Part shown: one piece after another, positions 1 to 64,000 of the stretch
Layout: each line of letters starts with the position of its first letter
Position numbering within the stretch: position 1 is the first letter of the stretch
NCBI RefSeq assembly: GCF_002733835.1
Contig: NZ_NVWY01000014.1
Location: 1-64,000, forward strand
Origin: Alcanivorax sp.
Lineage (GTDB): Bacteria > Pseudomonadota > Gammaproteobacteria > Pseudomonadales > Alcanivoracaceae
Direction: 5' to 3'
DNA length: 64,000 bases
Translations under genes and position numbers: made by a program
The notes under the pieces: generated by a model
Seen by the model: the letters and a program-made list of their open reading frames with translations, nothing else
Told to the model about the DNA's origin: nothing
Database searches by the model: none

Positions 1-1
1 G

Positions 2-613
2 GACGCGCTCTATTGTGACCCCCTAGACAGCACCAGACGCCGCGCTTGCCGCACCGTTGCTGAACTGAAGAGCAGTCGGGTCGCCCAAACCATCCAGCAG
101 GATGCGGAACATGCAGGTTTCGCGGTCGCTCAACAGGCGGTGGAAGTGACGCTGTACCCACCGGTGCTGATCACAACCAACACCGACGTCTACGCACAGA
201 TTGCCGGCCTGGTCAGCCCGAACGTGCCCACCGAGCCGTTGGTCATGCGTGCCCGTTATGCCGACGATGGCAGCGGCAATCGCACCCAGCCGCTAACCGG
301 CTGGATCCGCTATGACGCCGCTGAAGACCAGCTGATGTTCGATACCACGCTGGACCTGTTGCTCGACGCCCCGGAAATGGAAGCGCCGTTGGGGCTGCCG
401 TTCAACCTGCACAGCTACCCGCTGGATGATCTCCAGTTGTCCGGTCCGGTGGATTTCCTCCCCGATGGCCGTCTGGTCATTGGCTTGCTGAGCCTGGCTG
501 CGCAGAATATCGACGTGCGTATTGGTGGGGCTCTGGCCACCATCGACCTGCAGATCCCGGCGGGTGGGGTGAACCTTACCTTCCAGAGCGGGTCCATCAA
601 GAAACCGCAGTAA
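2..613 (+). CDS. Hypothetical protein, 5'-truncated by the window edge
   Basis: The frame is open from base 2 and ends with TAA at 611-613, so the true start lies before the window. A GTG at 140 could be read as a start, but the open frame upstream continues without a stop and has no ribosome binding site there. About 203 residues are visible. The protein is rich in Asp, Leu and Pro with a regular alternation of hydrophobic residues, which suggests a beta-rich secreted or envelope protein. I do not recognise the family. A strong terminator follows 28 bases after the stop, so this is the last gene of its transcript. Confidence 0.6.
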
Positions 614-640
614 CGCCACCGTCCCTGACGGTGATAGTCA

Positions 641-665
641 AGCCGGCCTGCGGGCCGGCTTTTTT
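641..665 (+). terminator. Rho-independent terminator
   Basis: A hairpin with arms AGCCGGCC and GGCCGGCT around a short loop is followed by five T. It separates the upstream unknown gene from gcvT. Confidence 0.8.
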
Positions 666-749
666 GTGGATACGGATTCCCGGCCCAGCCTATGCCGCCC
701 GGCCCCGTGTCGATATAATTCCCCACTCACTCGTTCCATGGTGCTTTTT

Positions 750-1835
750 ATGGCTCACCGCACAGCTTTATACGACGCCCATCTCGCCGCCGGCGGCAAG
801 ATGGTGGACTTCGGCGGCTGGGATATGCCGATCAACTATGGGTCCCAGATCGAGGAACATCACGCCGTGCGTCAAAATGCTGGCGTATTCGATGTCTCCC
901 ACATGACCGTGGTGGATATCGCCGGTGCCGGTGCCGGTGCCCGTGATTACCTGCGCCAGTTGCTGGCCAACGATGTGGACCGCATTGATTCGGGCCGTGC
1001 CCTGTACACCGGCATGCTTAACGACAATGGCGGCGTGATCGACGACCTTATCGTCTATAAACAGGACAATGGCTACCGACTGGTGGTAAATTGCGCGACC
1101 CGCGAGACCGACCTGGACTGGATGGAAAAGCAGGCCGGCGGTTTTGCCGTGGATATTCATGAGCGCCCGGAACTGGCCATGCTGGCGATTCAGGGGCCGA
1201 AGGCCCGCGAGATCCTTGCCGGCCTGCTCAGCGGCGCCCGTGCCGAGGCAGTCAGCAGCTTGAAAATTTTTGCCTTCGCGCAGGACGGTGACTGGATGAT
1301 CGCCCGCACCGGCTACACCGGCGAAGACGGCGTGGAAATCATGCTGCCCAACGCGGATGCCGTGACCCTGTGGGGCCAGTTGCTGGCCGCCGGCGTTGCC
1401 CCCATCGGCCTGGGCGCCCGTGACACTCTGCGCCTGGAAGCCGGGTTGAACCTGTACGGCAACGATATGGATAACACCATTACGCCGTGGGAAGCCAACA
1501 TGGGCTGGACGGTGATGCTCAACGACCGCGAATTCATCGGTCGCCAGCCACTGCTCAACCAGCAGGAAAACGGCCACGCCGAGCAGGTGGGCCTGATCCT
1601 GGAAGGCAAGGGCGTGTTGCGCGCCCACCAGAAAGTACTGATGCCCAATGGCGAAGAAGGGGAAATCACCAGCGGTACCTTCTCGCCCACACTGGGCAAA
1701 TCCATCGCCCTGGCGCGGTTGCCGGCAGGGGCGACCGGCAAGGTGGATGTGGAGATCCGCAACAAGCGCCAGGTCGCCCAGGTGGTCAAGCCGCCGTTCG
1801 TGCGTAATGGCGAGGTCGTGTACAAAGAGCTGTAA
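750..1835 (+). CDS. gcvT: Glycine cleavage system T protein (aminomethyltransferase)
   Basis: This is the tetrahydrofolate-dependent aminomethyltransferase that takes the aminomethyl group from lipoylated GcvH and releases ammonia and methylene-THF. The N-terminus [20 protein letters not shown] matches the family start, so I chose ATG 750 (361 aa, normal length) over an in-frame ATG at 666 or 738. Family motifs seen include [10 protein letters not shown] near the start, [13 protein letters not shown] in the middle and [14 protein letters not shown], where folate-binding residues lie. gcvH, gcvPA and gcvPB follow on the same strand. The 172-base gap to gcvH contains a REP-like inverted repeat. 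Confidence 0.97.
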
Positions 1836-1865
1836 GTTCCACAACGGTAATCGAAACCTGCTGTA

Positions 1866-1930
1866 GGAGCTTGCTTGTAAGCGAACCTGCTCGCGGTACC
1901 CTCGGGGGAATTCGCTTGCAAGCAAGCTCC
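1866..1930. repeat. REP-like inverted repeat (TGTAGGAGC family)
   Basis: Two 20-base arms at 1866-1885 and 1911-1930 are inverted copies with one mismatch. The arm begins GGAGCTTGCTTG. Related TGTAGGAGC-type sequences occur at 5562 and 60424-60590, so this is a dispersed intergenic element. It could form a long hairpin in the gcvT-gcvH message. Confidence 0.7.
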
Positions 1931-2007
1931 TGCGAAAACACATTTACTATTTCAGCGTGCATGCGTGAAGCGTGTCGCGTGCAAGCGACTCTTAACAGGA
2001 GAAAACA

Positions 2008-2394
2008 ATGAGCGAGATTCCAGCCGAGCTGCGTTATGCCGCCAGCCACGAATGGGCCAAGGTAGAAGACGGTGTTGCCACCGTTGGTATCAGTGACCAC
2101 GCTCAGGATGCCATGGGCGATCTGGTCTATGTGGAACTGCCGGAAGTGGGCCAGGTGGTAGCCGCCGGTGATGAAACCGGTGTGGTGGAATCCGTGAAAG
2201 CGGCCTCCGACATTTACAGCCCGGTGTCCGGTGAAATCGTTGAGATCAACGAAGCACTGGAAGATGAGCCGGAACTGGTCAACAACGTTCCCTATGAAGG
2301 CGGCTGGTTGTTCAAAGTGCAGCTGACCGACGAAGGCGAGCTGGACAACCTGCTCACCGCCGACCAGTACCAGGCGCAGATCGATAGCGAATAA
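2008..2394 (+). CDS. gcvH: Glycine cleavage system H protein (lipoyl carrier)
   Basis: This is the lipoylated carrier that shuttles the aminomethyl intermediate between the P, T and L proteins. It is 128 aa, the usual length. The lipoyl attachment lysine is K64 in [11 protein letters not shown], and the acidic patch [11 protein letters not shown] precedes it. ATG 2008 has a strong AGGAG at a good distance. Its place between gcvT and gcvPA agrees with a single glycine cleavage operon. Confidence 0.97.
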
Positions 2395-2412
2395 CGGCAT
2401 TACCGTTATTCG

Positions 2413-2487
2413 CAGCTGCGAGCTTCTAGCTACTAGCTGCGAGTAAAAGATTTTTCTCGTAGCTCGAAGCTCGTGGCTCGTAGCTGA
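2413..2487. repeat. Imperfect inverted repeat between gcvH and gcvPA
   Basis: Arms of about 31 bases built from AGCTnCGAG units (2413-2443 and 2457-2487) flank an AT-rich loop. The element is intergenic and resembles other palindromic spacers in the window. Its role is unknown. Confidence 0.5.
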
Positions 2488-2551
2488 TCCTCAACACGTT
2501 TTCAGTGCTGAGGAATGCAAAGCCAACACCCAACCTATCCAGGTAGCCCCC

Positions 2552-3910
2552 ATGCCCTACATCCCCCATACCCCCGATGACGTTCGTGCCATGCTCGTCG
2601 CCATTGGCGCCGACAGCATCGAAGATTTGTTCGATGAGATTCCTGCGCACCTGAAAGCCGCTGGCAAGCTGGATGCCTTGCCTGAAGGCCTGAGCGAAAT
2701 GGAAGTGACCCGCCTGATGAGCAAGCGCGCCGCCCAGGACGCTGGCGCGGTGAGCTTTATCGGGGCCGGTGCCTACCAGCACCACATTCCGGCGGCGGTA
2801 TGGGAAATTGCCACCCGGGGTGAGTTCTACACCGCCTATACGCCGTACCAGGCAGAGGCCAGCCAGGGCACCCTGCAGGTGATCTACGAATTCCAGACCC
2901 TGATGACTCGCCTCACCGGCATGGACGTGAGCAACGCCTCTGTCTACGACGGTGCGTCCGGCCTGGCCGAAGCGGTGCTGATGAGCCTGCGTGCCAATCG
3001 CAAGAGCAAGTCCCGCAAGGTGCTGGTCCCCACCGCCTTGAACCCGCGCTACACCAGCGCCACCCGCGCCATCGTGGAAAACCAGGACGTGGCACTGGAG
3101 ATGGTGGAATTCGATGCCGCCGGCGGCCAGACCCCACTGGAGATGCTCAAGCCCTATGAGGGTGAAGATTTTGCCGCACTGGTGATCAGCCAGCCCAACT
3201 TCTTCGGTTCACTGGAAGAAGTGGATGCGCTCACCGATTGGGCCCATGCCAACAAGATGCTGGTTATCGGTGTGGTGAACCCCACTTCCCTGGCGCTGCT
3301 GACGCCTCCCGGTGAATGGGGCACAGAAGGTGCGGATATCGTTGTGGGTGAAGGGCAGCCGCTGGGTGTGCCGTTGTCCTCCGGTGGCCCGTACTTCGGC
3401 TTCATGTGCTGCAAGCAAAAACACGTTCGGCAAATGCCGGGCCGTATCATCGGCCGCACCGTGGATATGGAAGGCAAGCAGGGTTTCACCCTGACATTGC
3501 AGGCCCGCGAACAACACATCCGCCGCTCCAAGGCCACCAGTAACATCTGTACCAACCAGGGCCTGGCCATGACGGCGGCGACCATTTATACCTCCCTGCT
3601 GGGGCCGGATGGCCTCGGCAATGTGGCGGCCCACTGCCATGCCAACACCCAGGCACTGGCCGACAAGCTCACCGCCATCGACGGTGTAGAGCGTGCCTTC
3701 ACCGCGCCCACCTTCCACGAGGTGGTGCTGACTTTACCCAAGCCGGCGGATCAGGTGCTGGCGGCGCTGGCCGAGAAAGACGTGCTGGGCGGTGTGAGCC
3801 TGGCGAAAGACTACGACATGGCCAGCGCGATTTTGGTGAACGCCACCGAAGTGCACAGCGAAGGTGATCTGGATTTGTTTGCAGCGGCGCTGAAGGAGGT
3901 GCTGGCATGA
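2552..3910 (+). CDS. gcvPA: Glycine dehydrogenase (decarboxylating) subunit 1
   Basis: This is the alpha half of a two-subunit P protein, which decarboxylates glycine and loads the aminomethyl group on GcvH. At 452 aa it fits the split GcvPA family and starts [15 protein letters not shown]. Motifs include [15 protein letters not shown] and [14 protein letters not shown], typical of the P protein N-terminal half. It lacks the PLP lysine, which lies in GcvPB. The stop overlaps the gcvPB start by four bases (ATGA), so the two are translationally coupled. Confidence 0.97.
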
Positions 3911-5373
3911 GCGAGACACAACTGATTTTCCAACTGTCTCACCCGGGCCGTAGCGCCACTTCCCAAGCGCCCAAGGCGCTGGCGGAGGACAAGTTGTCCG
4001 CCATTCCTGCGCACCTGCGCCGCAAGGAAAAACCGGGGCTGCCGGAAGTGTCCGAGATGCAGGTGGTGCGCCACTACACCAACCTTTCAGCCAAGAACTT
4101 CGCCATCGACAAACAGTTCTATCCGCTGGGCTCGTGCACCATGAAGTACAATCCCCGTGGAGCCAACCGTGCCGCCATGCTGCCGGGCTTTTTGAACCGC
4201 CACCCGCTGGCGCCGGAAAGCCACAGCCAGGGTTTCCTCAGCTGCATGTTCGAACTGCAGAACTTCCTGAAAGAAGTCACCGGCATGAAGGGCGTATCCC
4301 TCGCCCCCATGGCCGGGGCCCAGGGTGAGTTTGCCGGCGTGGCCATGATCCGTGCCTACCACGATGCACGCGGCGACGATCAGCGTACTGAAATCCTGAT
4401 CCCCAACGCCGCCCACGGCACTAACCCGGCCACCGCCGTCATGTGTGGCTACAAGGTCCGTGAAGTGCCGGTCGGCCCGGATGGCGACGTGGACCTGGAA
4501 GCGCTCAAGGCTGCCTGCGGCCCACAGACCGCCGGCCTGATGATGACCAACCCGTCTACTTGTGGCGTGTTCGAACGGCAGATTGAAGACATCGCCAAAG
4601 CCGTCCACGAAGCCGGTGGACTGCTTTATTACGATGGCGCCAACCTGAATGCCATCCTCGGCAAGGTGCGTCCCGGTGACATGGGTTTCGACGTGATCCA
4701 CATGAACCTGCACAAGACCTTCGCCACCCCCCATGGCGGCGGTGGTCCCGGTGCTGGCCCGGTGGGTGTCTCCGAGCGTCTGTTGCCTTACCTGCCCACC
4801 CCCATGGCCGGCCAGCGTGATGATGGCAGCTATCACTGGATCGACACCGACACTCTGGACACCAGCATCGGTCACCTCAGTGCCTTTATGGGTAACGCCG
4901 GGGTGCTGCTGCGTGCCTACTTCTACGCTCGTTCACTGGGCCGCGAAGGCATGATCCGCGTGGGCGAATTCTCCACCCTGGCCGCCAACTATCTGCTCAA
5001 GCGACTGGAAGCGGTGGGCTGCACCGCCGCCTACCCGGATCGTCGCGCCAGCCACGAGTTCATCCTCACTTTCGCAAAAGAAGCGAAAGAGTTGGGCGTC
5101 ACCGCCATGGATATCGCCAAGCGCCTGCTGGACTACAACCAGCACGCACCCACCACCTACTTCCCGCTGCTGGTGCCGGAGTGTTTCCTTATCGAACCCA
5201 CCGAAACCGAAAGCAAGGAAGCGCTGGACGAATTCGTGGAGGCCATGGCCGCCATCCTGGAAGAAGCGCGCAACGAACCGGATAGGGTGAAAGAAGCCCC
5301 CTTCACCCAGCCGGTACGTCGCCTGGATGACGTGAAAGCAGCCAGGGAACTGGACCTGACCTGGAGCGAATAA
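3907..5373 (+). CDS. gcvPB: Glycine dehydrogenase (decarboxylating) subunit 2
   Basis: This is the PLP-binding half of the split P protein, 488 aa. The PLP lysine is K270 in [15 protein letters not shown], and the glycine-rich stretch after it is conserved. [11 protein letters not shown] and the family motif GTNPATA are present. With gcvT, gcvH and gcvPA the window has all dedicated glycine cleavage proteins; the L protein is shared with other complexes and is normally encoded elsewhere. A terminator follows 39 bases downstream. Confidence 0.97.
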
Positions 5374-5411
5374 GAGACGCAGCACGCAACACGCAACATG
5401 TCTGAAGCGAT

Positions 5412-5438
5412 TAAAACCCGGCGAAAGCCGGGTTTTTT
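5412..5438 (+). terminator. Rho-independent terminator of the gcv operon
   Basis: AAAACCCGGC and GCCGGGTTTT pair around a GAAA tetraloop and run into six T. It ends gcv transcription. Confidence 0.9.
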
Positions 5439-5561
5439 ATGCCGCTTCGCGGCTGCAACACGCTTCACGCAACATGCAGCACGCAAAAATCAAAAGCGGA
5501 TTTACCACAGAGGGCTCAGAGTTCACGGAGGGTGGATTTCGGAGTATTGCTGTTCTCGCTG

Positions 5562-5587
5562 TAGGAGCCCCACTGGAGGGGCGAACA
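5562..5587. repeat. TGTAGGAGC-type hairpin repeat
   Basis: The sequence begins TGTAGGAGCCCC, and GCCCC pairs with GGGGC. It belongs to the same dispersed group as 1866-1930. The surrounding 5455-5550 also carries strings built on CACGCA and a TTACCACAGAGGG motif, with no gene. Confidence 0.5.
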
Positions 5588-5637
5588 AAACCCAGGATCA
5601 AAGACCCTTCGTTCGGCAAGCTGAATCTCCCACCCGC

Positions 5638-6624
5638 CTACCCCCGATCCAGCGGACTGATTACCCCTAGTCCTCCCCGATTCATCACATGCAGATAGCG
5701 CTCGGTGGTCGACACATCGCTGTGGCCCAGTAGCTCTTGGACGGTGCGTATGTCGTAACCCTTTTCCAGCAAGTGAGTGGCGAACGAATGTCGGAAGGTG
5801 TGGGGGCCACAGAGTTTGGTGATCCCCGCTTCTGCAGCTGCCTGCTTTACATGCTTGCGAACATTGTCCTGATGATAGTGATGGCGGCGGATAATGCCGG
5901 TTTGAGGATCTCTGGCGGGCTCTTTGGAGGGAAAGATAAATTGCCAGATTCGTTGCGAGCCTGCCCCTGAATATTTTCGGCTCAATGCATGCGGCATCCA
6001 GGCAGGGCCAACGCCATTTTTTCGGTCCATCTCATAAAGGTTGGATGCAATCGCAATTTGCTGGCGCAGACGCTCCTCACAAGACTTGGGAAGCAGTGTT
6101 CTCCTGTCCTTGTCGCCTTTACCTTGATGCACAGTAATGATCATCCGATCAAAATCGAGATCCTTGATACGAATGCGAAGTGCTTCTGACACCCTTAGCC
6201 CTGCGCCATAAAGCAGTTCACAGATAAGTTGAGACGGTTCAGAGAGCAAGGCAATCACCGCCTGGGCTTCCTGCTCAGAAAAAACGGCAGGGATGCGGGG
6301 TTTACGCTTGGATTGGCGAAAATTCAATTCACCATAATCCTGCTGCAAAAATCGACGATAGAAACAATTCAAAGCATTCAGAACAATTTTCTGAGTTGAG
6401 GGGCTGCAATGCCGCTGGACAGACATATAGGACAGGAATGCCTGTATTTCCTTGGCCCCCATGGTAGAAGGATGGCGCAGTTGGTTATAGCGGATGTATC
6501 GAACCACCCAGAGTACATAGGTCTGTTCTGTACGATAGCTGTACTGGTTTTGCCTGAGCCAAAACCGGAACTGGTCCATCAGCTTTACTGGCTTTGCAGG
6601 AAGAGAGCGAGGGATGTCATCCAT
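5638..6624 (-). CDS. intI: Integron integrase (tyrosine recombinase)
   Basis: This 328 aa site-specific recombinase captures and excises cassettes at attI and attC. Catalytic residues are R144 (GAGLRVSEAL), K169, H275, R278 (GPHTFRHSFA), H301 (LLGHSD) and Y310 (TTERYLH). The extra helix region that marks integron integrases is present around residues 205-250 (NGVGPAWMPHAL, then QTGIIRRHHYH), which separates it from XerC/XerD. An AAGGAG lies 7 bases before ATG 6624. A LexA box at 6635-6654 implies SOS control. It reads away from the array, as usual. The protein looks complete and likely active. Confidence 0.96.
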   Translation of the reverse strand: MDDIPRSLPAKPVKLMDQFRFWLRQNQYSYRTEQTYVLWVVRYIRYNQLRHPSTMGAKEIQAFLSYMSVQRHCSPSTQKIVLNALNCFYRRFLQQDYGELNFRQSKRKPRIPAVFSEQEAQAVIALLSEPSQLICELLYGAGLRVSEALRIRIKDLDFDRMIITVHQGKGDKDRRTLLPKSCEERLRQQIAIASNLYEMDRKNGVGPAWMPHALSRKYSGAGSQRIWQFIFPSKEPARDPQTGIIRRHHYHQDNVRKHVKQAAAEAGITKLCGPHTFRHSFATHLLEKGYDIRTVQELLGHSDVSTTERYLHVMNRGGLGVISPLDRG

Positions 6625-6634
6625 GACAACTCCT

Positions 6635-6654
6635 TACTGTTCAAAATGACAGTA
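6635..6654 (-). promoter_or_regulatory. LexA (SOS) box in front of intI
   Basis: The sequence is TACTGT-N8-ACAGTA, an exact match to the CTGT-N8-ACAG LexA core with extended symmetry. It lies 10 bases upstream of the intI start codon and touches the ribosome binding region, with TATACT-type -10 sequences just upstream on the minus strand (about 6652-6662). LexA control of intI is established in other integrons; binding here is inferred. Confidence 0.85.
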
Positions 6655-6711
6655 TAGTATAGTGCAGTTGCCCTGCCCCTTTTTCAACGGAAGCAGTGTT
6701 TATTCCGAAAT

Positions 6712-6729
6712 CATGATGCTTGCATCATG
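6712..6729. repeat. Short perfect inverted repeat in the intI-attI spacer
   Basis: CATGATG and CATCATG pair around CTTG. It lies upstream of intI and could be a regulator site or part of a Pc/Pint control region. No clear outward cassette promoter could be assigned with confidence. Confidence 0.4.
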
Positions 6730-6786
6730 GCTATCTTATTGATGAATATGGGAAAAATAAAAAAAGGGTTTGACGGTCGGGGTACA

Positions 6787-6814
6787 GAGTTATGAGGAAC
6801 GTTCCGCATAACTC
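6787..6814. promoter_or_regulatory. 28-bp palindrome with GTTATG motifs upstream of attI
   Basis: Two 14-base arms GAGTTATGAGGAAC and GTTCCGCATAACTC meet at AACGTT with one mismatch. The half-site recurs at 6892-6922 as GAGTTATGAGGAG and GAGTTATGCGGAACGTTC. Repeats of this kind could be accessory integrase binding sites of attI or an operator. Confidence 0.5.
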
Positions 6815-6889
6815 CGTGTAAGAGATTGGCTATAGCATCTTAACCTGTTGTTATGGCAGGATTTTCCTCGGGACGACGCTCCTTGGTTT

Positions 6890-6944
6890 CAGAGTTATGA
6901 GGAGCCGAGTTATGCGGAACGTTCTAACTAATACGCTGTTAGCC
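6890..6944 (+). other. attI: attI recombination site
   Basis: It lies between intI and the first cassette. The core is an inverted pair CTAAC (6924-6928) and GTTAG (6938-6942) around TAATACGCT, with two direct GAGTTATG repeats upstream. Crossover is expected at G6938/T6939, giving the first cassette a TTAGCC start like the TTAGCC that ends its own attC. The exact left limit is inferred. The 341-base gap 6625-6965 holds only these sites and regulatory DNA. Confidence 0.65.
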
Positions 6945-6965
6945 AGTTAAAACTGGAGAGTCTAC

Positions 6966-7250
6966 TTGGAGAATCAGAGACAATCTCACTTAGAGTCCAT
7001 CAAAGAAGAGAGTGCCGAAGAAGGGCGTCAACTTCTGCGTATGCTGAAGTTGACGCCGTTGATTGTCTTCTACGGCATGTATGTCTCTGGTATTTATAAA
7101 TCAGAAGGACTTTTGTCTGCTTCAGTTGCTTGGTTGTGGATTATTTTTTTGGTTGTCGGTTGGCCGAAGGGCTTCATAAAGCAAACGGGGTTGGTTGTGG
7201 TGTTTGGAGTTGTTCTTCCGTTTATTGTGCTGCCGTATTTTGGTCATTGA
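6966..7250 (+). CDS. Cassette 1: small membrane protein
   Basis: This 94 aa protein starts at TTG 6966, eight bases after GGAGAG. A hydrophilic, acidic N-terminus of about 27 residues is followed by three hydrophobic segments (LTPLIVFYGMYVSGIY, VAWLWIIFLVVGW and a C-terminal LVVVFGVVLPFIVLP). I do not recognise the family. As the first cassette it is the one most exposed to any promoter in attI or intI. Confidence 0.6.
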   Translation: MENQRQSHLESIKEESAEEGRQLLRMLKLTPLIVFYGMYVSGIYKSEGLLSASVAWLWIIFLVVGWPKGFIKQTGLVVVFGVVLPFIVLPYFGH

Positions 7251-7273
7251 TAGAGGCGCGAGCCATGTACACT

Positions 7274-7321
7274 GCTAACAATGCCATGCATGCGACAAGC
7301 GCATGATGGCCGGCGTTAGCC
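7274..7321 (+). other. attC: attC site of cassette 1
   Basis: Left box GCTAAC and right box GTTAGCC bracket a short hairpin (GCCATGCATGCG / GCGCATGATGGC, loop ACAA). It belongs to the 48-base attC subfamily shared with the sites at 11934, 14122 and 19421. Confidence 0.85.
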
Positions 7322-7339
7322 TCACAAGGAAATCAGAGC

Positions 7340-7795
7340 ATGGTTTATTCAAATGCATCTATTTATAAGGAAATATCAGAAGAGGCATATTTGAAAATGT
7401 GCTCTCTTTTGGATGAGGGAAGAACTCCGAAAAATGATGGGTCTGATGGCTACATTATTAAGTATGATCCGACCCATAATTCATTTAAACAGTCGATGAT
7501 TGTGGTGGTATTTACGGGTATGTGGCTAGAGGCAATCCTACATCAGCAAATAGTCGCCAAGCACGGCGAAGATGAATTCAAAAAGTATGATTTCAAGTCA
7601 TATCGAGAAAAGTTAATTTTACTGGGTGTTTCATCTCCTGAGATATTGGATAAAACAGATTCATTCAAAGCGACACGTAAAGAGCTAGTGCATGAAAAAG
7701 CCTTTTTCGATAGTGGCGAAATTAAGGTGGCTCAACAAGAAGCTGAGTTGGCTAACCAAGTAATGTCGAGTGTGTCTCATGCACTGGGCATCTGA
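7340..7795 (+). CDS. Cassette 2: HEPN-like protein with RX4H motif
   Basis: This 151 aa protein is preceded by AAGGA. Residues 113-118 read RKELVH, an R-X4-H motif like the catalytic motif of HEPN ribonucleases, in a predicted helix near the C-terminus. The rest looks helical (KQSMIVVVFTGMWLEAILHQQI). HEPN domains are common in toxin-antitoxin and anti-phage systems, but many are non-catalytic, so a nuclease role is only inferred. No separate antitoxin ORF is visible in this cassette. Confidence 0.55.
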   Translation: MVYSNASIYKEISEEAYLKMCSLLDEGRTPKNDGSDGYIIKYDPTHNSFKQSMIVVVFTGMWLEAILHQQIVAKHGEDEFKKYDFKSYREKLILLGVSSPEILDKTDSFKATRKELVHEKAFFDSGEIKVAQQEAELANQVMSSVSHALGI

Positions 7796-7909
7796 GGCTA
7801 ACAAGTTTGTCAACAGGACATTTTTTGCTGCGCTCCGTTTTGCGGTGGCTTCGCCACTTTACCGCAAAACTCCACTACACAAAAAATGCCTGTTACAAAG
7901 GCGTTAAAT
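7796..7909 (+). other. attC: attC site of cassette 2
   Basis: A long attC of about 114 bases with left box GGCTAAC and right box GTTAAAT. Inner arms AACAGGCATTTTTT-like and TTTTGCGGT / ACCGCAAAA form an extended hairpin. Confidence 0.85.
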
Positions 7910-8240
7910 GGCTCTGCCTTTTTCTATTTATCGAAGCGCAGAGCCAGTTCATAAATCGGTGCCGGTAGTTGGCGCCGCAGCATCAGGCTCCGTGCCGGGC
8001 CACATATCCGGCAGCTTCGTTCCTGGTGCCATCGTTGGATAAAGTGTTTGTGGCTGCGCTTTCCCGTTCGTTGTGGGTTGCCACAATCCAGTTTGGGGGT
8101 AGCTGCAAATTCTGCGTTCTTGCGGGTGCCATAAATTCAGTCTGGTTCGCAGGCTCACACCGTGCCAGTAGTGGCGTTGGCGTGTCGCCACTTAACCAGG
8201 CAAGGCAGCGGACGCAAAATACGCGCCGCTGCTCGCAGCG
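7904..8240 (+). mobile_element. Cassette 3: ORF-less repeated cassette, copy 1
   Basis: A 337-base cassette without a credible gene, one of six related copies (also at 8697, 9034, 9910, 10246 and 12264). From its start it carries a hairpin GGCTCTGC / GCAGAGCC (7910-7945), a second hairpin TGCCGG / CCGGCA (7993-8013), and a third TTGTGG-GTTG-CCACAA. The open frames on both strands are broken by a frameshift or stops in other copies and have no ribosome binding site, so I treat it as non-coding. It may encode a structured RNA or serve as a recombination or promoter unit. Confidence 0.8.
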
Positions 8241-8246
8241 TTAGGT
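8190..8246 (+). other. attC: attC site of cassette 3
   Basis: Left box ACTTAAC and right box GTTAGGT with arms GCAGCGGACGC / GCGCCGCTGC. Nearly identical in all six ORF-less cassettes. Confidence 0.85.
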
Positions 8247-8257
8247 CTGGTGGTTGA

Positions 8258-8615
8258 ATGAATCGAATACCGGATGATTTTGATCTAAGTGCAGTTGAAG
8301 GGGAGGAATTGTCCCAGATTTGCATCGATCAGTATCAAGTACAGCTTAACTTCGATGGGGCATCTATCGTAGGTGGTGGCGAGTTACTGCTAGAGAAGAA
8401 TGGGGGGGGCGAAGCAACTTTTCTCCGGTTCATGGATAACCACCTGTGGGTTAGAGGATTTGATTGGAAGTAAGGTCGTTGGGTGGGGGAAAAGGGATGA
8501 TTTCCATTTCTTTCTATCGTTTTCTTGCGATACGGTCTTAGTGTTTGTGACCCAAGAGGGCCCATATGAGGATTTCACTGTTCAAGTTTGTGAAGGTGAA
8601 TTCTATGTTCTTTAA
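8258..8615 (+). pseudogene. Cassette 4: DUF6188-like protein split by a frameshift in a G8 run
   Basis: The frame from ATG 8258 stops at 8473 (71 aa). A second frame continues to TAA 8615 with ISSF-like beta-strand content (LEDLIGSKVVGWGKR, VFVTQEGPYEDFTVQV). The two join at eight G at 8402-8409; with seven G the gene reads through as one protein of about 118 aa ending ...CEGEFYVL. The C-terminal part resembles small DUF6188-type proteins. The break may be a real mutation, phase-variable slippage or a homopolymer sequencing error. Confidence 0.6.
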
Positions 8616-8624
8616 GCATGGAAG

Positions 8625-8702
8625 ACCTAACAAGCGGCGCCAGGCAGACCAAATTTCCGTTCGTTCCTCACTACAATTTGCCTGCTGCGCCGGGCGTTAA
8701 AT
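8625..8702 (+). other. attC: attC site of cassette 4
   Basis: Left box ACCTAAC, right box GTTAAAT, arms AAGCGGCGCCAGGCAG / CTGCTGCGCCGGGC. Confidence 0.85.
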
Positions 8703-9033
8703 GGCTCTGCCTTTTCTATTCACCGAAGGGCAGAGCCAGTTCATAAATCGGTGCCGGTAGTTGGCGATCCAGCATCAGGCTCCGTGCCGGGCCACATATC
8801 CGGCAGCTTCGTTCCTGGTGCCATTGTTGGGTAAGGTGGTCGTGGCAAGGCTTTCCCGTTCGTTGCGGGCAGCCACAATCCAGTTTGGCGGTAGCTGCAA
8901 AGCTCTGCGTTCTTGCGGGTGCCATAAATTCAGTCTGGTTCGCAGGCTCACACCGTGCCACTAGTTGTGCTGGTGTGTCGCCACTTAACCAGGCAAGGCA
9001 GCGGACGCAAAATACGCGCCGCTGCTCGCAGCG
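8697..9033 (+). mobile_element. Cassette 5: ORF-less repeated cassette, copy 2
   Basis: A second copy of the 337-base cassette. The first hairpin is perfect (GGCTCTGCC / GGCAGAGCC). An altered stretch near 8898 (GCAAAGCTCTGCG) shifts the plus-strand frame seen in copy 1, which argues against a conserved protein. Confidence 0.8.
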
Positions 9034-9039
9034 TTAAAT
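8983..9039 (+). other. attC: attC site of cassette 5
   Basis: Left box ACTTAAC, right box GTTAAAT; same sequence type as the site at 8190. Confidence 0.85.
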
Positions 9040-9370
9040 GGCTCTGCCTTTTCTATTCATCGAAGGTCAGAGTCAGTTCATAAATCGGTGCTAGTAGTTG
9101 GCGCCGCAGCATCAGGCTCCGTGCCGGGCCACATATCCGGCAGCTTCGTTCCTGGTGCCATTGTTGGGTAAGGTGATTGTGGTTGGGCTTTCCCGTTCTT
9201 TGCGGGCGGCCACATTCCAGTTTGGGGGTAGCTGCAAAGTCTACGTTCTTGCGGGTGCCAAAAATTCAGTCTGGTTCGCAGGCTCACACCGTGCCACTAG
9301 TTGTGCTGGTGTGTCGCCACTTAACCAGGCAAGGCAGCGGACGCAAAAACACGCGCCGCTGCTCGCAGCG
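9034..9370 (+). mobile_element. Cassette 6: ORF-less repeated cassette, copy 3
   Basis: A third copy, directly next to copy 2. The first hairpin has GGCTCTGCC against GGTCAGAGTC, in which one pair becomes G-U and one is lost. The second hairpin TGCCGG / CCGGCA is unchanged. Confidence 0.8.
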
Positions 9371-9376
9371 TTAAAT
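9319..9376 (+). other. attC: attC site of cassette 6
   Basis: Left box ACTTAAC, right box GTTAAAT, with ACACGCGCCGCTGC in place of the ATACGCGCC seen in most copies. Confidence 0.85.
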
Positions 9377-9387
9377 TTTATGAGGTT

Positions 9388-9843
9388 ATGAGTGTAAAAA
9401 TTGCTCTATACACTGTTTTTATCTTCTTCTCAGTTTCTTCCTGGGGGTTGGTTCCTTATGAGCCTCTTCCTGATACAGGGCTGAGGTATGAAAACTTGAC
9501 GGATTATGAGATCGAGAAAATAACGCGGAGGGTGAATGATATATACCCTGGTGTGATTGTTTCTATTGGCGGCTCGTCAGAAGGATGCAAGTGCTTTGAG
9601 GGTAAGGATTGTTCCTCGCAAGTTGTTGTAAACGGAATGTTGGATGAAAAACCTGTTCACGTAACACTTTCAAAAGTTGGGGGTGAATGGGTTATCTCTA
9701 AAGAGTGGAAGTTAAGGAATAAAATTGAAGTTTTACTTGGTGAGCCTATTTATAGAGTAAGTGACTTTCGGGAAAGGCTAAGAAATAATGATAAGTTAAG
9801 AGCGGCATTCATTGATCTTTCGGTATTAGTTAATAGCTGCTAA
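9388..9843 (+). CDS. Cassette 7: secreted or periplasmic protein of unknown function
   Basis: This 151 aa protein starts MSVKIALYTVFIFFSVSSWG, a plausible signal peptide with cleavage near residue 20. The mature part has three Cys in a row of short spacing (EGCKCFEGKDC) and one at the C-terminus, consistent with disulfides outside the cytoplasm. No family recognised. Base composition is AT-rich, unlike the flanking chromosome. The ribosome binding site is weak (GAGG, very close to ATG 9388). Confidence 0.6.
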   Translation: MSVKIALYTVFIFFSVSSWGLVPYEPLPDTGLRYENLTDYEIEKITRRVNDIYPGVIVSIGGSSEGCKCFEGKDCSSQVVVNGMLDEKPVHVTLSKVGGEWVISKEWKLRNKIEVLLGEPIYRVSDFRERLRNNDKLRAAFIDLSVLVNSC

Positions 9844-9845
9844 GA

Positions 9846-9915
9846 ATTTAACAATTAGCTGCACAGGAAAATTTGCTCGCAAGCTCGCAATTTTCCTGTG
9901 AGCAAGGCGTTAAAT
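9846..9915 (+). other. attC: attC site of cassette 7
   Basis: Left box ATTTAAC, right box GTTAAAT. Arms CACAGGAAAATTTGC / GCAATTTTCCTGTG form a strong hairpin. Confidence 0.85.
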
Positions 9916-10245
9916 GGCTCTGCCTTTTCTATTCATCGAAGGTCAGAGTCAGTTCATAAATCGGTGCTAGTAGTTGGCGCCACAGCATCAGGCTCCGTGC
10001 CGGGCCACATATCCGGCAGCTTCGTTCCTGGTGCCATTGTTGGGTAAGGTGGTTGTGGCTGGGCGTTCCCGTTCGTTGCGGGCGGCCACAATCCAAGTTG
10101 GGGGTAGCTGCAAAGTCTGCGTTCTTGCGGGTGCCATAAATTCAGTCTGGTTCGCAGGCTCACACCGTGCCAGTAGTGTCGTTGGTGTGTCGCCACTTAA
10201 CCAGGCAAGGCAGCGGACGCAAAATACGCGCCGCTGCTCGCAGCG
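9910..10245 (+). mobile_element. Cassette 8: ORF-less repeated cassette, copy 4
   Basis: A fourth copy, with the same altered first hairpin as copy 3 (GGTCAGAGTC). Copies 3 and 4 therefore share a more recent ancestor, yet another cassette lies between them. Confidence 0.8.
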
Positions 10246-10251
10246 TTAAAT
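10195..10251 (+). other. attC: attC site of cassette 8
   Basis: Left box ACTTAAC, right box GTTAAAT; ORF-less cassette type. Confidence 0.85.
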
Positions 10252-10583
10252 GGCTCTGCCTTTTCTATTCATCGAAGGGCAGAGCCAGTTCATAAATCGG
10301 TGCCAGTAGTTGGCGCTCCAGCATCAGGCTCCGTGCCGGGGCACATATCCGGCAGCTTCGTTCCTGGTGCCATTGTTGGGTAAGGTGGTTGTGGCTGGGC
10401 TATCCCGTTCGTTGTGGGCAGCCACAATCCAAGTTGGGGGCATCTTCAAAGTCTGCGTTTTTGCGGGTGCCATAAATGTAGTCTGGTTCGCAGGCTCACA
10501 TCGTGGTCTTTGGTTAGGCTGGTGTGTCGCCACTTAACCAGGCAAGGCAGCGGACGCAAAAACACGCGCCGCTGCTCGCGGCG
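10246..10583 (+). mobile_element. Cassette 9: ORF-less repeated cassette, copy 5
   Basis: A fifth copy, adjacent to copy 4 but with the perfect first hairpin of copy 2. The loop of the second hairpin changes (GGCACATAT) while its TGCCGG / CCGGCA stem is kept. The plus frame ends early in this copy. Confidence 0.8.
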
Positions 10584-10589
10584 TTATGT
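10532..10589 (+). other. attC: attC site of cassette 9
   Basis: Left box ACTTAAC, right box GTTATGT; ORF-less cassette type with GCGGCG in place of GCAGCG. Confidence 0.85.
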
Positions 10590-10604
10590 AGTAAGGAGAA
10601 TGTA

Positions 10605-11351
10605 GTGCCAGCGAGACCTGAAACCATTTCCTTCCAGAGGTTTAGAGGAAGAATCCACGATTTGAAGCAGCATGTTCAAACTGTCGATATTGCCTTGGTG
10701 AACGCCTATAAAGCGATGAAAGCAGAGCCTGACAGAAATAAGAAAATTGCCGAAGCGTTAGGATATTCATCGCGAAAGTACACGGAGCTGAATCATCCAA
10801 TCCGTGTTAATCCGCGAATTCTGAGTCACTCCAAGTCATGCACTCACCAATATACGATAATCATTCTCCACACTCATTTTTCTGAGTATGTTAAAGGGTT
10901 GCTTTCAGAGATATATCACCACGACCCATTGCGAGTCGTTGGAAGTCATGGAGGCAATATCCCCTACAAGAAAATAGTAGAGCTTGGAGATATCGAAGCA
11001 ATTAATCGTGAAATGATAGAGTCCGTATTCAGAAAGCTTGAAAATCAACGAAGTACGCAAAAGCTACTGGATGAAATTTTGAGCAAAGGGAATGCGTCTG
11101 TTGATGAAGCTGTAAAGAAAACTGCGATGGCCCATCTTGAAATGAGGCATTTATTCATTCATGCATCAGGCATAGCTGATGGTGAGTTTGTCAGTAAATA
11201 TGGCGATATTGTGCCAGCGATATCTGGAGAAAAGCTTCCCCTGGGATATCCATTGGTTGAGTCGGCAATAGATTCGGTAAGGGAACTGTGTAAACAGGTA
11301 GATGCTTCTATGTTATCGGGAGGATACGTAGTTAGCCGAAATGGCACATAA
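10605..11351 (+). CDS. Cassette 10: HEPN-like protein with RX4H motif
   Basis: A 248 aa protein. I chose GTG 10605 because TAAGGAG lies six bases before it; a longer frame from 10524 would start inside the previous cassette's attC. The C-terminal half has LEMRHLFIHASG with R181-X4-H186, the HEPN ribonuclease signature, similar to the RiboL-PSP-HEPN style of helical domain. The N-terminal part is basic and helical. Function is inferred as RNA-binding or nuclease, perhaps in stress or phage defence. The stop codon lies within the attC left box. Confidence 0.55.
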   Translation: MPARPETISFQRFRGRIHDLKQHVQTVDIALVNAYKAMKAEPDRNKKIAEALGYSSRKYTELNHPIRVNPRILSHSKSCTHQYTIIILHTHFSEYVKGLLSEIYHHDPLRVVGSHGGNIPYKKIVELGDIEAINREMIESVFRKLENQRSTQKLLDEILSKGNASVDEAVKKTAMAHLEMRHLFIHASGIADGEFVSKYGDIVPAISGEKLPLGYPLVESAIDSVRELCKQVDASMLSGGYVVSRNGT

Positions 11352-11423
11352 CCAGCGGCAGCACGGTGACCGCTTTTTCGCCGCTTCGCGGCTACAAATC
11401 GGCACGTGTGCCGAGCGTTAAAG
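11346..11423 (+). other. attC: attC site of cassette 10
   Basis: Left box ACATAAC (containing the cassette 10 stop), right box GTTAAAG, with CGCCGCTTCGCGGC in the centre. Similar centre to the site at 14839. Confidence 0.8.
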
Positions 11424-11433
11424 GGGGGGGGAG

Positions 11434-11928
11434 ATGCTCAGTTCTTATGTGGCTATTGGGGTTAGGCTCGTAGCTATTTTATTTTTCTTTCAAGCCGTTA
11501 GAGAGTTTTTTGGGGTATTTCAGTTTTTCTACCAGGGTAGCCCCTATGGTGATGACACCTCGGTATGGCCTATTTTGGTGGTGGCTTTAACAAGCTGGGC
11601 TCTTGTGTTCATTCTTTGGTTCTCCGCTCGAGTGGTTGGTCGCTTGATGGCATCTGGTGGCATTGATGCTAAGCCTGAAAAGATGCCTCCTGTCTCTTTG
11701 CTGGCGGTTTTTGTTGCTGCGATTGGTTTGTTTGTTTTCTGGTACGGTGCGGTTGATTCCCTGTATTACCTATCGGTAATTATTATGGGGAAGGAGTTGG
11801 GTGTTTCTGAAATGTCCGTAGAAATAAAAGCCAACATGGTCGCTACTGCCTTTGAAGTCATAAGTGGGATTTTTCTTGTGATGAAAGCGAGGACGGTTGC
11901 AGGCAAGATTAATGATGTGGCGCGTTAG
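11434..11928 (+). CDS. Cassette 11: integral membrane protein
   Basis: A 164 aa protein with four hydrophobic segments (about residues 7-28, 45-66, 88-112 and 132-150). It starts at ATG 11434 directly after a run of nine G and AG that can act as ribosome binding site. No family recognised. The acidic KELGVSEMSVEIK loop lies between the last segments. Confidence 0.6.
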   Translation: MLSSYVAIGVRLVAILFFFQAVREFFGVFQFFYQGSPYGDDTSVWPILVVALTSWALVFILWFSARVVGRLMASGGIDAKPEKMPPVSLLAVFVAAIGLFVFWYGAVDSLYYLSVIIMGKELGVSEMSVEIKANMVATAFEVISGIFLVMKARTVAGKINDVAR

Positions 11929-11933
11929 TAATC

Positions 11934-11982
11934 CTTTAACAAAGCCATGCATGCGACAAGCGCATGATGGCGGGCGTTATGT
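11934..11982 (+). other. attC: attC site of cassette 11
   Basis: Left box CTTTAAC, right box GTTATGT; 49-base subfamily with loop GCGACAAGCGC. Confidence 0.85.
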
Positions 11983-11991
11983 CCAGGGAGG

Positions 11992-12207
11992 GTGAAGGCT
12001 TTGCTTGTGGCTAGATTGATCGTTGGTACCTTTGTCTATCTGGTTTTGGCTTTTGTGTGCCTTATAGCAACGACAGTTATATTTCAGCCAAGTGATGTCC
12101 ATCCAGATCATTGGGAAACAAGTGTTTATGACTATGTTGCTCAGGTTGCCTTGTTTGTTCTTTATGTGTGGCAAGCTGCTCGCCAAGTCAAAAGACATAA
12201 CAAGTAG
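11992..12207 (+). CDS. Cassette 12: small two-helix membrane protein
   Basis: About 71 aa. GTG 11992 lies only one base after AGGGAG, so TTG 12001 (ten bases away) is an equally likely start. Two hydrophobic segments (VARLIVGTFVYLVLAFVCLI and VAQVALFVLYVWQAA) are separated by a short polar loop, and the tail is basic. Unknown function. The stop overlaps the attC site. Confidence 0.5.
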   Translation: MKALLVARLIVGTFVYLVLAFVCLIATTVIFQPSDVHPDHWETSVYDYVAQVALFVLYVWQAARQVKRHNK

Positions 12208-12269
12208 CGGCAGTTCGCCCCTGCGGGGCCGGACGCTCGTACCTCGCGCCGCTGCGCAAGGCGTTAGGT
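12195..12269 (+). other. attC: attC site of cassette 12
   Basis: Left box ACATAAC, right box GTTAGGT, inner arms GTAGCGGCAG / CGCCGCTGCGC. Confidence 0.85.
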
Positions 12270-12601
12270 TGCTCTGCCTTTTCCTGTTTATTGAGGCCGG
12301 AGCGATTTTGAATTCACTGCCAGTAGCAGGCAGTCCAGCATCAGGTATCGTGCCGGTTCACATATCCGGCAGTTTCGTTCCTGGTGCCGTTGTTGAGGTT
12401 CGTGATTGTGGCAAGGCTCTCCCGTTCGTTGTGGGTTGCCACATCCCAGGTTGGCGGTAGCTGCAAAGTCTGCGTTCTTGTAGGTGCCATAAATTCAGGT
12501 TGGGTTCGCAGGCTCACATCGTGCCAGTAGTTGGCAGTGGCGTGTCGCCAACCTAACCAGGCAAGGCAGCGGACGCAAAATACGCGCCGCTGCTCGCAGC
12601 G
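12264..12601 (+). mobile_element. Cassette 13: ORF-less repeated cassette, diverged copy 6
   Basis: The most diverged copy. The first hairpin (GCTCTGCC / GGCCGGAGC) has changed on both sides and can still pair in large part, and the second keeps TGCCGG / CCGGCA with a new loop (TTCACATAT). Neither strand keeps the reading frames of the other copies. Confidence 0.75.
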
Positions 12602-12607
12602 TTACAC
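12551..12607 (+). other. attC: attC site of cassette 13
   Basis: Left box ACCTAAC, right box GTTACAC, otherwise the ORF-less cassette type. Confidence 0.8.
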
Positions 12608-13027
12608 GTGATCGAAATGATAAAGAAGAGCGGTGATAAACCAGAGAAAATATTTGAGCAGTTTGTGGAAAACTGGTTCGAGCTGATCTCGGAAGATAGA
12701 TGGGAAGAAGCATTCGTCCTAATAGATTTGCCGCCATCATACGGCGAAATGTACACCCCTGAGACCTTTCGGCAAGAAATAGAAAATGACCACTTTTGCG
12801 AGGGTACCATGTTCCGTAAACAGCACCCGGAGATTGTGTATAGCAACCCCAAAAGCATTTCCGGCAGCGGCAGTCCAAGTGTTTATCCGCTAGAGGGAAC
12901 GCATAATTATGCCTTTGAGTACGATGTGCCTTTAAACAATGAATTCAGTGATCTTACTTCGGGGTGGGAATTCATTGATGCAGGCTCATTTTATAAGGTG
13001 AAGTTGGATTTCCTGCATGTACTCTAG
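12608..13027 (+). CDS. Cassette 14: hypothetical protein
   Basis: A 139 aa acidic cytoplasmic protein. GTG 12608 begins right at the attC right box without a ribosome binding site; ATG 12617 (136 aa) is an alternative. The N-terminal helix region KPEKIFEQFVENWFELI is followed by a beta-rich part with HNYAFEYDVPLNNEF. I do not recognise it. The size and acidity would suit an immunity-type or small binding protein, but nothing proves that. Confidence 0.5.
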   Translation: MIEMIKKSGDKPEKIFEQFVENWFELISEDRWEEAFVLIDLPPSYGEMYTPETFRQEIENDHFCEGTMFRKQHPEIVYSNPKSISGSGSPSVYPLEGTHNYAFEYDVPLNNEFSDLTSGWEFIDAGSFYKVKLDFLHVL

Positions 13028-13033
13028 CCAAAC

Positions 13034-13105
13034 GTGTAACAAGGGGCTCAAGCCGACCGGTACTCCGCTGCGCTCCGTCCCGGCGGCTTAGCCCAGGCGT
13101 TATGT
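13034..13105 (+). other. attC: attC site of cassette 14
   Basis: Left box TGTAAC, right box GTTATGT, arms GGGGCTCAAGCCG / CGGCGGCTTAGCCC. Confidence 0.8.
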
Positions 13106-13130
13106 GTATGCCCGTTGTCGAGTTTGAGCC

Positions 13131-13478
13131 ATGGCGATAAGTGAGTTCGAAGAGAAGCGCTGCGAGCGAGAAATGGAGAAATTCATGGAGCTCCGCAGGC
13201 CAGCTCCGCATATTCGGAAGGAGTTTGATTTGGGGTATCGTATTCACAATCAAAGTGTGGAGATATTCGAAATCCGGCCAGAATGGAGAAATCCAGCCTC
13301 AAAAATTGAGATTCCTGTGGCAAAAGCTACGTATGTAAAGACTCAGAAATGCTGGAAGATATATTGGCAGCGCCAGGATCTGAAGTGGCATTCCTACCAG
13401 CCAAAGCCAGAAGTGAATTTCTTTGAGGACTTCCTGTCAGTGGTCAATGAGGACTCCCATGGGTGCTTCTTTGGCTGA
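13131..13478 (+). CDS. Cassette 15: DUF3024 family protein
   Basis: A 115 aa protein with the DUF3024 pattern: VEIFEIRPEW at residues 43-52, then VAKATYVKTQKCWKIYWQR, DLKWHSYQP and the C-terminal DSHGCFFG. The family is common in integron cassettes and in proteobacterial chromosomes and has no known function. The whole length is kept, so the gene looks intact. The ribosome binding site is poor. Confidence 0.8.
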   Translation: MAISEFEEKRCEREMEKFMELRRPAPHIRKEFDLGYRIHNQSVEIFEIRPEWRNPASKIEIPVAKATYVKTQKCWKIYWQRQDLKWHSYQPKPEVNFFEDFLSVVNEDSHGCFFG

Positions 13479-13484
13479 AAGGAC

Positions 13485-13589
13485 ACATAACAAGTGGCTG
13501 CACCGGATAAATTTCCGCTGTCACCCTTTGTGCATAAGGCCGCACAAAGGCCGCCATCAAAAATTTACCCGGTGAGCCGGGCGTTATGC
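13485..13589 (+). other. attC: attC site of cassette 15
   Basis: Long attC, left box ACATAAC, right box GTTATGC, arms CACCGGATAAATTT / AAATTTACCCGGTG. Confidence 0.85.
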
Positions 13590-13600
13590 ACAGGGAGGCT

Positions 13601-14155
13601 ATGGTGCAAGCTTTTGAAACGGAGAGGTTAGTTTTACGCCGGCTATCCCTCGGCGATGTTCCCGAATTGAGTAAAATTCTCAGCGATCCGGAGGTGATGA
13701 GGCATTCAGTTAATGGCGTTTGTGATGAGGCTGCTACCCGAAAATTCGTTGAGTGGTGTTTATCCTGTTACGAATCACATGGTGTGGGGCCGTGGGCACT
13801 AATCGACAAAAAAGCTCCTGAGCTCATAGGCTTCTGCGGTGCTGCGCCAGAAATGGTTGGTGATGTCGAGGAAATCAATCTCGGCTACCGCCTGGCCAGG
13901 CGCTATTGGAACAAAGGGCTAGCATCTGAAGCGGCTAGAGCAGTTCTCAATTATGTTTTTGGAGAGAAGCTGTTCGATTCAGTGGTAGTGATCATAGAGC
14001 CCGAGCATCTGGCATCGTTAAAGGTCGCTGAGAAAGCAGGATTTTCCAGCTTTGATGTACTGGAATTTCATGGTCGACCGGTGAGGCTATACTGCCTGAC
14101 CTTGGAGCAATGGAAAACATTGCATAACAATGCCATGCACGCGACAAGCGCGTGA
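13601..14155 (+). CDS. Cassette 16: GNAT family N-acetyltransferase
   Basis: A GNAT acetyltransferase of the RimJ/RimL-like kind (FETERLVLRRLSLGDVPEL at the start). The acetyl-CoA loop is YRLARRYWNKGLASEA, in the place of the usual Q/RxxGxG/A motif, and the late motif is EPEHLASLKVAEKAGF. GGGAGG precedes ATG 13601 and GTG 13604; an in-frame ATG at 13586 lies in the attC box and is less likely. The last residues (LHNNAMHATSA) are encoded by its own attC site. Substrate unknown. Confidence 0.8.
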   Translation: MVQAFETERLVLRRLSLGDVPELSKILSDPEVMRHSVNGVCDEAATRKFVEWCLSCYESHGVGPWALIDKKAPELIGFCGAAPEMVGDVEEINLGYRLARRYWNKGLASEAARAVLNYVFGEKLFDSVVVIIEPEHLASLKVAEKAGFSSFDVLEFHGRPVRLYCLTLEQWKTLHNNAMHATSA

Positions 14156-14170
14156 TGGCGGGCGTTATAT
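14122..14170 (+). other. attC: attC site of cassette 16
   Basis: Left box GCATAAC, right box GTTATAT; 49-base subfamily. The stem CACGCG / CGCGTG replaces CATGCG / CGCATG of the sites at 7274 and 11934, a compensatory change. Confidence 0.85.
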
Positions 14171-14184
14171 TCAGCGGAGTACGC

Positions 14185-14838
14185 ATGACAAAGGATGAAA
14201 TTCCGAGCATTGCTAAGGAGAGCCTCTCGGATCTATTGGGGGAGCCAGGAGGCATCCTTTACAGCAGCCATGAGACATTGACGCCCGGAAGTGTTTACTT
14301 GCTCGGCTTTAATCCGGGTGGCAGCAATGGAGCGCCACTTGGTGAAAGCGTACAGTTGATGCTGTCATACAGTGATAACGCATACATTGATGAGAGCTGG
14401 AGCAATGGTAATGGCGCATGGGAGCCTGGGGAAGCTCCACTTCAAAAAAGAATTCGCTGGTTGCTCAACGAACTTGGGCTGGAAACTTCAGCGGTCTGTG
14501 CGAGTAACTTGATTTTCTTTCAAAGTCGATCGGCTAACGACATAAGTTTTTCTTTAGCCAAGAGATGCTGGCCAGTTCATGAAGCCATTCTGAAAGTAGT
14601 ACAACCGAAGCTAATAATCGCATTCGGAAACTCTGTCGATTCCCCTTACGGATATTTGCATGCGATGTTTGGGGGAAAAGAAGAGAAAATGCCATCGGGT
14701 CATGGCAACTGGCAGGTAAAAGGCTTTCGTTGTCGTATCAATGATAGGCCAGTTTATGTGGCAGGCTTACCACATCTTAGTCGGTACTCCCCTGTGGGGA
14801 AGCCTCGAGTAGTGCAGTGGTTAGTTGAGCATCTATGA
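14185..14838 (+). CDS. Cassette 17: uracil-DNA glycosylase-fold protein
   Basis: A 217 aa protein from ATG 14185 (GCGGAG upstream); a longer frame begins in the preceding attC. VYLLGFNPGG at about residue 38 resembles the first motif of the uracil-DNA glycosylase superfamily, PKLIIAFGNS the central strand, and GLPHLSRYSP the C-terminal His/Ser motif. Whether it acts on uracil or belongs to a non-repair branch of this fold cannot be told. The C-terminus ends cleanly before the attC. Confidence 0.6.
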   Translation: MTKDEIPSIAKESLSDLLGEPGGILYSSHETLTPGSVYLLGFNPGGSNGAPLGESVQLMLSYSDNAYIDESWSNGNGAWEPGEAPLQKRIRWLLNELGLETSAVCASNLIFFQSRSANDISFSLAKRCWPVHEAILKVVQPKLIIAFGNSVDSPYGYLHAMFGGKEEKMPSGHGNWQVKGFRCRINDRPVYVAGLPHLSRYSPVGKPRVVQWLVEHL

Positions 14839-14916
14839 ATATAACAATCGGCTGCACAGCGACCAATTTTCCGCCGCTTCGCGGCTCCCAATCGGCGCGT
14901 GAGCCGGGCGTTAGAT
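14839..14916 (+). other. attC: attC site of cassette 17
   Basis: Left box ATATAAC, right box GTTAGAT, centre CCGCCGCTTCGCGGC. Confidence 0.85.
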
Positions 14917-15179
14917 GAAAAGGGAGTCCATGACGTTAACTACGGCCCAGATCGGAAAGTGTGGGGAATTGTTGGTTCAGTACCGTCTCCTTTTGTGCGG
15001 GATAGAATCCGCACCCATGACTACTGACACCGGTGTCGATCTGGTTGCTTATTCACCCAAAGACGGCGATGCGCGGACGATACAGGTTAAAACAAACAAA
15101 GAGGCGAAGCCTGGCGGTGGCTCGGGTAAGTCTGCGCTCGACTGGTGGCTTCGCGATGACTCACCCGCTGAATTGGTGG

Positions 15180-15390
15180 CTCGTGAGCTCGGTATCCACC
15201 CTGGTCAGATTTATAACTGGCGCAGGCAGTACAAACGACTTTCTGATAAGCAGTTCAATAGCATGCAAGGTGTTGATTACTCCCGGCAGGAAAGCGAAGA
15301 GATGCGTGCGCTCAAAAGAGAGATCGCGGATCTGAAAGAGGAAAATGAATTCCTAAAAAAGGCGACGGCGTACTTCAGCAAAGACAAGGA
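15180..15390 (+). mobile_element. IS3-family remnant (part of orfA)
   Basis: Only the helix-turn-helix and leucine-zipper part of the small IS3 ORF is present. No terminal repeat and no orfB are seen. The left junction lies inside cassette 18 and the right end abuts an IS256 terminus. Confidence 0.7.
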
Positions 15391-15413
15391 GGGTGTTCAA
15401 AACTCTGTGTCAC
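15391..15413. repeat. Terminal inverted repeat of an IS256-family element
   Basis: GGGTGTTCAAAACTCTGTGT resembles ends of IS256-family elements and lies just outside the 3' end of the transposase fragment. The partner end is absent. Confidence 0.55.
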
Positions 15414-15424
15414 AGCCAGCAGCC

Positions 15425-15985
15425 TCACAGGCTGATGTATTCGTCCAGGCGCTCGGGGAAGTGGATGGCCATCTGTGACAGCGTCAGATTCCAATTCTGC
15501 ACCGGGTGCGTCCAGCGCTCGGACGCCTTGAGTATACCGGCATAGAGTAGCTTCAGTAAGGCGTTCTCACTGGCGAAGCCGCCCTTGGTCTTGGTCAGCT
15601 TGCGGAACTGGCGATGCATAGCCTCCACCGCATTGGTGGTGTAAATCGCCGTGCGGACGTAATCGGGATATTTGAAGTAGGCCGACAGAGTTGGCCATTT
15701 GTCCCGCCAGGACTTGATCACCATCGGATATTTCTCGCCCCATTTGGCCTCCAGTTCATCGAGTGCGATTTCTGCAGCGTTGAGCGTGGCAGCTTTGTAA
15801 ACAGGCTTCAGATCGGCCATGAAGGCTTTCTGGTTTTTCGAGGCCACATACTTCAGTGAGTTACGGATCTGGTGAATGACGCAGTGCTGGATTTCCGTTT
15901 TCGGGTAAATGCTCTCGATGGCTTCAGGGAAGCCTTTCAAGCCATCCACACAGGCGGCATAGCGCGCTGGGGTACAAAAGCCCAA
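15425..15985 (-). pseudogene. IS256-family transposase, C-terminal fragment
   Basis: The 186 aa frame matches the C-terminal half of Mutator-type (IS256) transposases: CVDGLKGFPEAI, IQHCVIHQIRNSLKYV, YTTNAVEAMHRQFRK and SENALLKLLY. The C-terminal catalytic Glu region is present, but the N-terminal half with the first catalytic Asp residues is missing. The first residues (MGFCTPARY) appear to come from foreign sequence. It is inactive. The short stretch 15986-16068 beyond the break is of unknown origin. Confidence 0.85.
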
Positions 15986-16068
15986 ATACGTATGAGCAGG
16001 AATACCTGAAGATGTGTGCGTAAATCAGTGTCTACTTTTGGTGGGGAATATCAGCTAAAAGCTTAACT

Positions 16069-17064
16069 TTAATTATTGCGTCTTTGTTGTTGATAGTTGG
16101 AAGGTGTCATTTTTATTTTCTGCTTAAAGAGACGACGAAATACGCTATCGTCCGTATAACCCAGAGAAAGGGCGATTTCCTTTACGGACGTATTGGTGGT
16201 TGCTAACAATGTGCAAGCATGGCTTATTCTAACCCCGTCAATAAAGGCTTTGGGGGTTTCTCCGGTTAACTCTTTTAACTTACGATTTAGCGTACGTTCA
16301 GAAACAGCCATTATTTTTGCCAAATCACCAGCGCTCATGGTTTGGTAGTGTGCTTTACGAATGGTATATTCCGCTTTTGCCAGGAATGGATTGTTTGAAG
16401 CCTGATACCCCTCCGGCACATACAGGTTTTGAGATTTTGGTATCGCATCAACGACAGAAAAATCAGCCACAACCTTCGCCGTTTCAATACCAGCAAGCTT
16501 TTTCACTATATGCAATGCAATAGTGACCCAGGAAAGTGGGCCACCAGCAGTGATGATACCGTTATCATCAATTAATTCACTTGCCCATACCGCATTCGCC
16601 TTTGGGAATCGTTGCTTTAATTCATCATGTAACCACCACGTGGTAGTGCATTTTCGGTTATTAAGTAAGCCCGCCTCTCCAAGTGCAAATACACCGCTAC
16701 AAGAGCCACACATGAGCGCTCCTTTTTTATATTGTGTAGCCAACCATGAGCAGGTAAGCATATCTGTAGTGGTTTTGGGTGGGTGTCCTTGACCATTTGG
16801 AATAAACCCCGGTACCAACACTGCATCGCAATGCTTAATTGAAGCAAAATCAGAGTCGACCTCAAAAGTACGCCCATGCCCGTCAGTTATCGGCTGCCCA
16901 TCATGATTCGCCAAAATCACGTTTGGGTGCCACTCCACCTTCGAAAGTGCTCCATCTCCAGACTTCTGCACAAAATGCAAACCACTTAATGCAAAGATAT
17001 CAACCATGCCCATAAGCCCTGATGGCAAGGCGTTATTCACTGAAAGAATCACAATTGTCGTCAT
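16069..17064 (-). CDS. GlxA-type transcriptional regulator (DJ-1/PfpI domain plus AraC HTH)
   Basis: A 331 aa protein from ATG 17064, which has GGAG upstream; the longer frame to 17121 adds an unlikely N-terminus. Residues 1-190 form a DJ-1/PfpI-like domain with the nucleophile-elbow motif ALMCGSCSGVF, and residues 220-331 an AraC-type double helix-turn-helix (MAVSERTLNRKLKEL, LGYTDDSVFRRLFKQ). It is divergent from the ABM gene at 17182, its most likely target. AT-rich composition fits horizontal transfer. It lies against the array direction, as cassettes with their own promoter often do. Confidence 0.85.
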   Translation of the reverse strand: MTTIVILSVNNALPSGLMGMVDIFALSGLHFVQKSGDGALSKVEWHPNVILANHDGQPITDGHGRTFEVDSDFASIKHCDAVLVPGFIPNGQGHPPKTTTDMLTCSWLATQYKKGALMCGSCSGVFALGEAGLLNNRKCTTTWWLHDELKQRFPKANAVWASELIDDNGIITAGGPLSWVTIALHIVKKLAGIETAKVVADFSVVDAIPKSQNLYVPEGYQASNNPFLAKAEYTIRKAHYQTMSAGDLAKIMAVSERTLNRKLKELTGETPKAFIDGVRISHACTLLATTNTSVKEIALSLGYTDDSVFRRLFKQKIKMTPSNYQQQRRNN

Positions 17065-17181
17065 CCATACACTCCAAACAAATAATGGCAGATATTGCAT
17101 GAATGTTGTCTTTTTTGCCACTACCGGTCAAGCTGCGCCAATCCCTACAATGGCACCTCGATTTCAACGTAAGGGGAATTT

Positions 17182-17943
17182 ATGAAAATTTTCAATCCTA
17201 TGCGTAAAGCAAGTATTTATCTAACTGTATTTCTATTCATTTTAATGAATGCGTCTATATCACGCTCAGAAGTACCAAAACAGGAGACTATCATGAAAGA
17301 AGCAACCTATATTCCATTTGAGGCCAAGTCTGGACAAGACAAAGAGCTAACTGCTTTTCTAAAGGAAGGCGCAACACTGGTCGCGCAAACTGAACCCAAT
17401 ACATTGTATTGGTATGCGCTTAAAAAAAACGATGGCAGTTTCGGAATTTTTGATTTTTTTCCAGATGAAGCGGGCCGGTCAGAGCACTTTGCAGGGAAAG
17501 TAGCAGCCGCATTAAATACCAATGCAGATACGCTCGTAGAGCATGGTTGGGATAAGGGGGTTGTTGCTAATATTTCTAACTTTAGCGTTTTATCCTATAA
17601 AAAACCTGACACAGACTTAGAAAATGCAACAAGCGCAACTTATATATTGTTAAAAGCCCAACCAGGAAAAGAGCAAGAATTACAGCAGCTATTGATCGGA
17701 GCCGCATCTGTTGTCGCAGAAACTGAACCAAAAACGTTGTTATGGACATCACTTAAATTAGATAGCAACACTTTTGGTATTTTTGATACCTTTACCGATG
17801 AGAGTGGAAGAGAAGCTCACTTTGCCGGGAAAGTTGCTGCTGCCCTCCAGGCCCAAGCGGATGATCTTGTCGTTGGCGGGTGGGATAACGGTGTTCTAAA
17901 AAATATTCATAATTTTGATATTATTGCAGAAGCTGGCAAATAA
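17182..17943 (+). CDS. Secreted protein with two tandem ABM-like domains
   Basis: A 253 aa protein. A hydrophobic N-terminal segment (about residues 8-29) looks like a signal peptide. Two homologous halves follow (about 41-140 and 150-250), each with an antibiotic-biosynthesis-monooxygenase-like pattern: TEPNTLYWYALKK / TEPKTLLWTSLKL, FGIFD-F, GR-HFAGKVAAAL and a closing GWDxGV. AAGGGGAA precedes ATG 17182. Divergent transcription with the GlxA regulator suggests inducible expression. Such domains bind or oxidise small aromatic or quinone-like compounds, but the substrate is unknown. Confidence 0.75.
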   Translation: MKIFNPMRKASIYLTVFLFILMNASISRSEVPKQETIMKEATYIPFEAKSGQDKELTAFLKEGATLVAQTEPNTLYWYALKKNDGSFGIFDFFPDEAGRSEHFAGKVAAALNTNADTLVEHGWDKGVVANISNFSVLSYKKPDTDLENATSATYILLKAQPGKEQELQQLLIGAASVVAETEPKTLLWTSLKLDSNTFGIFDTFTDESGREAHFAGKVAAALQAQADDLVVGGWDNGVLKNIHNFDIIAEAGK

Positions 17944-17974
17944 TTTTGGTCTTCTGGCTTGTTTGCTCACAATT

Positions 17975-18343
17975 AGCCTAAGAGAACCTCTGAATAACTC
18001 CTTGCGTACTCAGTCTTCCAGGCTGGTTCGCAATCTATACCCCATTCGGGGCACAGAGGGCGCGCTTTTGAAGGTGTCCCCTAACTGGGATCGAGATATG
18101 TCCATCCATCGAAAAAGTGCAACAACGAGTGCGAGCCAGCCTGGAAGACCCGAAGGGCGTGGCCTGAAGCGCACATCTGCTGCGCCTTGCCTTTCGGAAA
18201 GGGAGCCACCCTGACCATCAAGGCAAGACACAACAGCTGCACGCTTCAGGCCACGCTGAGCATGCAAGGAGTTATTCAGAGGTTCCCTAACAAAGTGTTC
18301 AACTGGACCCAGCTACGCTGGGCCAGTTAACACGGCGCTAGGA
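17975..18343 (+). other. attC: attC site interrupted by a MITE
   Basis: GCCTAA before the MITE joins TAACAAAGTG after it (once the TAA duplication is removed) to give a normal left box GCCTAAC. The inner arms AACTGGACCCAGC / GCTGGGCCAGTT form a hairpin, and the right box is a weak GCTAGGA. The MITE separates the left box from the rest. Confidence 0.7.
17982..18287. mobile_element. MITE copy 1 (306 bp, IS5-like ends)
   Basis: The ends are GAGAACCTCTGAATAACTCC and its inverted counterpart finishing GTTATTCAGAGGTTCCC. TAA flanks both sides as a 3-base target duplication, consistent with TNA-type targets of some IS5-family members. The inside has no transposase. A second copy of 265 bp lies at 20296-20560. 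Confidence 0.8.
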
Positions 18344-18363
18344 TCAATTAAAAATCAATTAAA

Positions 18364-18717
18364 GTGCCAAGAAAAAATAAACACTGGTTAGAAGAAATTA
18401 CCGTTGCCATGGAAAATAATAGCTATGGCGGCGTGGTTGAAAAGCAATCTACAGAAATTTCTGAGGTACTTAAGATTGCAATTTGTGCCACAAAAGATGC
18501 AGCAAAAAATCGAGGTATATCAAAAGCGTCGGTTATAGAAAATGTCATTTCAGAGATTGAAGAAATCGTCAGAGATGACATGAATCGGGATATGGAGCCG
18601 GAAGGCGTTTCTTTAGAGGTTCAGTATTTTCTTTCTTACTTAGACGCAAGTGTACTTTTCGGTGTGATCTCAGAGCGTAAGGCTGAGGAAATCATGAACC
18701 ACTATACGGAGTCTTGA
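18364..18717 (+). CDS. Cassette 20: hypothetical helical protein
   Basis: A 117 aa acidic, helix-rich protein. The frame opens with GTG 18364 without a ribosome binding site; ATG 18409 is an alternative. No recognised motif; EISEVLKIAICATKDAAKN and VISEIEEIVRDDM look like amphipathic helices. Bounded by attC sites on both sides, so a cassette gene. Confidence 0.5.
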   Translation: MPRKNKHWLEEITVAMENNSYGGVVEKQSTEISEVLKIAICATKDAAKNRGISKASVIENVISEIEEIVRDDMNRDMEPEGVSLEVQYFLSYLDASVLFGVISERKAEEIMNHYTES

Positions 18718-18726
18718 GGTCCATCA

Positions 18727-18835
18727 GCCTAACAAGCAGTGGCCAGCGCTACGCACCTTTTGTGTTACTCGCTGGCGCTCAAACATTAACACAAAATGCG
18801 CTCCGGGCTGGCTGCGCCGGCACTGGACGTTATGC
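18727..18835 (+). other. attC: attC site of cassette 20
   Basis: Left box GCCTAAC, right box GTTATGC, inner arms TTTTGTGTTA / TAACACAAAA. Confidence 0.85.
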
Positions 18836-18836
18836 C

Positions 18837-19133
18837 CTAAAGCAAATGCCCCTCAGGCAACATGCGTTTGTGTAGGATGCGGATAATTTCAACAATTCCC
18901 TCGGTGGCTAGACGATAAAATATGATGTGGCTCCCCTGAGGGTACTGTCGGTAGCCCGGACTTATCTCATCGCAAGCTTGCCCCAAGTTCGGATTATCGG
19001 CCAGAAGGTGGAAGCATTGGTCGAACTGGTGAAGATAGTGGTTTCGTTGATCCCGACCCCATTCACGCTCCGTGTATAGGGCAATAGATTTGAGGTCAGC
19101 TTTGGCCTTCCTGGAAAGCCTGAAACTTGGCAT
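18837..19133 (-). CDS. parE: ParE-type toxin of a cassette toxin-antitoxin pair
   Basis: A 98 aa RelE/ParE superfamily toxin: FRLSRKAKADLKSIALYTEREWG at the start, then LADNPNLGQ, YRQYPQGSHIIFYR and the final IIRILHKRM strand. ParE toxins poison DNA gyrase. The ATG overlaps the parD stop by one base, so the antitoxin is made first and the two are coupled. It reads against the array direction from its own promoter, typical of stabilising TA cassettes in chromosomal integrons. Confidence 0.9.
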   Translation of the reverse strand: MPSFRLSRKAKADLKSIALYTEREWGRDQRNHYLHQFDQCFHLLADNPNLGQACDEISPGYRQYPQGSHIIFYRLATEGIVEIIRILHKRMLPEGHLL

Positions 19134-19372
19134 CAGCGCCCTTCATTGTCCAGTTCACGAATAAACGAGTCATAGGAGTAGTCTTCGAAACCACTGTCCT
19201 CGCCTTCCTTGAGCAGTTTACGAAGTGTCGTCAGGCGGGTTTCAGACTCTTCAAGCAGGCGTAATGCGGCACGAACGACCTCGCTGGTTGAGCTGTATCG
19301 GCCATTTTTGAGCTGTTCTGCAATGAACGCATCAAAATGTTGGCCTAAAGTGATGCTGGTGTTCTTTTGCAT
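19133..19372 (-). CDS. parD: ParD-type antitoxin
   Basis: A 79 aa antitoxin with an N-terminal ribbon-helix-helix (TSITLGQHFDAFIAEQL, YSSTSEVVRAALRLLEE) and a disordered acidic C-terminus that binds ParE. ATG 19372 has GAGG seven bases before; the longer frame to 19555 runs into the attC and is not used. A perfect palindrome upstream (19389-19403) is the likely auto-regulatory operator. Confidence 0.9.
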   Translation of the reverse strand: MQKNTSITLGQHFDAFIAEQLKNGRYSSTSEVVRAALRLLEESETRLTTLRKLLKEGEDSGFEDYSYDSFIRELDNEGR

Positions 19373-19388
19373 GATGCTACCTCGATAG

Positions 19389-19403
19389 TACCAATAATTG
19401 GTA
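19389..19403 (-). promoter_or_regulatory. Palindromic operator upstream of parDE
   Basis: TACCAATAATTGGTA is a perfect 15-base palindrome beginning 17 bases before the parD start. Ribbon-helix-helix antitoxins bind short palindromes at their own promoter. Confidence 0.65.
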
Positions 19404-19420
19404 TATTTTGGTCCAAGCGA

Positions 19421-19469
19421 CATAGCAATGCAATCCACGCGACAAGCGCGTGAGCGCGTAGCGGTATGC
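19421..19469 (+). other. attC: Degenerate attC site after parDE
   Basis: CATAGC replaces CATAAC at the left and GCGGTATGC replaces GCGTTATGC at the right, while the centre CCACGCGACAAGCGCGTG is that of the 49-base subfamily. The mutated boxes may make it inactive and may mark the old end of the array. Confidence 0.65.
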
Positions 19470-19499
19470 CTGCAAGTAAACCCATGAAAGGAATCACCG

Positions 19500-19877
19500 G
19501 TGTTCAAAGTAAAAGCAACCCAGCATGTGCTGGCAGTCAGGGACCTCGAAATCACGGAAAACTACTTTCTGGACAAGCTTGGATTTTCCGTCCGTTTTCG
19601 TGTGGACGGCTGGTCTTTTCTTAGCCTGGGCGGTTTTCATGTAATGGTAGGCCATTGCCCGGACGAAATGTCTGCCGGTGATACCAACGAGCATTCGTAT
19701 TTCGCCTATGTGAATTGTGAGAGCATCGACGACCTTTACCAGGATTATCAAAAGCGTGGCGCTGATATTTGTCAGGAGATCGCGGATAAGCCCTGGGGAT
19801 TGCGTGAGTTTGGTGTAGCCACACCGGATGGTCACCGGATCATGTTTGGTGAGGATATTGATCCAGGCGGGCCGTAA
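19500..19877 (+). CDS. VOC family protein (glyoxalase/bleomycin-resistance fold)
   Basis: A 125 aa single VOC protein: KATQHVLAVRDLEITENYFLDKLGF, a beta-alpha pattern, LSLGGFHVMVG and a late VATPDGHRIMFGE with the metal-site Glu. It starts at GTG 19500 with AAAGGA upstream. It follows the degenerate attC, so it may be the last cassette, but no attC is seen after it; a GGGGC/GCCCC hairpin with T-rich tail at about 19895-19920 looks like a terminator. Substrate unknown. Confidence 0.8.
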   Translation: MFKVKATQHVLAVRDLEITENYFLDKLGFSVRFRVDGWSFLSLGGFHVMVGHCPDEMSAGDTNEHSYFAYVNCESIDDLYQDYQKRGADICQEIADKPWGLREFGVATPDGHRIMFGEDIDPGGP

Positions 19878-19894
19878 ATCAGGTCGATACAACT

Positions 19895-19920
19895 TACGGG
19901 GCTGCACGCGTGGCCCCTCT
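19895..19920 (+). terminator. Probable terminator after the VOC gene
   Basis: GGGGC and GCCCC pair across TGCACGCGTG and a TCTTCTTCGTTT tail follows. Confidence 0.5.
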
Positions 19921-20004
19921 TCTTCGTTTCAGTGAGCCCCCTCCTCGCTAGTCCCTCCGCCATTAATATGCTATCCAGAAGTCATTCAGAATGAGGATGA
20001 ATGG

Positions 20005-20307
20005 ATGCATTTTCTCAAGGCAACCTTGATTGGCGGGGTGGCGTTTCTTATCCCGGTTGTTGTGCTCATGGTGGTGTTTGGCAAGGCGTTTGATCTTATG
20101 TCGCGCCTGGCGGCGCCGGTGCAGCGCTTTGTGCCTCTGGAGTCGATTGGCGGGATTGCGGTGGCGGACCTGGTGACCGTTTTAGCGATGGTGCTGGTGT
20201 GCTTGCTCGCCGGCCTGTTTGCCATGAGCCGGGTGGCGCGGCGGTTTTACCATCGCCTGGATGCCCTGTTGATGCTGTTGCCCGGCTATGCCTCAAGGAG
20301 CCTCTGA
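20005..20307 (+). pseudogene. DUF502 membrane protein truncated by a MITE
   Basis: The 100 aa frame starts like DUF502 proteins (LKATLIGGVAFLIPVVVLM, then a second membrane segment and YHRLDALLMLLPGY). The family is about 200 aa long. After LPGYA the frame enters the MITE end and stops at TGA within it. No remaining 3' part is found on the other side, where the nitronate monooxygenase gene ends at once. GAGGA precedes ATG 20005. Confidence 0.8.
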
Positions 20308-20560
20308 ATAACTCCTTGCATGCTCAGTCTTTCAGGCTGGTTCGCAATCTAGGCGCGCTTTTGAAGGTGTATGTCCATCCATCGAAAAAGTACAACAACG
20401 AGTGCGGGCCAGCCTGAAAGACCCGAAGGGCGCGGCCTGGAGCGCCCATCTGCTGCGCCTTGCCTCTCGGAAAGGGAACCACCCTGACCATCGAGACAAG
20501 ACACAACAGCTGAACGCTCCAGGCCACGCTGAGTACGCAAGGCGTTATTCAGAGGCTCCC
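20296..20560. mobile_element. MITE copy 2 (265 bp)
   Basis: Same ends (GGAGCCTCTGAATAAC / GTTATTCAGAGGCTCC) and core as the copy at 17982, lacking about 40 internal bases. The flanks (TCA and TAG) do not show a target duplication, which fits a deletion next to the element. Confidence 0.8.
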
Positions 20561-21540
20561 TAGCTTTTCATGATTTCTGCCAGACGCTGATTAATAGTGC
20601 CGGTACATTCACTGATAATGTCATCGATGATTTCCGCACAGCTCGGATAACTATCGATCAGCCCCTGCACGATCCCCGACGTCCAGATACCACCATCAAT
20701 TTCACCGGAGGTGAGCGCCGCCTTGCCTTTCACACCAGCCACCAGATCCACGATGTATTCAAACTTCATGTCCTGACCTTTTTCGCGTTCGATTTCGTTG
20801 ACCTTGGTGGCCACCGCGTTCTTGTACACACGAGCGGTATTTTTCAAGGGACGGAAGATCAGCGCGGTATCCAGTTCGGACGCCTCGGCAATGGCTCTCT
20901 TCATGTTTTCATGTACCGGGGCCTCTTTGGAGGCCAGGAAACGGGTACCCATGTTGATGCCATCGGCACCCAGCGCCAGACACGCCGCCATCTGCGCCCC
21001 GGTGCCGATACCGCCGGACGCCAGCATGGGAATTTTCAGTACACGGACCGCCGCCGGCAGCAGCACCAGGTTGGGAATGTCATCTTCCCCCGGGTGGCCG
21101 GCACATTCGAAGCCATCCACGGATACCGCATCCACACCCACTTTTTCCGACTTGAGCGCATGGCGCACTGAGGTGCACTTGTGCACCACCTTCACCCCGT
21201 ATTCCTTGAACAGGGGCATATGCGGTTCCGGGTTACGGCCGGCGGTTTCCACCACGGTGACACCGTTTTCACAAATTACCCGGGCGTATTCATCGTAGGG
21301 CACCGGCTTGATGGTCGGCAGAATGGTCAGGTTCACACCGAAGGGCTTGTCGGTCATTTCCTTGCAGCGTTTGATTTCCTTGTCCAGGTCTTCCGGGGTC
21401 GGCTGCGTGAGGGCGGTGATGATCCCCAGGCCGCCAGCGTTGGAGACTGCACTGGCAAGCTCCGCATAACCCACGTTCTGCATGCCGCCCTGAACGATCG
21501 GGTACTCAATGCCCAGCAATTCGGTAATACGCGTTTTCAT
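20560..21540 (-). CDS. Nitronate monooxygenase family protein
   Basis: A 326 aa FMN-dependent enzyme of the NMO / 2-nitropropane dioxygenase family. It starts ITELLGIEYPIVQGGMQNVG, has GFGVNLT-like FGVNLTIL, FECAGHPGEDD with the conserved His and the phosphate-binding MLASGGIGTG and ALGADGINMGTRF. The family oxidises alkyl nitronates or acts as enoyl reductase-like enzyme. The stop codon sits at the MITE end. Confidence 0.9.
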   Translation of the reverse strand: MKTRITELLGIEYPIVQGGMQNVGYAELASAVSNAGGLGIITALTQPTPEDLDKEIKRCKEMTDKPFGVNLTILPTIKPVPYDEYARVICENGVTVVETAGRNPEPHMPLFKEYGVKVVHKCTSVRHALKSEKVGVDAVSVDGFECAGHPGEDDIPNLVLLPAAVRVLKIPMLASGGIGTGAQMAACLALGADGINMGTRFLASKEAPVHENMKRAIAEASELDTALIFRPLKNTARVYKNAVATKVNEIEREKGQDMKFEYIVDLVAGVKGKAALTSGEIDGGIWTSGIVQGLIDSYPSCAEIIDDIISECTGTINQRLAEIMKS

Positions 21541-21784
21541 CGGTGTTCCTCTCTCATTGTGCCTGTCTCCACCAGCCTCTCAGTTCAGCGTCGTTTCAAC
21601 GTACGGAGGGCGTCTCGCGGAGCACGATGGCGGGAAATTAATCACGCCGCACGGCGTGCCAGCAATGACCGGAATTCTCACCGACTGGGTTGGTTCGGGT
21701 AGCAACGCCGACAACCATCGCCCAACACCCGCTGAATTCGCGGCCTGCGCGTTTCGCCGATCCACGTCGGCCGAAAGCACCAAA

Positions 21785-22807
21785 CTACACAGCATTTTCT
21801 GTTTTGTATGCCATTGCTGCCTGCTTTCTGGCCCGTGCCGGGGTGTTTCCCGTCCAGCGCCGGTAGGCGCGACTGAAAGCACTGTGCTCGGAAAAGCCCA
21901 GCAGCAAGGCAATATCCCCCAACGTCAGTGACTGGTCGGCCAGGTAGTGGCGGGCCAGTTGCTCGCGGGTGCGGTCCAGCAATTCCCGCCAGGTTAACTG
22001 CCGCTCGGTTAGGCGACGCTGCAAAGTGCGCACGGACATGTGCAGCTCCGCTGCCAGACGCGGCAGGGTCACCGCCGCTTCCGGCATCAAGCGCACCATC
22101 GCCTGCTGCAGGGCACGATCAAAACTGTCGGAATCCGGCAGGGCCAACAGCATGGCTTGGGCCTGCCGGTCCAGCAGGCTGCGCATGCTCGGGTCGCTAT
22201 GCGGCAAGGCAATGGCAAGAAAGTGGACAGGAAAGGCAACGCAGGTGTGCGCCTGAGCGAACTGGACCGGACAGCCGAAAAAGGCTTCAAACGCCGCCCG
22301 GATCGACGGCTCGGGGCCAGGGAAAGCAAAATCAACACGGGTAGGCACCGGCGGCGTATCCACCTGCCGACGCAGAAAGCTGACCAGCGCCGCGATAGCC
22401 ACACTGTCCGCCAGCTCCCCGGTGGAGTCCTCCCCGGGCCAGCGCACCAGCATCTGATCACCTTGCCCCACCACCTCCACCATGTCCTGACCGTAGAACA
22501 GGGTCTCATAGCGCTGGTAGGCCAGCATGGCTTCGCCCAGGGTCCGGCAGGTGAGAATCAGATAGCCCAGCATGCCCACATGGCGGGGCTGGATCATGGC
22601 GCCGATTTCCAGCCCCGGCGCCAACCGCTCCGGGCGCAACAACACCGCCTGCTGTAGCAGATCCCGCCACAGCGGCAGCGGCACCACATCCGCTGGCGAG
22701 CGGCTGTCCAGCACCGTGCGCAATGCAGGGGCAGGCAGGTTTTCCCGGTCCAGCCAGTCGGTCAGCAACTGTACCCAGGCCCCGGTGACGCGCATGGCAG
22801 CGGCCAT
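21785..22807 (-). CDS. AraC family transcriptional regulator (arabinose-binding-like N-domain)
   Basis: A 340 aa regulator of the OruR/ArgR-like AraC subfamily. ATG 22807 has AAGGAGAG upstream; the longer frame to 22933 is not used. The N-terminal 200 residues form the long ligand domain (PRHVGMLGYLILTCRTLGEA is typical), and the C-terminal 100 hold the HTH pair (MSVRTLQRRL, LLGFSEHSAFSRAYRRW). It is divergent from the sterol-desaturase-like gene at 22951, a likely target. Confidence 0.9.
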   Translation of the reverse strand: MAAAMRVTGAWVQLLTDWLDRENLPAPALRTVLDSRSPADVVPLPLWRDLLQQAVLLRPERLAPGLEIGAMIQPRHVGMLGYLILTCRTLGEAMLAYQRYETLFYGQDMVEVVGQGDQMLVRWPGEDSTGELADSVAIAALVSFLRRQVDTPPVPTRVDFAFPGPEPSIRAAFEAFFGCPVQFAQAHTCVAFPVHFLAIALPHSDPSMRSLLDRQAQAMLLALPDSDSFDRALQQAMVRLMPEAAVTLPRLAAELHMSVRTLQRRLTERQLTWRELLDRTREQLARHYLADQSLTLGDIALLLGFSEHSAFSRAYRRWTGNTPARARKQAAMAYKTENAV

Positions 22808-22950
22808 GGTCTCTCCTTGTGGGTGACGTTTACCCTGTTGGCCTAAATTGTCAAAAATAAGGCATGGATAGTCAATACTATCCGCCGCGCTTGTCGCACA
22901 CTGCCATCTTCCACGTTCCACCGCGTTCCTCACCGAGCTTCGAGGTTTCT

Positions 22951-23874
22951 ATGGCACTGATGGACTGGTTCAACAACGTCTGGCTGAACAGCGGCCTGGC
23001 GCCCCTATGGAATGCCCTGCCCGACTGGCTGGCGCTGGATGCCCGACAGCTGATCTTTGTGGTGGCCACGCCGCTTTTTATTGGCCTGTTCCTGTGGGAA
23101 TACCGCAAGATTCGCCACAACAACCGGCTGGTGGATGGCCGTGAATCCTGGCTCAATTTCATGCTGGGTGCCGGCTACCAGACCACCGAGCTGCTGTTCG
23201 CCGGGCTGATCGCCTTCCCCGTGTATGCCTTTGCGTATCAGCACCGGTTGCTCGATATTGAGCTCAACGTCTTTACCGCCATCGCCCTGTGGTTTCTGGT
23301 GGATTTCTGCTACTACGGCTTCCACCGCACCTCACACCGGGTGCGCTGGTTCTGGGCCGCCCATGTGACCCACCACTCCTCCGAGCGGATGAATTTCTCC
23401 ACCGCCATGCGCCAGAATGCCACCAACATCTTCAACGGCGGCTGGTTGTTCTACGTGCCGCTGGCCTTTCTCGGTTACAACCCGGTATGGATCGGGGTGT
23501 GCTATGCCCTGTCGCTGGTATACCAGTATTTCATCCACACCACCCTGGTGGGCAAACTGCACCCGGCCATCGAATACATTTTCAATACGCCCAGCCATCA
23601 CCGGGTGCACCACGGCCGCAACCCGGAATATATCGACCGGAACTACGCGGGGGTTTTCATCATCTGGGATCGCCTGTTCGGCACCTTTGTGGAAGAGAAA
23701 GACGACCAACCGGTGGAATACGGCATCACCCGCCCGGTGTACAGCAACAGCCTGGTGGTGAACTGGTGCCATGAATACGCAGACATGTTCCGCGCCATGC
23801 GCCAGAAAGGCCCGCTAACCCAGCGCCTGAAACACCTGTGGAAACCGCCGGAATGGGAGAGGGAGAGCAATTAA
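22951..23874 (+). CDS. Sterol desaturase / fatty acid hydroxylase family protein
   Basis: A 307 aa integral membrane di-iron enzyme. Histidine boxes seen are FHRTSHR, HVTHHSSE and HHRVHHG, in the right order and spacing for the fatty acid hydroxylase superfamily. About four membrane segments come before and between them. ATG 22951 has GAGG upstream. The substrate may be a lipid or alcohol; divergence from the AraC gene suggests induction. Its last codon enters an AT-rich inverted repeat. Confidence 0.9.
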   Translation: MALMDWFNNVWLNSGLAPLWNALPDWLALDARQLIFVVATPLFIGLFLWEYRKIRHNNRLVDGRESWLNFMLGAGYQTTELLFAGLIAFPVYAFAYQHRLLDIELNVFTAIALWFLVDFCYYGFHRTSHRVRWFWAAHVTHHSSERMNFSTAMRQNATNIFNGGWLFYVPLAFLGYNPVWIGVCYALSLVYQYFIHTTLVGKLHPAIEYIFNTPSHHRVHHGRNPEYIDRNYAGVFIIWDRLFGTFVEEKDDQPVEYGITRPVYSNSLVVNWCHEYADMFRAMRQKGPLTQRLKHLWKPPEWERESN

Positions 23875-24026
23875 TAGTTAATAATGAATAATTAATAGTT
23901 GCGCGTTTACTCGCCGGGATGTTCAAAACGCATGAGGCCGCGCCCAGAGTCTGGGCGCGGCCTCATGCGTTTCAGTAAAACAAAACGTGACCGTGACGTT
24001 ATTAATTATTCATTATTAACTATTAA
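23871..24026. repeat. Nested palindromic intergenic element, copy 1
   Basis: 27-base perfect outer arms (23871-23897 and 24000-24026, starting TTAATAGTTAATAATG) enclose an inner 23-bp perfect palindrome (arms 23926-23948 and 23950-23972, one-base centre) rich in GCGC. Both flanking convergent genes have their stop codons in the outer arms. A related element lies at 49804-49955. Confidence 0.8.
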
Positions 24027-25368
24027 CTGCCTTTCCCAGCGCCTGCTGATAGAAACCCCACGCCATCACCCCCGCCAGCACATTGCCGAAGGCCGCGCCC
24101 AGGGCAAAGCCACCAAAACCGCCCAACTCGAAGCCCAGCCACAACAACGGCAAATAGCACAGGAACAGCCGCAAGAAAGAAATCAGCACGGCACGCATGG
24201 GCCAGCCCAGCGCATTGCTGGCGGACACCACCAACATGCAGACGCCCAGAAAACCATAGCTGGGCGGCATCCAGCGAATCAGCAAGGTCAGATAGGCCTG
24301 CACCGCCGGGGTGTCGACCAGTACGCTGGCCAGCGGCGCCGCCAGCAACGCCATCACCAGCCCCAGCAGCACCTGCCAGGCAACCACCATGCCCACCGCC
24401 ACCTGCATCAGCCGCCGCACAGTGGCCCAGTCGTTAGCGCCATAACAACGCCCCAGCCAGGGCGGCAGCGCCATGGTCATGCCCAGCACCAGCACGATGG
24501 AGAAACTTTCCAGGCGACTGGCCATGCCCCAGGCGGCCACCGCCTGGTCACCGGAGCGGGCCACCAGCGCCGTGGCCACCATGGCCGCCAACGGCGGCAT
24601 CAACTGGCTGATCATGGCCGGGCCAGCAATCTCCGCAAACGGCCAGGCCGACGCACGCATCTGCACCAGCATACCAGCGCGTTGCACCCAACCCTTGCCC
24701 CGCAGAGATAGAGCAACAATCACGCCACCGAGGGAAAACGCCAGCAAGGTCGCCAGCGCCGCACCGGGCAAACCAAACCCCTGCCAATCGCCGATACCAA
24801 AAATCAGAATCGGATCGAACAGCAGATTCAGCAGGCTGGTGAGCACCATCATCATGCCGGGAAAACGTGTGTTGCCGTGGGCACGGAACAGGCTGTAACC
24901 GAAGTACACCACCCCACCGACCCACATGGCCGGCACCTGCAAGGCCCAGTAGGGCCGGATCATGGCGCGAATCTCTTCACTGGCGCCGAGCAACGCAAAG
25001 GCAGGTTCCTGGATCAGAAACAACACCAGCACCAGCACACCCTGCAGCACACCACCGCCGACCAGCACCAGCGCCCCCAACCGGTTGGCCTGCTCCTGCT
25101 GGCCGGCACCGATGGCCCGGGAGATGAGCGCGGCAATGGCAATACCGATGCCCACCTGCACACCGATGACCAGAAACGCCAACGGAAAAGTGAACGACTG
25201 GGCCGCCAGCGGTGCGGTGCCCAGCCGGGCCACGAAGATACTGTCGACCAGGTAAAAGCCCAGCAGGGACATGACGCCCATGGCCATGGGCCAGGTCTGC
25301 TGCCAGAGCTGGCGGACCAACGCCAGGGTTGGCAGGTTTGCAGTATGGGTTTGCGAAGTCTCGCTCAC
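24016..25368 (-). CDS. MATE family efflux transporter
   Basis: A 450 aa exporter with twelve predicted membrane segments. It has the MATE start QTWPMAMGVMSLLGFYLVDS, a LISRAIGAGQQEQA motif and VAAWGMASRLESFSIVLV in the second half. MATE pumps export drugs or metabolites using Na+ or H+. The start overlaps the stop of the upstream YrhK-like gene by four bases, so the two form an operon. The stop lies in the palindromic element. Confidence 0.93.
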   Translation of the reverse strand: MSETSQTHTANLPTLALVRQLWQQTWPMAMGVMSLLGFYLVDSIFVARLGTAPLAAQSFTFPLAFLVIGVQVGIGIAIAALISRAIGAGQQEQANRLGALVLVGGGVLQGVLVLVLFLIQEPAFALLGASEEIRAMIRPYWALQVPAMWVGGVVYFGYSLFRAHGNTRFPGMMMVLTSLLNLLFDPILIFGIGDWQGFGLPGAALATLLAFSLGGVIVALSLRGKGWVQRAGMLVQMRASAWPFAEIAGPAMISQLMPPLAAMVATALVARSGDQAVAAWGMASRLESFSIVLVLGMTMALPPWLGRCYGANDWATVRRLMQVAVGMVVAWQVLLGLVMALLAAPLASVLVDTPAVQAYLTLLIRWMPPSYGFLGVCMLVVSASNALGWPMRAVLISFLRLFLCYLPLLWLGFELGGFGGFALGAAFGNVLAGVMAWGFYQQALGKAVNS

Positions 25369-25658
25369 GTCTTGTCCTGTTGATCATCCACATCGCCGGG
25401 CTGGCGACCCTTACTGCGTTCATAGGTCACGATGGCACTGCCGATGCTACCGATCAGCATGCCCACCGACCCGATAATAAACAGCCAGGTACCGGCCCGC
25501 TGCCAGCTTTCCCAGAGAAAAAACACACTGCCAATAACAAAGGTACCATTGCCGATCAGGCCCAGAGTGACGTGAAACCACTGGTACTGGTGGACCAATG
25601 CACGGGTCAGTGCCCAGCTGCTGGAGTCGGTGGAAGATGGCGCTGTCGATGTCATCAT
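25365..25658 (-). CDS. YrhK-like small membrane protein
   Basis: A 97 aa protein, start at ATG 25658 (GAGGG upstream). After a Ser/Thr-rich N-terminus it has two membrane segments (LGLIGNGTFVIGSVFFLW and WLFIIGSVGMLIGSIGSA) separated by ESWQRAGT, which is the YrhK-domain pattern. The C-terminus is charged. It is coupled to the MATE gene by a four-base overlap. Function unknown. Confidence 0.75.
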   Translation of the reverse strand: MMTSTAPSSTDSSSWALTRALVHQYQWFHVTLGLIGNGTFVIGSVFFLWESWQRAGTWLFIIGSVGMLIGSIGSAIVTYERSKGRQPGDVDDQQDKT

Positions 25659-25752
25659 GTTCCCTCTTGCCGCATGGGTGAGGGAGCCTAACACGGCCAC
25701 CTGGGGCTGTCCGTCATCTCCCCGTGACAGTATGGCGGGCAATCGCAACCGT

Positions 25753-26838
25753 TCACAGCAGCGGTTGCAGGCGGTCCACCAGTTTGCCGGTTTCCACCAG
25801 CTCCAGAAATTCATCGCCCAGCCGCTGGCTTTCGGTTACCGCCTTGCGCCAATACGCCTCACGGCCGGCATCATCGCCAAGGTAATGTTTGAAGTCGGTG
25901 CGATCAGGCAGCTTGCCGTGGGGCAGACTGGCCAGATACTCCCGGGACGGGGACACCAGCAACAGGCGTCGCAACCGCTGCGGGTCACCGTTGCGCCAGC
26001 GCAGGGGCTTGTCGAACCAGCCGGGGATCACCCGGTCAGTGAAGTGCGGGTACAGCACGATGCCGTCACTCTGGTACGGCAGGTCCAGGTGATAGTCGAG
26101 CATACCGCCATCGCGATACACACCATCCGGCGCACCGGGCAAGGCAGTCACGCCATCTAGCACCATGGGAATGGCAGCGCTGGCCAGCAACGCCGCCCGC
26201 AAATTGTCTGCCTGCAAATCCACATGGTGGGTGGTGAAATCATTGAGCGGCCCCACCGGCAAATCGTCGCCTGCCGGATAGACCAGCCCACGCTCCATAA
26301 ATAACCCCGTGGCACGGCGACTGAGCAGATTGGTACCGATCAACCCCGCCAGCCCGAGCCCCAGGCCCAGACCACCGCTACGGGCCATCAGGCCACGGCT
26401 GCGAATCACCACGATCACCAGGCGATAATCCGGATTGTGCAAAATACGCTGGTCACGATCCTCCAGCAGTTCCGACAGCATCTGCTCGCAGCGATGGCTG
26501 ACTTCTTTCGCCGTTATCCCCTTGGGGAAACGCTGCCGGGTGTAGAGGTCGGCCAGCCGGGACAGGCCGCTGCGGACATCATCGCCCATGGTGATGGCGG
26601 CAAAGCGCCAGCTGCCGATGGAGGCGCCAATCAAGGTACGCGGGCGCGGCGCCGACGGCAGGAAGTCGCCGAACACGGCCTGGTCCAGGCCGTTGATGCC
26701 CAGCGCCTTGGGGCCACCAGCCGCCCCGGGAACGATGTCCACGTCGGCGGCCCGCAGGCCATGCTCGCGTAAATGCGCGATGGCATCACTGCCCGCGCGC
26801 AGGGTCAGCGCCGGGGCTGAGGTATGAATGGCGACCAC
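25753..26838 (-). CDS. Patatin-like phospholipase
   Basis: A 361 aa patatin-fold lipid hydrolase. GTG 26838 is chosen because GGAGAG lies six bases upstream; a TTG at 26865 would give 370 aa. Motifs are the oxyanion loop GAAGGPKALG, the nucleophile elbow GASIGS with the catalytic Ser, and YRDGG with the catalytic Asp in YRDGGMLDYH. It has no clear signal peptide. The substrate lipid is unknown. Confidence 0.88.
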   Translation of the reverse strand: MVAIHTSAPALTLRAGSDAIAHLREHGLRAADVDIVPGAAGGPKALGINGLDQAVFGDFLPSAPRPRTLIGASIGSWRFAAITMGDDVRSGLSRLADLYTRQRFPKGITAKEVSHRCEQMLSELLEDRDQRILHNPDYRLVIVVIRSRGLMARSGGLGLGLGLAGLIGTNLLSRRATGLFMERGLVYPAGDDLPVGPLNDFTTHHVDLQADNLRAALLASAAIPMVLDGVTALPGAPDGVYRDGGMLDYHLDLPYQSDGIVLYPHFTDRVIPGWFDKPLRWRNGDPQRLRRLLLVSPSREYLASLPHGKLPDRTDFKHYLGDDAGREAYWRKAVTESQRLGDEFLELVETGKLVDRLQPLL

Positions 26839-26963
26839 CCGATCTCTCCGAATCCGTTCCAGCAAGGGCCGCTATGGTAGCGAGAAAAAGAGGGAGGGCG
26901 AAATAGCATTCCACTATCAGAGAAGAGAAGCAGCACGCACCACGCCGCACGCGACACGCAAAA

Positions 26964-27866
26964 TCACTCCGTGCTGGCCAAAAAGTCACCCAGTGCGCGG
27001 GTAAACGCCAATGGCTGGCTCATCAGCGGCACATGGCCCGACCTGGGCAACACCACGTGACGGGCACCGATCAGCTCGGCAAATTCCCGCTGGCCCTCGG
27101 GCGGATAAAGCGGCGAGCGGGCGCCGGTGATCACCGTAGCCGGCACCCTGAAGTCGGCGGCCGAAGCCCGGTAATCGTGGGCACCAAACAGGTAGGCATG
27201 CAGATAGGCACGGATATCCGCCAATTCTGCCAGGGGCAGTATGCGCGCCCACAAGGACGACCAACGGGTCGTGGCGCTAAACGCGGAATGCAGGCCCTGG
27301 TGGCCCGCTATCTGGCCGAGAATATCCGTCAGCCGCATCAGCACGGCGTTGCGCAGGCCCGGAGCCAGCCTGGCGATATCGCCCTGATCCGGGGCTGCGT
27401 CCAATAGCGCCAGCAACTCCCGTAGTTGCGCATAGAAGTGTCCCTGGCGTTCACCAAACAACCCGTGGGGCCAGTCCGCCTTGTTATCCGTGCACGGAGA
27501 CTGATCAATATGCAGGTAGCGCTTTACCGGGGAAAAATCCCCATGGGCATGCCAGTGCAGGCTGGTGGTCGCCCCCAGCGAGTAGCCCACCAACAGGAAA
27601 TCCCGCAGGCCGAAATGGTGAACCAGATCTTCCATGTCCTGCATGTGATTGTGGAACACGTCCGCCTGGTTGAAACGGGCCGCAGCGGAACCGCCAGCAC
27701 CGCGCAAATCGGGAATCACAAACTGGAAACGACGCAGAAAGGGAAACACAAAGGGAAGCCAGTCACGCCCCTGCATGCCCAGGCCATGCAGCATCAGCAC
27801 CGGCTGGCCACGGCCCAGCAAACGCACGCGTAGCGTGGCGCCATCCCTGGCAGGAAATAATGGCAT
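26964..27866 (-). CDS. Alpha/beta hydrolase
   Basis: A 300 aa alpha/beta-hydrolase fold protein. The oxyanion HG motif is at residues 27-28 (LMLHGLG), the nucleophile is S96 in VGYSLGA, and the catalytic His is in RSGHVPLM near the C-terminus. No signal peptide is seen. The substrate is unknown. Confidence 0.9.
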   Translation of the reverse strand: MPLFPARDGATLRVRLLGRGQPVLMLHGLGMQGRDWLPFVFPFLRRFQFVIPDLRGAGGSAAARFNQADVFHNHMQDMEDLVHHFGLRDFLLVGYSLGATTSLHWHAHGDFSPVKRYLHIDQSPCTDNKADWPHGLFGERQGHFYAQLRELLALLDAAPDQGDIARLAPGLRNAVLMRLTDILGQIAGHQGLHSAFSATTRWSSLWARILPLAELADIRAYLHAYLFGAHDYRASAADFRVPATVITGARSPLYPPEGQREFAELIGARHVVLPRSGHVPLMSQPLAFTRALGDFLASTE

Positions 27867-27929
27867 CAGGCTCCCCCTGGTGTTGGCACCTGTTTTTCGC
27901 AGGTGCTCTTATTCTTTTGGCCGGGCAGA

Positions 27930-28214
27930 TTATTCGCCGTACAGGCAAAGATAGGCCGTATCGATGGCCACTTTTACCTGAAATTTCTGGTTAGCCTCAA
28001 TCTCGAAAGTCTCACCGGCAGCAAACGTCTGCCAATCGGCACTGCCCGGCAACTTCACCGTCAGGGCACCACTGGTTACCGTCATGGTTTCGTGCTCACT
28101 GGTGCCGAATTCATAATCCCCCGGCGCCATCACGCCGACGGTGGCTGGCTTGGATTCGGTTTGAAAGGCAATGGATGCCACCTTGGCATCGAAGTATTCG
28201 TTGACCTTGAACAT
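27930..28214 (-). CDS. ppnP: Pyrimidine/purine nucleoside phosphorylase
   Basis: A 94 aa cupin-like enzyme of the PpnP (YaiE) family, which splits many nucleosides with phosphate. Recognisable parts are [27 protein letters not shown] and [16 protein letters not shown], with normal length. It stands alone between the hydrolase and OsmC genes, all on the same strand. Confidence 0.92.
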
Positions 28215-28276
28215 ACAAGGGACTCCGCTGATTCAATGGAGGCGCGAGTATGCCAAAAGCCGGGACAAATCGCCGC

Positions 28277-28663
28277 TTATTTCCACATGCTGGTAATGGC
28301 AACGCCCTGCCGAACCGTTTTGGTCACCGGCGTTTTGGCGGCGATTTCCAGCAGGCGCTGCCGCTGCTCATCGCTGAGGGGCGCGCTGCAGGCCAGGGTA
28401 CGATCGATGTGCTCGCCGCCCGCCTCATCCCGGTAAAAATCCAGACGCACATCGATATCACCCAGCTCCCATCCCTTGCGCTCGGCATACATACGCAGGG
28501 TAATCGAGGTGCAGGCACCGAGCCCGGACAGCAATAGTTCATACGGGTTGGGGCCGCTATCTTCGCCCCCCATTGCCGCGCCTTCATCGGCACAGAGCTG
28601 ATGTTGGCGAGCGCTGATCTGCTGGGCATAGTGAAGGTGGCTGTGAAGGCTGACCGTGGCCAT
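28277..28663 (-). CDS. OsmC family peroxiredoxin-like protein
   Basis: A 128 aa OsmC/Ohr superfamily protein. The two redox cysteines are in SGLGACTSITLRMYA and TLACSAPLS. GPNPYELLLSGLGAC matches the YhfA/OsmC branch. These proteins reduce organic hydroperoxides. Divergent from the pirin gene at 28761. Confidence 0.88.
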   Translation of the reverse strand: MATVSLHSHLHYAQQISARQHQLCADEGAAMGGEDSGPNPYELLLSGLGACTSITLRMYAERKGWELGDIDVRLDFYRDEAGGEHIDRTLACSAPLSDEQRQRLLEIAAKTPVTKTVRQGVAITSMWK

Positions 28664-28760
28664 AAGGCGTGTCCTTTCCCTTGCTTTCCATTGTTGTCAC
28701 CGCGTTCCATACTCGAAGCGCAGTGACACCCCGCACCTGAACTATGCCACGGAGACAGCC

Positions 28761-29708
28761 ATGAGCAATACCCACGCCAGCGGCGAAACGGTGGAATGCC
28801 CCAACCTTGCCAGCCAGCCTACCCTGAAGTCTGTCGATTCGCGCAAAAGTATCCTCGGCAGCGGCCTGCCAATCATTCGGCATTTGCCCAGCCGCTCGCA
28901 ACGGCTCATTGGTCCCTGGTGTTTTCTCGACCACATCGGCCCCACCGACCTGAGCGCCGACAACGCGGTCGATGTGGGCACCCATCCGCACATCGGGTTA
29001 CAGACCGTGACCTGGTTATTTGAGGGCGCCTTGCTGCACAAGGACAGCCTGGGTTATGAACAGGTTATCGCCCCCGGCCAGCTGAATCTGATGACCGCCG
29101 GCCATGGCATCTGCCATTCCGAGGAAAGCCCGCCAGGATTCAGCGGCCCCATGCACGGCCTGCAATTCTGGATCGCCCTGCCCGCCGAGCATGAAGATAC
29201 CCCGCCAGCCTTTGCCCACCACACTGACTTGCCCCGATGGCAACAGGATGGCGCCGAGATCACTCTGGTGGTGGGGGAGCTGGCCGGGCGACGTTCTCCA
29301 GCGGCGGTGTTCTCGCCGCTGGTGGGCGCCGATATTGTGGCCACACAAGCCTGTCAGCTGACCTTGCCCGTCCCTGCCGATTTCGAGCTGGGGCTGTGTA
29401 TCAATGATGGCCATGCTGAACTGGAAGGGGAAACCCTGAAGACCGGCGAGCTCTACTATCTGGGGCAGGGCCGCGACACCCTGGCTCTCACACTCTCCAC
29501 CGACAGCCGCATCATGCTGCTGGGCGGCGAGCCGCTGGGGCAGCCGGTACTGCTGTGGTGGAATTTTGTCGGCCGGGATCAGGAGCGGCTGAATCAGGCG
29601 GTGAGCGACTGGCAACAATGGCCCAACGATCGCTTTGCCGAGGTCTCCGCCTACCAGGGAGCCCCCTTGACGGCACCTACACTGGATCCGTCGGTGCGAC
29701 TGAAATAA
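28761..29708 (+). CDS. Pirin family protein
   Basis: A 315 aa bicupin protein from ATG 28761 (CGGAGA upstream). The metal-binding N-terminal cupin is present with GTHPHIGLQTVTWLFEG and HSEE after the second His motif (TAGHGICHSE). Pirins act as quercetinases or redox sensors. The reading frame is normal in length and intact. Confidence 0.92.
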   Translation: MSNTHASGETVECPNLASQPTLKSVDSRKSILGSGLPIIRHLPSRSQRLIGPWCFLDHIGPTDLSADNAVDVGTHPHIGLQTVTWLFEGALLHKDSLGYEQVIAPGQLNLMTAGHGICHSEESPPGFSGPMHGLQFWIALPAEHEDTPPAFAHHTDLPRWQQDGAEITLVVGELAGRRSPAAVFSPLVGADIVATQACQLTLPVPADFELGLCINDGHAELEGETLKTGELYYLGQGRDTLALTLSTDSRIMLLGGEPLGQPVLLWWNFVGRDQERLNQAVSDWQQWPNDRFAEVSAYQGAPLTAPTLDPSVRLK

Positions 29709-29807
29709 ACGCGGGGTAGATCGCCCTCCCCGTAGGTCAGATTTACCCAAGGGCACAGAGAGCCTGAAAGGCGTAATCCGACATTCAGTGATGAGGCAAA
29801 TAGCAAG

Positions 29808-29849
29808 GTGGGTTGTCGGCTTACGGCTACGCCCTAAGCCGACCTACAC
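29808..29849. repeat. Inverted repeat with GTCGGCTTA arms
   Basis: GTCGGCTTA and TAAGCCGAC pair across CGGCTACGCCC; the wider arms GTGGGTTGTCGGC / GCCGACCTACAC extend it. It lies between the convergent pirin and DUF4397 genes. Confidence 0.6.
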
Positions 29850-29868
29850 GAGGCAGATAAATCGCTGC

Positions 29869-30627
29869 TCAGGAGCCGTGCACCTGCTGGCAGAAAATAT
29901 CCATAGCTACGCCATCACCAAAACCTGCCATAGCCACGATCACATCGTAGCTCTTGCCCACCGTGATGGTGTCGCACTCCACGTTACCTGTGGGGTTTGA
30001 GGTCTGATCAATTGTCACCATCAATTTACCGGCAACGGCGGGAGTGACTTCGGTGAACGTGCCAACGTCTCCATACGCCAGCCCCGCAGCGAGATTAACC
30101 GGGGTGGCCTCATTAGTGCTTACCGTGATCGGCTGGTCTTCCCGCTCGGACAACGCATTAATCACCCGAACCTTTACCGTGCCGGATGCCACCGAAGGGC
30201 GGCTCTGTTTATACAACTTCAACATCGGCTGCTGAGCTGTACCAACTCCACCGGCCACCTGGCCCATGGCCACAAGGGTATATTTATCACCGGCGGAAAG
30301 ACTTAGGGAGGCATCATCCAGCAACGTGGTTGTGCTGTTGTTGATATCAAACAACACCGATTCCGTATCCGCATTCAACTTGAAGGACATGCCGTCCTGC
30401 TCATCCCTCGAATAAGGACGCTGTTCAAACAACGGTGAAGACAGGCTGTTACGAGCCACCAGATCAACCGTAGTGGAAGCCGCGTCTGCGGCGCCTGTAT
30501 CGGTAATCTGATTGTGAAAATAAATTGCTGCCGGCGGACGCAGCAAATCTTCCACGTCATCATCGTCACCGCCACAGCCGGACAAGACGACTGCGCTGGC
30601 CACCGCCAGCATTCCGATCATTCGCAT
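29869..30627 (-). CDS. DUF4397-like lipoprotein
   Basis: A 252 aa predicted lipoprotein with lipobox LSGC (Cys about residue 18) followed by an acidic GGDDDDVEDL stretch. The mature part shows DUF4397-like features: IYFHNQI, then LSAGDKYTLVAMG, VRVINALSERE and CDTITVGKSYDVIVAMAGFG. A paralogue with the same plan follows upstream (30737-31489). Probably an outer-membrane surface protein of unknown role. Confidence 0.75.
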   Translation of the reverse strand: MRMIGMLAVASAVVLSGCGGDDDDVEDLLRPPAAIYFHNQITDTGAADAASTTVDLVARNSLSSPLFEQRPYSRDEQDGMSFKLNADTESVLFDINNSTTTLLDDASLSLSAGDKYTLVAMGQVAGGVGTAQQPMLKLYKQSRPSVASGTVKVRVINALSEREDQPITVSTNEATPVNLAAGLAYGDVGTFTEVTPAVAGKLMVTIDQTSNPTGNVECDTITVGKSYDVIVAMAGFGDGVAMDIFCQQVHGS

Positions 30628-30736
30628 AACTTCTCCCGAGGCAAACGCAAAAAGGGCATCCTAATCACGAAGGAGCCCCACTTTTTGGTATTGGTTGGCA
30701 GTTCAGAGGTTTTTCGTAGCGAGAAGTTCCAGCCGT

Positions 30737-31489
30737 TCAGTTGCTGAACGGCTGGCAGTACAGGGAAATCTGGTCGTCGTCACTGTCGAATTCTGTGTAC
30801 GCGATGATGGCATCGTAGCTGCGACCGCTGCTGACGCTGCAGCTCACGTCATCAATAATCACGCCCTGGGTTTCGTTGTTGACGGTCACCGCCAGGTTGC
30901 TGCCGGCACTCAGAGACACGTAGCTGCTGCCGTCGGCATATTCCAGCCCGCTGACCAGTGCCTGGCCACCGGGGGTACTACCGCTGGCGGTGACGCTCAG
31001 CTCATCCCCGGACAGGCGTGACAGCGTGTTGATAAAACGCACCCGGATCTGCCCGCTGCCCACATCCATTTTCTGGTGGCTGAAGGTTTTCAGCTGGCGG
31101 TTATCCAGGGTGGTGTCGCCCATGAGCACCACCGTGTAGCGGTTGCCCCCGGTCAGCGTCCGGTTGATCGGGCCGTTAACCAGGGAGCTGCCGGAGCTGC
31201 TGCCGCGGGCATCGAACGCCACCGACTGGCTGTCGTCGTCCAGCTTGAAACTGTTGGCGCTCACGCTGCCCCGCGTCGTATAGGCCACATTACTTTCTTC
31301 TGCCGTGTTCTGGTCATCCACGAACAGATCCACGGTGATATCGTCTTCACTGCCGCCACCCACCTGGGTGAGCTGGTTATGGAAGTACAGTTGGGCGCTG
31401 TCGTTGGAGAAGACGTCATCGTCTTCGTCACAACCAAACGCGGACAACCCGGCCACAGAAGCCGCCAGCACCAATCGCAGAAAAATCAT
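30737..31489 (-). CDS. DUF4397-like lipoprotein, paralogue
   Basis: A 250 aa paralogue of the neighbouring gene, sharing LYFHNQLT, GGNRYTVVLMGD, IRVRFINTLSR and CSVSSGRSYDAIIAYTEF. The lipobox SAFGC is less canonical than in the partner. Acidic DEDDD follows the Cys. The pair probably arose by duplication. It starts three bases from the stop of the AI-2E gene upstream, suggesting co-transcription. Confidence 0.7.
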   Translation of the reverse strand: MIFLRLVLAASVAGLSAFGCDEDDDVFSNDSAQLYFHNQLTQVGGGSEDDITVDLFVDDQNTAEESNVAYTTRGSVSANSFKLDDDSQSVAFDARGSSSGSSLVNGPINRTLTGGNRYTVVLMGDTTLDNRQLKTFSHQKMDVGSGQIRVRFINTLSRLSGDELSVTASGSTPGGQALVSGLEYADGSSYVSLSAGSNLAVTVNNETQGVIIDDVSCSVSSGRSYDAIIAYTEFDSDDDQISLYCQPFSN

Positions 31490-31491
31490 CG

Positions 31492-32607
31492 TTACGCACT
31501 CCCGGAAGGTGTCTCATCCGGCTCGCTTTCCACCGGCAACGCAGCGACACCGTCCTCGTTAAATTCACGGATAAAGATACCCCAGAATGCCACGAAAAGG
31601 GCAGCCAACAGTGGCCCCACCGCAAACCCGGTGATGCCAAACATGGCCAGCCCGCCCAGGGTGGAAAACAGCACCACATAGTCCGGCAGCTTGGTGTCGC
31701 GGCCCACCAGAATCGGGCGCAGGATGTTATCCACCAGACCGATGACAAAGACCCCGAACAGAATCAGGATCGTCGCCTCCTTCATGTCCCCCACGGCGTA
31801 GAGGTACAGCGCCACCGGAAACCAGATCAACCCCGCACCCACCGCCGGGATCAACGACAGCACGGCCATCACCACGCCCCACAGCAAGGCACCGGGAATG
31901 CCCAGCCACCAGAAGATCAGACCACCCAGCGCGCCCTGGGTAATCGCCACCAGCAGGTTACCCTTGATGGTGGCACGGGTGACTTCGGCGAACTTGGCAA
32001 ACAGCAGTTTTTCCCGCTCATCGCCCAGGGGCAGGGCGCGGATCAGCATGGCCACCATGGAATCGCCATCGCGAATCAGGAAAAACGCCAGGTACAACAT
32101 CAGGCCCAGATTGAGGAAAAACTGGAACGTATTCTGCCCCACAGCCAGCGCCCGCTTGGCGAGGAACTGGCCCGCCCCGGTGAACGCCTTGACCGCCTGT
32201 TCCTTGATTTTCTCCAGGTCTATATCAAAGCGCTCGGCCAGCGACTGCAGGCCCGGGAAGGCATGCTTGATCTTGTCCACATAGCTGGCCAGATCGATCT
32301 CACCACTTTGCACCTTCTGGAACAGGCCGACGCCTTCGGATACGAACGACGTGGCCACGGCCAGCACCGGGATCACGACTAACACCACGCACAGCAGCAA
32401 GGTGAACAACGCCACCAGGTTGCGCCGTTGCGGCCAGCGGGCCAGCAGCCGTTTATGGAAGGGATAGAAAACCACACTGATGGCACAGGCCCAGAAAATG
32501 GGCGCGAAAAAAGGCTGAATCAGCAGGGCAAAAACGGCACTGACCGCCACCAGCGCCCACAGGAACGCGCGCTGTTCCAGTTTTTCCGATATTCCCGTGT
32601 CCCGCAT
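31492..32607 (-). CDS. AI-2E family transporter (PerM-like)
   Basis: A 371 aa membrane protein with about eight membrane segments. The family pattern is seen in the N-terminal FFAPIFWACAISVVFYPFHKRLL and the late conserved GLVDNILRPILVG followed by LGGLAMFGITGFAVGPLLAAL. Family members are permeases of unknown or varied substrate, including autoinducer-2. The downstream lipoprotein gene follows within a few bases. Confidence 0.92.
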   Translation of the reverse strand: MRDTGISEKLEQRAFLWALVAVSAVFALLIQPFFAPIFWACAISVVFYPFHKRLLARWPQRRNLVALFTLLLCVVLVVIPVLAVATSFVSEGVGLFQKVQSGEIDLASYVDKIKHAFPGLQSLAERFDIDLEKIKEQAVKAFTGAGQFLAKRALAVGQNTFQFFLNLGLMLYLAFFLIRDGDSMVAMLIRALPLGDEREKLLFAKFAEVTRATIKGNLLVAITQGALGGLIFWWLGIPGALLWGVVMAVLSLIPAVGAGLIWFPVALYLYAVGDMKEATILILFGVFVIGLVDNILRPILVGRDTKLPDYVVLFSTLGGLAMFGITGFAVGPLLAALFVAFWGIFIREFNEDGVAALPVESEPDETPSGSA

Positions 32608-32686
32608 ACCCTGCCGCTTCCCTGTGTCACGTGATTAGGTGTCATGCCAATAGAATCAATGACCCGCCATATGCGCTAACGGGGGA

Positions 32687-33670
32687 TCAACCGCCCGTCA
32701 GCATGGTGGAGCCCAGATACCCCATGTACGCCACATAGACCACCAGCAAGGCGATACCGTTAGTCCGGGTAATCTGCCCCTTGCGGCCCAACACGCCGAA
32801 GCCCATAACGAACAGCACCAGCGTCAGCCCCATCATCAGGGACCAGTCCCGCTGCAATACCGCAGGATCCACCGACATGGGCTTGATGGCACCGGCGATA
32901 CCGACCACCGCCAGGGTATTGAACAAATTCGAGCCTAGCACGTTACCAAAGGCAATATCGTGCTCGCCCTTGCGCACCGCCGCAATGCTGGAAGCCAGCT
33001 CCGGCAGGGAGGTGCCGATGGCCACAATAGTCAAGCCGATGATCAGGTCGCTGACCCCCAGGGATTGCGCAATCAGCACCGCCCCCCACACCAGCGCCCG
33101 GGAGCTGACCACCAGCAGGATCAGGCCCACCACCAGCCAGAACAGGGATTGTTTCAGCGGCAGCGGGTGCTCTGCCAGGTCGGTTTCCACTTCCCCTGCC
33201 AGCACATCCCCCTTGCCGGTCATGGCCGCATAAATGGACCAGCCCATCAGCACCCCCAGCACGCCGATCAGGATCCAGGCATCCATGCGGGAAATGTGCC
33301 CGTCAATCAGCTGGTAGCCCGCCAGCAAGGTAATCAGAGTGAGAATCGGCAGTTCTTTCTTGAGGATGGCGGAATTCACCAGAATCGGGCTCATCACCGC
33401 CACCACCCCAAGGATCAGGGCAATGTTGGAAATATTGGAGCCGTAGGCATTACCCAACGCCAGCGACGGGTTGCCTTCCAGGGCCGCTAACGCCGACACC
33501 ACCATCTCCGGGGCTGAGGTGCCAAAGCCCACAATCAGCATACCGATCAACAGCGGCGGCATGCCGGCATGGGCCGCCGTACCGGCCGCCCCTTCGACAA
33601 ACTTGTCCGCACTCCATACCAGCAGTATCAGCCCGCCAATCACGGCGGCAATGGCCAGCAACATCGGCAC
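32687..33670 (-). CDS. Calcium/sodium antiporter (CaCA family)
   Basis: A 327 aa exchanger of the YrbG-type. The two alpha repeats are VGFGTSAPEMVVSALAA near residue 48 and VAIGTSLPELASSIAA near 212, with the ion-binding acidic residues intact. About ten membrane segments and a short cytoplasmic loop rich in acidic residues (EVETDLAEHP) fit the family. Confidence 0.94.
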   Translation of the reverse strand: MPMLLAIAAVIGGLILLVWSADKFVEGAAGTAAHAGMPPLLIGMLIVGFGTSAPEMVVSALAALEGNPSLALGNAYGSNISNIALILGVVAVMSPILVNSAILKKELPILTLITLLAGYQLIDGHISRMDAWILIGVLGVLMGWSIYAAMTGKGDVLAGEVETDLAEHPLPLKQSLFWLVVGLILLVVSSRALVWGAVLIAQSLGVSDLIIGLTIVAIGTSLPELASSIAAVRKGEHDIAFGNVLGSNLFNTLAVVGIAGAIKPMSVDPAVLQRDWSLMMGLTLVLFVMGFGVLGRKGQITRTNGIALLVVYVAYMGYLGSTMLTGG

Positions 33671-33823
33671 TCCTTGGGATCATCAATTTGGGATGGTCAA
33701 TAATGTCAGGCGGGCACATTGTGGCAGAGAGGGAGGTGGCTGGCACCTACTCAGACGCAACACGCAGCACGCCCCATGCAGCACACCGCGCGGGGACGTG
33801 TTGCGTGGGGCGTGGCACGTTAT

Positions 33824-36800
33824 TCACACATGCTGATCGGCACCCGGCTTGATGCCATAGGCCAGGGTGTACAGCACCGGCACCACCACCAGGGTGAGCA
33901 CGGTGGCAAAACCCAGCCCAAACATGATCACCACCGCCATGGATTCGAAGAAGGCATCGAACAGCAGCGGAATCATGCCAAGAATGGTGGTGACCGCCGC
34001 CATACATACCGGGCGCACCCGGGAGATGGAGGCCGACACTACCGCATCGAACGGCGCCATGGTTTCCCGGTCCAGCTTGATCTGCTCCACCAGCACGATG
34101 CCGTTTTTCACCAGCATGCCGGACAGACTCAGAAAGCCCAGTAATGCCATGAAGCCGAATGGCGAGTTGAGCAGCAGCAGCCCGAAGGTCACACCGATAA
34201 TGGCCAGCGGCACCGTGGCCCAAATCACCAACGGTGAGCGCACCGCGTCAAACAACAGAATGGTGATGATGAACATGAACAGGTATCCCATGGGCAGGCT
34301 GCCGAACACCGCTGCCTGGGCATCCTTGGAGGCTTCGTATTCACCGCCCCACTGCAGGGAGTAGCCCACCGGCAGCTCCAGCGCTTCGATGGCCGGGCGA
34401 ATCCGCCGCAGCACCTGATCCGCCGTTTCATCCCCGAGCACATCCGGTTCCGCCTGCACGGTAAGGGTTCGTTTACGGTCGCGGCGCATGATCAGGGCAT
34501 TTTCCCATTCGGTCCTGAAGTCCGACACCACCTGCGTGATGGGAATATACGTGGCGTAAGCCGGCGACCAGACCTGTACATCGTTCAGGTTGTCCGCACT
34601 GAGGCGCTCGTTGTCCGGTGGCCGCGCCACGATCGGCAACAGCTTGCTGCCATCCCGGTACAGGCCCACATCACGGCCACTGAAGTTCAGCGCCAGGGTG
34701 TTATCCAGGTCCTCACGGGTAATGCCGGCCCGCCGGGCCTGGGCTTCCTGAAACTGGGGCCGGATCACTTTTTCCTGCTGCCGCCAGTCATGGCGGATGC
34801 TTTCCAGTCCGCCATCGTCGTGCATGATGGCCTGGGCTTTCAGGCCCAGCGCCCGCAACTCTTTCGGGTCCGGCCCGCTGAAACGGGCTTCGATGGAAGC
34901 CGCCGGGCTCGGCCCGATCATCAGGCGCTTCACCTTCGCAAACGCCTGCAGATGCTCGTTTCGAATCAGCTCGCGGGTCGCCGCCAGGGTCGGATTGATC
35001 TGCTCCCGGTCGGCGACCTGCACGATCAGTTGCGCGTAGCTGGGGTAACTCTTTTCCGGTGCATAGGGCAGCATGAAACGCTGCGCGCCCTGGCCGACGG
35101 TGGTGGTCACCTGCTCCACGCCGTCCATCTCCAGCAACGCCTGCTCCAGCCGGGCGGCAGCATCCTGGGTGGCGCGAATATCGCTGCCCTGGGGCAACCA
35201 GTAGTCCACCAGAAACATGGGCGTATTGGAGGGCGGGAAAAACGCCTGTTTAACGAAACCAAAACCGACCACCGCAATCACCAACAGCGCACCCATGGCG
35301 CTCAGGGTGATCACCCGATGATGGATGGCACGGTCCAGCAGGCGGCGATAAAGCACAAAGACCCTGCCGGCGTAAGGGTCTTCACCCTCCCCGTCCTGGC
35401 CACCCACATCCTTCTCGCTGAAGAACACATTGGCAAAAAACGGCACCAACGTAATCGCCGTCACCCAACTGAGCATCAATGAAATCAACAGCACCCAGAA
35501 CAGGGTATTGGTGTATTCACCGGTGGCGTCGTCCGACAGGCCAATCGGCGCAAACGCCATGATGGCAATGACCGTGGCACCCAACAGCGGCCAGACGGTC
35601 TGGCGGACAATCTCTTTCGCAGCCTCCAGTTTGGACAGGCCACGCTTCATGCCCACCAGGATGCCCTCCGTCACCACGATGGCATTGTCTACCAGCATGC
35701 CCAGGGCAATGATCAACGCCCCCAGGGAAATCCGCTGCAAATCAATGGCCATCATTTTCATGACGATGAAAGTGCCCAGAATGGTAAGCAGCAACACCCC
35801 GCCCATCAGGATGCCGGAACGCACCCCCATGAACACCAGCAGCACCGCAATCACAATGGCCACCGCTTCACCCAGGTTGAGCATGAAGGCGCTCACCGAG
35901 TTATCCACTTCTTTGGGCTGGTTGTAGACCGTCGCCAGCTGCATGCCGACCGGGCGCTGGTATTCCAGCTCCGCCAGGCGCTGATCCACCCGGCCCCCCA
36001 CGTCCACCACGTTCACGCCGGAGGCAAAAGAAATGCCCATGGTCAGCGCCGGACCGGCATTAAAGCGGTACAGATGGTTGGGCACTTCCGCATAGCCACG
36101 TTCGATGGTGGCCACGTCGCGCAGGTAGACCAGCTCGCTGGCACCGGGCTCAGAAATCAGCAAATCCCCCATGCTCTGCACAGAAGGGAATTCGCCGGTG
36201 GGATAAATACGGATGTATTCATCACCCACCCGTACCTTGCCCGCCGGATTCACCGTGTTCTGGGTCTGCAGCAAGCCAAAGATCCGGTCCGGGCTGATGC
36301 CCAGCGACGCCAGCCGGGTACGGGAGATTTCTACCAGCACCTGCTCCTGGCGCTGGCCGCCAATGGTGACCTTGCCGACGCCCTCAACCAGCACCAGTTC
36401 GCGGGTCAGGTAGTCGGCATAGTCCTTCATGTCCTGGTATGAATAGCCTTCGCCGGTCACCGCCAGCAGAATGCCGTACACATCACCGAAATCATCAATC
36501 ACCTGAATGGTCCCGGCACCGGGGGGAAGCTGGCCCTGCAGGTCGGTCATCTTGTGGCGCAGCTCATCCCAGATTTGCTTGAGCTGGCTGGCCCGGTATT
36601 CCGGTTTCATTTCCACCTGCACCTGAGACAGGCCATTGCTGGAAATGGAGGTGACGTTCTTTACATAGGGCAGGCTCTGAATGGCTTTTTCCACCGGCAG
36701 CGTCACTTCCTCTTCCACCTGCCGGGGTGACGCGCCCGCGTAGTTAGTGATCACCATGGCGATCTTGAGGGTGAATTCCGGGTCTTCCAGTTGCCCCAGG

Positions 36801-36892
36801 CGAGTAAAACTCACCACCCCGCCGACCAGCAGAATCAGCGTGAATAACCAGCTCACCACCTTGTGGCGAATACTGTACTCGGCAATATTCAT
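33824..36892 (-). CDS. RND efflux pump, inner-membrane subunit
   Basis: A 1022 aa HAE-type RND transporter. It begins MNIAEYSIRHKVVSWLFTLI, has the large periplasmic loops and the TM4 proton-relay motif ALGMLVDNAIVVTEG with Asp followed by Asn, instead of the AcrB Asp-Asp pair. Its start codon lies immediately next to the adaptor stop. Proton-driven pumps of this type export drugs, detergents or metabolites with an outer-membrane channel that is not encoded here. Confidence 0.95.
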   Translation of the reverse strand: MNIAEYSIRHKVVSWLFTLILLVGGVVSFTRLGQLEDPEFTLKIAMVITNYAGASPRQVEEEVTLPVEKAIQSLPYVKNVTSISSNGLSQVQVEMKPEYRASQLKQIWDELRHKMTDLQGQLPPGAGTIQVIDDFGDVYGILLAVTGEGYSYQDMKDYADYLTRELVLVEGVGKVTIGGQRQEQVLVEISRTRLASLGISPDRIFGLLQTQNTVNPAGKVRVGDEYIRIYPTGEFPSVQSMGDLLISEPGASELVYLRDVATIERGYAEVPNHLYRFNAGPALTMGISFASGVNVVDVGGRVDQRLAELEYQRPVGMQLATVYNQPKEVDNSVSAFMLNLGEAVAIVIAVLLVFMGVRSGILMGGVLLLTILGTFIVMKMMAIDLQRISLGALIIALGMLVDNAIVVTEGILVGMKRGLSKLEAAKEIVRQTVWPLLGATVIAIMAFAPIGLSDDATGEYTNTLFWVLLISLMLSWVTAITLVPFFANVFFSEKDVGGQDGEGEDPYAGRVFVLYRRLLDRAIHHRVITLSAMGALLVIAVVGFGFVKQAFFPPSNTPMFLVDYWLPQGSDIRATQDAAARLEQALLEMDGVEQVTTTVGQGAQRFMLPYAPEKSYPSYAQLIVQVADREQINPTLAATRELIRNEHLQAFAKVKRLMIGPSPAASIEARFSGPDPKELRALGLKAQAIMHDDGGLESIRHDWRQQEKVIRPQFQEAQARRAGITREDLDNTLALNFSGRDVGLYRDGSKLLPIVARPPDNERLSADNLNDVQVWSPAYATYIPITQVVSDFRTEWENALIMRRDRKRTLTVQAEPDVLGDETADQVLRRIRPAIEALELPVGYSLQWGGEYEASKDAQAAVFGSLPMGYLFMFIITILLFDAVRSPLVIWATVPLAIIGVTFGLLLLNSPFGFMALLGFLSLSGMLVKNGIVLVEQIKLDRETMAPFDAVVSASISRVRPVCMAAVTTILGMIPLLFDAFFESMAVVIMFGLGFATVLTLVVVPVLYTLAYGIKPGADQHV

Positions 36893-37954
36893 TTACAGGC
36901 CCCGCTCTTTCACCAGCTCGCGAACGGCTTGCCCTTCTTTCAGGCGGTGAACGCCGGCCACCACAATCCGGTCACCCGGCTCCAGCCCGGCCGTGACCTG
37001 GACGCCGCCACCGACCACTTCACCGAGCGTCACCGGCACGGCGCTCACGGTGCCATCGTCCTGATACTTCCACACATGGGCACCATCCTTGCCATCCGGG
37101 TTGAACACCGCCGCGGCCAGCACTTCCGGCAAGGCGTCCGTGGCCCGCATGATCTGGCTGAGATCAATCACCACATCCACACTCATGCCCGGCAGCACCA
37201 TGATGCCTTCAGGGTTGGGCATGGTCAGGGTAATGATGTAGGTCTGGGTGCGATCCCCGGCACTGGCCTCGTGCTCCTTGTAGCTGGCTTTAAAGGTGGT
37301 ATTCGGGGCCCCTTCAAAGCGCACATCCGGCTGGTAGTCTTCACCGTCCTTGCGCAGGTTGGTAAAGAAGCGCTCGGACACGGCAAACTCGATATCAATG
37401 TTCTTGTCGCCCTGCAGGTAGAGAATCGGCTGCTTGGCCTGCACGAACTGGTAGTTCTCCACTTCGGTACGGGCCACGGTGCCACCGTAAGGGGCTTTCA
37501 GGCGCGTGTAGTTCACGTTGTCGCGGGCCAGGCTCAGGGCGGCCTGGGCCTGGCGACGCTTGGCCTGGATTTCATCAAACTGGGCTTCGGAGATAACACC
37601 ACGGTCACGCAGGCTGATGCCGCGCTGATACTGGCTCTCGGCCAGATCATACTGGGCTTGGCGGTCGGCCAGCTGATTGTTGAAATCCGCTGGGTCCAGC
37701 GCCGCCAGCAACTGCCCTTTCTTCACCTGTTCCCCGGCCCGCACCGGGAAACGCTCCATCTGGCCGGACACCCGAAAAGCCAGCTCGGACCCTTCCGTGG
37801 CGACCACCTTGCCCGGGTAGTGGCGCAACGTGCCGTCGCCACCATTCACGGTTTGCAACTTCACCGGTTGCGGCATCGGGGCCTCCGCCTGCGGTTCCTC
37901 ACCACAGCCCCACAGGGCCAGCGTCAGGCCAAGGGCCATCCAAAAACGTTGCAT
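36893..37954 (-). CDS. RND efflux periplasmic adaptor (membrane fusion protein)
   Basis: A 353 aa lipoprotein-type adaptor: lipobox LWGC near residue 17, a lipoyl-like half AFRVSGQMERFPVRAGEQV, a coiled-coil hairpin around LADRQAQYDLAESQYQRG and KLKAPYGGTVART-like beta part (TRLKAPYGGTVART). It is the first gene of the pump operon. A GGTACT-TGTT-AGTACC inverted repeat lies 22 bases upstream. Confidence 0.93.
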   Translation of the reverse strand: MQRFWMALGLTLALWGCGEEPQAEAPMPQPVKLQTVNGGDGTLRHYPGKVVATEGSELAFRVSGQMERFPVRAGEQVKKGQLLAALDPADFNNQLADRQAQYDLAESQYQRGISLRDRGVISEAQFDEIQAKRRQAQAALSLARDNVNYTRLKAPYGGTVARTEVENYQFVQAKQPILYLQGDKNIDIEFAVSERFFTNLRKDGEDYQPDVRFEGAPNTTFKASYKEHEASAGDRTQTYIITLTMPNPEGIMVLPGMSVDVVIDLSQIMRATDALPEVLAAAVFNPDGKDGAHVWKYQDDGTVSAVPVTLGEVVGGGVQVTAGLEPGDRIVVAGVHRLKEGQAVRELVKERGL

Positions 37955-37975
37955 CGTGCTCTCCCCGATCTAAAC

Positions 37976-37991
37976 GGTACTTGTTAGTACC
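37976..37991 (-). promoter_or_regulatory. Inverted repeat upstream of the RND operon
   Basis: GGTACT and AGTACC are exact inverted halves around TGTT. The position just before the adaptor start is typical of a repressor operator, e.g. of a TetR-type protein, but no regulator gene is adjacent. Confidence 0.45.
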
Positions 37992-38103
37992 AATTGTCGC
38001 ACAGGTACGGCCGTATCAGGTGCAGCTTTTTCACCCACTGCAGAATTTTGACCTTATCAGACGAGGGCTCAGGGAGCCGCCCTTGCCAGGAAAAGATCCA
38101 GCA

Positions 38104-38130
38104 CAAAAAAGGGCCGACGAATGTCGGCCC
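38104..38130 (-). terminator. Terminator after dps
   Basis: On the minus strand GGGCCGAC and GTCGGCCC pair and are followed by six T. Confidence 0.85.
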
Positions 38131-38168
38131 GGGTCATGGGTTAAGAAAATGCGTGCACCGAGGCGCGA

Positions 38169-38615
38169 TCAGCCCAGATGGGCAGACAACATCCAGGCAG
38201 ACTTTTCGTGAATTTCAATACGATCACTGGCCACCGCACCAGAGCCTTCATCTTCATGCTCGCCCGCCAGCTTCAATACCCGGTTGGCACGCTCCGCCAC
38301 CCGACGGTGGTCTTCTGCCAGCTCCTTGATCATGCCGGACGCATCCGGGTCGCCGGTGGCGTCCTGCACCGTGGAGAGCTTGGCAAACTCGGCATAGCTG
38401 CCCGGCGCCTTCCAGCCCAGCGCGCGGATACGCTCGGCAATGGTGTCCACCGCCTCCGCCAGCTCGATGTATTGCTGCTCGAACAGCAGATGCAGACTGT
38501 GGAACATGGGGCCGGTCACATTCCAGTGATACTTGTGCGTCTTGAGATAGAGGGTGTAACTCTCGGCCAATAGCTTGCTCAGTTCTTCAGCGACCTGCTT
38601 GTTGTGTTCAATCAT
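38169..38615 (-). CDS. dps: Dps family DNA-binding/ferritin-like protein
   Basis: A 148 aa Dps-type protein that stores iron and protects DNA in stress. ATG 38615 has AGGAGG upstream; the long frame to 38945 is spurious. The ferroxidase pattern is seen: LKTHKYHWNVTGPMFHSLH with the His residues, then EQQYIELAEAVDTIAERIRALG. The N-terminal tail is short and without a cluster of Lys. A terminator follows. Confidence 0.93.
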   Translation of the reverse strand: MIEHNKQVAEELSKLLAESYTLYLKTHKYHWNVTGPMFHSLHLLFEQQYIELAEAVDTIAERIRALGWKAPGSYAEFAKLSTVQDATGDPDASGMIKELAEDHRRVAERANRVLKLAGEHEDEGSGAVASDRIEIHEKSAWMLSAHLG

Positions 38616-38944
38616 GGAGTGCCTCCTTTTCCAGTATTGTCCTTGCCAGCAGAGCCAAGGGCGCTCCCGTTGATTGCCGGGAAACGTACTCCCTAACACC
38701 ATTGGGTTCGCCAAGCGCATTTCAATGGCGACGCCCTTTCGGCCCTCTCTTCTTGTTGCTACAACGCTTGTTTCTACATAATCAGACGCGGTACCGCCAC
38801 AGACGTTCCTGGACTGGCAAGGCATTTGCGTTATCGCGCACATAGGGAAAATCAATCTGCCGATCTGTCCGATTTGGCGCTTTACACCCGGGTCGACGTC
38901 TCGGCATGATGCAACCTCATCCGTTAACCGAAAGTAGACCGCCA

Positions 38945-39619
38945 ATGGCTGTAGCCCCCAATCCGGAACCTCCTTATTCGATTCTGGAAGAGTGGTTGAA
39001 TGGCCTGACTCATGGCATTGGCGCGGCCATGAGCATCGCCGGCACGGTAATCCTGGTGGTGTCGGCCAGCCTGCTGGGCGACCCCTGGAAAATTGTCAGC
39101 TTCAGTATTTTCGGCGCCAGCCTGATCCTGCTCTACAGCGCCAGCGCGCTCTATCACAGCCTGCGCAACCCGAAGTGGCGCGCCGCCTTCAAGATGCTGG
39201 ACCACTGTGCGATCTATGGCCTGATTGCGGGCACTTACACTCCCTTCCTGCTGGTCAATCTGCGCGGCCAAACCGGCTGGATTCTGTTTGCCGTGATCTG
39301 GGCGCTGGCGCTCACTGGCATCGCCCTGAAGGCCCTGTACGGGCACCGCTTCAAGCTGATGCGCGTGGGTATTTACCTGGCCATGGGCTGGCTGATTCTG
39401 GTGGCCTCCAACGACCTGACCAGCAAACTCAATGACACCGGCTTCTGGCTGATCCTGGCCGGCGGCATCACCTATACCGTGGGCGTGATCTTCTACCTGG
39501 CGGACCGTTTTATTCCCTTCAACCACGCCATCTGGCACCTGTTCGTCATGGGCGGCAGTATCTGCCATTTCTTCGCGGTCTATTACGGGGTGCTGCCTTT
39601 CACCGCGCCCATCAGCTGA
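38945..39619 (+). CDS. Hemolysin III / PAQR family membrane protein
   Basis: A 224 aa seven-segment membrane protein from ATG 38945; ATG 38906 would add 13 residues and neither start has a good ribosome binding site. Family marks are EEWLNGLTHGIGAAMS, ASALYHSL and the His pair HAIWHLFVMGGSICHF in the last segments, which bind metal in the PAQR family. The 329-base gap between dps and this gene holds only their divergent promoters as far as I can see. Confidence 0.88.
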   Translation: MAVAPNPEPPYSILEEWLNGLTHGIGAAMSIAGTVILVVSASLLGDPWKIVSFSIFGASLILLYSASALYHSLRNPKWRAAFKMLDHCAIYGLIAGTYTPFLLVNLRGQTGWILFAVIWALALTGIALKALYGHRFKLMRVGIYLAMGWLILVASNDLTSKLNDTGFWLILAGGITYTVGVIFYLADRFIPFNHAIWHLFVMGGSICHFFAVYYGVLPFTAPIS

Positions 39620-39679
39620 CTCAGCCTGCATTTCATGAACAAAATTCAAAAAAGACTTGAGGTCTACGTCTCATCAATA

Positions 39680-39712
39680 TATTTTTTACTTAATTATATA
39701 TTGTTGGACCCG
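39680..39712 (+). promoter_or_regulatory. AT-rich inverted repeat before the ArsR/YeeE operon
   Basis: AATATAT and ATATATT flank TTTTTACTTAATT just upstream of the regulator start. AT-rich dyads are the kind of operator bound by BigR-type ArsR repressors. Confidence 0.45.
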
Positions 39713-39716
39713 TTTT

Positions 39717-40028
39717 ATGATTGCGATTAACCCCGATACCCTGCGTGACAATGCCCTCCAAGCCAGCCAACTACTCAAGGCCCTGTCCCATCCGGACCGG
39801 CTGATGCTGCTATGCCGCCTTGCTGAAGGCGAACGCAGTGTCAGTGAACTGGAGCCCCTGGTGGGTGTTTACCAACCCTCTCTTTCCCAGCAACTGGGCA
39901 TTTTGCGTCGCGAAGGGCTGGTCAGTAGTCGCCGGGAAGGCAAGCAGGTGTTCTACCAGGTGGCCAACCCGGACGCCCTGGCCGTACTGGAAGTGTTGTA
40001 TCAGCGCTTCTGCGGCGACACCCCATGA
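39717..40028 (+). CDS. ArsR family regulator, BigR/SqrR-like
   Basis: A 103 aa winged-helix repressor from ATG 39717. The HTH reads YQPSLSQQLGILRREGLVSSRREGKQVFY. Two cysteines, in LMLLCRLAEGE and at the C-terminal LYQRFCGD, lie where BigR/SqrR proteins sense persulfide. Its stop overlaps the first YeeE-type gene by four bases. The context suggests repression of sulfur transport and release by sulfide-derived species. Confidence 0.8.
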   Translation: MIAINPDTLRDNALQASQLLKALSHPDRLMLLCRLAEGERSVSELEPLVGVYQPSLSQQLGILRREGLVSSRREGKQVFYQVANPDALAVLEVLYQRFCGDTP

Positions 40029-40462
40029 GCATCGACTGGAACGCCTTCACCCCCTGGTCCTCCCTGGCCGGCGGCGCCTTGATCGGCCTGGCCGCCCTGT
40101 TGCTATTGCACACTAACGGTCGCATCGCCGGTATCAGCGGCATTGTTGGCGGCCTGTTGCGCCCGGCAACGCAGGACCGGGGCTGGCGAATTGCCTTTAT
40201 CCTCGGCATGCTCATCGCCCCCACCGTCTGGGCACTGGCCGGGAACTTGCCCGCAATGGTAATCGATGCCGACCTCCCGCTTCTGATCGTGGCCGGCCTG
40301 GTGGTGGGCATAAGCACTCGCTACGGCGCCGGGTGTACCAGTGGCCACGGCGTGTGCGGCATATCGCGCCTGTCCCCCCGTTCCCTGGCAGCCACTGTCG
40401 CCTTCATGGCCAGCGGCTTCATCACCGTCTTTGTGGTTCGCCATCTGCTGGGAGGGGGATAA
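40025..40462 (+). CDS. YeeE/YedE-type sulfur transport half-protein 1
   Basis: A 145 aa membrane protein with four hydrophobic segments and the conserved motif YGAGCTSGHGVCGISRLSPRS, including two Cys that pass thiosulfate or sulfide in the YeeE family. It is translationally coupled to the ArsR gene upstream and to the second half-protein downstream (TAATG). Confidence 0.88.
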   Translation: MSIDWNAFTPWSSLAGGALIGLAALLLLHTNGRIAGISGIVGGLLRPATQDRGWRIAFILGMLIAPTVWALAGNLPAMVIDADLPLLIVAGLVVGISTRYGAGCTSGHGVCGISRLSPRSLAATVAFMASGFITVFVVRHLLGGG

Positions 40463-40887
40463 TGCATCGCAGTCATATCACCGCTTTTGCGGCCGGCCTG
40501 ATTTTTGGCCTCGGCCTGTTGCTCGCCGGCATGGCCAACCCGGCCAAGGTGCTGGCCTTTCTGGATATCACCGGTAACTGGGACCCGTCCCTGGCCCTGG
40601 TGATGGGTGGCGCTATTGCGGTATCGGCCATCGGTTTCTACCTGACCCGGCAGCGATCCGCTCCCCTGTTTGGTGACAGCTTTCAGGTGCCCACCAACCG
40701 CAAGCTGGACAAGCGTCTGGTACTCGGGGCGCTGGGCTTCGGTGTGGGCTGGGGGCTGGCCGGCTTCTGCCCGGGCCCGGCGCTGGTGGCCCTCGGCACG
40801 GGCAGTCTCAAGGCCGTGGTGTTCGTAGCTGCCATGCTCAGCGGAATGGTGATCTTTGAAATGTTGGAACGCAAGAAACCGGATTGA
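40462..40887 (+). CDS. YeeE/YedE-type sulfur transport half-protein 2
   Basis: A 141 aa membrane protein from ATG 40462, which overlaps the stop of the first half-protein. It has GLIFGLGLLLAGMANPAKV and WGLAGFCPGPALVALGTG, the second-half YeeE motif with one Cys. Together the halves match the PmpA/PmpB type of split transporter found with BigR regulators. Confidence 0.87.
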   Translation: MHRSHITAFAAGLIFGLGLLLAGMANPAKVLAFLDITGNWDPSLALVMGGAIAVSAIGFYLTRQRSAPLFGDSFQVPTNRKLDKRLVLGALGFGVGWGLAGFCPGPALVALGTGSLKAVVFVAAMLSGMVIFEMLERKKPD

Positions 40888-41036
40888 TCCGTCCACGACA
40901 TAACGTCCCGAGACACTATGTCCAATATCGAAGGCTTGTTGGCCTGGCCTAGAATCTATCGGCATGAATGGAGAGAACCCGTGGCATTTTGCGCCATGCC
41001 TCTCCTTGTCAGGTCAAAGGGCTGGAGATACCCGAC

Positions 41037-41180
41037 ATGTTTCATTGGGTTCCTATCATTTTTCTTGTCTTCAAGCTGGCCGTGTTTGGCACGGGCATGT
41101 TCTTCGCCATCAAGTGGCATTACGACCAGGACAAGAAAAAGAAAACGGCCCCCGATTCCACGCGGGAAGGGAGCCGTTAA
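41037..41180 (+). CDS. Small single-pass membrane protein
   Basis: A 47 aa ORF with GGAG nine bases before ATG 41037. It has one membrane segment (WVPIIFLVFKLAVFGTGMFF) and a basic tail (DQDKKKKTAP). No family recognised. Positive-inside charge and the ribosome binding site make a real gene plausible. Confidence 0.5.
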   Translation: MFHWVPIIFLVFKLAVFGTGMFFAIKWHYDQDKKKKTAPDSTREGSR

Positions 41181-41201
41181 CAGTCAGGGCCAGACCGCGC
41201 C

Positions 41202-41678
41202 CTACAGCAGAGATTCGACGTCTTTCCTGATCGACTCAGGTTTGTCGGTGGGCGCATAGCGCTTCACCACCTTGCCGTCCTTGTTGACCAGGAACTTGGT
41301 GAAATTCCACTTGATACCCTTGCTGCCCAGCACGCCCGGCGCTTCCTTCTTGAGGAAGAGATAGAGCGGATGCGCGTTGTCACCGTTCACATCAATCTTG
41401 TCGAACATGGTAAAGCTGACACCATAGTTCTTCTGGCAAAAAGCACCAATTTCTTCAGCCCCACCGGGCTCCTGTTTGCCAAACTGATTGCACGGAAAAC
41501 CGAGAATCTCCAGCCCCCTGTCCTTGAGATCGTCATACAGCCCTTCGAGCCCTTCAAACTGGGGAGTGAACCCGCATTTGCTGGCCGTATTGACGATCAG
41601 CAACACCTTGCCCTGAAACTCGGACAAGGATTTTTCTTCACCACTCAAGGTGGTGGCGCTGTAATCATAAATCCCCAT
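41202..41678 (-). CDS. Glutathione peroxidase family protein
   Basis: A 158 aa thiol peroxidase from ATG 41678 (GGAGAG upstream). The catalytic Cys is C35 in TASKCGFT, with [12 protein letters not shown] (Gln) and WNFTKFLV (Trp/Asn) completing the catalytic set. It is a Cys form, without selenocysteine, and likely uses thioredoxin or glutathione to reduce peroxides. Confidence 0.95.
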
Positions 41679-41813
41679 GATCTCTCCTGACGATAAAATC
41701 CAAACATGAATAATAAGGCGCCCGCAGGGAGTGGCAACCACAACCCACCACCAAGGCCTAACAATACGGCAAGCCCTGACCCACTGCGAGGATAGCGTGC
41801 CTACCGCCAGGCG

Positions 41814-42488
41814 CTACTCGCTATAGAGCTGTGCAATCACCGCCTCGGCCACCACACGGCTGGATTGTGGGTTCTGCCCGGTGACCAGCTTGCCGTCAGT
41901 GACCGCATGGGGGGTGAAATCCTCCGCCAGATCCAGACGGGCACCCAGCTCCTCAAGCCGGGTGGCCAACAGAAACGGCATGATCTCATCCAGCCCCACT
42001 TCCCGCTCTTCGCTATTGGTAAAGCAGGCGAGCGTCTTGTTCTGCACCAGTGGCACGCGCTCTTCGTTGCGCAGGCCCACCAGTGCTGCAGGGCCATGGC
42101 ATACCGCGCCTAACAGGCCGCCCTGTGCCCAGGTACGCTCCATGACCGCCGCCACCAGCGGGTTGTCTGGCATATCGAACATGGCACCATGGCCGCCGGG
42201 TACAAAGACTCCGCAGTAGCCATCTTCCCAGACGGCCTCCAGTTCACGGGTATCCTGCAAGGCCGTAATGGCGTCAGCCCAGGCCTCTTTCTCACTGTCA
42301 TCCGGCACCGAATTGGGGTCCACCGGGATCTTGCCCCCTTTCGGGCTCGCGACCACCACCGGAATATTATTTTCCCGGAACAGCAGAAACGGCACCGCAA
42401 ATTCCTCCAGCCACAGGCCGGTCTGTTGACCCTGGCCCATTTGCGATGCGCTGGTCACCAACATCAGCAGCGGTTTATCCAGATTCAT
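41814..42488 (-). CDS. DJ-1/PfpI family protein (Hsp31-like)
   Basis: A 224 aa class I glutamine-amidotransferase-like protein from ATG 42488 (GGAGG upstream). The nucleophile Cys is in GAVCHGPAALVG, and FVPGGHGAMFDM matches the Hsp31/HchA side. Such proteins act as glyoxalase III-type or protein deglycase enzymes. Divergent from dgt. Confidence 0.9.
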   Translation of the reverse strand: MNLDKPLLMLVTSASQMGQGQQTGLWLEEFAVPFLLFRENNIPVVVASPKGGKIPVDPNSVPDDSEKEAWADAITALQDTRELEAVWEDGYCGVFVPGGHGAMFDMPDNPLVAAVMERTWAQGGLLGAVCHGPAALVGLRNEERVPLVQNKTLACFTNSEEREVGLDEIMPFLLATRLEELGARLDLAEDFTPHAVTDGKLVTGQNPQSSRVVAEAVIAQLYSE

Positions 42489-42610
42489 AAATGCCTCCGA
42501 AAATTCGCAACGAGAGATACAATATGCACAGAGGGTGTGGCACAAAGTCGTCGCATGCAAGGATAGCCTGCGTGTAGCATGTGGCCTGCAAGCATGTAGC
42601 GGGGAACCCC

Positions 42611-43975
42611 ATGGATTGGCATCAGTTACTGAACAAGGCCCGCCTGGGCGGACGCAGCGCCAAGGATGAAAGTGGCCGTACCGCGTTTCTGCGCGACCAC
42701 GACAAAATTATTTTTTCCGGCGCCTTCCGGCGGCTTGCCCGCAAGACCCAGGTCCACCCGCTGGCCACCAATGACCACGTGCACAATCGCCTGACCCACT
42801 CGCTGGAAGTGTCCTGCGTGGGGCGCACTCTCGGTATTCGCGTGGGAGAACGCCTGCAACAGCGCCAGCTGCTCCCCGACACCGTCAGCGCCACCGATTT
42901 CGGCGACATTGTTCAGTCCGCCTGCCTGGCCCACGACATCGGCAACCCGCCCTTTGGCCACACCGGTGAGCGCGCCATTCGCGCCTGGTTTCAGGAACGG
43001 GGGCAACATTTTCTCGACATGCTTCCCGCCCACCAGCAAACCGACCTGACCTTTTTCGAAGGCAACGCCCAGGGATTTCGCATCATTACCAAAAGCGAGT
43101 ATCACCAGTACGACGGCGGTATGCGCCTGACCTACGCCACCCTGGCCACCTTCCTGAAATACCCCTGGCTGTCCGCCGATGCGGGCAACGCCAGCAGCAA
43201 ACCGGGCAAGTACAGTGCCTTTGTCTCGGAAGCTGCCGCTTTTCAGGAAGTCGCCCACGCCACCGGCCTGCTGCAACACAGCCCCGGACGTTTTTGCCGC
43301 CACCCACTGGCGTACCTGATGGAGGCGGCCGATGACTTCTGCTACGCCATCATTGATCTGGAAGATGGCCTGGAAATGGATCTGCTGCACTGGGATGAGG
43401 TGTATGCATTACTGCAGCCGGCCCTGCTGGATAGCGAGGAAGTACGCGAATTGATCCATTCGGATATGCGCGATGGCCGCAAAGCCGCCTTGCTGCGCGG
43501 CAAGATTATCGAACGGTTTATCGAGGCAGGGGTAGAGGCGTTTGTCGCCAATCACGAACGGTTACTGCAGGGACGCATGGAAGGCGACCTGATCAGCCAC
43601 TGCGAACCGGCGGTGCGGGATGTGGTGGAAAATGCCAAACAACTTTCCCGCTCGAAAGTCTTCGAACATCCGCGGAAAATCGAACTGGAAATTGGTGCCT
43701 TTGAAGTGATGGGCGCATTACTGGATGGTTTGATAGAAGCCGCCGTATCCCATGCCTGCAACAGCACAAAAAGCACATACAACAATTACCGCCACGAACG
43801 CATCATTGATCTGATTGGCCGCCACAGTTTTCCGGAAAACCTGGAGCAATTACCGGAACAGGAAAGAATTTATCAGTGCATCATGCGGGCGCTGGATTTT
43901 CTCGCCGGCATGACCGACAACTACGCCACCTATCTGGCCAAGCAATTTTCCGGGATGGCGGAGACACGGTATTAG
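42611..43975 (+). CDS. dgt: Deoxyguanosinetriphosphate triphosphohydrolase
   Basis: A 454 aa HD-domain dGTPase from ATG 42611; a longer frame from 42581 exists. It has SGAFRRLARKTQV, the metal site VHNRLTHSLEVS and LAHDIGNPPFGHTGE. It hydrolyses dGTP to deoxyguanosine and triphosphate. A bidirectional terminator follows. Confidence 0.95.
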   Translation: MDWHQLLNKARLGGRSAKDESGRTAFLRDHDKIIFSGAFRRLARKTQVHPLATNDHVHNRLTHSLEVSCVGRTLGIRVGERLQQRQLLPDTVSATDFGDIVQSACLAHDIGNPPFGHTGERAIRAWFQERGQHFLDMLPAHQQTDLTFFEGNAQGFRIITKSEYHQYDGGMRLTYATLATFLKYPWLSADAGNASSKPGKYSAFVSEAAAFQEVAHATGLLQHSPGRFCRHPLAYLMEAADDFCYAIIDLEDGLEMDLLHWDEVYALLQPALLDSEEVRELIHSDMRDGRKAALLRGKIIERFIEAGVEAFVANHERLLQGRMEGDLISHCEPAVRDVVENAKQLSRSKVFEHPRKIELEIGAFEVMGALLDGLIEAAVSHACNSTKSTYNNYRHERIIDLIGRHSFPENLEQLPEQERIYQCIMRALDFLAGMTDNYATYLAKQFSGMAETRY

Positions 43976-43991
43976 GCTCAGCATACCTGCA

Positions 43992-44028
43992 ACGAAAAAC
44001 GCCCTGACAAGTCAGGGCGTTTTTCGTT
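43992..44028. terminator. Bidirectional terminator between dgt and the secreted protein gene
   Basis: AAAAACGCCCTGAC and GTCAGGGCGTTTTT pair with A and T tracts on both sides, serving the two convergent genes. Confidence 0.9.
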
Positions 44029-44054
44029 CTCATTCTCGTTATGAGAATCGCAGT

Positions 44055-44702
44055 TTAGTCAGCCAGTCTTATCCCCACCGCCACGAAACTATCAACTCCA
44101 TTTGTGCCACCACCTACGTCAAGGCTACCACCACCTGACGCAATGACATTGCCATCCAAAGAGACGGTGAAGGATTCAGACTCTCCATCTCCAAAGGTGA
44201 CGGTGAGCGTCTGACCACTAATGGACCAAGAGCCGTCGCCAGTTTCGTCATCACTCCAGGTATCCACGTAGTGAGAACAGTTACTACCATCCGGATCACA
44301 GATTTCATCCAGACTGATAAAACGCCCATGCTCGATACGTGTGTCGTTCAAAGTCTCATTGCTGTTGAACGTCATAGTAATAATGCCACCATTACGCTCC
44401 AGATTAGCACCGCCGCCTTCGTCGAGTTCAATAATTCCACCAGAAAAATAAAGCTTGTAGGTGGAACCACTCACGATATCCGCCAGCTCAGCGACTTCTC
44501 CTGCTGCCTCTTCCAATGCACTTATACGATCGTTGTTATCATTGATCGCAGCGATCAATGCCGCAAAGTTATTATTGACCTCGCTGGCTACCGCCTGCGT
44601 GTTAGGATTGAACTGCGTTACCTCACCTTCCTCGACGTTAGAAGCCATCGCATTCGCGCTCAATGCCACTGCGGTGAGGCCGGTCAGAATTACTTTTTTC
44701 AT
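44055..44702 (-). CDS. Secreted protein with coiled-coil N-terminus
   Basis: A 215 aa protein from ATG 44702 with a signal peptide MKKVILTGLTAVALSANAMA. A short heptad region follows (VNNNFAALIAAINDNNDRIS), then a beta-rich, Gly- and Asp-rich domain. Such trimeric-coil starts are common in surface or phage-tail-like proteins, but no family is certain. It lies 41 bases after the repeat lipoprotein gene and probably shares its transcript. Confidence 0.6.
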   Translation of the reverse strand: MKKVILTGLTAVALSANAMASNVEEGEVTQFNPNTQAVASEVNNNFAALIAAINDNNDRISALEEAAGEVAELADIVSGSTYKLYFSGGIIELDEGGGANLERNGGIITMTFNSNETLNDTRIEHGRFISLDEICDPDGSNCSHYVDTWSDDETGDGSWSISGQTLTVTFGDGESESFTVSLDGNVIASGGGSLDVGGGTNGVDSFVAVGIRLAD

Positions 44703-44743
44703 GTCTCTTACCCTCATTAGGTTTTGTGCTTTTACCAACGGCC

Positions 44744-46939
44744 TCACTGCCAGTTGGCTTCATCCCAGTTGAAATCATTCCAGACGGCAGCGGTCGTACC
44801 GGTGCCTTCTTCCTCGAAACTCACGCTAATTGCGCAGTCTTCGGTGATTGCATCAGTGGTGTAGGTGGTTGCATCCGTCATCGAGCCACCACAACCGGAA
44901 GCAGTGTTGATTACATAGCCTTCGTCCGCGGTCACGGTGAAGGTTTCGGTGCTGCCATGCTCCACATTCTCAACCAGGTTCGGACCGATCATGCCGTTGC
45001 CACCGTCGACGCTGGCGGTAAGGGTGTAGGTCTCGATCGCAAAGGTAGCAGTGACATCACATTCCGCAGTGATGATGCCGGTGGTGAAGGTGTTGCCATC
45101 CTGTGTACCGCCACACCCAGAGATCTCGGACACCTCATAGCCTTCATCCGCCGTCACCGTAAATCCCTGGGTTTCGCCGTATGCCACTTCAGGATTGGCC
45201 GGTGTAAAGCTGCCGTGATCCGCTTCGGTGGTTACTTGGTAGAGAATTGGTTCGAATTCGACCAACACGGTGCAGTCACCGGTAATGCCTGCGGTGGTGA
45301 AGACATCATCCACCCGACTACCGTCACAGCCACTAACGTTGGCCTGGTGGCCTGCATTCGGGAACAAGGTGAACGCGGTAGCACTATTGTGCTGCACTGT
45401 CACCGCTCCGGCAGGAGACACTGAGCCGTTACCGCTTACAGAAGGGGTGACGGTGTAGCTCATCAGGCTGAAGCTGGCTGTCACGTTACAGGCAGAGGTG
45501 ACCGGACCCACAGTGTACTCACCCGGGTTGCCCGTTGGTGCCACTTCGCAGGCGTCCCCGGTCGGGACTGCAGACAGCTCAAAGCCGAACACCGGGGTCA
45601 CCGTCAGCGTGCCAGTCTCACCATGCAACACCCCCTGGCTCTCCGGCGTCATGCTGCCTTCGCCTGCTTCTACGCTGGTGGTGACGTCATACTGGTTCTG
45701 CGCATAGCTCGGAGAGAGGGTGCAGGCTTCGGTAATCGGCCCGGTGGTGTAGGTGGTGCCGTCCAGGGTGCCGTCGCAGCCGTCGACCGAGAGCAGCGTC
45801 CAACCCGTGTCCGGTGTCACCTCGAACTGGGCGGTGCTGCCATGGTCCACCTGCGCCGATGCAGGCAGGACCTGGCCTCCTGGGACGTTAGTCACAGTCA
45901 CTTCATAGCTGTTGATCTCGAAGGATACCGACAGCTCGCAAGCCGCTGACAGCTCATCCGTGGTGAAGGTCGCGCCATCAAGGGTACCGTCACAACCACT
46001 GGTACCGGCAATGCTGTAACCGGTATCCGGTGTGATATCGAAATTGGCGCGGGCACCAGCCAGCAAGGACACCGACGACGGCGACACGCTGCCGTTGCCG
46101 TCTGTGCTGGCAGTTACCGTGAAGCTGGTGAACTCATTGAGCTCATCGTTGCTGGAGGCATAGCTGTTGATGGCGGCCACCAGATCATCACCACTGGTTA
46201 CCGGCAAGGGGCCTTCCGCCTCTCCGATGGAGATGTCTACGCCATCCTTCTTGCCATCCACCACGCCGTCACTGGCATCTTCAATCAGGGCCATGACGGT
46301 ATCAAACGCATCCGTACCGGAACTAATGGTATGTGCCTGCTTGGAGAGGCCGCCCAGCACCGCCGCGTACTGCTTGGCAGCCGAATCATCACCCGTGGTG
46401 CTGGGCACAGTGGTCAACGGGTCAAATGTCACACCCAGTACGTCATCCAGCACCCCAACACCGGCATCGATACCTTCTTCGATGGAGGCTCCGGGAGTGT
46501 TTGCCAGATGCTCACGGGTGGAGCGCACCAGCAGCTCACTTAGCGGTGTTACTGCAGCGGTTGATGCGCCCTCGGGCAGGAAGGAGTTGAGGCTACCCGC
46601 ATTCACCGTCTCGCCAGTGGCTTCATCGGTGTAGGTTCCGCCGCTGGATTCGATCAACAGCGGACGCGGAATGGAATTGGCCAATTGCACGGACCAGGAG
46701 CCATCGGCACCGGTCTGGATCGGCCCTGCCACTGCGTCACCCATTGCCTTGCCATCTGCCCCCATCTGGTAGAGATACAGCTCTGCCCCGGCCACCGGCC
46801 CTTTGGTCACTGCCCCACTGACTGCGCTTTTGGCAGCAGGCTGCGGGGCTTTTCCCCCGCCACTACTACCGCCACCGCCCCCACATCCAGCAATGGCGAC
46901 CGCCACCGCCAGACTGGCGATTCTGAACGTTCCCTTCAT
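44744..46939 (-). CDS. Lipoprotein with six tandem InlB-B-like repeats
   Basis: A 731 aa lipoprotein with lipobox AGC (Cys about residue 19) and a GGGGGSSGGG linker. Residues 40 to about 270 form a domain seen in large Gly/Thr-rich surface proteins. Six repeats of about 70 residues follow, each with VTP-xGY, a GCDGTLDG- or GCGG-type Cys, TT-IT--C and a closing (S/A)F or VEF; each has two Cys that may form a disulfide. The protein ends WNDFNWDEANWQ. Likely outer-membrane anchored and surface exposed; role unknown. Confidence 0.75.
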   Translation of the reverse strand: MKGTFRIASLAVAVAIAGCGGGGGSSGGGKAPQPAAKSAVSGAVTKGPVAGAELYLYQMGADGKAMGDAVAGPIQTGADGSWSVQLANSIPRPLLIESSGGTYTDEATGETVNAGSLNSFLPEGASTAAVTPLSELLVRSTREHLANTPGASIEEGIDAGVGVLDDVLGVTFDPLTTVPSTTGDDSAAKQYAAVLGGLSKQAHTISSGTDAFDTVMALIEDASDGVVDGKKDGVDISIGEAEGPLPVTSGDDLVAAINSYASSNDELNEFTSFTVTASTDGNGSVSPSSVSLLAGARANFDITPDTGYSIAGTSGCDGTLDGATFTTDELSAACELSVSFEINSYEVTVTNVPGGQVLPASAQVDHGSTAQFEVTPDTGWTLLSVDGCDGTLDGTTYTTGPITEACTLSPSYAQNQYDVTTSVEAGEGSMTPESQGVLHGETGTLTVTPVFGFELSAVPTGDACEVAPTGNPGEYTVGPVTSACNVTASFSLMSYTVTPSVSGNGSVSPAGAVTVQHNSATAFTLFPNAGHQANVSGCDGSRVDDVFTTAGITGDCTVLVEFEPILYQVTTEADHGSFTPANPEVAYGETQGFTVTADEGYEVSEISGCGGTQDGNTFTTGIITAECDVTATFAIETYTLTASVDGGNGMIGPNLVENVEHGSTETFTVTADEGYVINTASGCGGSMTDATTYTTDAITEDCAISVSFEEEGTGTTAAVWNDFNWDEANWQ

Positions 46940-47236
46940 GAGTGTTATCTCCGATCACCCCGGTTTTTGGATTCGTTATTAACCTAGAGGATCGGCAATT
47001 CATCCCGCATCGCCCATATGGGGTATATCCAGGAATCAACTTGGGAAACGGCAACAAGGGATCGTCACCGGGATCGTTATTTTTCGTTTTTTCTACACGT
47101 TTTCGGCAGCCACCCAGCTCAATCCGGATCGAAAGGAAAACCTCAACGGACGAATAAACAAGACCAGCGGTCGCAGAGAGAGGAAATCAAACAAAAGGAA
47201 GGAAAGCCCTGCCGGCCAACACCGGCAGGGCAGAGA

Positions 47237-47998
47237 TCAGATCTGCTCCAATACCTTGGCAAACACATCTGCAAAGATTTCCGGCTGTTCCATTTGCGGG
47301 AAATGCCAGGTGCCGGGTTGCAGCCACTCGGAAACATGGCCCGCGCAACGGGCTTTGGCAGCATCCCCGACCAGATCGCCATTGATGGCATGTATGGGGC
47401 AACGAAGTTCCGAAAAGGCAGCAGCAGGAGTCCAGCGCAGCAAATCCGACCAGAGTGGCAGCATGGCTTCAGCAGGTGCGGACGCCATGTCTTTCGCCAA
47501 CGCGGCCTTCTTGTCTGCCGGCATATCGGGGCCGGCATTGTTGGCCACCAGATTTGCAATCGCCGCCGGGAAATCCGCATAGAACGCGCTTTCAATTCCC
47601 TTGGCACTGTCCTCATCCAGATCCCCGTAGGGAATGACAAAGGTGTCCACCAGCACCACCGCCTTCACGGTTTTACGGCGAGCCAGTTCCAGTGCCACGG
47701 CTCCGCCCATGGAATGCCCGACAAGCACCGGAGCATCCAACCCTTCCAGGGCCGTCACTAACGCCTCTGCCAACGCACTTACCGCCCAGGGCGAAACATT
47801 CACATCCCGCGCCTCACCATGCCCGGGCAAATCCACGGCATACAGCGTCACGCCTTCCGGCGGATTCGCCAGCAAAGCCCGCCAATGACTACGCTGACAG
47901 GTCCAGCCGTGAATCAGCACCACCGCCTGCTCGCCACTGCCAGCCTGGGTAACCGGCAAGGTCTGACCGTTCGCTAACGGCCATTGCGACTCCCCCAT
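47237..47998 (-). CDS. Alpha/beta hydrolase
   Basis: A 253 aa alpha/beta-hydrolase from ATG 47998, seven bases after GAGGAG; GTG 48013 is the alternative. LIHGWTCQRSHW gives the oxyanion motif, VGHSMGGAVALE the nucleophile, and the C-terminal GTWHFPQMEQPE the catalytic His. No signal peptide. Substrate unknown. Divergent from the LuxR-type gene. The 297-base gap before it (46940-47236) shows no feature. Confidence 0.9.
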   Translation of the reverse strand: MGESQWPLANGQTLPVTQAGSGEQAVVLIHGWTCQRSHWRALLANPPEGVTLYAVDLPGHGEARDVNVSPWAVSALAEALVTALEGLDAPVLVGHSMGGAVALELARRKTVKAVVLVDTFVIPYGDLDEDSAKGIESAFYADFPAAIANLVANNAGPDMPADKKAALAKDMASAPAEAMLPLWSDLLRWTPAAAFSELRCPIHAINGDLVGDAAKARCAGHVSEWLQPGTWHFPQMEQPEIFADVFAKVLEQI

Positions 47999-48104
47999 TC
48001 TCACGCTCCTCACGCTATTCCGTCACACCCAAAATGTGTACAGGTTCTAATTTTGATATCAATTAGGTACCTTAGGGGGTACTGAGGGGGACGACAAGAT
48101 CATC

Positions 48105-49292
48105 ATGACAGCTTCTGCGCTCAATGGATTGCAGGGGAAGGCACACGAGTCCTTGCTGGACACGCTCTACGATGCGCCGTGCAATCCGGATGCCTGGCCC
48201 AGGTTTCTCGATCAGCTGATTGAGGCGACCGGGTCTCGCTCAGCCAGAATGCTGGTGATGGACCGTTCCGCCGAATCCGTCAAATCCAGTATCAAACGCA
48301 ACATCGACGACACGGATCATCAGGCCTACGTCTCCCATTTTGTGAATACCTGCCCTTGGCGCCCGGAACTGAAGCGCAAGGCTCCCGGCCAGCTTTACTC
48401 TTCCTATCTGGATTTTTCCTGCCCCCAGAAGCAGTTTTACCAAACCGAATTCTTTAACGACTGGGCATCCCGCCAGGATATCCATCACGGGGTCTGCGGC
48501 ACCGTCTGGCAGGATGAGCACCAGACCGTTCAGCTCCTCATCCAGCGGGCTCGCGGCCAGGGCCATTACCAGCGCGACGAAACCGATCAGATCAATGAAC
48601 TGGTCATGCACGTGCGCCGCGCCCTGCGACTGCAAACCCAGGTGAACGCACTGGATCACACCCGCATGGCGCTGGAACAAACTCTGGAGATTCAGGCCCA
48701 GCCCTTTGCACTGCTCACCCAGGCTGGCACGGTTATCCATATTTCCAGCGAAGCCGCCGGCCTGATCGCCGAGCTGCCCATGGCCAACATCAGCGATAAT
48801 CGCCTCACTCTGCTCGATCCACGCCAGCAAGGTGAACTGATGCGCCTGCTGCGGGACATCACCCGACCCGATAATGGCCCGGGCGGGCTCATCACCCTGG
48901 CACTGCCCAATGATCAGCGAATCCGTTGCCTGGTCAGCCCGCTTCGCGGCAACCCGCTATCGCAGCACTACAGTGACACCCGCCAGCCGCTGGCCATCCT
49001 CTATTTTCAGGACCCTCGCACGGAAGTCTATGTGGATCTGGAGTGCCTGATGCAGCTGTACGGGCTTTCTGAAGCGGAATCCCGTGTTGCCGCCGGCATC
49101 AGCCGTGGACTGGGACCACAACAGGTAGCGGACACCTATCAATTATCCGTCCATACCGTGCGCACTCAGCTAAAGAGTGCCTTCAACAAAACCGGAACCA
49201 CCCGGCAAAGTGAGCTAGCCAAGGAAATTCTCACTTCTCCGGCGGCTCGTCACTGGCGAAGCCCTGAGCTCTTGCTGTCTCGCTCTGCATAG
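48105..49292 (+). CDS. LuxR-type transcriptional regulator
   Basis: A 395 aa regulator. The C-terminal 65 residues are a LuxR-type HTH (YGLSEAESRVAAGISRGLGPQQ, then LSVHTVRTQLKSAFNKTGT). The N-terminal 300 residues have a PAS-like or GAF-like character without a clear receiver domain. Its 3' end overlaps the convergent Nudix gene by 62 bases. An AT-rich palindrome (ATTTTGATATCAATT) lies about 50 bases upstream. Confidence 0.85.
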   Translation: MTASALNGLQGKAHESLLDTLYDAPCNPDAWPRFLDQLIEATGSRSARMLVMDRSAESVKSSIKRNIDDTDHQAYVSHFVNTCPWRPELKRKAPGQLYSSYLDFSCPQKQFYQTEFFNDWASRQDIHHGVCGTVWQDEHQTVQLLIQRARGQGHYQRDETDQINELVMHVRRALRLQTQVNALDHTRMALEQTLEIQAQPFALLTQAGTVIHISSEAAGLIAELPMANISDNRLTLLDPRQQGELMRLLRDITRPDNGPGGLITLALPNDQRIRCLVSPLRGNPLSQHYSDTRQPLAILYFQDPRTEVYVDLECLMQLYGLSEAESRVAAGISRGLGPQQVADTYQLSVHTVRTQLKSAFNKTGTTRQSELAKEILTSPAARHWRSPELLLSRSA

Positions 49293-49764
49293 CCTCAGCT
49301 GCCACCTGCAAAAATTGTTCAAACTGGTATTCGAAACGCCAACGCGCCTTGCTGAGTGACGATAACGGATACCAATCAATAGCCGAGACTTCGGCCAGTC
49401 CCGAGCGAGGCACATCCACTGGCCCACCGCTATCCACGGGTTGTTGCAGGTGGCAGCGATACAAGTGAAAGCCGTTTTTCATCACCTGCAAACGCTCGCC
49501 CACTACAACCCGCACACCGCTCTCTTCAAGGGTTTCCCGATACGCCGTGCACTGGGCCAACTCCCCTGGCTCCAGGGTTCCACCGGGTACACCCAGCTTT
49601 CCACCCCAGCGATGGCTGATCAGCAACACCTGCTGATCACGAACGATCAGGCAGCCGGCATTGGCCCGCCGGTCATCTTCCTGACCGGGCACGCGGGGGC
49701 AATCCGCCAGGGCCATGGCGGGCAGGAGAAGTAGCGTTGCGATGAGGTAGCGGGTGGTGGTCAT
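49231..49764 (-). CDS. Nudix hydrolase with signal peptide
   Basis: A 177 aa Nudix protein. The box reads GTLEPGELAQCTAYRETLEESGV, which satisfies GX5EX7REUXEEXGU. Unusually, the protein begins with a hydrophobic signal peptide (YLIATLLLLPAMALA), so it is predicted to work in the periplasm. It overlaps the luxR-type gene tail to tail by 62 bases. Substrate unknown. Confidence 0.85.
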   Translation of the reverse strand: MTTTRYLIATLLLLPAMALADCPRVPGQEDDRRANAGCLIVRDQQVLLISHRWGGKLGVPGGTLEPGELAQCTAYRETLEESGVRVVVGERLQVMKNGFHLYRCHLQQPVDSGGPVDVPRSGLAEVSAIDWYPLSSLSKARWRFEYQFEQFLQVAAEAMQSETARAQGFASDEPPEK

Positions 49765-49803
49765 GAAGGCAGCTTGCCTCGTAAATATGACGGCGGTGGG
49801 TCG

Positions 49804-49955
49804 AATTAATAATGAATAGTTAATAATTAATAATGCGCGATCAAAATTAAGGGTTTTCCGCCAATGATGCCCTCGCTCAAGCCTGTTCGCGGCCTCTCAC
49901 CGCGAAGAAATGAGTACGCCTTAACGCGCAGCTATTAACTATTAATTATTAACTG
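49804..49955. repeat. Palindromic AT-rich intergenic element, copy 2
   Basis: Arms of AGTTAATAATTAATA type with CGCG ends (49804-49839 and 49925-49955) enclose a TTCGCGG / CCGCGAA hairpin. The layout resembles 23871-24026. The stop codon of the neighbouring endonuclease-family gene lies in one arm. Confidence 0.7.
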
Positions 49956-50848
49956 ATCAAAGGCAGCCTGTGCTCCATGGTCGCCGAAATCACGTCGTCC
50001 GGCACAATGATTTCCGTGGCCAAAGGCAGATGGTCCGACAGCAGGCAGTCGGCGAGCACACGGGTGTGGCGACTCTCCAACTCCGGCGACAACAGGATGT
50101 GGTCGATATGACGATCCGGGGCCCAGCTGGGATAGGTATTGAGGTTATCCGCCTGCACCGTCTGCAAGCCCAGGGCTGCCAGCGGCGAATTGTCCAGATG
50201 ATCCAGGCGACAATTGAAATCGCCCATCATCACCACGTACTTATAGTCCGCCAGCAAACGGGCCAGGTAGGACAACTGGGTATTGCGCACCTTCTCACCC
50301 AACGCCAGGTGCGCCACGACCACAACCAACGGCTGAATCGGGTGACCGTACTTGATCACGATGGCGCCGCGACCGGGCAAGCCGGGCAAACGGTGATCGG
50401 TGATTTCAAACGGTTGGTGGCGACTGAGAAAGCCATTACTGAACTGGCCAAGGCGGCCAAGATTGCGGTTCAACTGCTGGTGCCAGAAGGGAAAATCCGC
50501 CATGGAGGCCAGGTGGACCAGCTGGTTCATGTTGCGCGAACGCAGGCTTCCGCCATCGACTTCCTGCAGACCTACCACGTCGAAGTGGCTTAGTACCTCG
50601 GCAATCTGTTCGATGGTTTCCACGCTGCGCGGATGCGCCACCAGATGCTTCCAGCTCCCGGTAATGTAATCACCGAATTTCTGGCTGCCGATACCCGCCT
50701 GGATATTGAAGCTCATCAGCTTCACCGTGTCAGGGAGCAACACTTCCCGTGTCTGACGGGTTTTCCTTACCCCCTCCCTTGCGAAGGAAAAGCCCGCAGG
50801 GCGGGCTTTCCAGTCACGATAGGCAAGTCTTGCGCGATCAAGCAGCAT
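49949..50848 (-). CDS. Endonuclease/exonuclease/phosphatase family protein
   Basis: A 299 aa metal-dependent hydrolase of the DNase-I-like fold. Motifs are LMSFNIQAG, VGLQEVDGGS (Glu), VVVVAHLALG, MMGDFNCRLD and LSDHLPLATE with the late catalytic His. It follows dsbA with a three-base gap, the same neighbour order as around polA in Pseudomonas. Substrate unknown. Confidence 0.9.
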   Translation of the reverse strand: MLLDRARLAYRDWKARPAGFSFAREGVRKTRQTREVLLPDTVKLMSFNIQAGIGSQKFGDYITGSWKHLVAHPRSVETIEQIAEVLSHFDVVGLQEVDGGSLRSRNMNQLVHLASMADFPFWHQQLNRNLGRLGQFSNGFLSRHQPFEITDHRLPGLPGRGAIVIKYGHPIQPLVVVVAHLALGEKVRNTQLSYLARLLADYKYVVMMGDFNCRLDHLDNSPLAALGLQTVQADNLNTYPSWAPDRHIDHILLSPELESRHTRVLADCLLSDHLPLATEIIVPDDVISATMEHRLPLIS

Positions 50849-50851
50849 TCA

Positions 50852-51487
50852 TCAGCCGCCTTTCTTTTCCTTGTTCGCCAGGTACTCGATCACGGCGAAC
50901 AGCTCTTTATCGCTCTTCAGGTTCTGGCGCAGCACCAGGTATTTGCCGTTCACCACGAAGTTCGGCACCCCGGGGATCTGGTACGCCTTGGTCAGTGCGT
51001 CGGCCTGACGAATCTTGGTGGACACACCGAAGGAACCGTACAGCTTGTTGAACTTCTCAGGCGCCACATCGTATTTGCGGAAGAAATTGGCCAGCGCTGG
51101 CTCATTGAACAGCGGCTCACGGTGTTTGTGGATCGCATCGAACAGCGGACCGTGGATTTCATCGACCAGGCCCAGGGCTTCTTCTACATAATAGGCGCGG
51201 GCCAGCGGCTCAGCATTACGCAAAAACAGCACCGGGGTGCGCACGTAGTCGATGTAATCCGGTTTGGTTTTCAGCCACTCGTCAACGGAGGGCTCCAGGG
51301 AATAGCAGTGCGGGCAGGCATAGGAAAAGAATTCCCGCACTTCCACCTTGCTGGGGTCATCCACAGAACCCGGCACGTCCAGAATCTTGTAGTGGGTATC
51401 AACCGCAAAACGGGTGTGGTCTTCAGCGGCAGCAACTCCGGTCGCCAGCCCCAGGCTCAGCAGCAAAGCCGTCACAATGCGAAACAT
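50852..51487 (-). CDS. dsbA: Thiol:disulfide interchange protein DsbA
   Basis: A 211 aa periplasmic oxidase that introduces disulfides into exported proteins. ATG 51487 starts a signal peptide (IVTALLLSLGLATGVAAA). The active site is C58-P-H-C61 in FFSYACPHCYSLEP and the cis-Pro loop is IPGVPNFVVNGKY. The frame to 51568 is upstream of a better start. Confidence 0.95.
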   Translation of the reverse strand: MFRIVTALLLSLGLATGVAAAEDHTRFAVDTHYKILDVPGSVDDPSKVEVREFFSYACPHCYSLEPSVDEWLKTKPDYIDYVRTPVLFLRNAEPLARAYYVEEALGLVDEIHGPLFDAIHKHREPLFNEPALANFFRKYDVAPEKFNKLYGSFGVSTKIRQADALTKAYQIPGVPNFVVNGKYLVLRQNLKSDKELFAVIEYLANKEKKGG

Positions 51488-51601
51488 GCATCCTCTCCTT
51501 TCTTGTTGGTTTGCGCCCACTGTGACAACCGGGGCGGCATTTTTCTCCCTGGTGAGTGCAATCGGCACTCAATCAGAGCCATATCTTTTCATGTTGGCCA
51601 T

Positions 51602-51628
51602 AAAAAAGGCAGCCCGCAGGCTGCCTTT
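51602..51628. terminator. Bidirectional terminator after cytochrome c4
   Basis: AAAAGGCAGCC and GGCTGCCTTTT pair with short A/T runs on both sides. Confidence 0.75.
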
Positions 51629-51652
51629 TCTACAAACCGTAACCGAACCGCC

Positions 51653-52306
51653 TTATTTGGACAGCCCGGAAATGAAGCTTGCTACGGCCTTGATCTGGGT
51701 ATCGGTCATTTTCGCCGCCACCGTCTGCATCATGCCCGGCGCATCATTATCCGAGTCGTTGGTGCGCTTGATGATGCCGTCGCCCAGATCGTTACGACCT
51801 GCCGCACGGAAAGCCTTCAGCTGATCTTCCAGGTATTGGGCGTTCTGGCCGGCCAGATGCGGATACTTGGCCGCGTCAATACCCTGGCCTGCGGGGCCAT
51901 GGCAACCGGAACAGGCCGGAATGCCGTTGGCCATGTCGCCACCACGGTAGAGCTTTTCACCCTGCTCCACCCAGTCAGCGCTGGCCTGCCCGGCTTCCGG
52001 TGTCAGGCTGGCGTAGAAGGCCGCCACGTCCTGCATATCCTGCTCACTCATGCCGGCCACCTGGCCTTGCATGACGGCGTTTTCACGGGTGCCGGACTTG
52101 AAATTTTCCAGCTGCTTAACCAGGTACTCTTCCCCCTGGCCAGCCAGTTTCGGGTACGTCCCGGTAAGAGTCTTGTTACCATCCTGACCGTGACACGCGG
52201 CGCAGGGGGCGGCTTTTGCTTTGCCTGCCTCAGCATCACCGGCCGCCATGGCCTGGGTGGCTGCCACGGCAGCAGCCATCAGCACGAACAGTTTGAAAAA
52301 CTTCAT
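51653..52306 (-). CDS. Cytochrome c4
   Basis: A 217 aa diheme cytochrome with a signal peptide (MKFFKLFVLMAAAVAATQAMA). Two heme-binding sites, PCAACHG and ACSGCHG, are about 100 residues apart, with Met ligands in late motifs of each half. It carries electrons to terminal oxidases in the periplasm. Cytochrome c5 lies just upstream. Confidence 0.94.
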   Translation of the reverse strand: MKFFKLFVLMAAAVAATQAMAAGDAEAGKAKAAPCAACHGQDGNKTLTGTYPKLAGQGEEYLVKQLENFKSGTRENAVMQGQVAGMSEQDMQDVAAFYASLTPEAGQASADWVEQGEKLYRGGDMANGIPACSGCHGPAGQGIDAAKYPHLAGQNAQYLEDQLKAFRAAGRNDLGDGIIKRTNDSDNDAPGMMQTVAAKMTDTQIKAVASFISGLSK

Positions 52307-52329
52307 GGCCTATCCTTCAGTACAGCGTC

Positions 52330-52623
52330 TTATTTGCTTTTGGACATGTACTCAATCAGAGCACGGTATTCTTCGTCGCTACAGTCGTTGCACATGCCTT
52401 TTGGCGGCATGGCGTTGAACCCTTCCTTGACGTGTTTCACCAGCGTATCCATACCTTTATCCAGGTGTGGCTTCCAGGCGGCTTCATCATGGGAAATCGG
52501 CGCTCCAGCTGCACCGGAGGCATGACAGAATGTACAGCTGCTGTTGTAGCGTTCTTCTACAGTTGCTGCATTGGCAGCCCCCGTCACCAGAACCATTGCA
52601 AGACCTGCTACAAAACCCTTCAT
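52330..52623 (-). CDS. Cytochrome c5
   Basis: A 97 aa monoheme cytochrome with signal peptide (GLAMVLVTGAANA). The heme motif is SCTFCHASG, and the second Cys pair CNDCSDEEYRALIEYM and Met in AMPPKGM are typical of c5. It precedes cytochrome c4 on the same strand. Confidence 0.92.
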   Translation of the reverse strand: MKGFVAGLAMVLVTGAANAATVEERYNSSCTFCHASGAAGAPISHDEAAWKPHLDKGMDTLVKHVKEGFNAMPPKGMCNDCSDEEYRALIEYMSKSK

Positions 52624-52659
52624 ACCCTACCTCTTCTATGCTGGCGTCGCCGCTGGCGA

Positions 52660-52770
52660 AGTCCGTTTGCCGTTGCAGGCAAACCGTTGTAGAACGTCGG
52701 CTGCCCTTAACACACCGCTACATACCGTTAAATATGCCGTTAAGGAACAAGCGGGCGGGATTATATACCA
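52660..52770 (-). promoter_or_regulatory. Candidate promoter and leader of the cytochrome c5 gene
   Basis: On the minus strand TATAAT at 52760-52765 is a perfect -10 box, with only a weak TGACGG at the -35 distance. A GTTTGCC / GGCAAAC hairpin (52665-52684) sits in the leader. The remaining gap to engB (to 52996) shows nothing else. Confidence 0.45.
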
Positions 52771-52996
52771 GTCCGGTGGGCGCCGTCATATTCCATGTGA
52801 AGGGTAGGGGTATAGACAAGCCAAGTCACCCCCTCGCCGCATCAGAACGGGCAGAAAGGTCGACTCGAACGTGCGGATTGGCCATTTACGGCGCACTCTG
52901 CGGCCCTTCATTTTCACTTGCCTGTGGGTATCCATTGCCAGCCGCAGGCGAGACAGCAAGAATAGCCCCCCTGACCCGACCCAAAGGCCCTTTGCT

Positions 52997-53641
52997 ATGC
53001 CCATGCACCCCATGGAAAAAATGCTCCACCAGGCCCTGTTCCTGCAAAGCGCCCAGCGCCTGGACCAATGCCCACCCGATGAAGGGCTGGAAGTGGCCTT
53101 TGCCGGGCGCTCCAACGCCGGTAAATCCAGCGCTATCAACCGGCTCACCGGGCAACGCACCCTGGCTCGCACCTCTAAAACGCCGGGCCGAACCCAGCTA
53201 TTGAATTTCTTCCAGCTGGACGAAGAACGGCGCCTGGTGGACCTGCCCGGTTACGGCTATGCCAAAGTCTCCAAGTCCAAGCGCAATGAGTGGCAGGAAC
53301 ACCTGGATCATTATCTCTCCGAGCGCCAGGCACTGGTGGGCCTGGTATTGATGATGGACATCCGCCACCCCCTCAAGGACTTCGACCTGCTGATGCTGGA
53401 ATGGTCAGCCCAGGCCAACATGCCTATCCACATCCTCATGACCAAGGCAGACAAGCTGAAGTTCGGCGCCGCCAAGTCCACCCTGCTGCAAGTGAAAAAG
53501 CACCTCAAGGAGCATCCGGCACCGCTGTCATTGCAACTATTTTCGGCTACCAATGGCACCGGCTGTGACGAAGCCTGGGACAAGTTGGGGGAATGGCTGG
53601 AGATAGGGACAGACGTCGAACGTCAGACGCCGGACGACTAG
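52997..53641 (+). CDS. engB: Ribosome biogenesis GTP-binding protein EngB (YsxC)
   Basis: A 214 aa TRAFAC GTPase needed for large ribosomal subunit assembly. ATG 52997 starts just before [11 protein letters not shown]; the longer frame from 52871 is spurious. G motifs: GRSNAGKSS (G1), KTPGRTQ (G2), DLPGYGYA (G3), TKAD (G4) and FSATNGTG (G5 region). In Pseudomonas and E. coli it is next to polA with a small RNA between, and here a tandem RNA element follows. Confidence 0.95.
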
Positions 53642-53701
53642 GCCACCTTTTAGCGTCAGACCTCCGACTTCGGACGTCCGACTTTTCTACAGACAAAAAA
53701 A

Positions 53702-53843
53702 TCCCCGGCAGCAATCTTGGGGGAAGGGAACGATTGCGCTGCCGGGGAGGCTTGCCACCCTGGCCTCTTTGGGGGAAAAAACCAGGGTTATACAGCGACG
53801 GATCGGTGAGGGTACTGGGGGATCGGGGTTCCAATCCGTCGCT
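53702..53843 (+). ncRNA. Structured RNA element, copy A (three GGGGGA stem-loops)
   Basis: Three hairpins follow each other: TCCCCGGCAGC / GCTGCCGGGGA (53702-53748), ACCCTGG / CCAGGGT (53757-53788) and CGACGGAT / ATCCGTCG (about 53796-53842). Each loop region contains GGGGGA. Copy B at 54116 has the same plan with compensatory base changes. The strand is set by the GGGGGA loops and by the terminator of copy B. No promoter is clear for this copy; TTCTACAGAC with an A run lies just before it. Confidence 0.65.
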
Positions 53844-54040
53844 ATGTAGTGAGAGTGCCCTTTTCTGGAAAAAGTTCCAGCCCCCGAAAGTATTTTTCTT
53901 CCCAGCTGTCGATCTGCGTCACAAAACTGGCGCGTTACGGCACACCCGTCCTACCCCTCAGCAGACACAATACGTTCGCACCCTCGTATAAAACGGATAT
54001 CTCACTGATCAATAACGGGTAATTGGCGCAAAGGCAAAAC

Positions 54041-54056
54041 TGGCATGGGGCTTGCT
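54041..54056 (+). promoter_or_regulatory. Sigma-54-type promoter before RNA copy B
   Basis: TGGCATGGGGCTTGCT matches the -24/-12 consensus TGGCACG-N4-TTGCW with one mismatch, and GG and GC are ten bases apart. Transcription would start near 54067, about 50 bases before the first stem. Confidence 0.65.
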
Positions 54057-54066
54057 TATTCTTTAA

Positions 54067-54304
54067 CCAACAGGCCGAATAACCTGTGGCCGGCAGAAAT
54101 GCCGCGCAAAAAAAATCCCTGGCAGCAATCTTGGGGGAAGGGAACGACTGTGCTGCCAGGGAGGCTTGCCGCCCTGATTTCGGGGGAGAAATCAGGGACT
54201 CCAAAAGACTACGGATCAGCGAGGGTACTGGGGGATCGGGGGTGCCAATCCGTAGCTATTGATTAGGACCGCCGCTTTTTTCGGAAAGTTCCAGGCGGTT
54301 TTAT
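54067..54304 (+). ncRNA. Candidate small RNA, copy B, with promoter and terminator
   Basis: Predicted from the sigma-54-like promoter to the terminator, about 238 nt. Stems are TCCCTGGCAGC / GCTGCCAGGGA (54116-54162), CCCTGATTTC-GGGGGA-GAAATCAGGG (54172-54197) and CTACGGAT / ATCCGTAG (54209-54255). In each stem bases that differ from copy A change on both sides. The GGGGGA loops resemble GGA motifs that bind CsrA/RsmA, which is an inference. Confidence 0.7.
54268..54304 (+). terminator. Terminator of RNA copy B
   Basis: ACCGCC and GGCGGT enclose a loop with its own GGAAAGTTCC pairing, followed by TTTTATCTTTT. Confidence 0.7.
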
Positions 54305-54375
54305 CTTTTACAAATTTTACGATCGAGTCCAACAGCCCTCCGCAGGAGCCTGGCAGCTAGAAGCTCGCCGCTTCC

Positions 54376-54708
54376 TTACTGCTTCCACGGCTCTCCCCGC
54401 GTGCCTTTCATCCGCTTCAGCTGCCGGTGCATGGCAGCCTTGGCCAGCATATGCGCAGACACCGGCGCGGTGATAAACAGGAACAGGGTAATCAGCACCT
54501 CATGCAGCTGCAGCCCGCGTTCCTGCCAGGAAAAAAACAGCAACGACGCCACGATGGTGCCACCTACGCCCAGGGTGGTGGCCTTGGTGGGGCCGTGCAG
54601 CCGGGTATAGAAATCCGGCAACCGTGCCAACCCAATGGATCCCACCAACGCAAACACGCCACCAATAATCACACTGGCTGACACCAGCCATTCAATCAGA
54701 GAATCCAT
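54376..54708 (-). CDS. mrpG: Na+/H+ antiporter subunit G
   Basis: A 110 aa membrane subunit of the Mrp complex with three segments. It has FYTRLHGPTKATTLGVGG, the core MrpG motif, and a Lys-rich tail. It is the last gene of the operon. The complex exchanges Na+ for H+ and supports pH and salt tolerance. Confidence 0.93.
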   Translation of the reverse strand: MDSLIEWLVSASVIIGGVFALVGSIGLARLPDFYTRLHGPTKATTLGVGGTIVASLLFFSWQERGLQLHEVLITLFLFITAPVSAHMLAKAAMHRQLKRMKGTRGEPWKQ

Positions 54709-54790
54709 AATCGCTCCGCGCCTGACGCTTGAGGCCCAATGCCCGACGCAAATTCACTGCGTCCAGCGTCAGGCCTCGGGCATCCGGCGT

Positions 54791-55060
54791 TCATTCAATA
54801 ATATCCCCGCGGGTGACGTACTTCGCCACCGCCACGGTGCTGACAAAGCCGATCAGCGCGATCAGCATGGCCGCTTCAAAATAGAGCTTGCTGTCCACCT
54901 GGATGCCGTACACCACAATCAACGCAATGCTGTTGATGTACATGGTGTCCAACGCCAGCACCCGGTCCGGTAGCGACGGGCCGATGACCAGCCGGTACAG
55001 GTTTAATACCCAGGCCAGGGTAATCAGTGCCAATGCAATGGAAATAGCCGTCTCTAGCAT
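54791..55060 (-). CDS. mrpF: Na+/H+ antiporter subunit F
   Basis: An 89 aa three-segment subunit: LYRLVIGPSLPDRVLALDT is the conserved MrpF loop. It overlaps the end of mrpE by seven bases. The gap to mrpG (54709-54790) contains a GACGC-type inverted repeat. Confidence 0.92.
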   Translation of the reverse strand: MLETAISIALALITLAWVLNLYRLVIGPSLPDRVLALDTMYINSIALIVVYGIQVDSKLYFEAAMLIALIGFVSTVAVAKYVTRGDIIE

Positions 55061-55548
55061 TCGAAAATCTCCTTTAGCGGCCGCTCGTAGCGCTGCTTGA
55101 TCTCCGCCACCAGCGCCGCCGCATCATCCACATCCAGCGCATGCACCAACAATGTCTTGCGGTCCGGGCTCACGTCCGCCGACACGGTACCCGGGGTCAG
55201 GGAGACGGTGCTGGCGAGCAAGGCAATGGCAAAGTCGTCTTCCAGCTCCAGCGGCAATTCCACAAAGCCCGGGCGAATGGAACGCAATGGCCCCAGCACC
55301 TTGATCGCCACAGACACGTTGGCCACCACAATGTCATACAGCACCACCACCACAAACCCGAGCAGCCGTGGCAGGTTACGAATGCGCGGCACATTCGGCC
55401 AGAACGGCCGGGTCCCCAGCGGCAACAACACCGCCAGAATAGCGCCCAGCACAGCATGGCCCGCCGTGAAACCACTCAGCAACATCCAGGTAAACCACAA
55501 AATCAGGCTCAGACTGGGATACGGCAACACCCGATATAACAGCGTCAT
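55054..55548 (-). CDS. mrpE: Na+/H+ antiporter subunit E
   Basis: A 164 aa subunit with two N-terminal membrane segments and a cytoplasmic part. ASTVSLTPGTVSADVSPDRKT is the MrpE signature. It overlaps mrpD by four bases. Confidence 0.92.
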   Translation of the reverse strand: MTLLYRVLPYPSLSLILWFTWMLLSGFTAGHAVLGAILAVLLPLGTRPFWPNVPRIRNLPRLLGFVVVVLYDIVVANVSVAIKVLGPLRSIRPGFVELPLELEDDFAIALLASTVSLTPGTVSADVSPDRKTLLVHALDVDDAAALVAEIKQRYERPLKEIFEC

Positions 55549-57026
55549 GCGCCACCTCCCAATACCGCAGACAGATACAGGTCCGGGTTACGCAGCTGCT
55601 CCGCCACTGCCGCGGTCAACTGCAGCAAGGGCTCCGCATACACTGCCATCAGCGGGCTCAGCAACAGCAGCCCCACCACGGACAACAGGTGCCGGCGAGC
55701 CGGCCGCAGGCCGCTGCCCTCGCCGGTGGTGCGCCAGAACAGGGTGGAACCAGCCCGGCTCAAGGCAACCAGGCCACACAACCCGGCGATCAACAGCAGC
55801 ACCCAGTAGGTCGGGTCTGGCACGCTGCGTAACAACGCCACCTTGCCCACAAACCCGGACAGCGGCGGCAGCCCCACCACGGCAATGGCGGCCACAAAGA
55901 ACAACAGCGACAGCCGGCCGCCATTAAGAATCGCCGGGCCGATCTGCAGGCAATCCGCCACCTCGCCACGGCCGCGGGCAATCAGATCAGTAAGCAGGAA
56001 CAAGCCGCCACAAATCAGGGTGGAATGCAGCAGGTAGTACAGCGCCGGCCCCAATGCCTGCAGCTGACCGAAGGCCAGTGCGGCCACCAAGGTGCCCACC
56101 GACATCACCACCAGATAGGACACCAGCGTTCCCAACCGCTTCGCACCCAGCACACCGATACAGGCCAACCCCAGTGTCACCAGCGCCAGCCACCACAACG
56201 CTTGCTGCCCCAGCCCGGCAAAGGGGCCATCGGCAAACGCCAGGGCATACACCCGCACCATGGCGTAGAAGCCCACCTTGGTCATGATCGCGAAGAGCGC
56301 CGCCACCCCAGCAGTGGCGCTGGCATAGGCAGCGGGCAACCAGAAGTACAGCGGGAACATGGCCGCCTTGAGCCCGAACACCACCCACAGCATCAACACT
56401 GCCACTTTCAACAAGGTTGCATCGGTCCCCGTAAGCGCTTGGGCTTTCACGGCAAAGTCCGCCATGTTGAGCGTCCCGGTGGTGCCGTACACCAGCCCCA
56501 GGGCAACCAGGAACAGGGCTGACCCCACCAGGTTAAGCACCACATAGTGCAGCCCCGCCTTCACCCGCTCCGGGCCACGCCCGTGCAGCGCCAGGCCATA
56601 AGACGCAATCAGCAGCACCTCGAAAAACACAAACAGGTTGAACAGGTCGCCGGTGAGGAAGGCGCCATTGACGCCCATCAGCTGGAACTGGAACAGGGCA
56701 TGGAAGTTGGCGCCTTTGCGGTCATCGCCGCAGCTGGCGTATAACAGCGCGGGAAACGCCAGCACTGCGGTCAGCAACACCATCAAGGCACTGAGCTTGT
56801 CCAGCACCAGCACAATGCCGAACGGCGCCTGCCAGTTACCCAGCGCATAGACGGTGATCTCCCCACCCCAGGCCTGATCGCCCAGAAAAACAGCCACCGC
56901 CAACATCGCCGCGCAGGACAACAAGCCGGTGAGCCGTCGCAACCGATGCCGCTCACGCACCTCCAGCAGCAGCAACATGCCCGCCAGAGCCGGTATCAAT
57001 ACCGGCGCGATAATCCAGTGGTTCAT
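55545..57026 (-). CDS. mrpD: Na+/H+ antiporter subunit D
   Basis: A 493 aa proton-pumping-type subunit, homologous to NADH dehydrogenase antiporter subunits. GLKAAMFPLYFWLPAAYASA holds the conserved Lys and KVGFYAMVRVYAL the second one. About 14 membrane segments. Overlaps mrpC by four bases. Confidence 0.94.
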   Translation of the reverse strand: MNHWIIAPVLIPALAGMLLLLEVRERHRLRRLTGLLSCAAMLAVAVFLGDQAWGGEITVYALGNWQAPFGIVLVLDKLSALMVLLTAVLAFPALLYASCGDDRKGANFHALFQFQLMGVNGAFLTGDLFNLFVFFEVLLIASYGLALHGRGPERVKAGLHYVVLNLVGSALFLVALGLVYGTTGTLNMADFAVKAQALTGTDATLLKVAVLMLWVVFGLKAAMFPLYFWLPAAYASATAGVAALFAIMTKVGFYAMVRVYALAFADGPFAGLGQQALWWLALVTLGLACIGVLGAKRLGTLVSYLVVMSVGTLVAALAFGQLQALGPALYYLLHSTLICGGLFLLTDLIARGRGEVADCLQIGPAILNGGRLSLLFFVAAIAVVGLPPLSGFVGKVALLRSVPDPTYWVLLLIAGLCGLVALSRAGSTLFWRTTGEGSGLRPARRHLLSVVGLLLLSPLMAVYAEPLLQLTAAVAEQLRNPDLYLSAVLGGGA

Positions 57027-57361
57027 GAACGGCCTCCGTCATCCGGTTTGCCATCCACATGGTCGTTATGCAGCTCGCCCTGGCTACGCAGGGCCAGCAC
57101 CACCAGGAACGCGGTCATCGCGAAACCAATCACGATGGCAGTCAGCACCAGCGCCTGGGGTAGCGGATCGGTGGGGTCCGGACTCATGCCAACCACCGCC
57201 ACCTGATTTATTTTCAGCCCGCCCATGGCGAACAGGAACACATTCACGCCATAACTCAGCAGCGTCAGGCCCATGACCACCGGGAAAGTCCGTGCACGCA
57301 GGCACAGGTACACCCCGGAGGCCACCAGCACACCAATAATGATTGCGACCAGCAGTTCCAT
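57023..57361 (-). CDS. mrpC: Na+/H+ antiporter subunit C
   Basis: A 112 aa NuoK-like subunit with three membrane segments and the motif DPLPQALVLTAIVIGFAMTA. The start touches the end of the fused A subunit (one-base overlap). Confidence 0.93.
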   Translation of the reverse strand: MELLVAIIIGVLVASGVYLCLRARTFPVVMGLTLLSYGVNVFLFAMGGLKINQVAVVGMSPDPTDPLPQALVLTAIVIGFAMTAFLVVLALRSQGELHNDHVDGKPDDGGRS

Positions 57362-60165
57362 CAGGCGTTCTCCCTCTTGTCATCCAGCAGCGACAGCTTG
57401 CCCAGGTTGGCCAGCATCAGCAGCGTTGCCCCCACCACAGTGAGGAACACCCCGGTGTCGAACAGCATGGCCGTGGCCAATTCAAATTTACCGATCACCG
57501 GCAGAGACACATAAGTAAAGGAACTGGTCAGGAACGGGTAATCAAAGACCCAGCTTCCCACCCCGGTCAGCCCGGCCAACAACACGCCCATGGCCACCAC
57601 CGGGTGGTAGTCCCCGGGCATGCGGCTATGCACCCACCCCACCCCGGATGCCACATACTGCAGCACCAGCGCCACCGACGTGATCAACCCGGCCACGAAG
57701 CCGCCACCGGGCAGATTGTGCCCGCGCAGGAAAATATACACCGCAATCAGCAGCGCCAGCGGCAACAAGGGCCGGGAAATGGTCACCAACACCAGCGGAT
57801 GCGCATCCGCAGCCCAGGGGCGCCCCAGCGAGTCGTACTTGGCCGATGCCAGGTTCAGATCCTTGAGCAGCGCATAAATACCCATGGCGGCAACGCCCAG
57901 CACGGTGATTTCCCCGAAGGTATCGAAGCCCCGGAAATCGACCAGAATCACGTTGACCACATTGGTGCCGCCACCACCAGACTTGCTGTTATCCATAAAG
58001 AACTGGCTGATGGTTGTGGTTTCCCCGGTCATCACCAGGAAGGCCAGCACCGCCACACCGGCGCCCACAACAAGCGCCAGCAGCACATCGCGCAACACCC
58101 GCACCGACGACGATTCCACCTGGGTACGCACCGGCAGGAAGTACATGGCCAGCATTAGCAGCAGCATGGTGACCACCTCCACCGATAACTGGGTCAGCGC
58201 CAGATCCGGCGCCGAGAAGCGCACAAACAGCAGTGACACCATCAACCCCACTACACTCAACGACATGATCGACGTCATCCGGTGGCGGTGCAGGAACGTG
58301 GTCAGCAGGGCCGCCGCCACCAACATGGCGGTACACAAGATCGCCACCCCATCCATAGGCAACATGCCCACATCCAGGCTCAGCGCCGGCAGATGCCACA
58401 TCTGGGTAAGCAGAATCACCGCCACCAGCGTGACCGCCCAGGCCACATAACTCTGTAGCGACCCGTTCTGCAGCCGCCCGGTAATGGCACTGGCCACCCG
58501 CCCCAGCTGCTGAATTCGCCCTTCGAACACCAGTTTGGCATCCACCTCGGGCAAGCGCGCCCACAGGTCAAACAAGCGGCGACGCTGGGAATAGATAAAG
58601 ATGCCACCGAACAGGGCAATAAAACTCATCACCAGCGGCAAATTAAAACCATGCCAGATCGCCAGGTGGTATTCCGGCAAGTCGCCGCCCAGCGTGGCAG
58701 CCGCCGCCACCGCCAGCAGGCCCGCCACGGTGATCGCCGGAAACACGCCCACCGCCACACACAGCGCCACCAGAATTTCCACCGGCACCTTCATGTAGCG
58801 CGGCGGCTCATGGGGCGGGTACTTGGGCAGGTTTACCGGCTCGCCATTAAAAAACACGTCATGGATAAAACGCGCCGAATAGGCCACCGAGAACACCCCG
58901 CCCAGGGTGGCACCCAGGGGCAGCAACCAGCTCAGTGCGCCCAGCTGTTCAGACTGCAAAGTCTCGGTAAAGAACATTTCCTTGGACAGGAAGCCATTAA
59001 GCAACGGCACCCCGGCCATGGCCGCCGACGCCACCATGGCCAGCACTGCCGTATAAGGCATGTACTTCCACAGGCCGTTAATACGACGCATGTCCCGGGT
59101 ACCGGTTTCGTGATCAATAATCCCCGCCGCCATAAACAGGCTGGCCTTGAAGGTGGCGTGGTTGATGATATGGAACACCGCCGCCACGGCGGCCATCTCG
59201 CTGTTCAAACCGAACAACAGGGTAATCAGCCCCAGGTGGCTGATAGTGGAATAGGCCAGCAGGCCCTTCAGGTCATGCTGGAACAGGGCCACAAAGGCCG
59301 CCCACAACAGCGTCATCATCCCGGCCAGGGACACCAGCATGAACCACAGGTCGGTGCCGGCCAGGGCCGGGTATAGCCGCGCCAGCAGGAACACCCCCGC
59401 CTTCACCATGGTGGCAGAGTGCAGGTAGGCACTCACCGGCGTGGGTGCGGCCATGGCGTGGGGCAGCCAGAAATGGAACGGGAACTGGGCGCTCTTGGTG
59501 AACACTCCCAGCAGCACCAGACACAGGATCACCGGGTACCAGCTGCTGGCGCGGATCACATCGCCGCTTTCCAGTACCGTCTGCAGGCTGAAGGACCCCA
59601 CCACATTGCCCATCAGCAGCACACCGGCCAGCAGGGCCAGGCCGCCCATACCGGTCACGGTCATGGCCATGCGCGCGCCCTTGCGCGCCCCGGTCTGGTG
59701 TCCCCAGAAGCCGATCAGCAGGAAGGAACTGAGGCTGGTGAGCTCCCAGAACACCACCAACAGCAGCAGGTTGTCACTGGTGACCACCCCGAGCATGGCG
59801 CCCATGAAGAGCAACAGATAGGCATAGAAGCGCCCGGCTTTCTCCTTGGCGGAGAGGTAATAGCGGGCGTAGAGAATCACCAGCAGGCCGATGCCCAGCA
59901 CCAGCAGGGCAAACAGCAGTGCCAGGCCATCCAGGCGGAAGGCCAGCGACAGATCCAGCGAGGGAATCCAGCGCAGGGTGCTGTGCAGGGTTTCCCCGGC
60001 AAACACCTGGCGAGCCGGGTTAAAAAGCAGTGCCAGCGCCAGGGCCGGCAACGCCGCCGCCCCGCAGGCCAGCAAGGTGCGGTTCCCCGTCACGCGTTCC
60101 ACCAATGGTGGCAGAAACGCACCCAGAAAGGGCAACATCACCACAAAGGCAAGATTCATAGTCAA
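57361..60165 (-). CDS. mrpA: Na+/H+ antiporter fused subunits A and B
   Basis: A 934 aa protein. The NuoL-like A part (residues 1 to about 790) has [23 protein letters not shown] with the conserved Lys region and [16 protein letters not shown]. The C-terminal part (about 795-930) is the MrpB domain: [22 protein letters not shown]. Fusion of A and B is typical of group 2 Mrp operons, as in Pseudomonas. First gene of the operon. Confidence 0.94.
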
Positions 60166-60423
60166 TCCGTTGTCATTGTCACAAGGGCGGCAACCCGCCC
60201 GTTAGCTTGAACAGGCTGAACCAGAAAGACAACGGCGGATCAGGAAAATACGGACGCCGCCCCCGGCGCGGGCACTGGGACAGGGTGATGCAACAAGGCT
60301 GGACCAGAGAAGCGGTCATGGCATCCGTATCAAAAGAAAGGAAGCCCGAGTATGCCATGGAGAAGCGGTGACGAACCAGACGCGAGTAACGAGTTTCGAG
60401 AAACGAAAACCTGGACAACAAGC

Positions 60424-60592
60424 ACCTGTAGGAACACCTCTTGAGGTGCGAACCGAGCGCCAGCGAGGCGGCACTCTTGCCGTCCACCCGCACAGGCCCA
60501 AATAATACGGCACCGCCGGCCAGCATCACCCACCGCCGCCGGTTTACGTTGCCCCTCACCGGGTTCGCACCTCAAGCGGTGCTCCTACAATT
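60424..60592. repeat. REP-like inverted pair between mrp and polA
   Basis: CTGTAGGAACACCTCTTGAG (60426 on) and its inverted partner ending GGTGCTCCTACA (to 60590) bracket about 110 bases. It is the TGTAGGAGC family in inverted orientation. The rest of the 500-base gap 60166-60665 shows no gene. Confidence 0.7.
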
Positions 60593-60665
60593 ACCCCCCG
60601 CCCTGCCGAATCCCGCCATTTCCGCTACACTCTCCCCACTCACTCATCAGCAGAAGCCGAACACC

Positions 60666-63428
60666 ATGTCCGCAGCCGAAAAACCCATCATCCTCGTCGA
60701 TGGCTCCTCCTACCTGTACCGCGCCTTTCACGCCCTGCCGCCGCTCACCACCTCCAGCGGCCAACCCACCGGGGCGGTGCGCGGGGTAGCGGCCATGCTG
60801 CGCAAGCTGATGAAGGACTACGAGCCGGAATACATGGCGGTGATTTTCGACGCCAAGGGCAAGACCTTCCGCGACGAACTGTTCGAGCAATACAAATCCA
60901 ACCGCCCGCCCATGCCCGACGACCTGCGCGAACAGGTACAACCTCTGCACGACCTGATCCGCGCCATGGGCCTGCCGCTGATCATTGAAGAAGGCGTGGA
61001 AGCGGACGACGTGATCGGCACCTTTGCAAGCATCTTCGGCGAGCAGGGCAAACCGGTGCTGATCTCCACCGGTGACAAGGACATGGCCCAGCTGGTCAAC
61101 GACAAGGTCACCCTGATCAACACCATGAACGACGCCCTCTACGACATCGACGGCGTGATCAAGAAGTTCGGCGTGGGCCCGGAACTGATTATCGACTTCC
61201 TCGCCCTCATGGGCGACAAGGTGGACAACATCCCCGGTGTCCCCGGCGTGGGCGAGAAGACCGCCCTGGGCCTGATCCAGGGCCTGGGCTCGCTGGAAAC
61301 CATCTACCAGAACCTGGACAAGGTGGCCGAGCTCAGTTTCCGCGGCGCCAAGACCCTGGGCAAGAAACTGGAAGCCCACAAGGAGCAGGCCTTCCTCTCC
61401 TACAAACTGGCCACCATCAAGCTCGACTGCGAACTCAGCGAAGACCAGGACGACCTGAAACTGCAGACTCCGGACGCGGAAAAACTGGCCGAGTACTACC
61501 GCCAACTGGAATTCAAGGGCTGGCTCAGTGAACTGCTGGGCGGCAAGGACCCGGTGGCCGAAAGCGCCGGCGCAACGGTGGAACTGGCCGAGGACGACGG
61601 CCCCAGCGCCGGCTTCAGCCGCGACGCCTACGACATCGTCTACAGTGAGGCCATGCTCGACAAATGGCTCGACAAGCTCAAAGCCGCCGGTGAATTCGCC
61701 TTCGACACCGAAACCACCAGCCTCAACTACATGGACGCCCAACTGGTGGGCGTCTCCGTGGCCGTGGACGACAAGGCCGCCTATATTCCCTTCAGCCACA
61801 ACTACCCGGGCGCCCCGGATCAGCTGCCCAAGCAACGGGTGATGGACAAGCTCAAACCGCTGCTGGAAGACGACAACATCAAGAAGATCGGCCAGAACCT
61901 GAAGTACGACATGAGCGTGCTGGCCGAAGATGTGGGCATCACCCTGCGCGGTGTGGCCTACGACACCATGCTGGAATCCTACGTGCTGGATTCCGTGGCC
62001 ACCCGCCACGACATGGACTCCCTGGCGCTCAAGTACCTGGGCCGCAAGACCATCAGTTTTGAAGAGATCGCCGGCAAGGGCGCCAAGCAGCTCACCTTCA
62101 ACCAGGTGGGCCTGCACGAAGCCAGCCGCTACGCCGCCGAAGACGCGGACGTGACCCTGCGCCTGCACCAGACCCTGTGGCCCAAACTGGAAGCCGAAGG
62201 CCGCCTGCCAGACGTGTTCCGCGACATCGAACTGCCGCTGGTCACCGTGCTCAGCCGCATCGAACGCAACGGCACCTATGTGGATGCCACCCTGCTCAAG
62301 CACCAGAGCCAGTTCCTGGCCAAGCGCATGGTGGAACTGCAGGAGAAGGCGTTTGAGATCGCCGGGCAGGAATTCAACCTGGCCAGCCCCAAACAGCTGG
62401 GCGAAATCCTCTACGAAAAACTGGACATCCCGGTCATCAAAAAGACGCCAAAGGGCGCGCCGTCCACCGCCGAAGCGGTGCTGCAGGAACTTGCCCTGGA
62501 ATACCCCCTGCCCCAGGTGATCATGGATTACCGTGGCGTAGCCAAACTGAAGAACACCTACACCGACAAACTGCCGGAGCTGATCAACCAGCGCACCGGC
62601 CGCGTGCACACCTCCTACCACCAGGCGGTGGCCGCCACCGGGCGTCTGTCCTCCAGTGATCCGAACCTGCAGAACATTCCGGTGCGCAGTGAAGAAGGCC
62701 GCAAGATCCGCCAGGCCTTCCTCGCCCCCAAAGGGCGCAAGATCGTCGCCTGTGACTATTCCCAGATCGAACTGCGCATCATGGCGCACCTGTCCGGCGA
62801 CAAGGGCCTCACCGATGCGTTTGAAAAAGGCCTGGATATTCACCGCGCCACCGCCGCGGAAGTGTGGGGCAAGACCCTGGAAGAAGTCAGCGACAACGAC
62901 CGCCGCAACGCCAAGGCCATCAACTTCGGCCTGATCTACGGCATGAGCGCCTTCGGCCTGGCCAAGCAACTGGGCCTGCCGCGCAAGGAAGCCCAGGACT
63001 ACATCGACCTCTACTTCGAACGCTACCCGGGCGTAAAACGCTACATGGAAGAAACCCGCGCCCAGGCCTCCGAGCAAGGCTACGTGGAAACCCTGTTCGG
63101 CCGCCGCCTCTACCTGCCGGAAATCCGCAGCAGCAACGGCCAACGCCGCCAGGCCGCCGAACGCACCGCCATCAACGCCCCCATGCAAGGCACCGCGGCG
63201 GACATCATCAAGATGGCCATGATCAAGGTCCACGACTGGCTCGACACCACCGACTTTGATGCCAAGATGATCATGCAGGTACACGATGAACTGGTGTTTG
63301 AAGTGGCGGAGGATCAGGTGGAGGATCTGGTGAAAGAGGTTAAGGAACGCATGGAGTCAGCGGCGGAACTGAAGGTGCCGTTGATTGTGGATGCGGGGAT
63401 TGGGGAGAATTGGGATGAGGCGCATTGA
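60666..63428 (+). CDS. polA: DNA polymerase I
   Basis: A 920 aa family A polymerase from ATG 60666; the longer frame from 60441 has no ribosome binding site. Residues 1-290 form the 5'-3' exonuclease ([18 protein letters not shown], then [18 protein letters not shown]). The 3'-5' exonuclease (about 330-510) keeps the catalytic pair in FDTETT. Polymerase motifs A ([18 protein letters not shown]), B ([15 protein letters not shown]) and C ([11 protein letters not shown]) are intact. It works in repair and Okazaki-fragment processing. Confidence 0.97.
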
Positions 63429-63434
63429 GCGCCT

Positions 63435-64000
63435 CTATTGAAAATGCTGTAACGCAGCTTCCAGCCAAATAGACCAGTTATCTTTCACCCACCCCCCCAC
63501 AAAAACCAAGGGCAGATAGATTACATACCAAACTGCATGCGCCTTCAAATGGTGGCAAAGCCCTCCCACCTCACCCTTCTGGTGAATACTCCGGTATTTA
63601 TTGAGTGCTTTATCTATGTCGCCTTCTTTGGAGTAAATCAACGCTGATATGCTGTCAAAGCTAAATGCCGCATCTAGATAATGGGACAGGACTTCATCAT
63701 TAGTTTTTGCATCTTCACCCAGCCTGATATCTATTGTTTTCGCTTTCTCAAACAAGCTTACCGAAGATCGATATTCCGCTTTAATCTTTGGCAGAAAATC
63801 ACCATTATCCACAAGACCGGATGCATCATTGTCAATCCTCTTGACCGCCGCTTCCACATTATCCTTGGATTTATGACTAATCAGCTTAAGCACATCCAGC
63901 GCAGCCCTCTGAAGATGTCCTTCCATCTTCACAAGATGCCCCCCAGCATCCCCGTCCGTCATATCACGAAAGAAATGATCAAGGGCATTTCGATATTCAT
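63435..64000 (-). CDS. Hypothetical protein, 5' end beyond the window
   Basis: The frame is open to the right edge, so the ATG at 63962 is probably internal; codons before it continue with a matching helical pattern. About 188 residues are visible. The protein is helix-rich (MEGHLQRAALDVLKLISHKSKDN, VLSHYLDAAFSFDSISALIY) and ends with a hydrophobic stretch VWYVIYLPLVFVGG that may anchor it to the membrane. AT-rich compared with polA, which suggests later acquisition. Unknown family. Confidence 0.6.
   Translation of the reverse strand, partial: EYRNALDHFFRDMTDGDAGGHLVKMEGHLQRAALDVLKLISHKSKDNVEAAVKRIDNDASGLVDNGDFLPKIKAEYRSSVSLFEKAKTIDIRLGEDAKTNDEVLSHYLDAAFSFDSISALIYSKEGDIDKALNKYRSIHQKGEVGGLCHHLKAHAVWYVIYLPLVFVGGWVKDNWSIWLEAALQHFQ

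Follow-up and report, generated by a model that had tools for sequence, protein, structure and literature searches.

In a 64,000-nt stretch of genomic DNA (hereafter the window) from Alcanivorax sp., a marine, oil-degrading bacterium, we identified two tandem, separately promoted elements on the minus strand beside engB, which we interpret, with a probability of roughly 85%, as trans-acting sRNAs that are probably sigmaE (AlgU)-dependent and that are homologous to Pseudomonas ErsA, at the same engB-side site (Table 1). Both carry a covarying three-hairpin structure, a minus-strand terminator and a conserved sigmaE-like promoter motif; the surrounding gene order is syntenic with that of relatives, and the motif recurs beside engB in other families. 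The homology assignment draws on weak reciprocal model matches, the shared site and promoter type, a gene order found in 6/6 Pseudomonas loci, and the polA layout retained in genus g4 of the Alcanivoracaceae. The original prediction had read these elements on the plus strand; the promoters, the terminators, the folding energies and the 5' end published for a relative point instead to a minus-strand transcript, and this strand error is put right here, as the wrong strand would misdirect experiments.

Table 1. Features of the sRNA region in the window. R1 is a covariance model built from Alcanivoracaceae only.
Feature	Position	Strand	Details
sRNA copy 2, engB-distal	54108..54257	minus	~150 nt; predicted +1 at 54257 (A of AGCUACGG); 3' U-run ends at 54108
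sRNA copy 2, homology			homologous to L018:1652-1501, which begins at genome position 4758272 (published 5' end)
sRNA copy 2, R1 score			165.8 bits; copy 2 sits in the R1 seed
sRNA copy 1, engB-proximal	53695..53843	minus	~149 nt; predicted +1 at 53843
sRNA copy 1, R1 score	53694-53843		159.6 bits; copy 1 also in the R1 seed
Copy 2 sigmaE-type promoter	54264..54292	minus	-35 GGAACTT 54292-54286, 17 nt, -10-like TCCTA 54268-54264; -10 set by eye
Copy 1 sigmaE-type promoter	53850..53878	minus	-35 GGAACTT 53878-53872, 17 nt, -10-like TCTCA 53854-53850; -10 set by eye
Hairpin 1	copy 2 54208..54256; copy 1 53795-53842	minus	loop with ACCCCCGAUCCCCCAGUACCCUC; coordinates counted from alignment
Hairpin 2	copy 2 54172..54197; copy 1 53758-53787	minus	CCCCC loop; coordinates counted from alignment
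Hairpin 3 (intrinsic terminator)	copy 2 54108..54162; copy 1 53695-53748	minus	loop with UCGUUCCCUUCCCCC, then U8 (copy 2); coordinates counted from alignment
engB (GTPase)	52997..53641	plus	Pfam MMR_HSR1; convergent neighbour, synteny anchor
mnhG, last gene of Mrp/Mnh antiporter operon	54376..54708	minus	Pfam PhaG_MnhG_YufB; upstream of both sRNAs, same strand

The two copies are ~80% identical (blastn), and each, read on the minus strand, comprises a GGAACTT box starting 35 nt before the +1, three hairpins with C-rich loops, and a GC hairpin followed by U7-U8, with the terminators of both copies facing engB. Minus-strand folds are strong against shuffles (z = -4.8 and -5.8 for the two copies), bearing out the original prediction of a tandem structured RNA with three stem-loops per element. 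That prediction had also noted paired positions changing together between the copies: in the copy-vs.-copy alignment, columns 7/56 read G-C in copy 1 and U-A in copy 2, terminator-stem columns 117/157 read C-G in copy 1 and U-A in copy 2, and several pairs of stem 2 differ. Comparison with related genomes, which it had proposed as a check, yielded both synteny and covariation, with 24 of 32 pairs changed on both sides across 41 Alcanivoracaceae copies (38 distinct rows). This alignment, A2, holds 41 of the 49 copies (left out are both copies of L005 and of L012, and those of L023, L024, L026 and L028); 95.7% of its cells are paired, rising to 99.8% in hairpin 3, and sliding the partner columns by 1-3 positions lowers pairing to 27-49%. 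None of 500 shuffles reached any of five covariation measures, an excess that is partly built in as the structure was drawn from the same alignment.

Mean column entropies show the loop of hairpin 1 to be more conserved than its stem (0.21 vs. 0.61), as is that of hairpin 2 (0.70 vs. 0.92), with the order reversed in hairpin 3 (loop 0.38, stem 0.25), and the linker around GGCAAGC has a mean entropy of 0.12. In a minus-strand copy ~400-230 nt 3' of engB in L028 (G022:C151), hairpin 2 is apparently doubled inside one sRNA, giving two hairpins in succession that each have a UUCCCCC loop, a hint at modular amplification of C-loop hairpins.

The transcript itself is already known, since the published 5' end of sRNA4758272 coincides with the predicted +1 in a relative: in G029 (4,928,223 bases), which we take to be A. 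dieselolei B-5 with the coordinate fit in support, R1 matches positions 4758121-4758272 on the minus strand, 4758272 being the exact predicted first base. This sRNA is among 549 dRNA-seq candidates in A. dieselolei B-5, each named by its 5'-end coordinate, and is described as lying between genes for a ribosome-biogenesis GTP-binding protein (EngB-like) and Na+/H+ antiporter subunit G (mnhG), with two copies in some species (PMC9788540). Its strand comes from our R1 match rather than from the accessible text of PMC9788540, and the same portion of that source says nothing about its family, structure, function or type of promoter, or about a link to ErsA. G029 holds one copy, compared with two in the window. 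In the open-access literature searched on ErsA, Pseudomon-1, Alcanivorax sRNAs and Marinobacter, we found no report linking Alcanivorax with ErsA, and Pseudomon-1 appears in the accessible part of PMC2864571 as a table entry, 'Pseudomonadales'. What is new here is that the published Alcanivorax sRNA is most likely an ErsA homologue; an experimentally detected RNA is thereby given a probable identity and a class of promoter, along with a role that can be tested.

The original prediction had considered the sequence unlike ErsA and proposed an Rfam scan. At the gathering threshold, no Rfam family matches the 64 kb window; under relaxed settings the best match is nonetheless Pseudomon-1/ErsA itself (RF01719), to copy 2 on the minus strand (24.9 bits vs. 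a cut-off of 50, E = 0.015), with copy 1 absent from the RF01719 matches among the 12 Rfam matches at E <= 10. Searching 244 genomes of the order with RF01719 returned 33 matching genomes at E <= 0.1, nine above the cut-off, all from family f21 (presumably Pseudomonadaceae), and 24 below it. A bridging relative within the Alcanivoracaceae, G017, reaches E = 1.2e-5 (37.6 bits) at a place overlapping the one found by blastn with the window element, and scores 98-110 bits to R1, in whose seed it is included; together with synteny, this match supports homology against the earlier impression. The sRNA4758272 place in G029 is also matched (E = 0.084), and the window's own genome has no RF01719 match in the order-wide search, which used faster, stricter filters. 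Among 30 loci fetched from 39 listed RF01719 places, 22 hold engB and/or polA, with the match lying opposite engB in 14/16 loci and on polA's strand in 19/19. Three matches 3' of engB lie on its own strand (L129 and L136 with RF01719, L151 with R1); they are either spurious or represent the gene in flipped orientation.

Reciprocally, R1 gave 36 matches at E <= 1 on 100 loci. Across 71 of the 78 named engB loci outside the family, it gave 21 matches at E <= 1, of which 17 fall on the strand opposite engB in the first 500 nt beyond its 3' end (binomial P = 1e-22), a zone making up 3.1% of the sequence as computed on all 78 loci, including the seven not searched (L068, L069, L075, L086, L093, L097, L103); one of the counted matches (L079) begins 30 nt inside the engB alignment. 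In the nine f21 loci above the RF01719 cut-off, R1 matches seven weakly (L111, L112, L115-L119; E = 0.0075-0.3), the L115 match being shifted, and finds none in L113 and L114. Order-wide, 14 of 244 genomes match R1 at E <= 0.01, ten of them Alcanivoracaceae and four from family f39; one f39 locus (L151) contains both engB and polA, its match sharing the strand of engB, and the other three contain neither gene. Class-wide, two of 274 genomes match at E <= 0.001, the window's own and G386, the latter outside the order, where the match (L266, G386:C33:41382-41499, plus strand) immediately follows polA and is preceded by a sigmaE-like promoter.

Because the RF01719 cut-off is not reached, we treat the window sRNAs as homologues that would work like ErsA, rather than as formal members of that family. 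They share with ErsA/RF01719 the position 3' of engB on the opposite strand, the left-hand gene order, a sigmaE/AlgU-type promoter motif, C-rich loops and a terminator hairpin. They differ in scoring below the curated cut-off, in their two tandem copies, in having the mnh operon rather than polA at the right, and in their strong 5' hairpin, whose C-rich loop is long and conserved; the first 33 positions of the RF01719 consensus, in contrast, show no pairs. C-rich hairpin loops, a feature of sX13, are also shared with the low-scoring matches to sX13 (RF02232, 13.6 of 50 bits) and anti-hemB (RF02837, 20.8 of 49.5 bits), both far under their cut-offs. Spot 42 has the position facing engB in common with the window sRNAs, the E. 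coli order being polA-spf-engB; it is CRP-controlled, not sigmaE-controlled, and its family (RF00021) is absent from the 12 Rfam matches at E <= 10.

Gene order agrees with the original prediction that the site resembles that of Spot 42/ErsA. The window reads endonuclease (49949-50848), dsbA, cytochrome c4, a small cytochrome c and engB, and this order, with its orientations, is the same in the 6/6 Pseudomonas loci examined (L035, L039, L053, L066, L073, L079), where polA then follows on the minus strand; the engB protein is 54-87% identical to the 80 relatives kept. The window sRNAs lie 3' of engB on the opposite strand, as does the RF01719 match in the f21 loci holding engB. In the window, polA is not the next neighbour, as the mnh operon intervenes and polA lies at 60441-63428 on the plus strand. 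In five Alcanivoracaceae loci from genus g4 (L020, L022, L024, L025, L027), polA instead lies past the sRNA and shares its strand, with mnhG not found in the stretch available for each; their sRNAs match the window element by blastn at E = 1e-27 to 2.5e-40. As the polA-sRNA-engB layout thus occurs inside the Alcanivoracaceae, the mnh neighbour looks like a later change. The window's polA is oriented opposite to that of Pseudomonas and genus g4, which suggests that in Alcanivorax the polA-sRNA-engB block was broken up by an insertion or an inversion. The first mnh gene (57361-60165, minus) is a 934-aa ORF, which by its length and the usual gene sizes we presume to be a fusion of MnhA and MnhB.

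These observations bear on the strongest alternative, in which the same sRNAs, under the same sigmaE control, are independent genes that, as Spot 42 may have done, arose at a permissive polA/engB site, and that acquired C-rich loops by convergence. Covariance-model scores between the groups are low, and C-rich hairpins with a terminator can by themselves raise chance scores, as the low-scoring anti-hemB and sX13 matches illustrate. Against this, flank, promoter type and terminal hairpin are common to several families, as mostly is the strand, intermediates exist in G017 and in loci of families f8, f35, f39 and f41, and genus g4 keeps the polA-sRNA-engB layout, so that we consider convergence improbable. 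The ErsA-homology reading can be extended to an ancient sigmaE-controlled sRNA gene at the polA/engB junction, inherited across Pseudomonadales and beyond, of which ErsA is only the Pseudomonas branch and which elsewhere underwent repeated tandem duplication and gained extra C-rich hairpin modules to become a general envelope-stress silencer of G-rich ribosome-binding sites. We regard this wider proposal as an even bet; its reach beyond Pseudomonadales is suggested by the one match in another order adjoining polA. The results also suggest that the ErsA family as catalogued covers a small part of a far older envelope-stress RNA.

The promoter motif is conserved. Upstream of 50 nhmmer matches (49 copies), GGAACTT occurs exactly in 40, with one mismatch in eight, with two in one and with four in one, the last row (L028 at 1431) being half of a split match; exact boxes begin at -32 to -35, compared with an exact box in 0.25% of shuffled upstream regions, and the -10 elements, judged by eye, are of the GTCNTA/TCTNA kind. 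Motifs such as GGAACTT and GTCNTA are typical of sigmaE/AlgU, and the window's genome encodes an RseA_N-type anti-sigma factor as well as Hfq. As a sequence motif, the sigma22/AlgU-type promoter characteristic of RF01719/ErsA is present and conserved in the Alcanivoracaceae copies. Exact GAACTT is found at 19 of 30 matched places vs. 2.8% of shuffles (with RF01719 coordinates used for L113-L115). Using no RNA model, we further scanned engB loci outside the Alcanivoracaceae for the strict pattern GAACT[ACT]-N14-18-GTCNNA, a motif picked after the earlier promoter counts. It lies <=450 nt beyond the 3' end of engB and opposite to it in 24 of 76 loci (two of 78 being too short), and on engB's own strand in 0/76; the remaining sequence of these loci gives an expectation of 0.005 per locus. 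Synteny combined with the promoter may reveal such older ErsA-like genes where sequence models fail.

The same promoter counts weigh against the reading that the elements derive from the 3'UTR of the mnh operon transcript, or act as its terminators, and are not sRNA genes in their own right. The sRNAs do lie downstream of mnhG on its strand, and their U-run hairpins would end mnh transcripts too, but a separate GGAACTT-like box precedes almost all copies at a fixed distance, and in the five g4 loci, where mnhG was not found, the same-strand gene beyond is polA, which is often the neighbour outside the family as well. We therefore judge an mnh origin very unlikely.

Strand decides the remaining alternative. 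The original prediction took the GGGGGA loops as a sign of a CsrA/RsmA-binding titrating RNA; these are indeed seen on the plus strand, but the loops of the transcript carry CCCCC, with GGA in stems, and CsrA/RsmA titration is for this reason not supported. The agreement of promoter, terminator, fold energy and published 5' end indicates a minus-strand transcript, and the plus-strand poly-A ahead of each element is explained by the poly-U of the minus-strand terminator. Our consensus promoter and terminator scan, which covers sigma70 and not sigmaE, found no sigma70-like promoter on either strand; with this coverage, and with a terminator rule allowing loops of 3-8 only, it is uninformative here. 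A plus-strand titrator, for which the GGGGGA loops and the plus-strand fold of copy 2 (z = -3.2, better than 199/200 shuffles) could be cited, is the least probable reading of all, given the near-chance plus-strand fold of copy 1 (z = -1.3), the poly-A start and absence of a poly-U end, the sigma70 scan, and the naming of other RNAs, CsrR1 and CsrR2, as CsrA-related in the accessible text of PMC9788540. An RsmZ/CsrB-type sRNA was accordingly rejected on strand, GGA not being found in the transcript's loops.

Copy number varies across the family. By blastn, the element has a match in 33 of 36 family genomes, the exceptions being G023, G028 and G031 (64-89% complete), and in 0/21 genomes belonging to the order's other families. 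Each of the 16 same-genus relatives gives two matches, those of G005 and G008 lying at contig ends on different contigs, so that the tandem order is not seen there. A FastTree phylogeny of A2 places the genus's 13 distal copies in a single clade (support 0.79), and the proximal copies branch close to it as several groups, a pattern consistent with a duplication that predates the genus split. The second copies of L020, L027 and L125 branch in other parts of the tree and could be older, or separate from that duplication. Outside the family, four loci (L123, L124, L130, L137) carry tandem sigmaE-like promoters, two or three of them, near polA/engB, and tandem ErsA-like genes may have arisen several times in the order.

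For ErsA, the available parts of the literature describe transcription by sigma22/AlgU and repression of algC by pairing at its ribosome-binding site with Hfq (PMC6321483, PMC8395346), repression of oprD and stimulation of amrZ (reportedly Hfq-independent) and anr (PMC6321483, PMC8395346, PMC5819304, PMC8575079), and call ErsA a functional orthologue of Spot 42 (PMC8395346). By analogy, the window sRNAs are most likely envelope-stress blockers of G-rich ribosome-binding sites. Envelope stress would lead sigmaE/AlgU to transcribe both copies, whose conserved C-rich loops could pair, with Hfq, with G-rich Shine-Dalgarno and start-codon regions, and such pairing would block translation in the way that ErsA does on algC; two copies might provide a higher dose or divide the targets between them.

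We examined candidate targets by loop pairing. The algC orthologue in G000 encodes 799 aa with PMM/PGM domains (best PDB match 1k35), in the order dfp-dut-algC-argB (by Pfam, argB being called as 'amino acid kinase'), and its start region has a G-rich Shine-Dalgarno (CGGAGGGGAUAUGGGG). Its loop-pairing energy ranks 1-9, by copy and stretch, among 264 start regions (356 kb of G000, from a home-made gene finder with predicted start codons), and reversed loops rank it 4th. In eight algC start regions, 5-90% of shuffled versions of loop 1 outperform the real loop, which in most genomes does no better than they do, and loop 3 beats 87-99% of shuffles in all eight (16 loop copies, from closely related genomes; for L210 the sRNA loops were taken from sister-genome rows, L008). 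In one genome, 16% of background genes do as well as algC on loop 3, for which algC is 38th of 264 by shuffle fraction. On the reversed-loop and shuffled-loop controls, algC pairing is mainly a matter of base composition, leaving algC a candidate target, a reasonable guess from ErsA rather than a result.

Other gene groups gave a range of values. Extended complements of loop 1 show no excess in the window's own genome (51/50 vs. 53/49 for the reversed control). Long AlgC-type genes (8 loci) have z-scores of -2.7 to +0.1, strong by energy and largely a composition effect, and short PMM/GlmM genes (22 loci) have z-scores of -1.2 to +2.0. For FadL-type transporter start regions (30 loci), z ranges from -2.2 to +1.4 vs. 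shuffles, with six of 30 at -1.4 or below. Four of these six (L175, L177, L178, L180) share one look-alike purine-rich start region (AGGAAGAGGGAGAG), with a predicted energy of -21.9 kcal/mol to loop 1, and form a possible target group.
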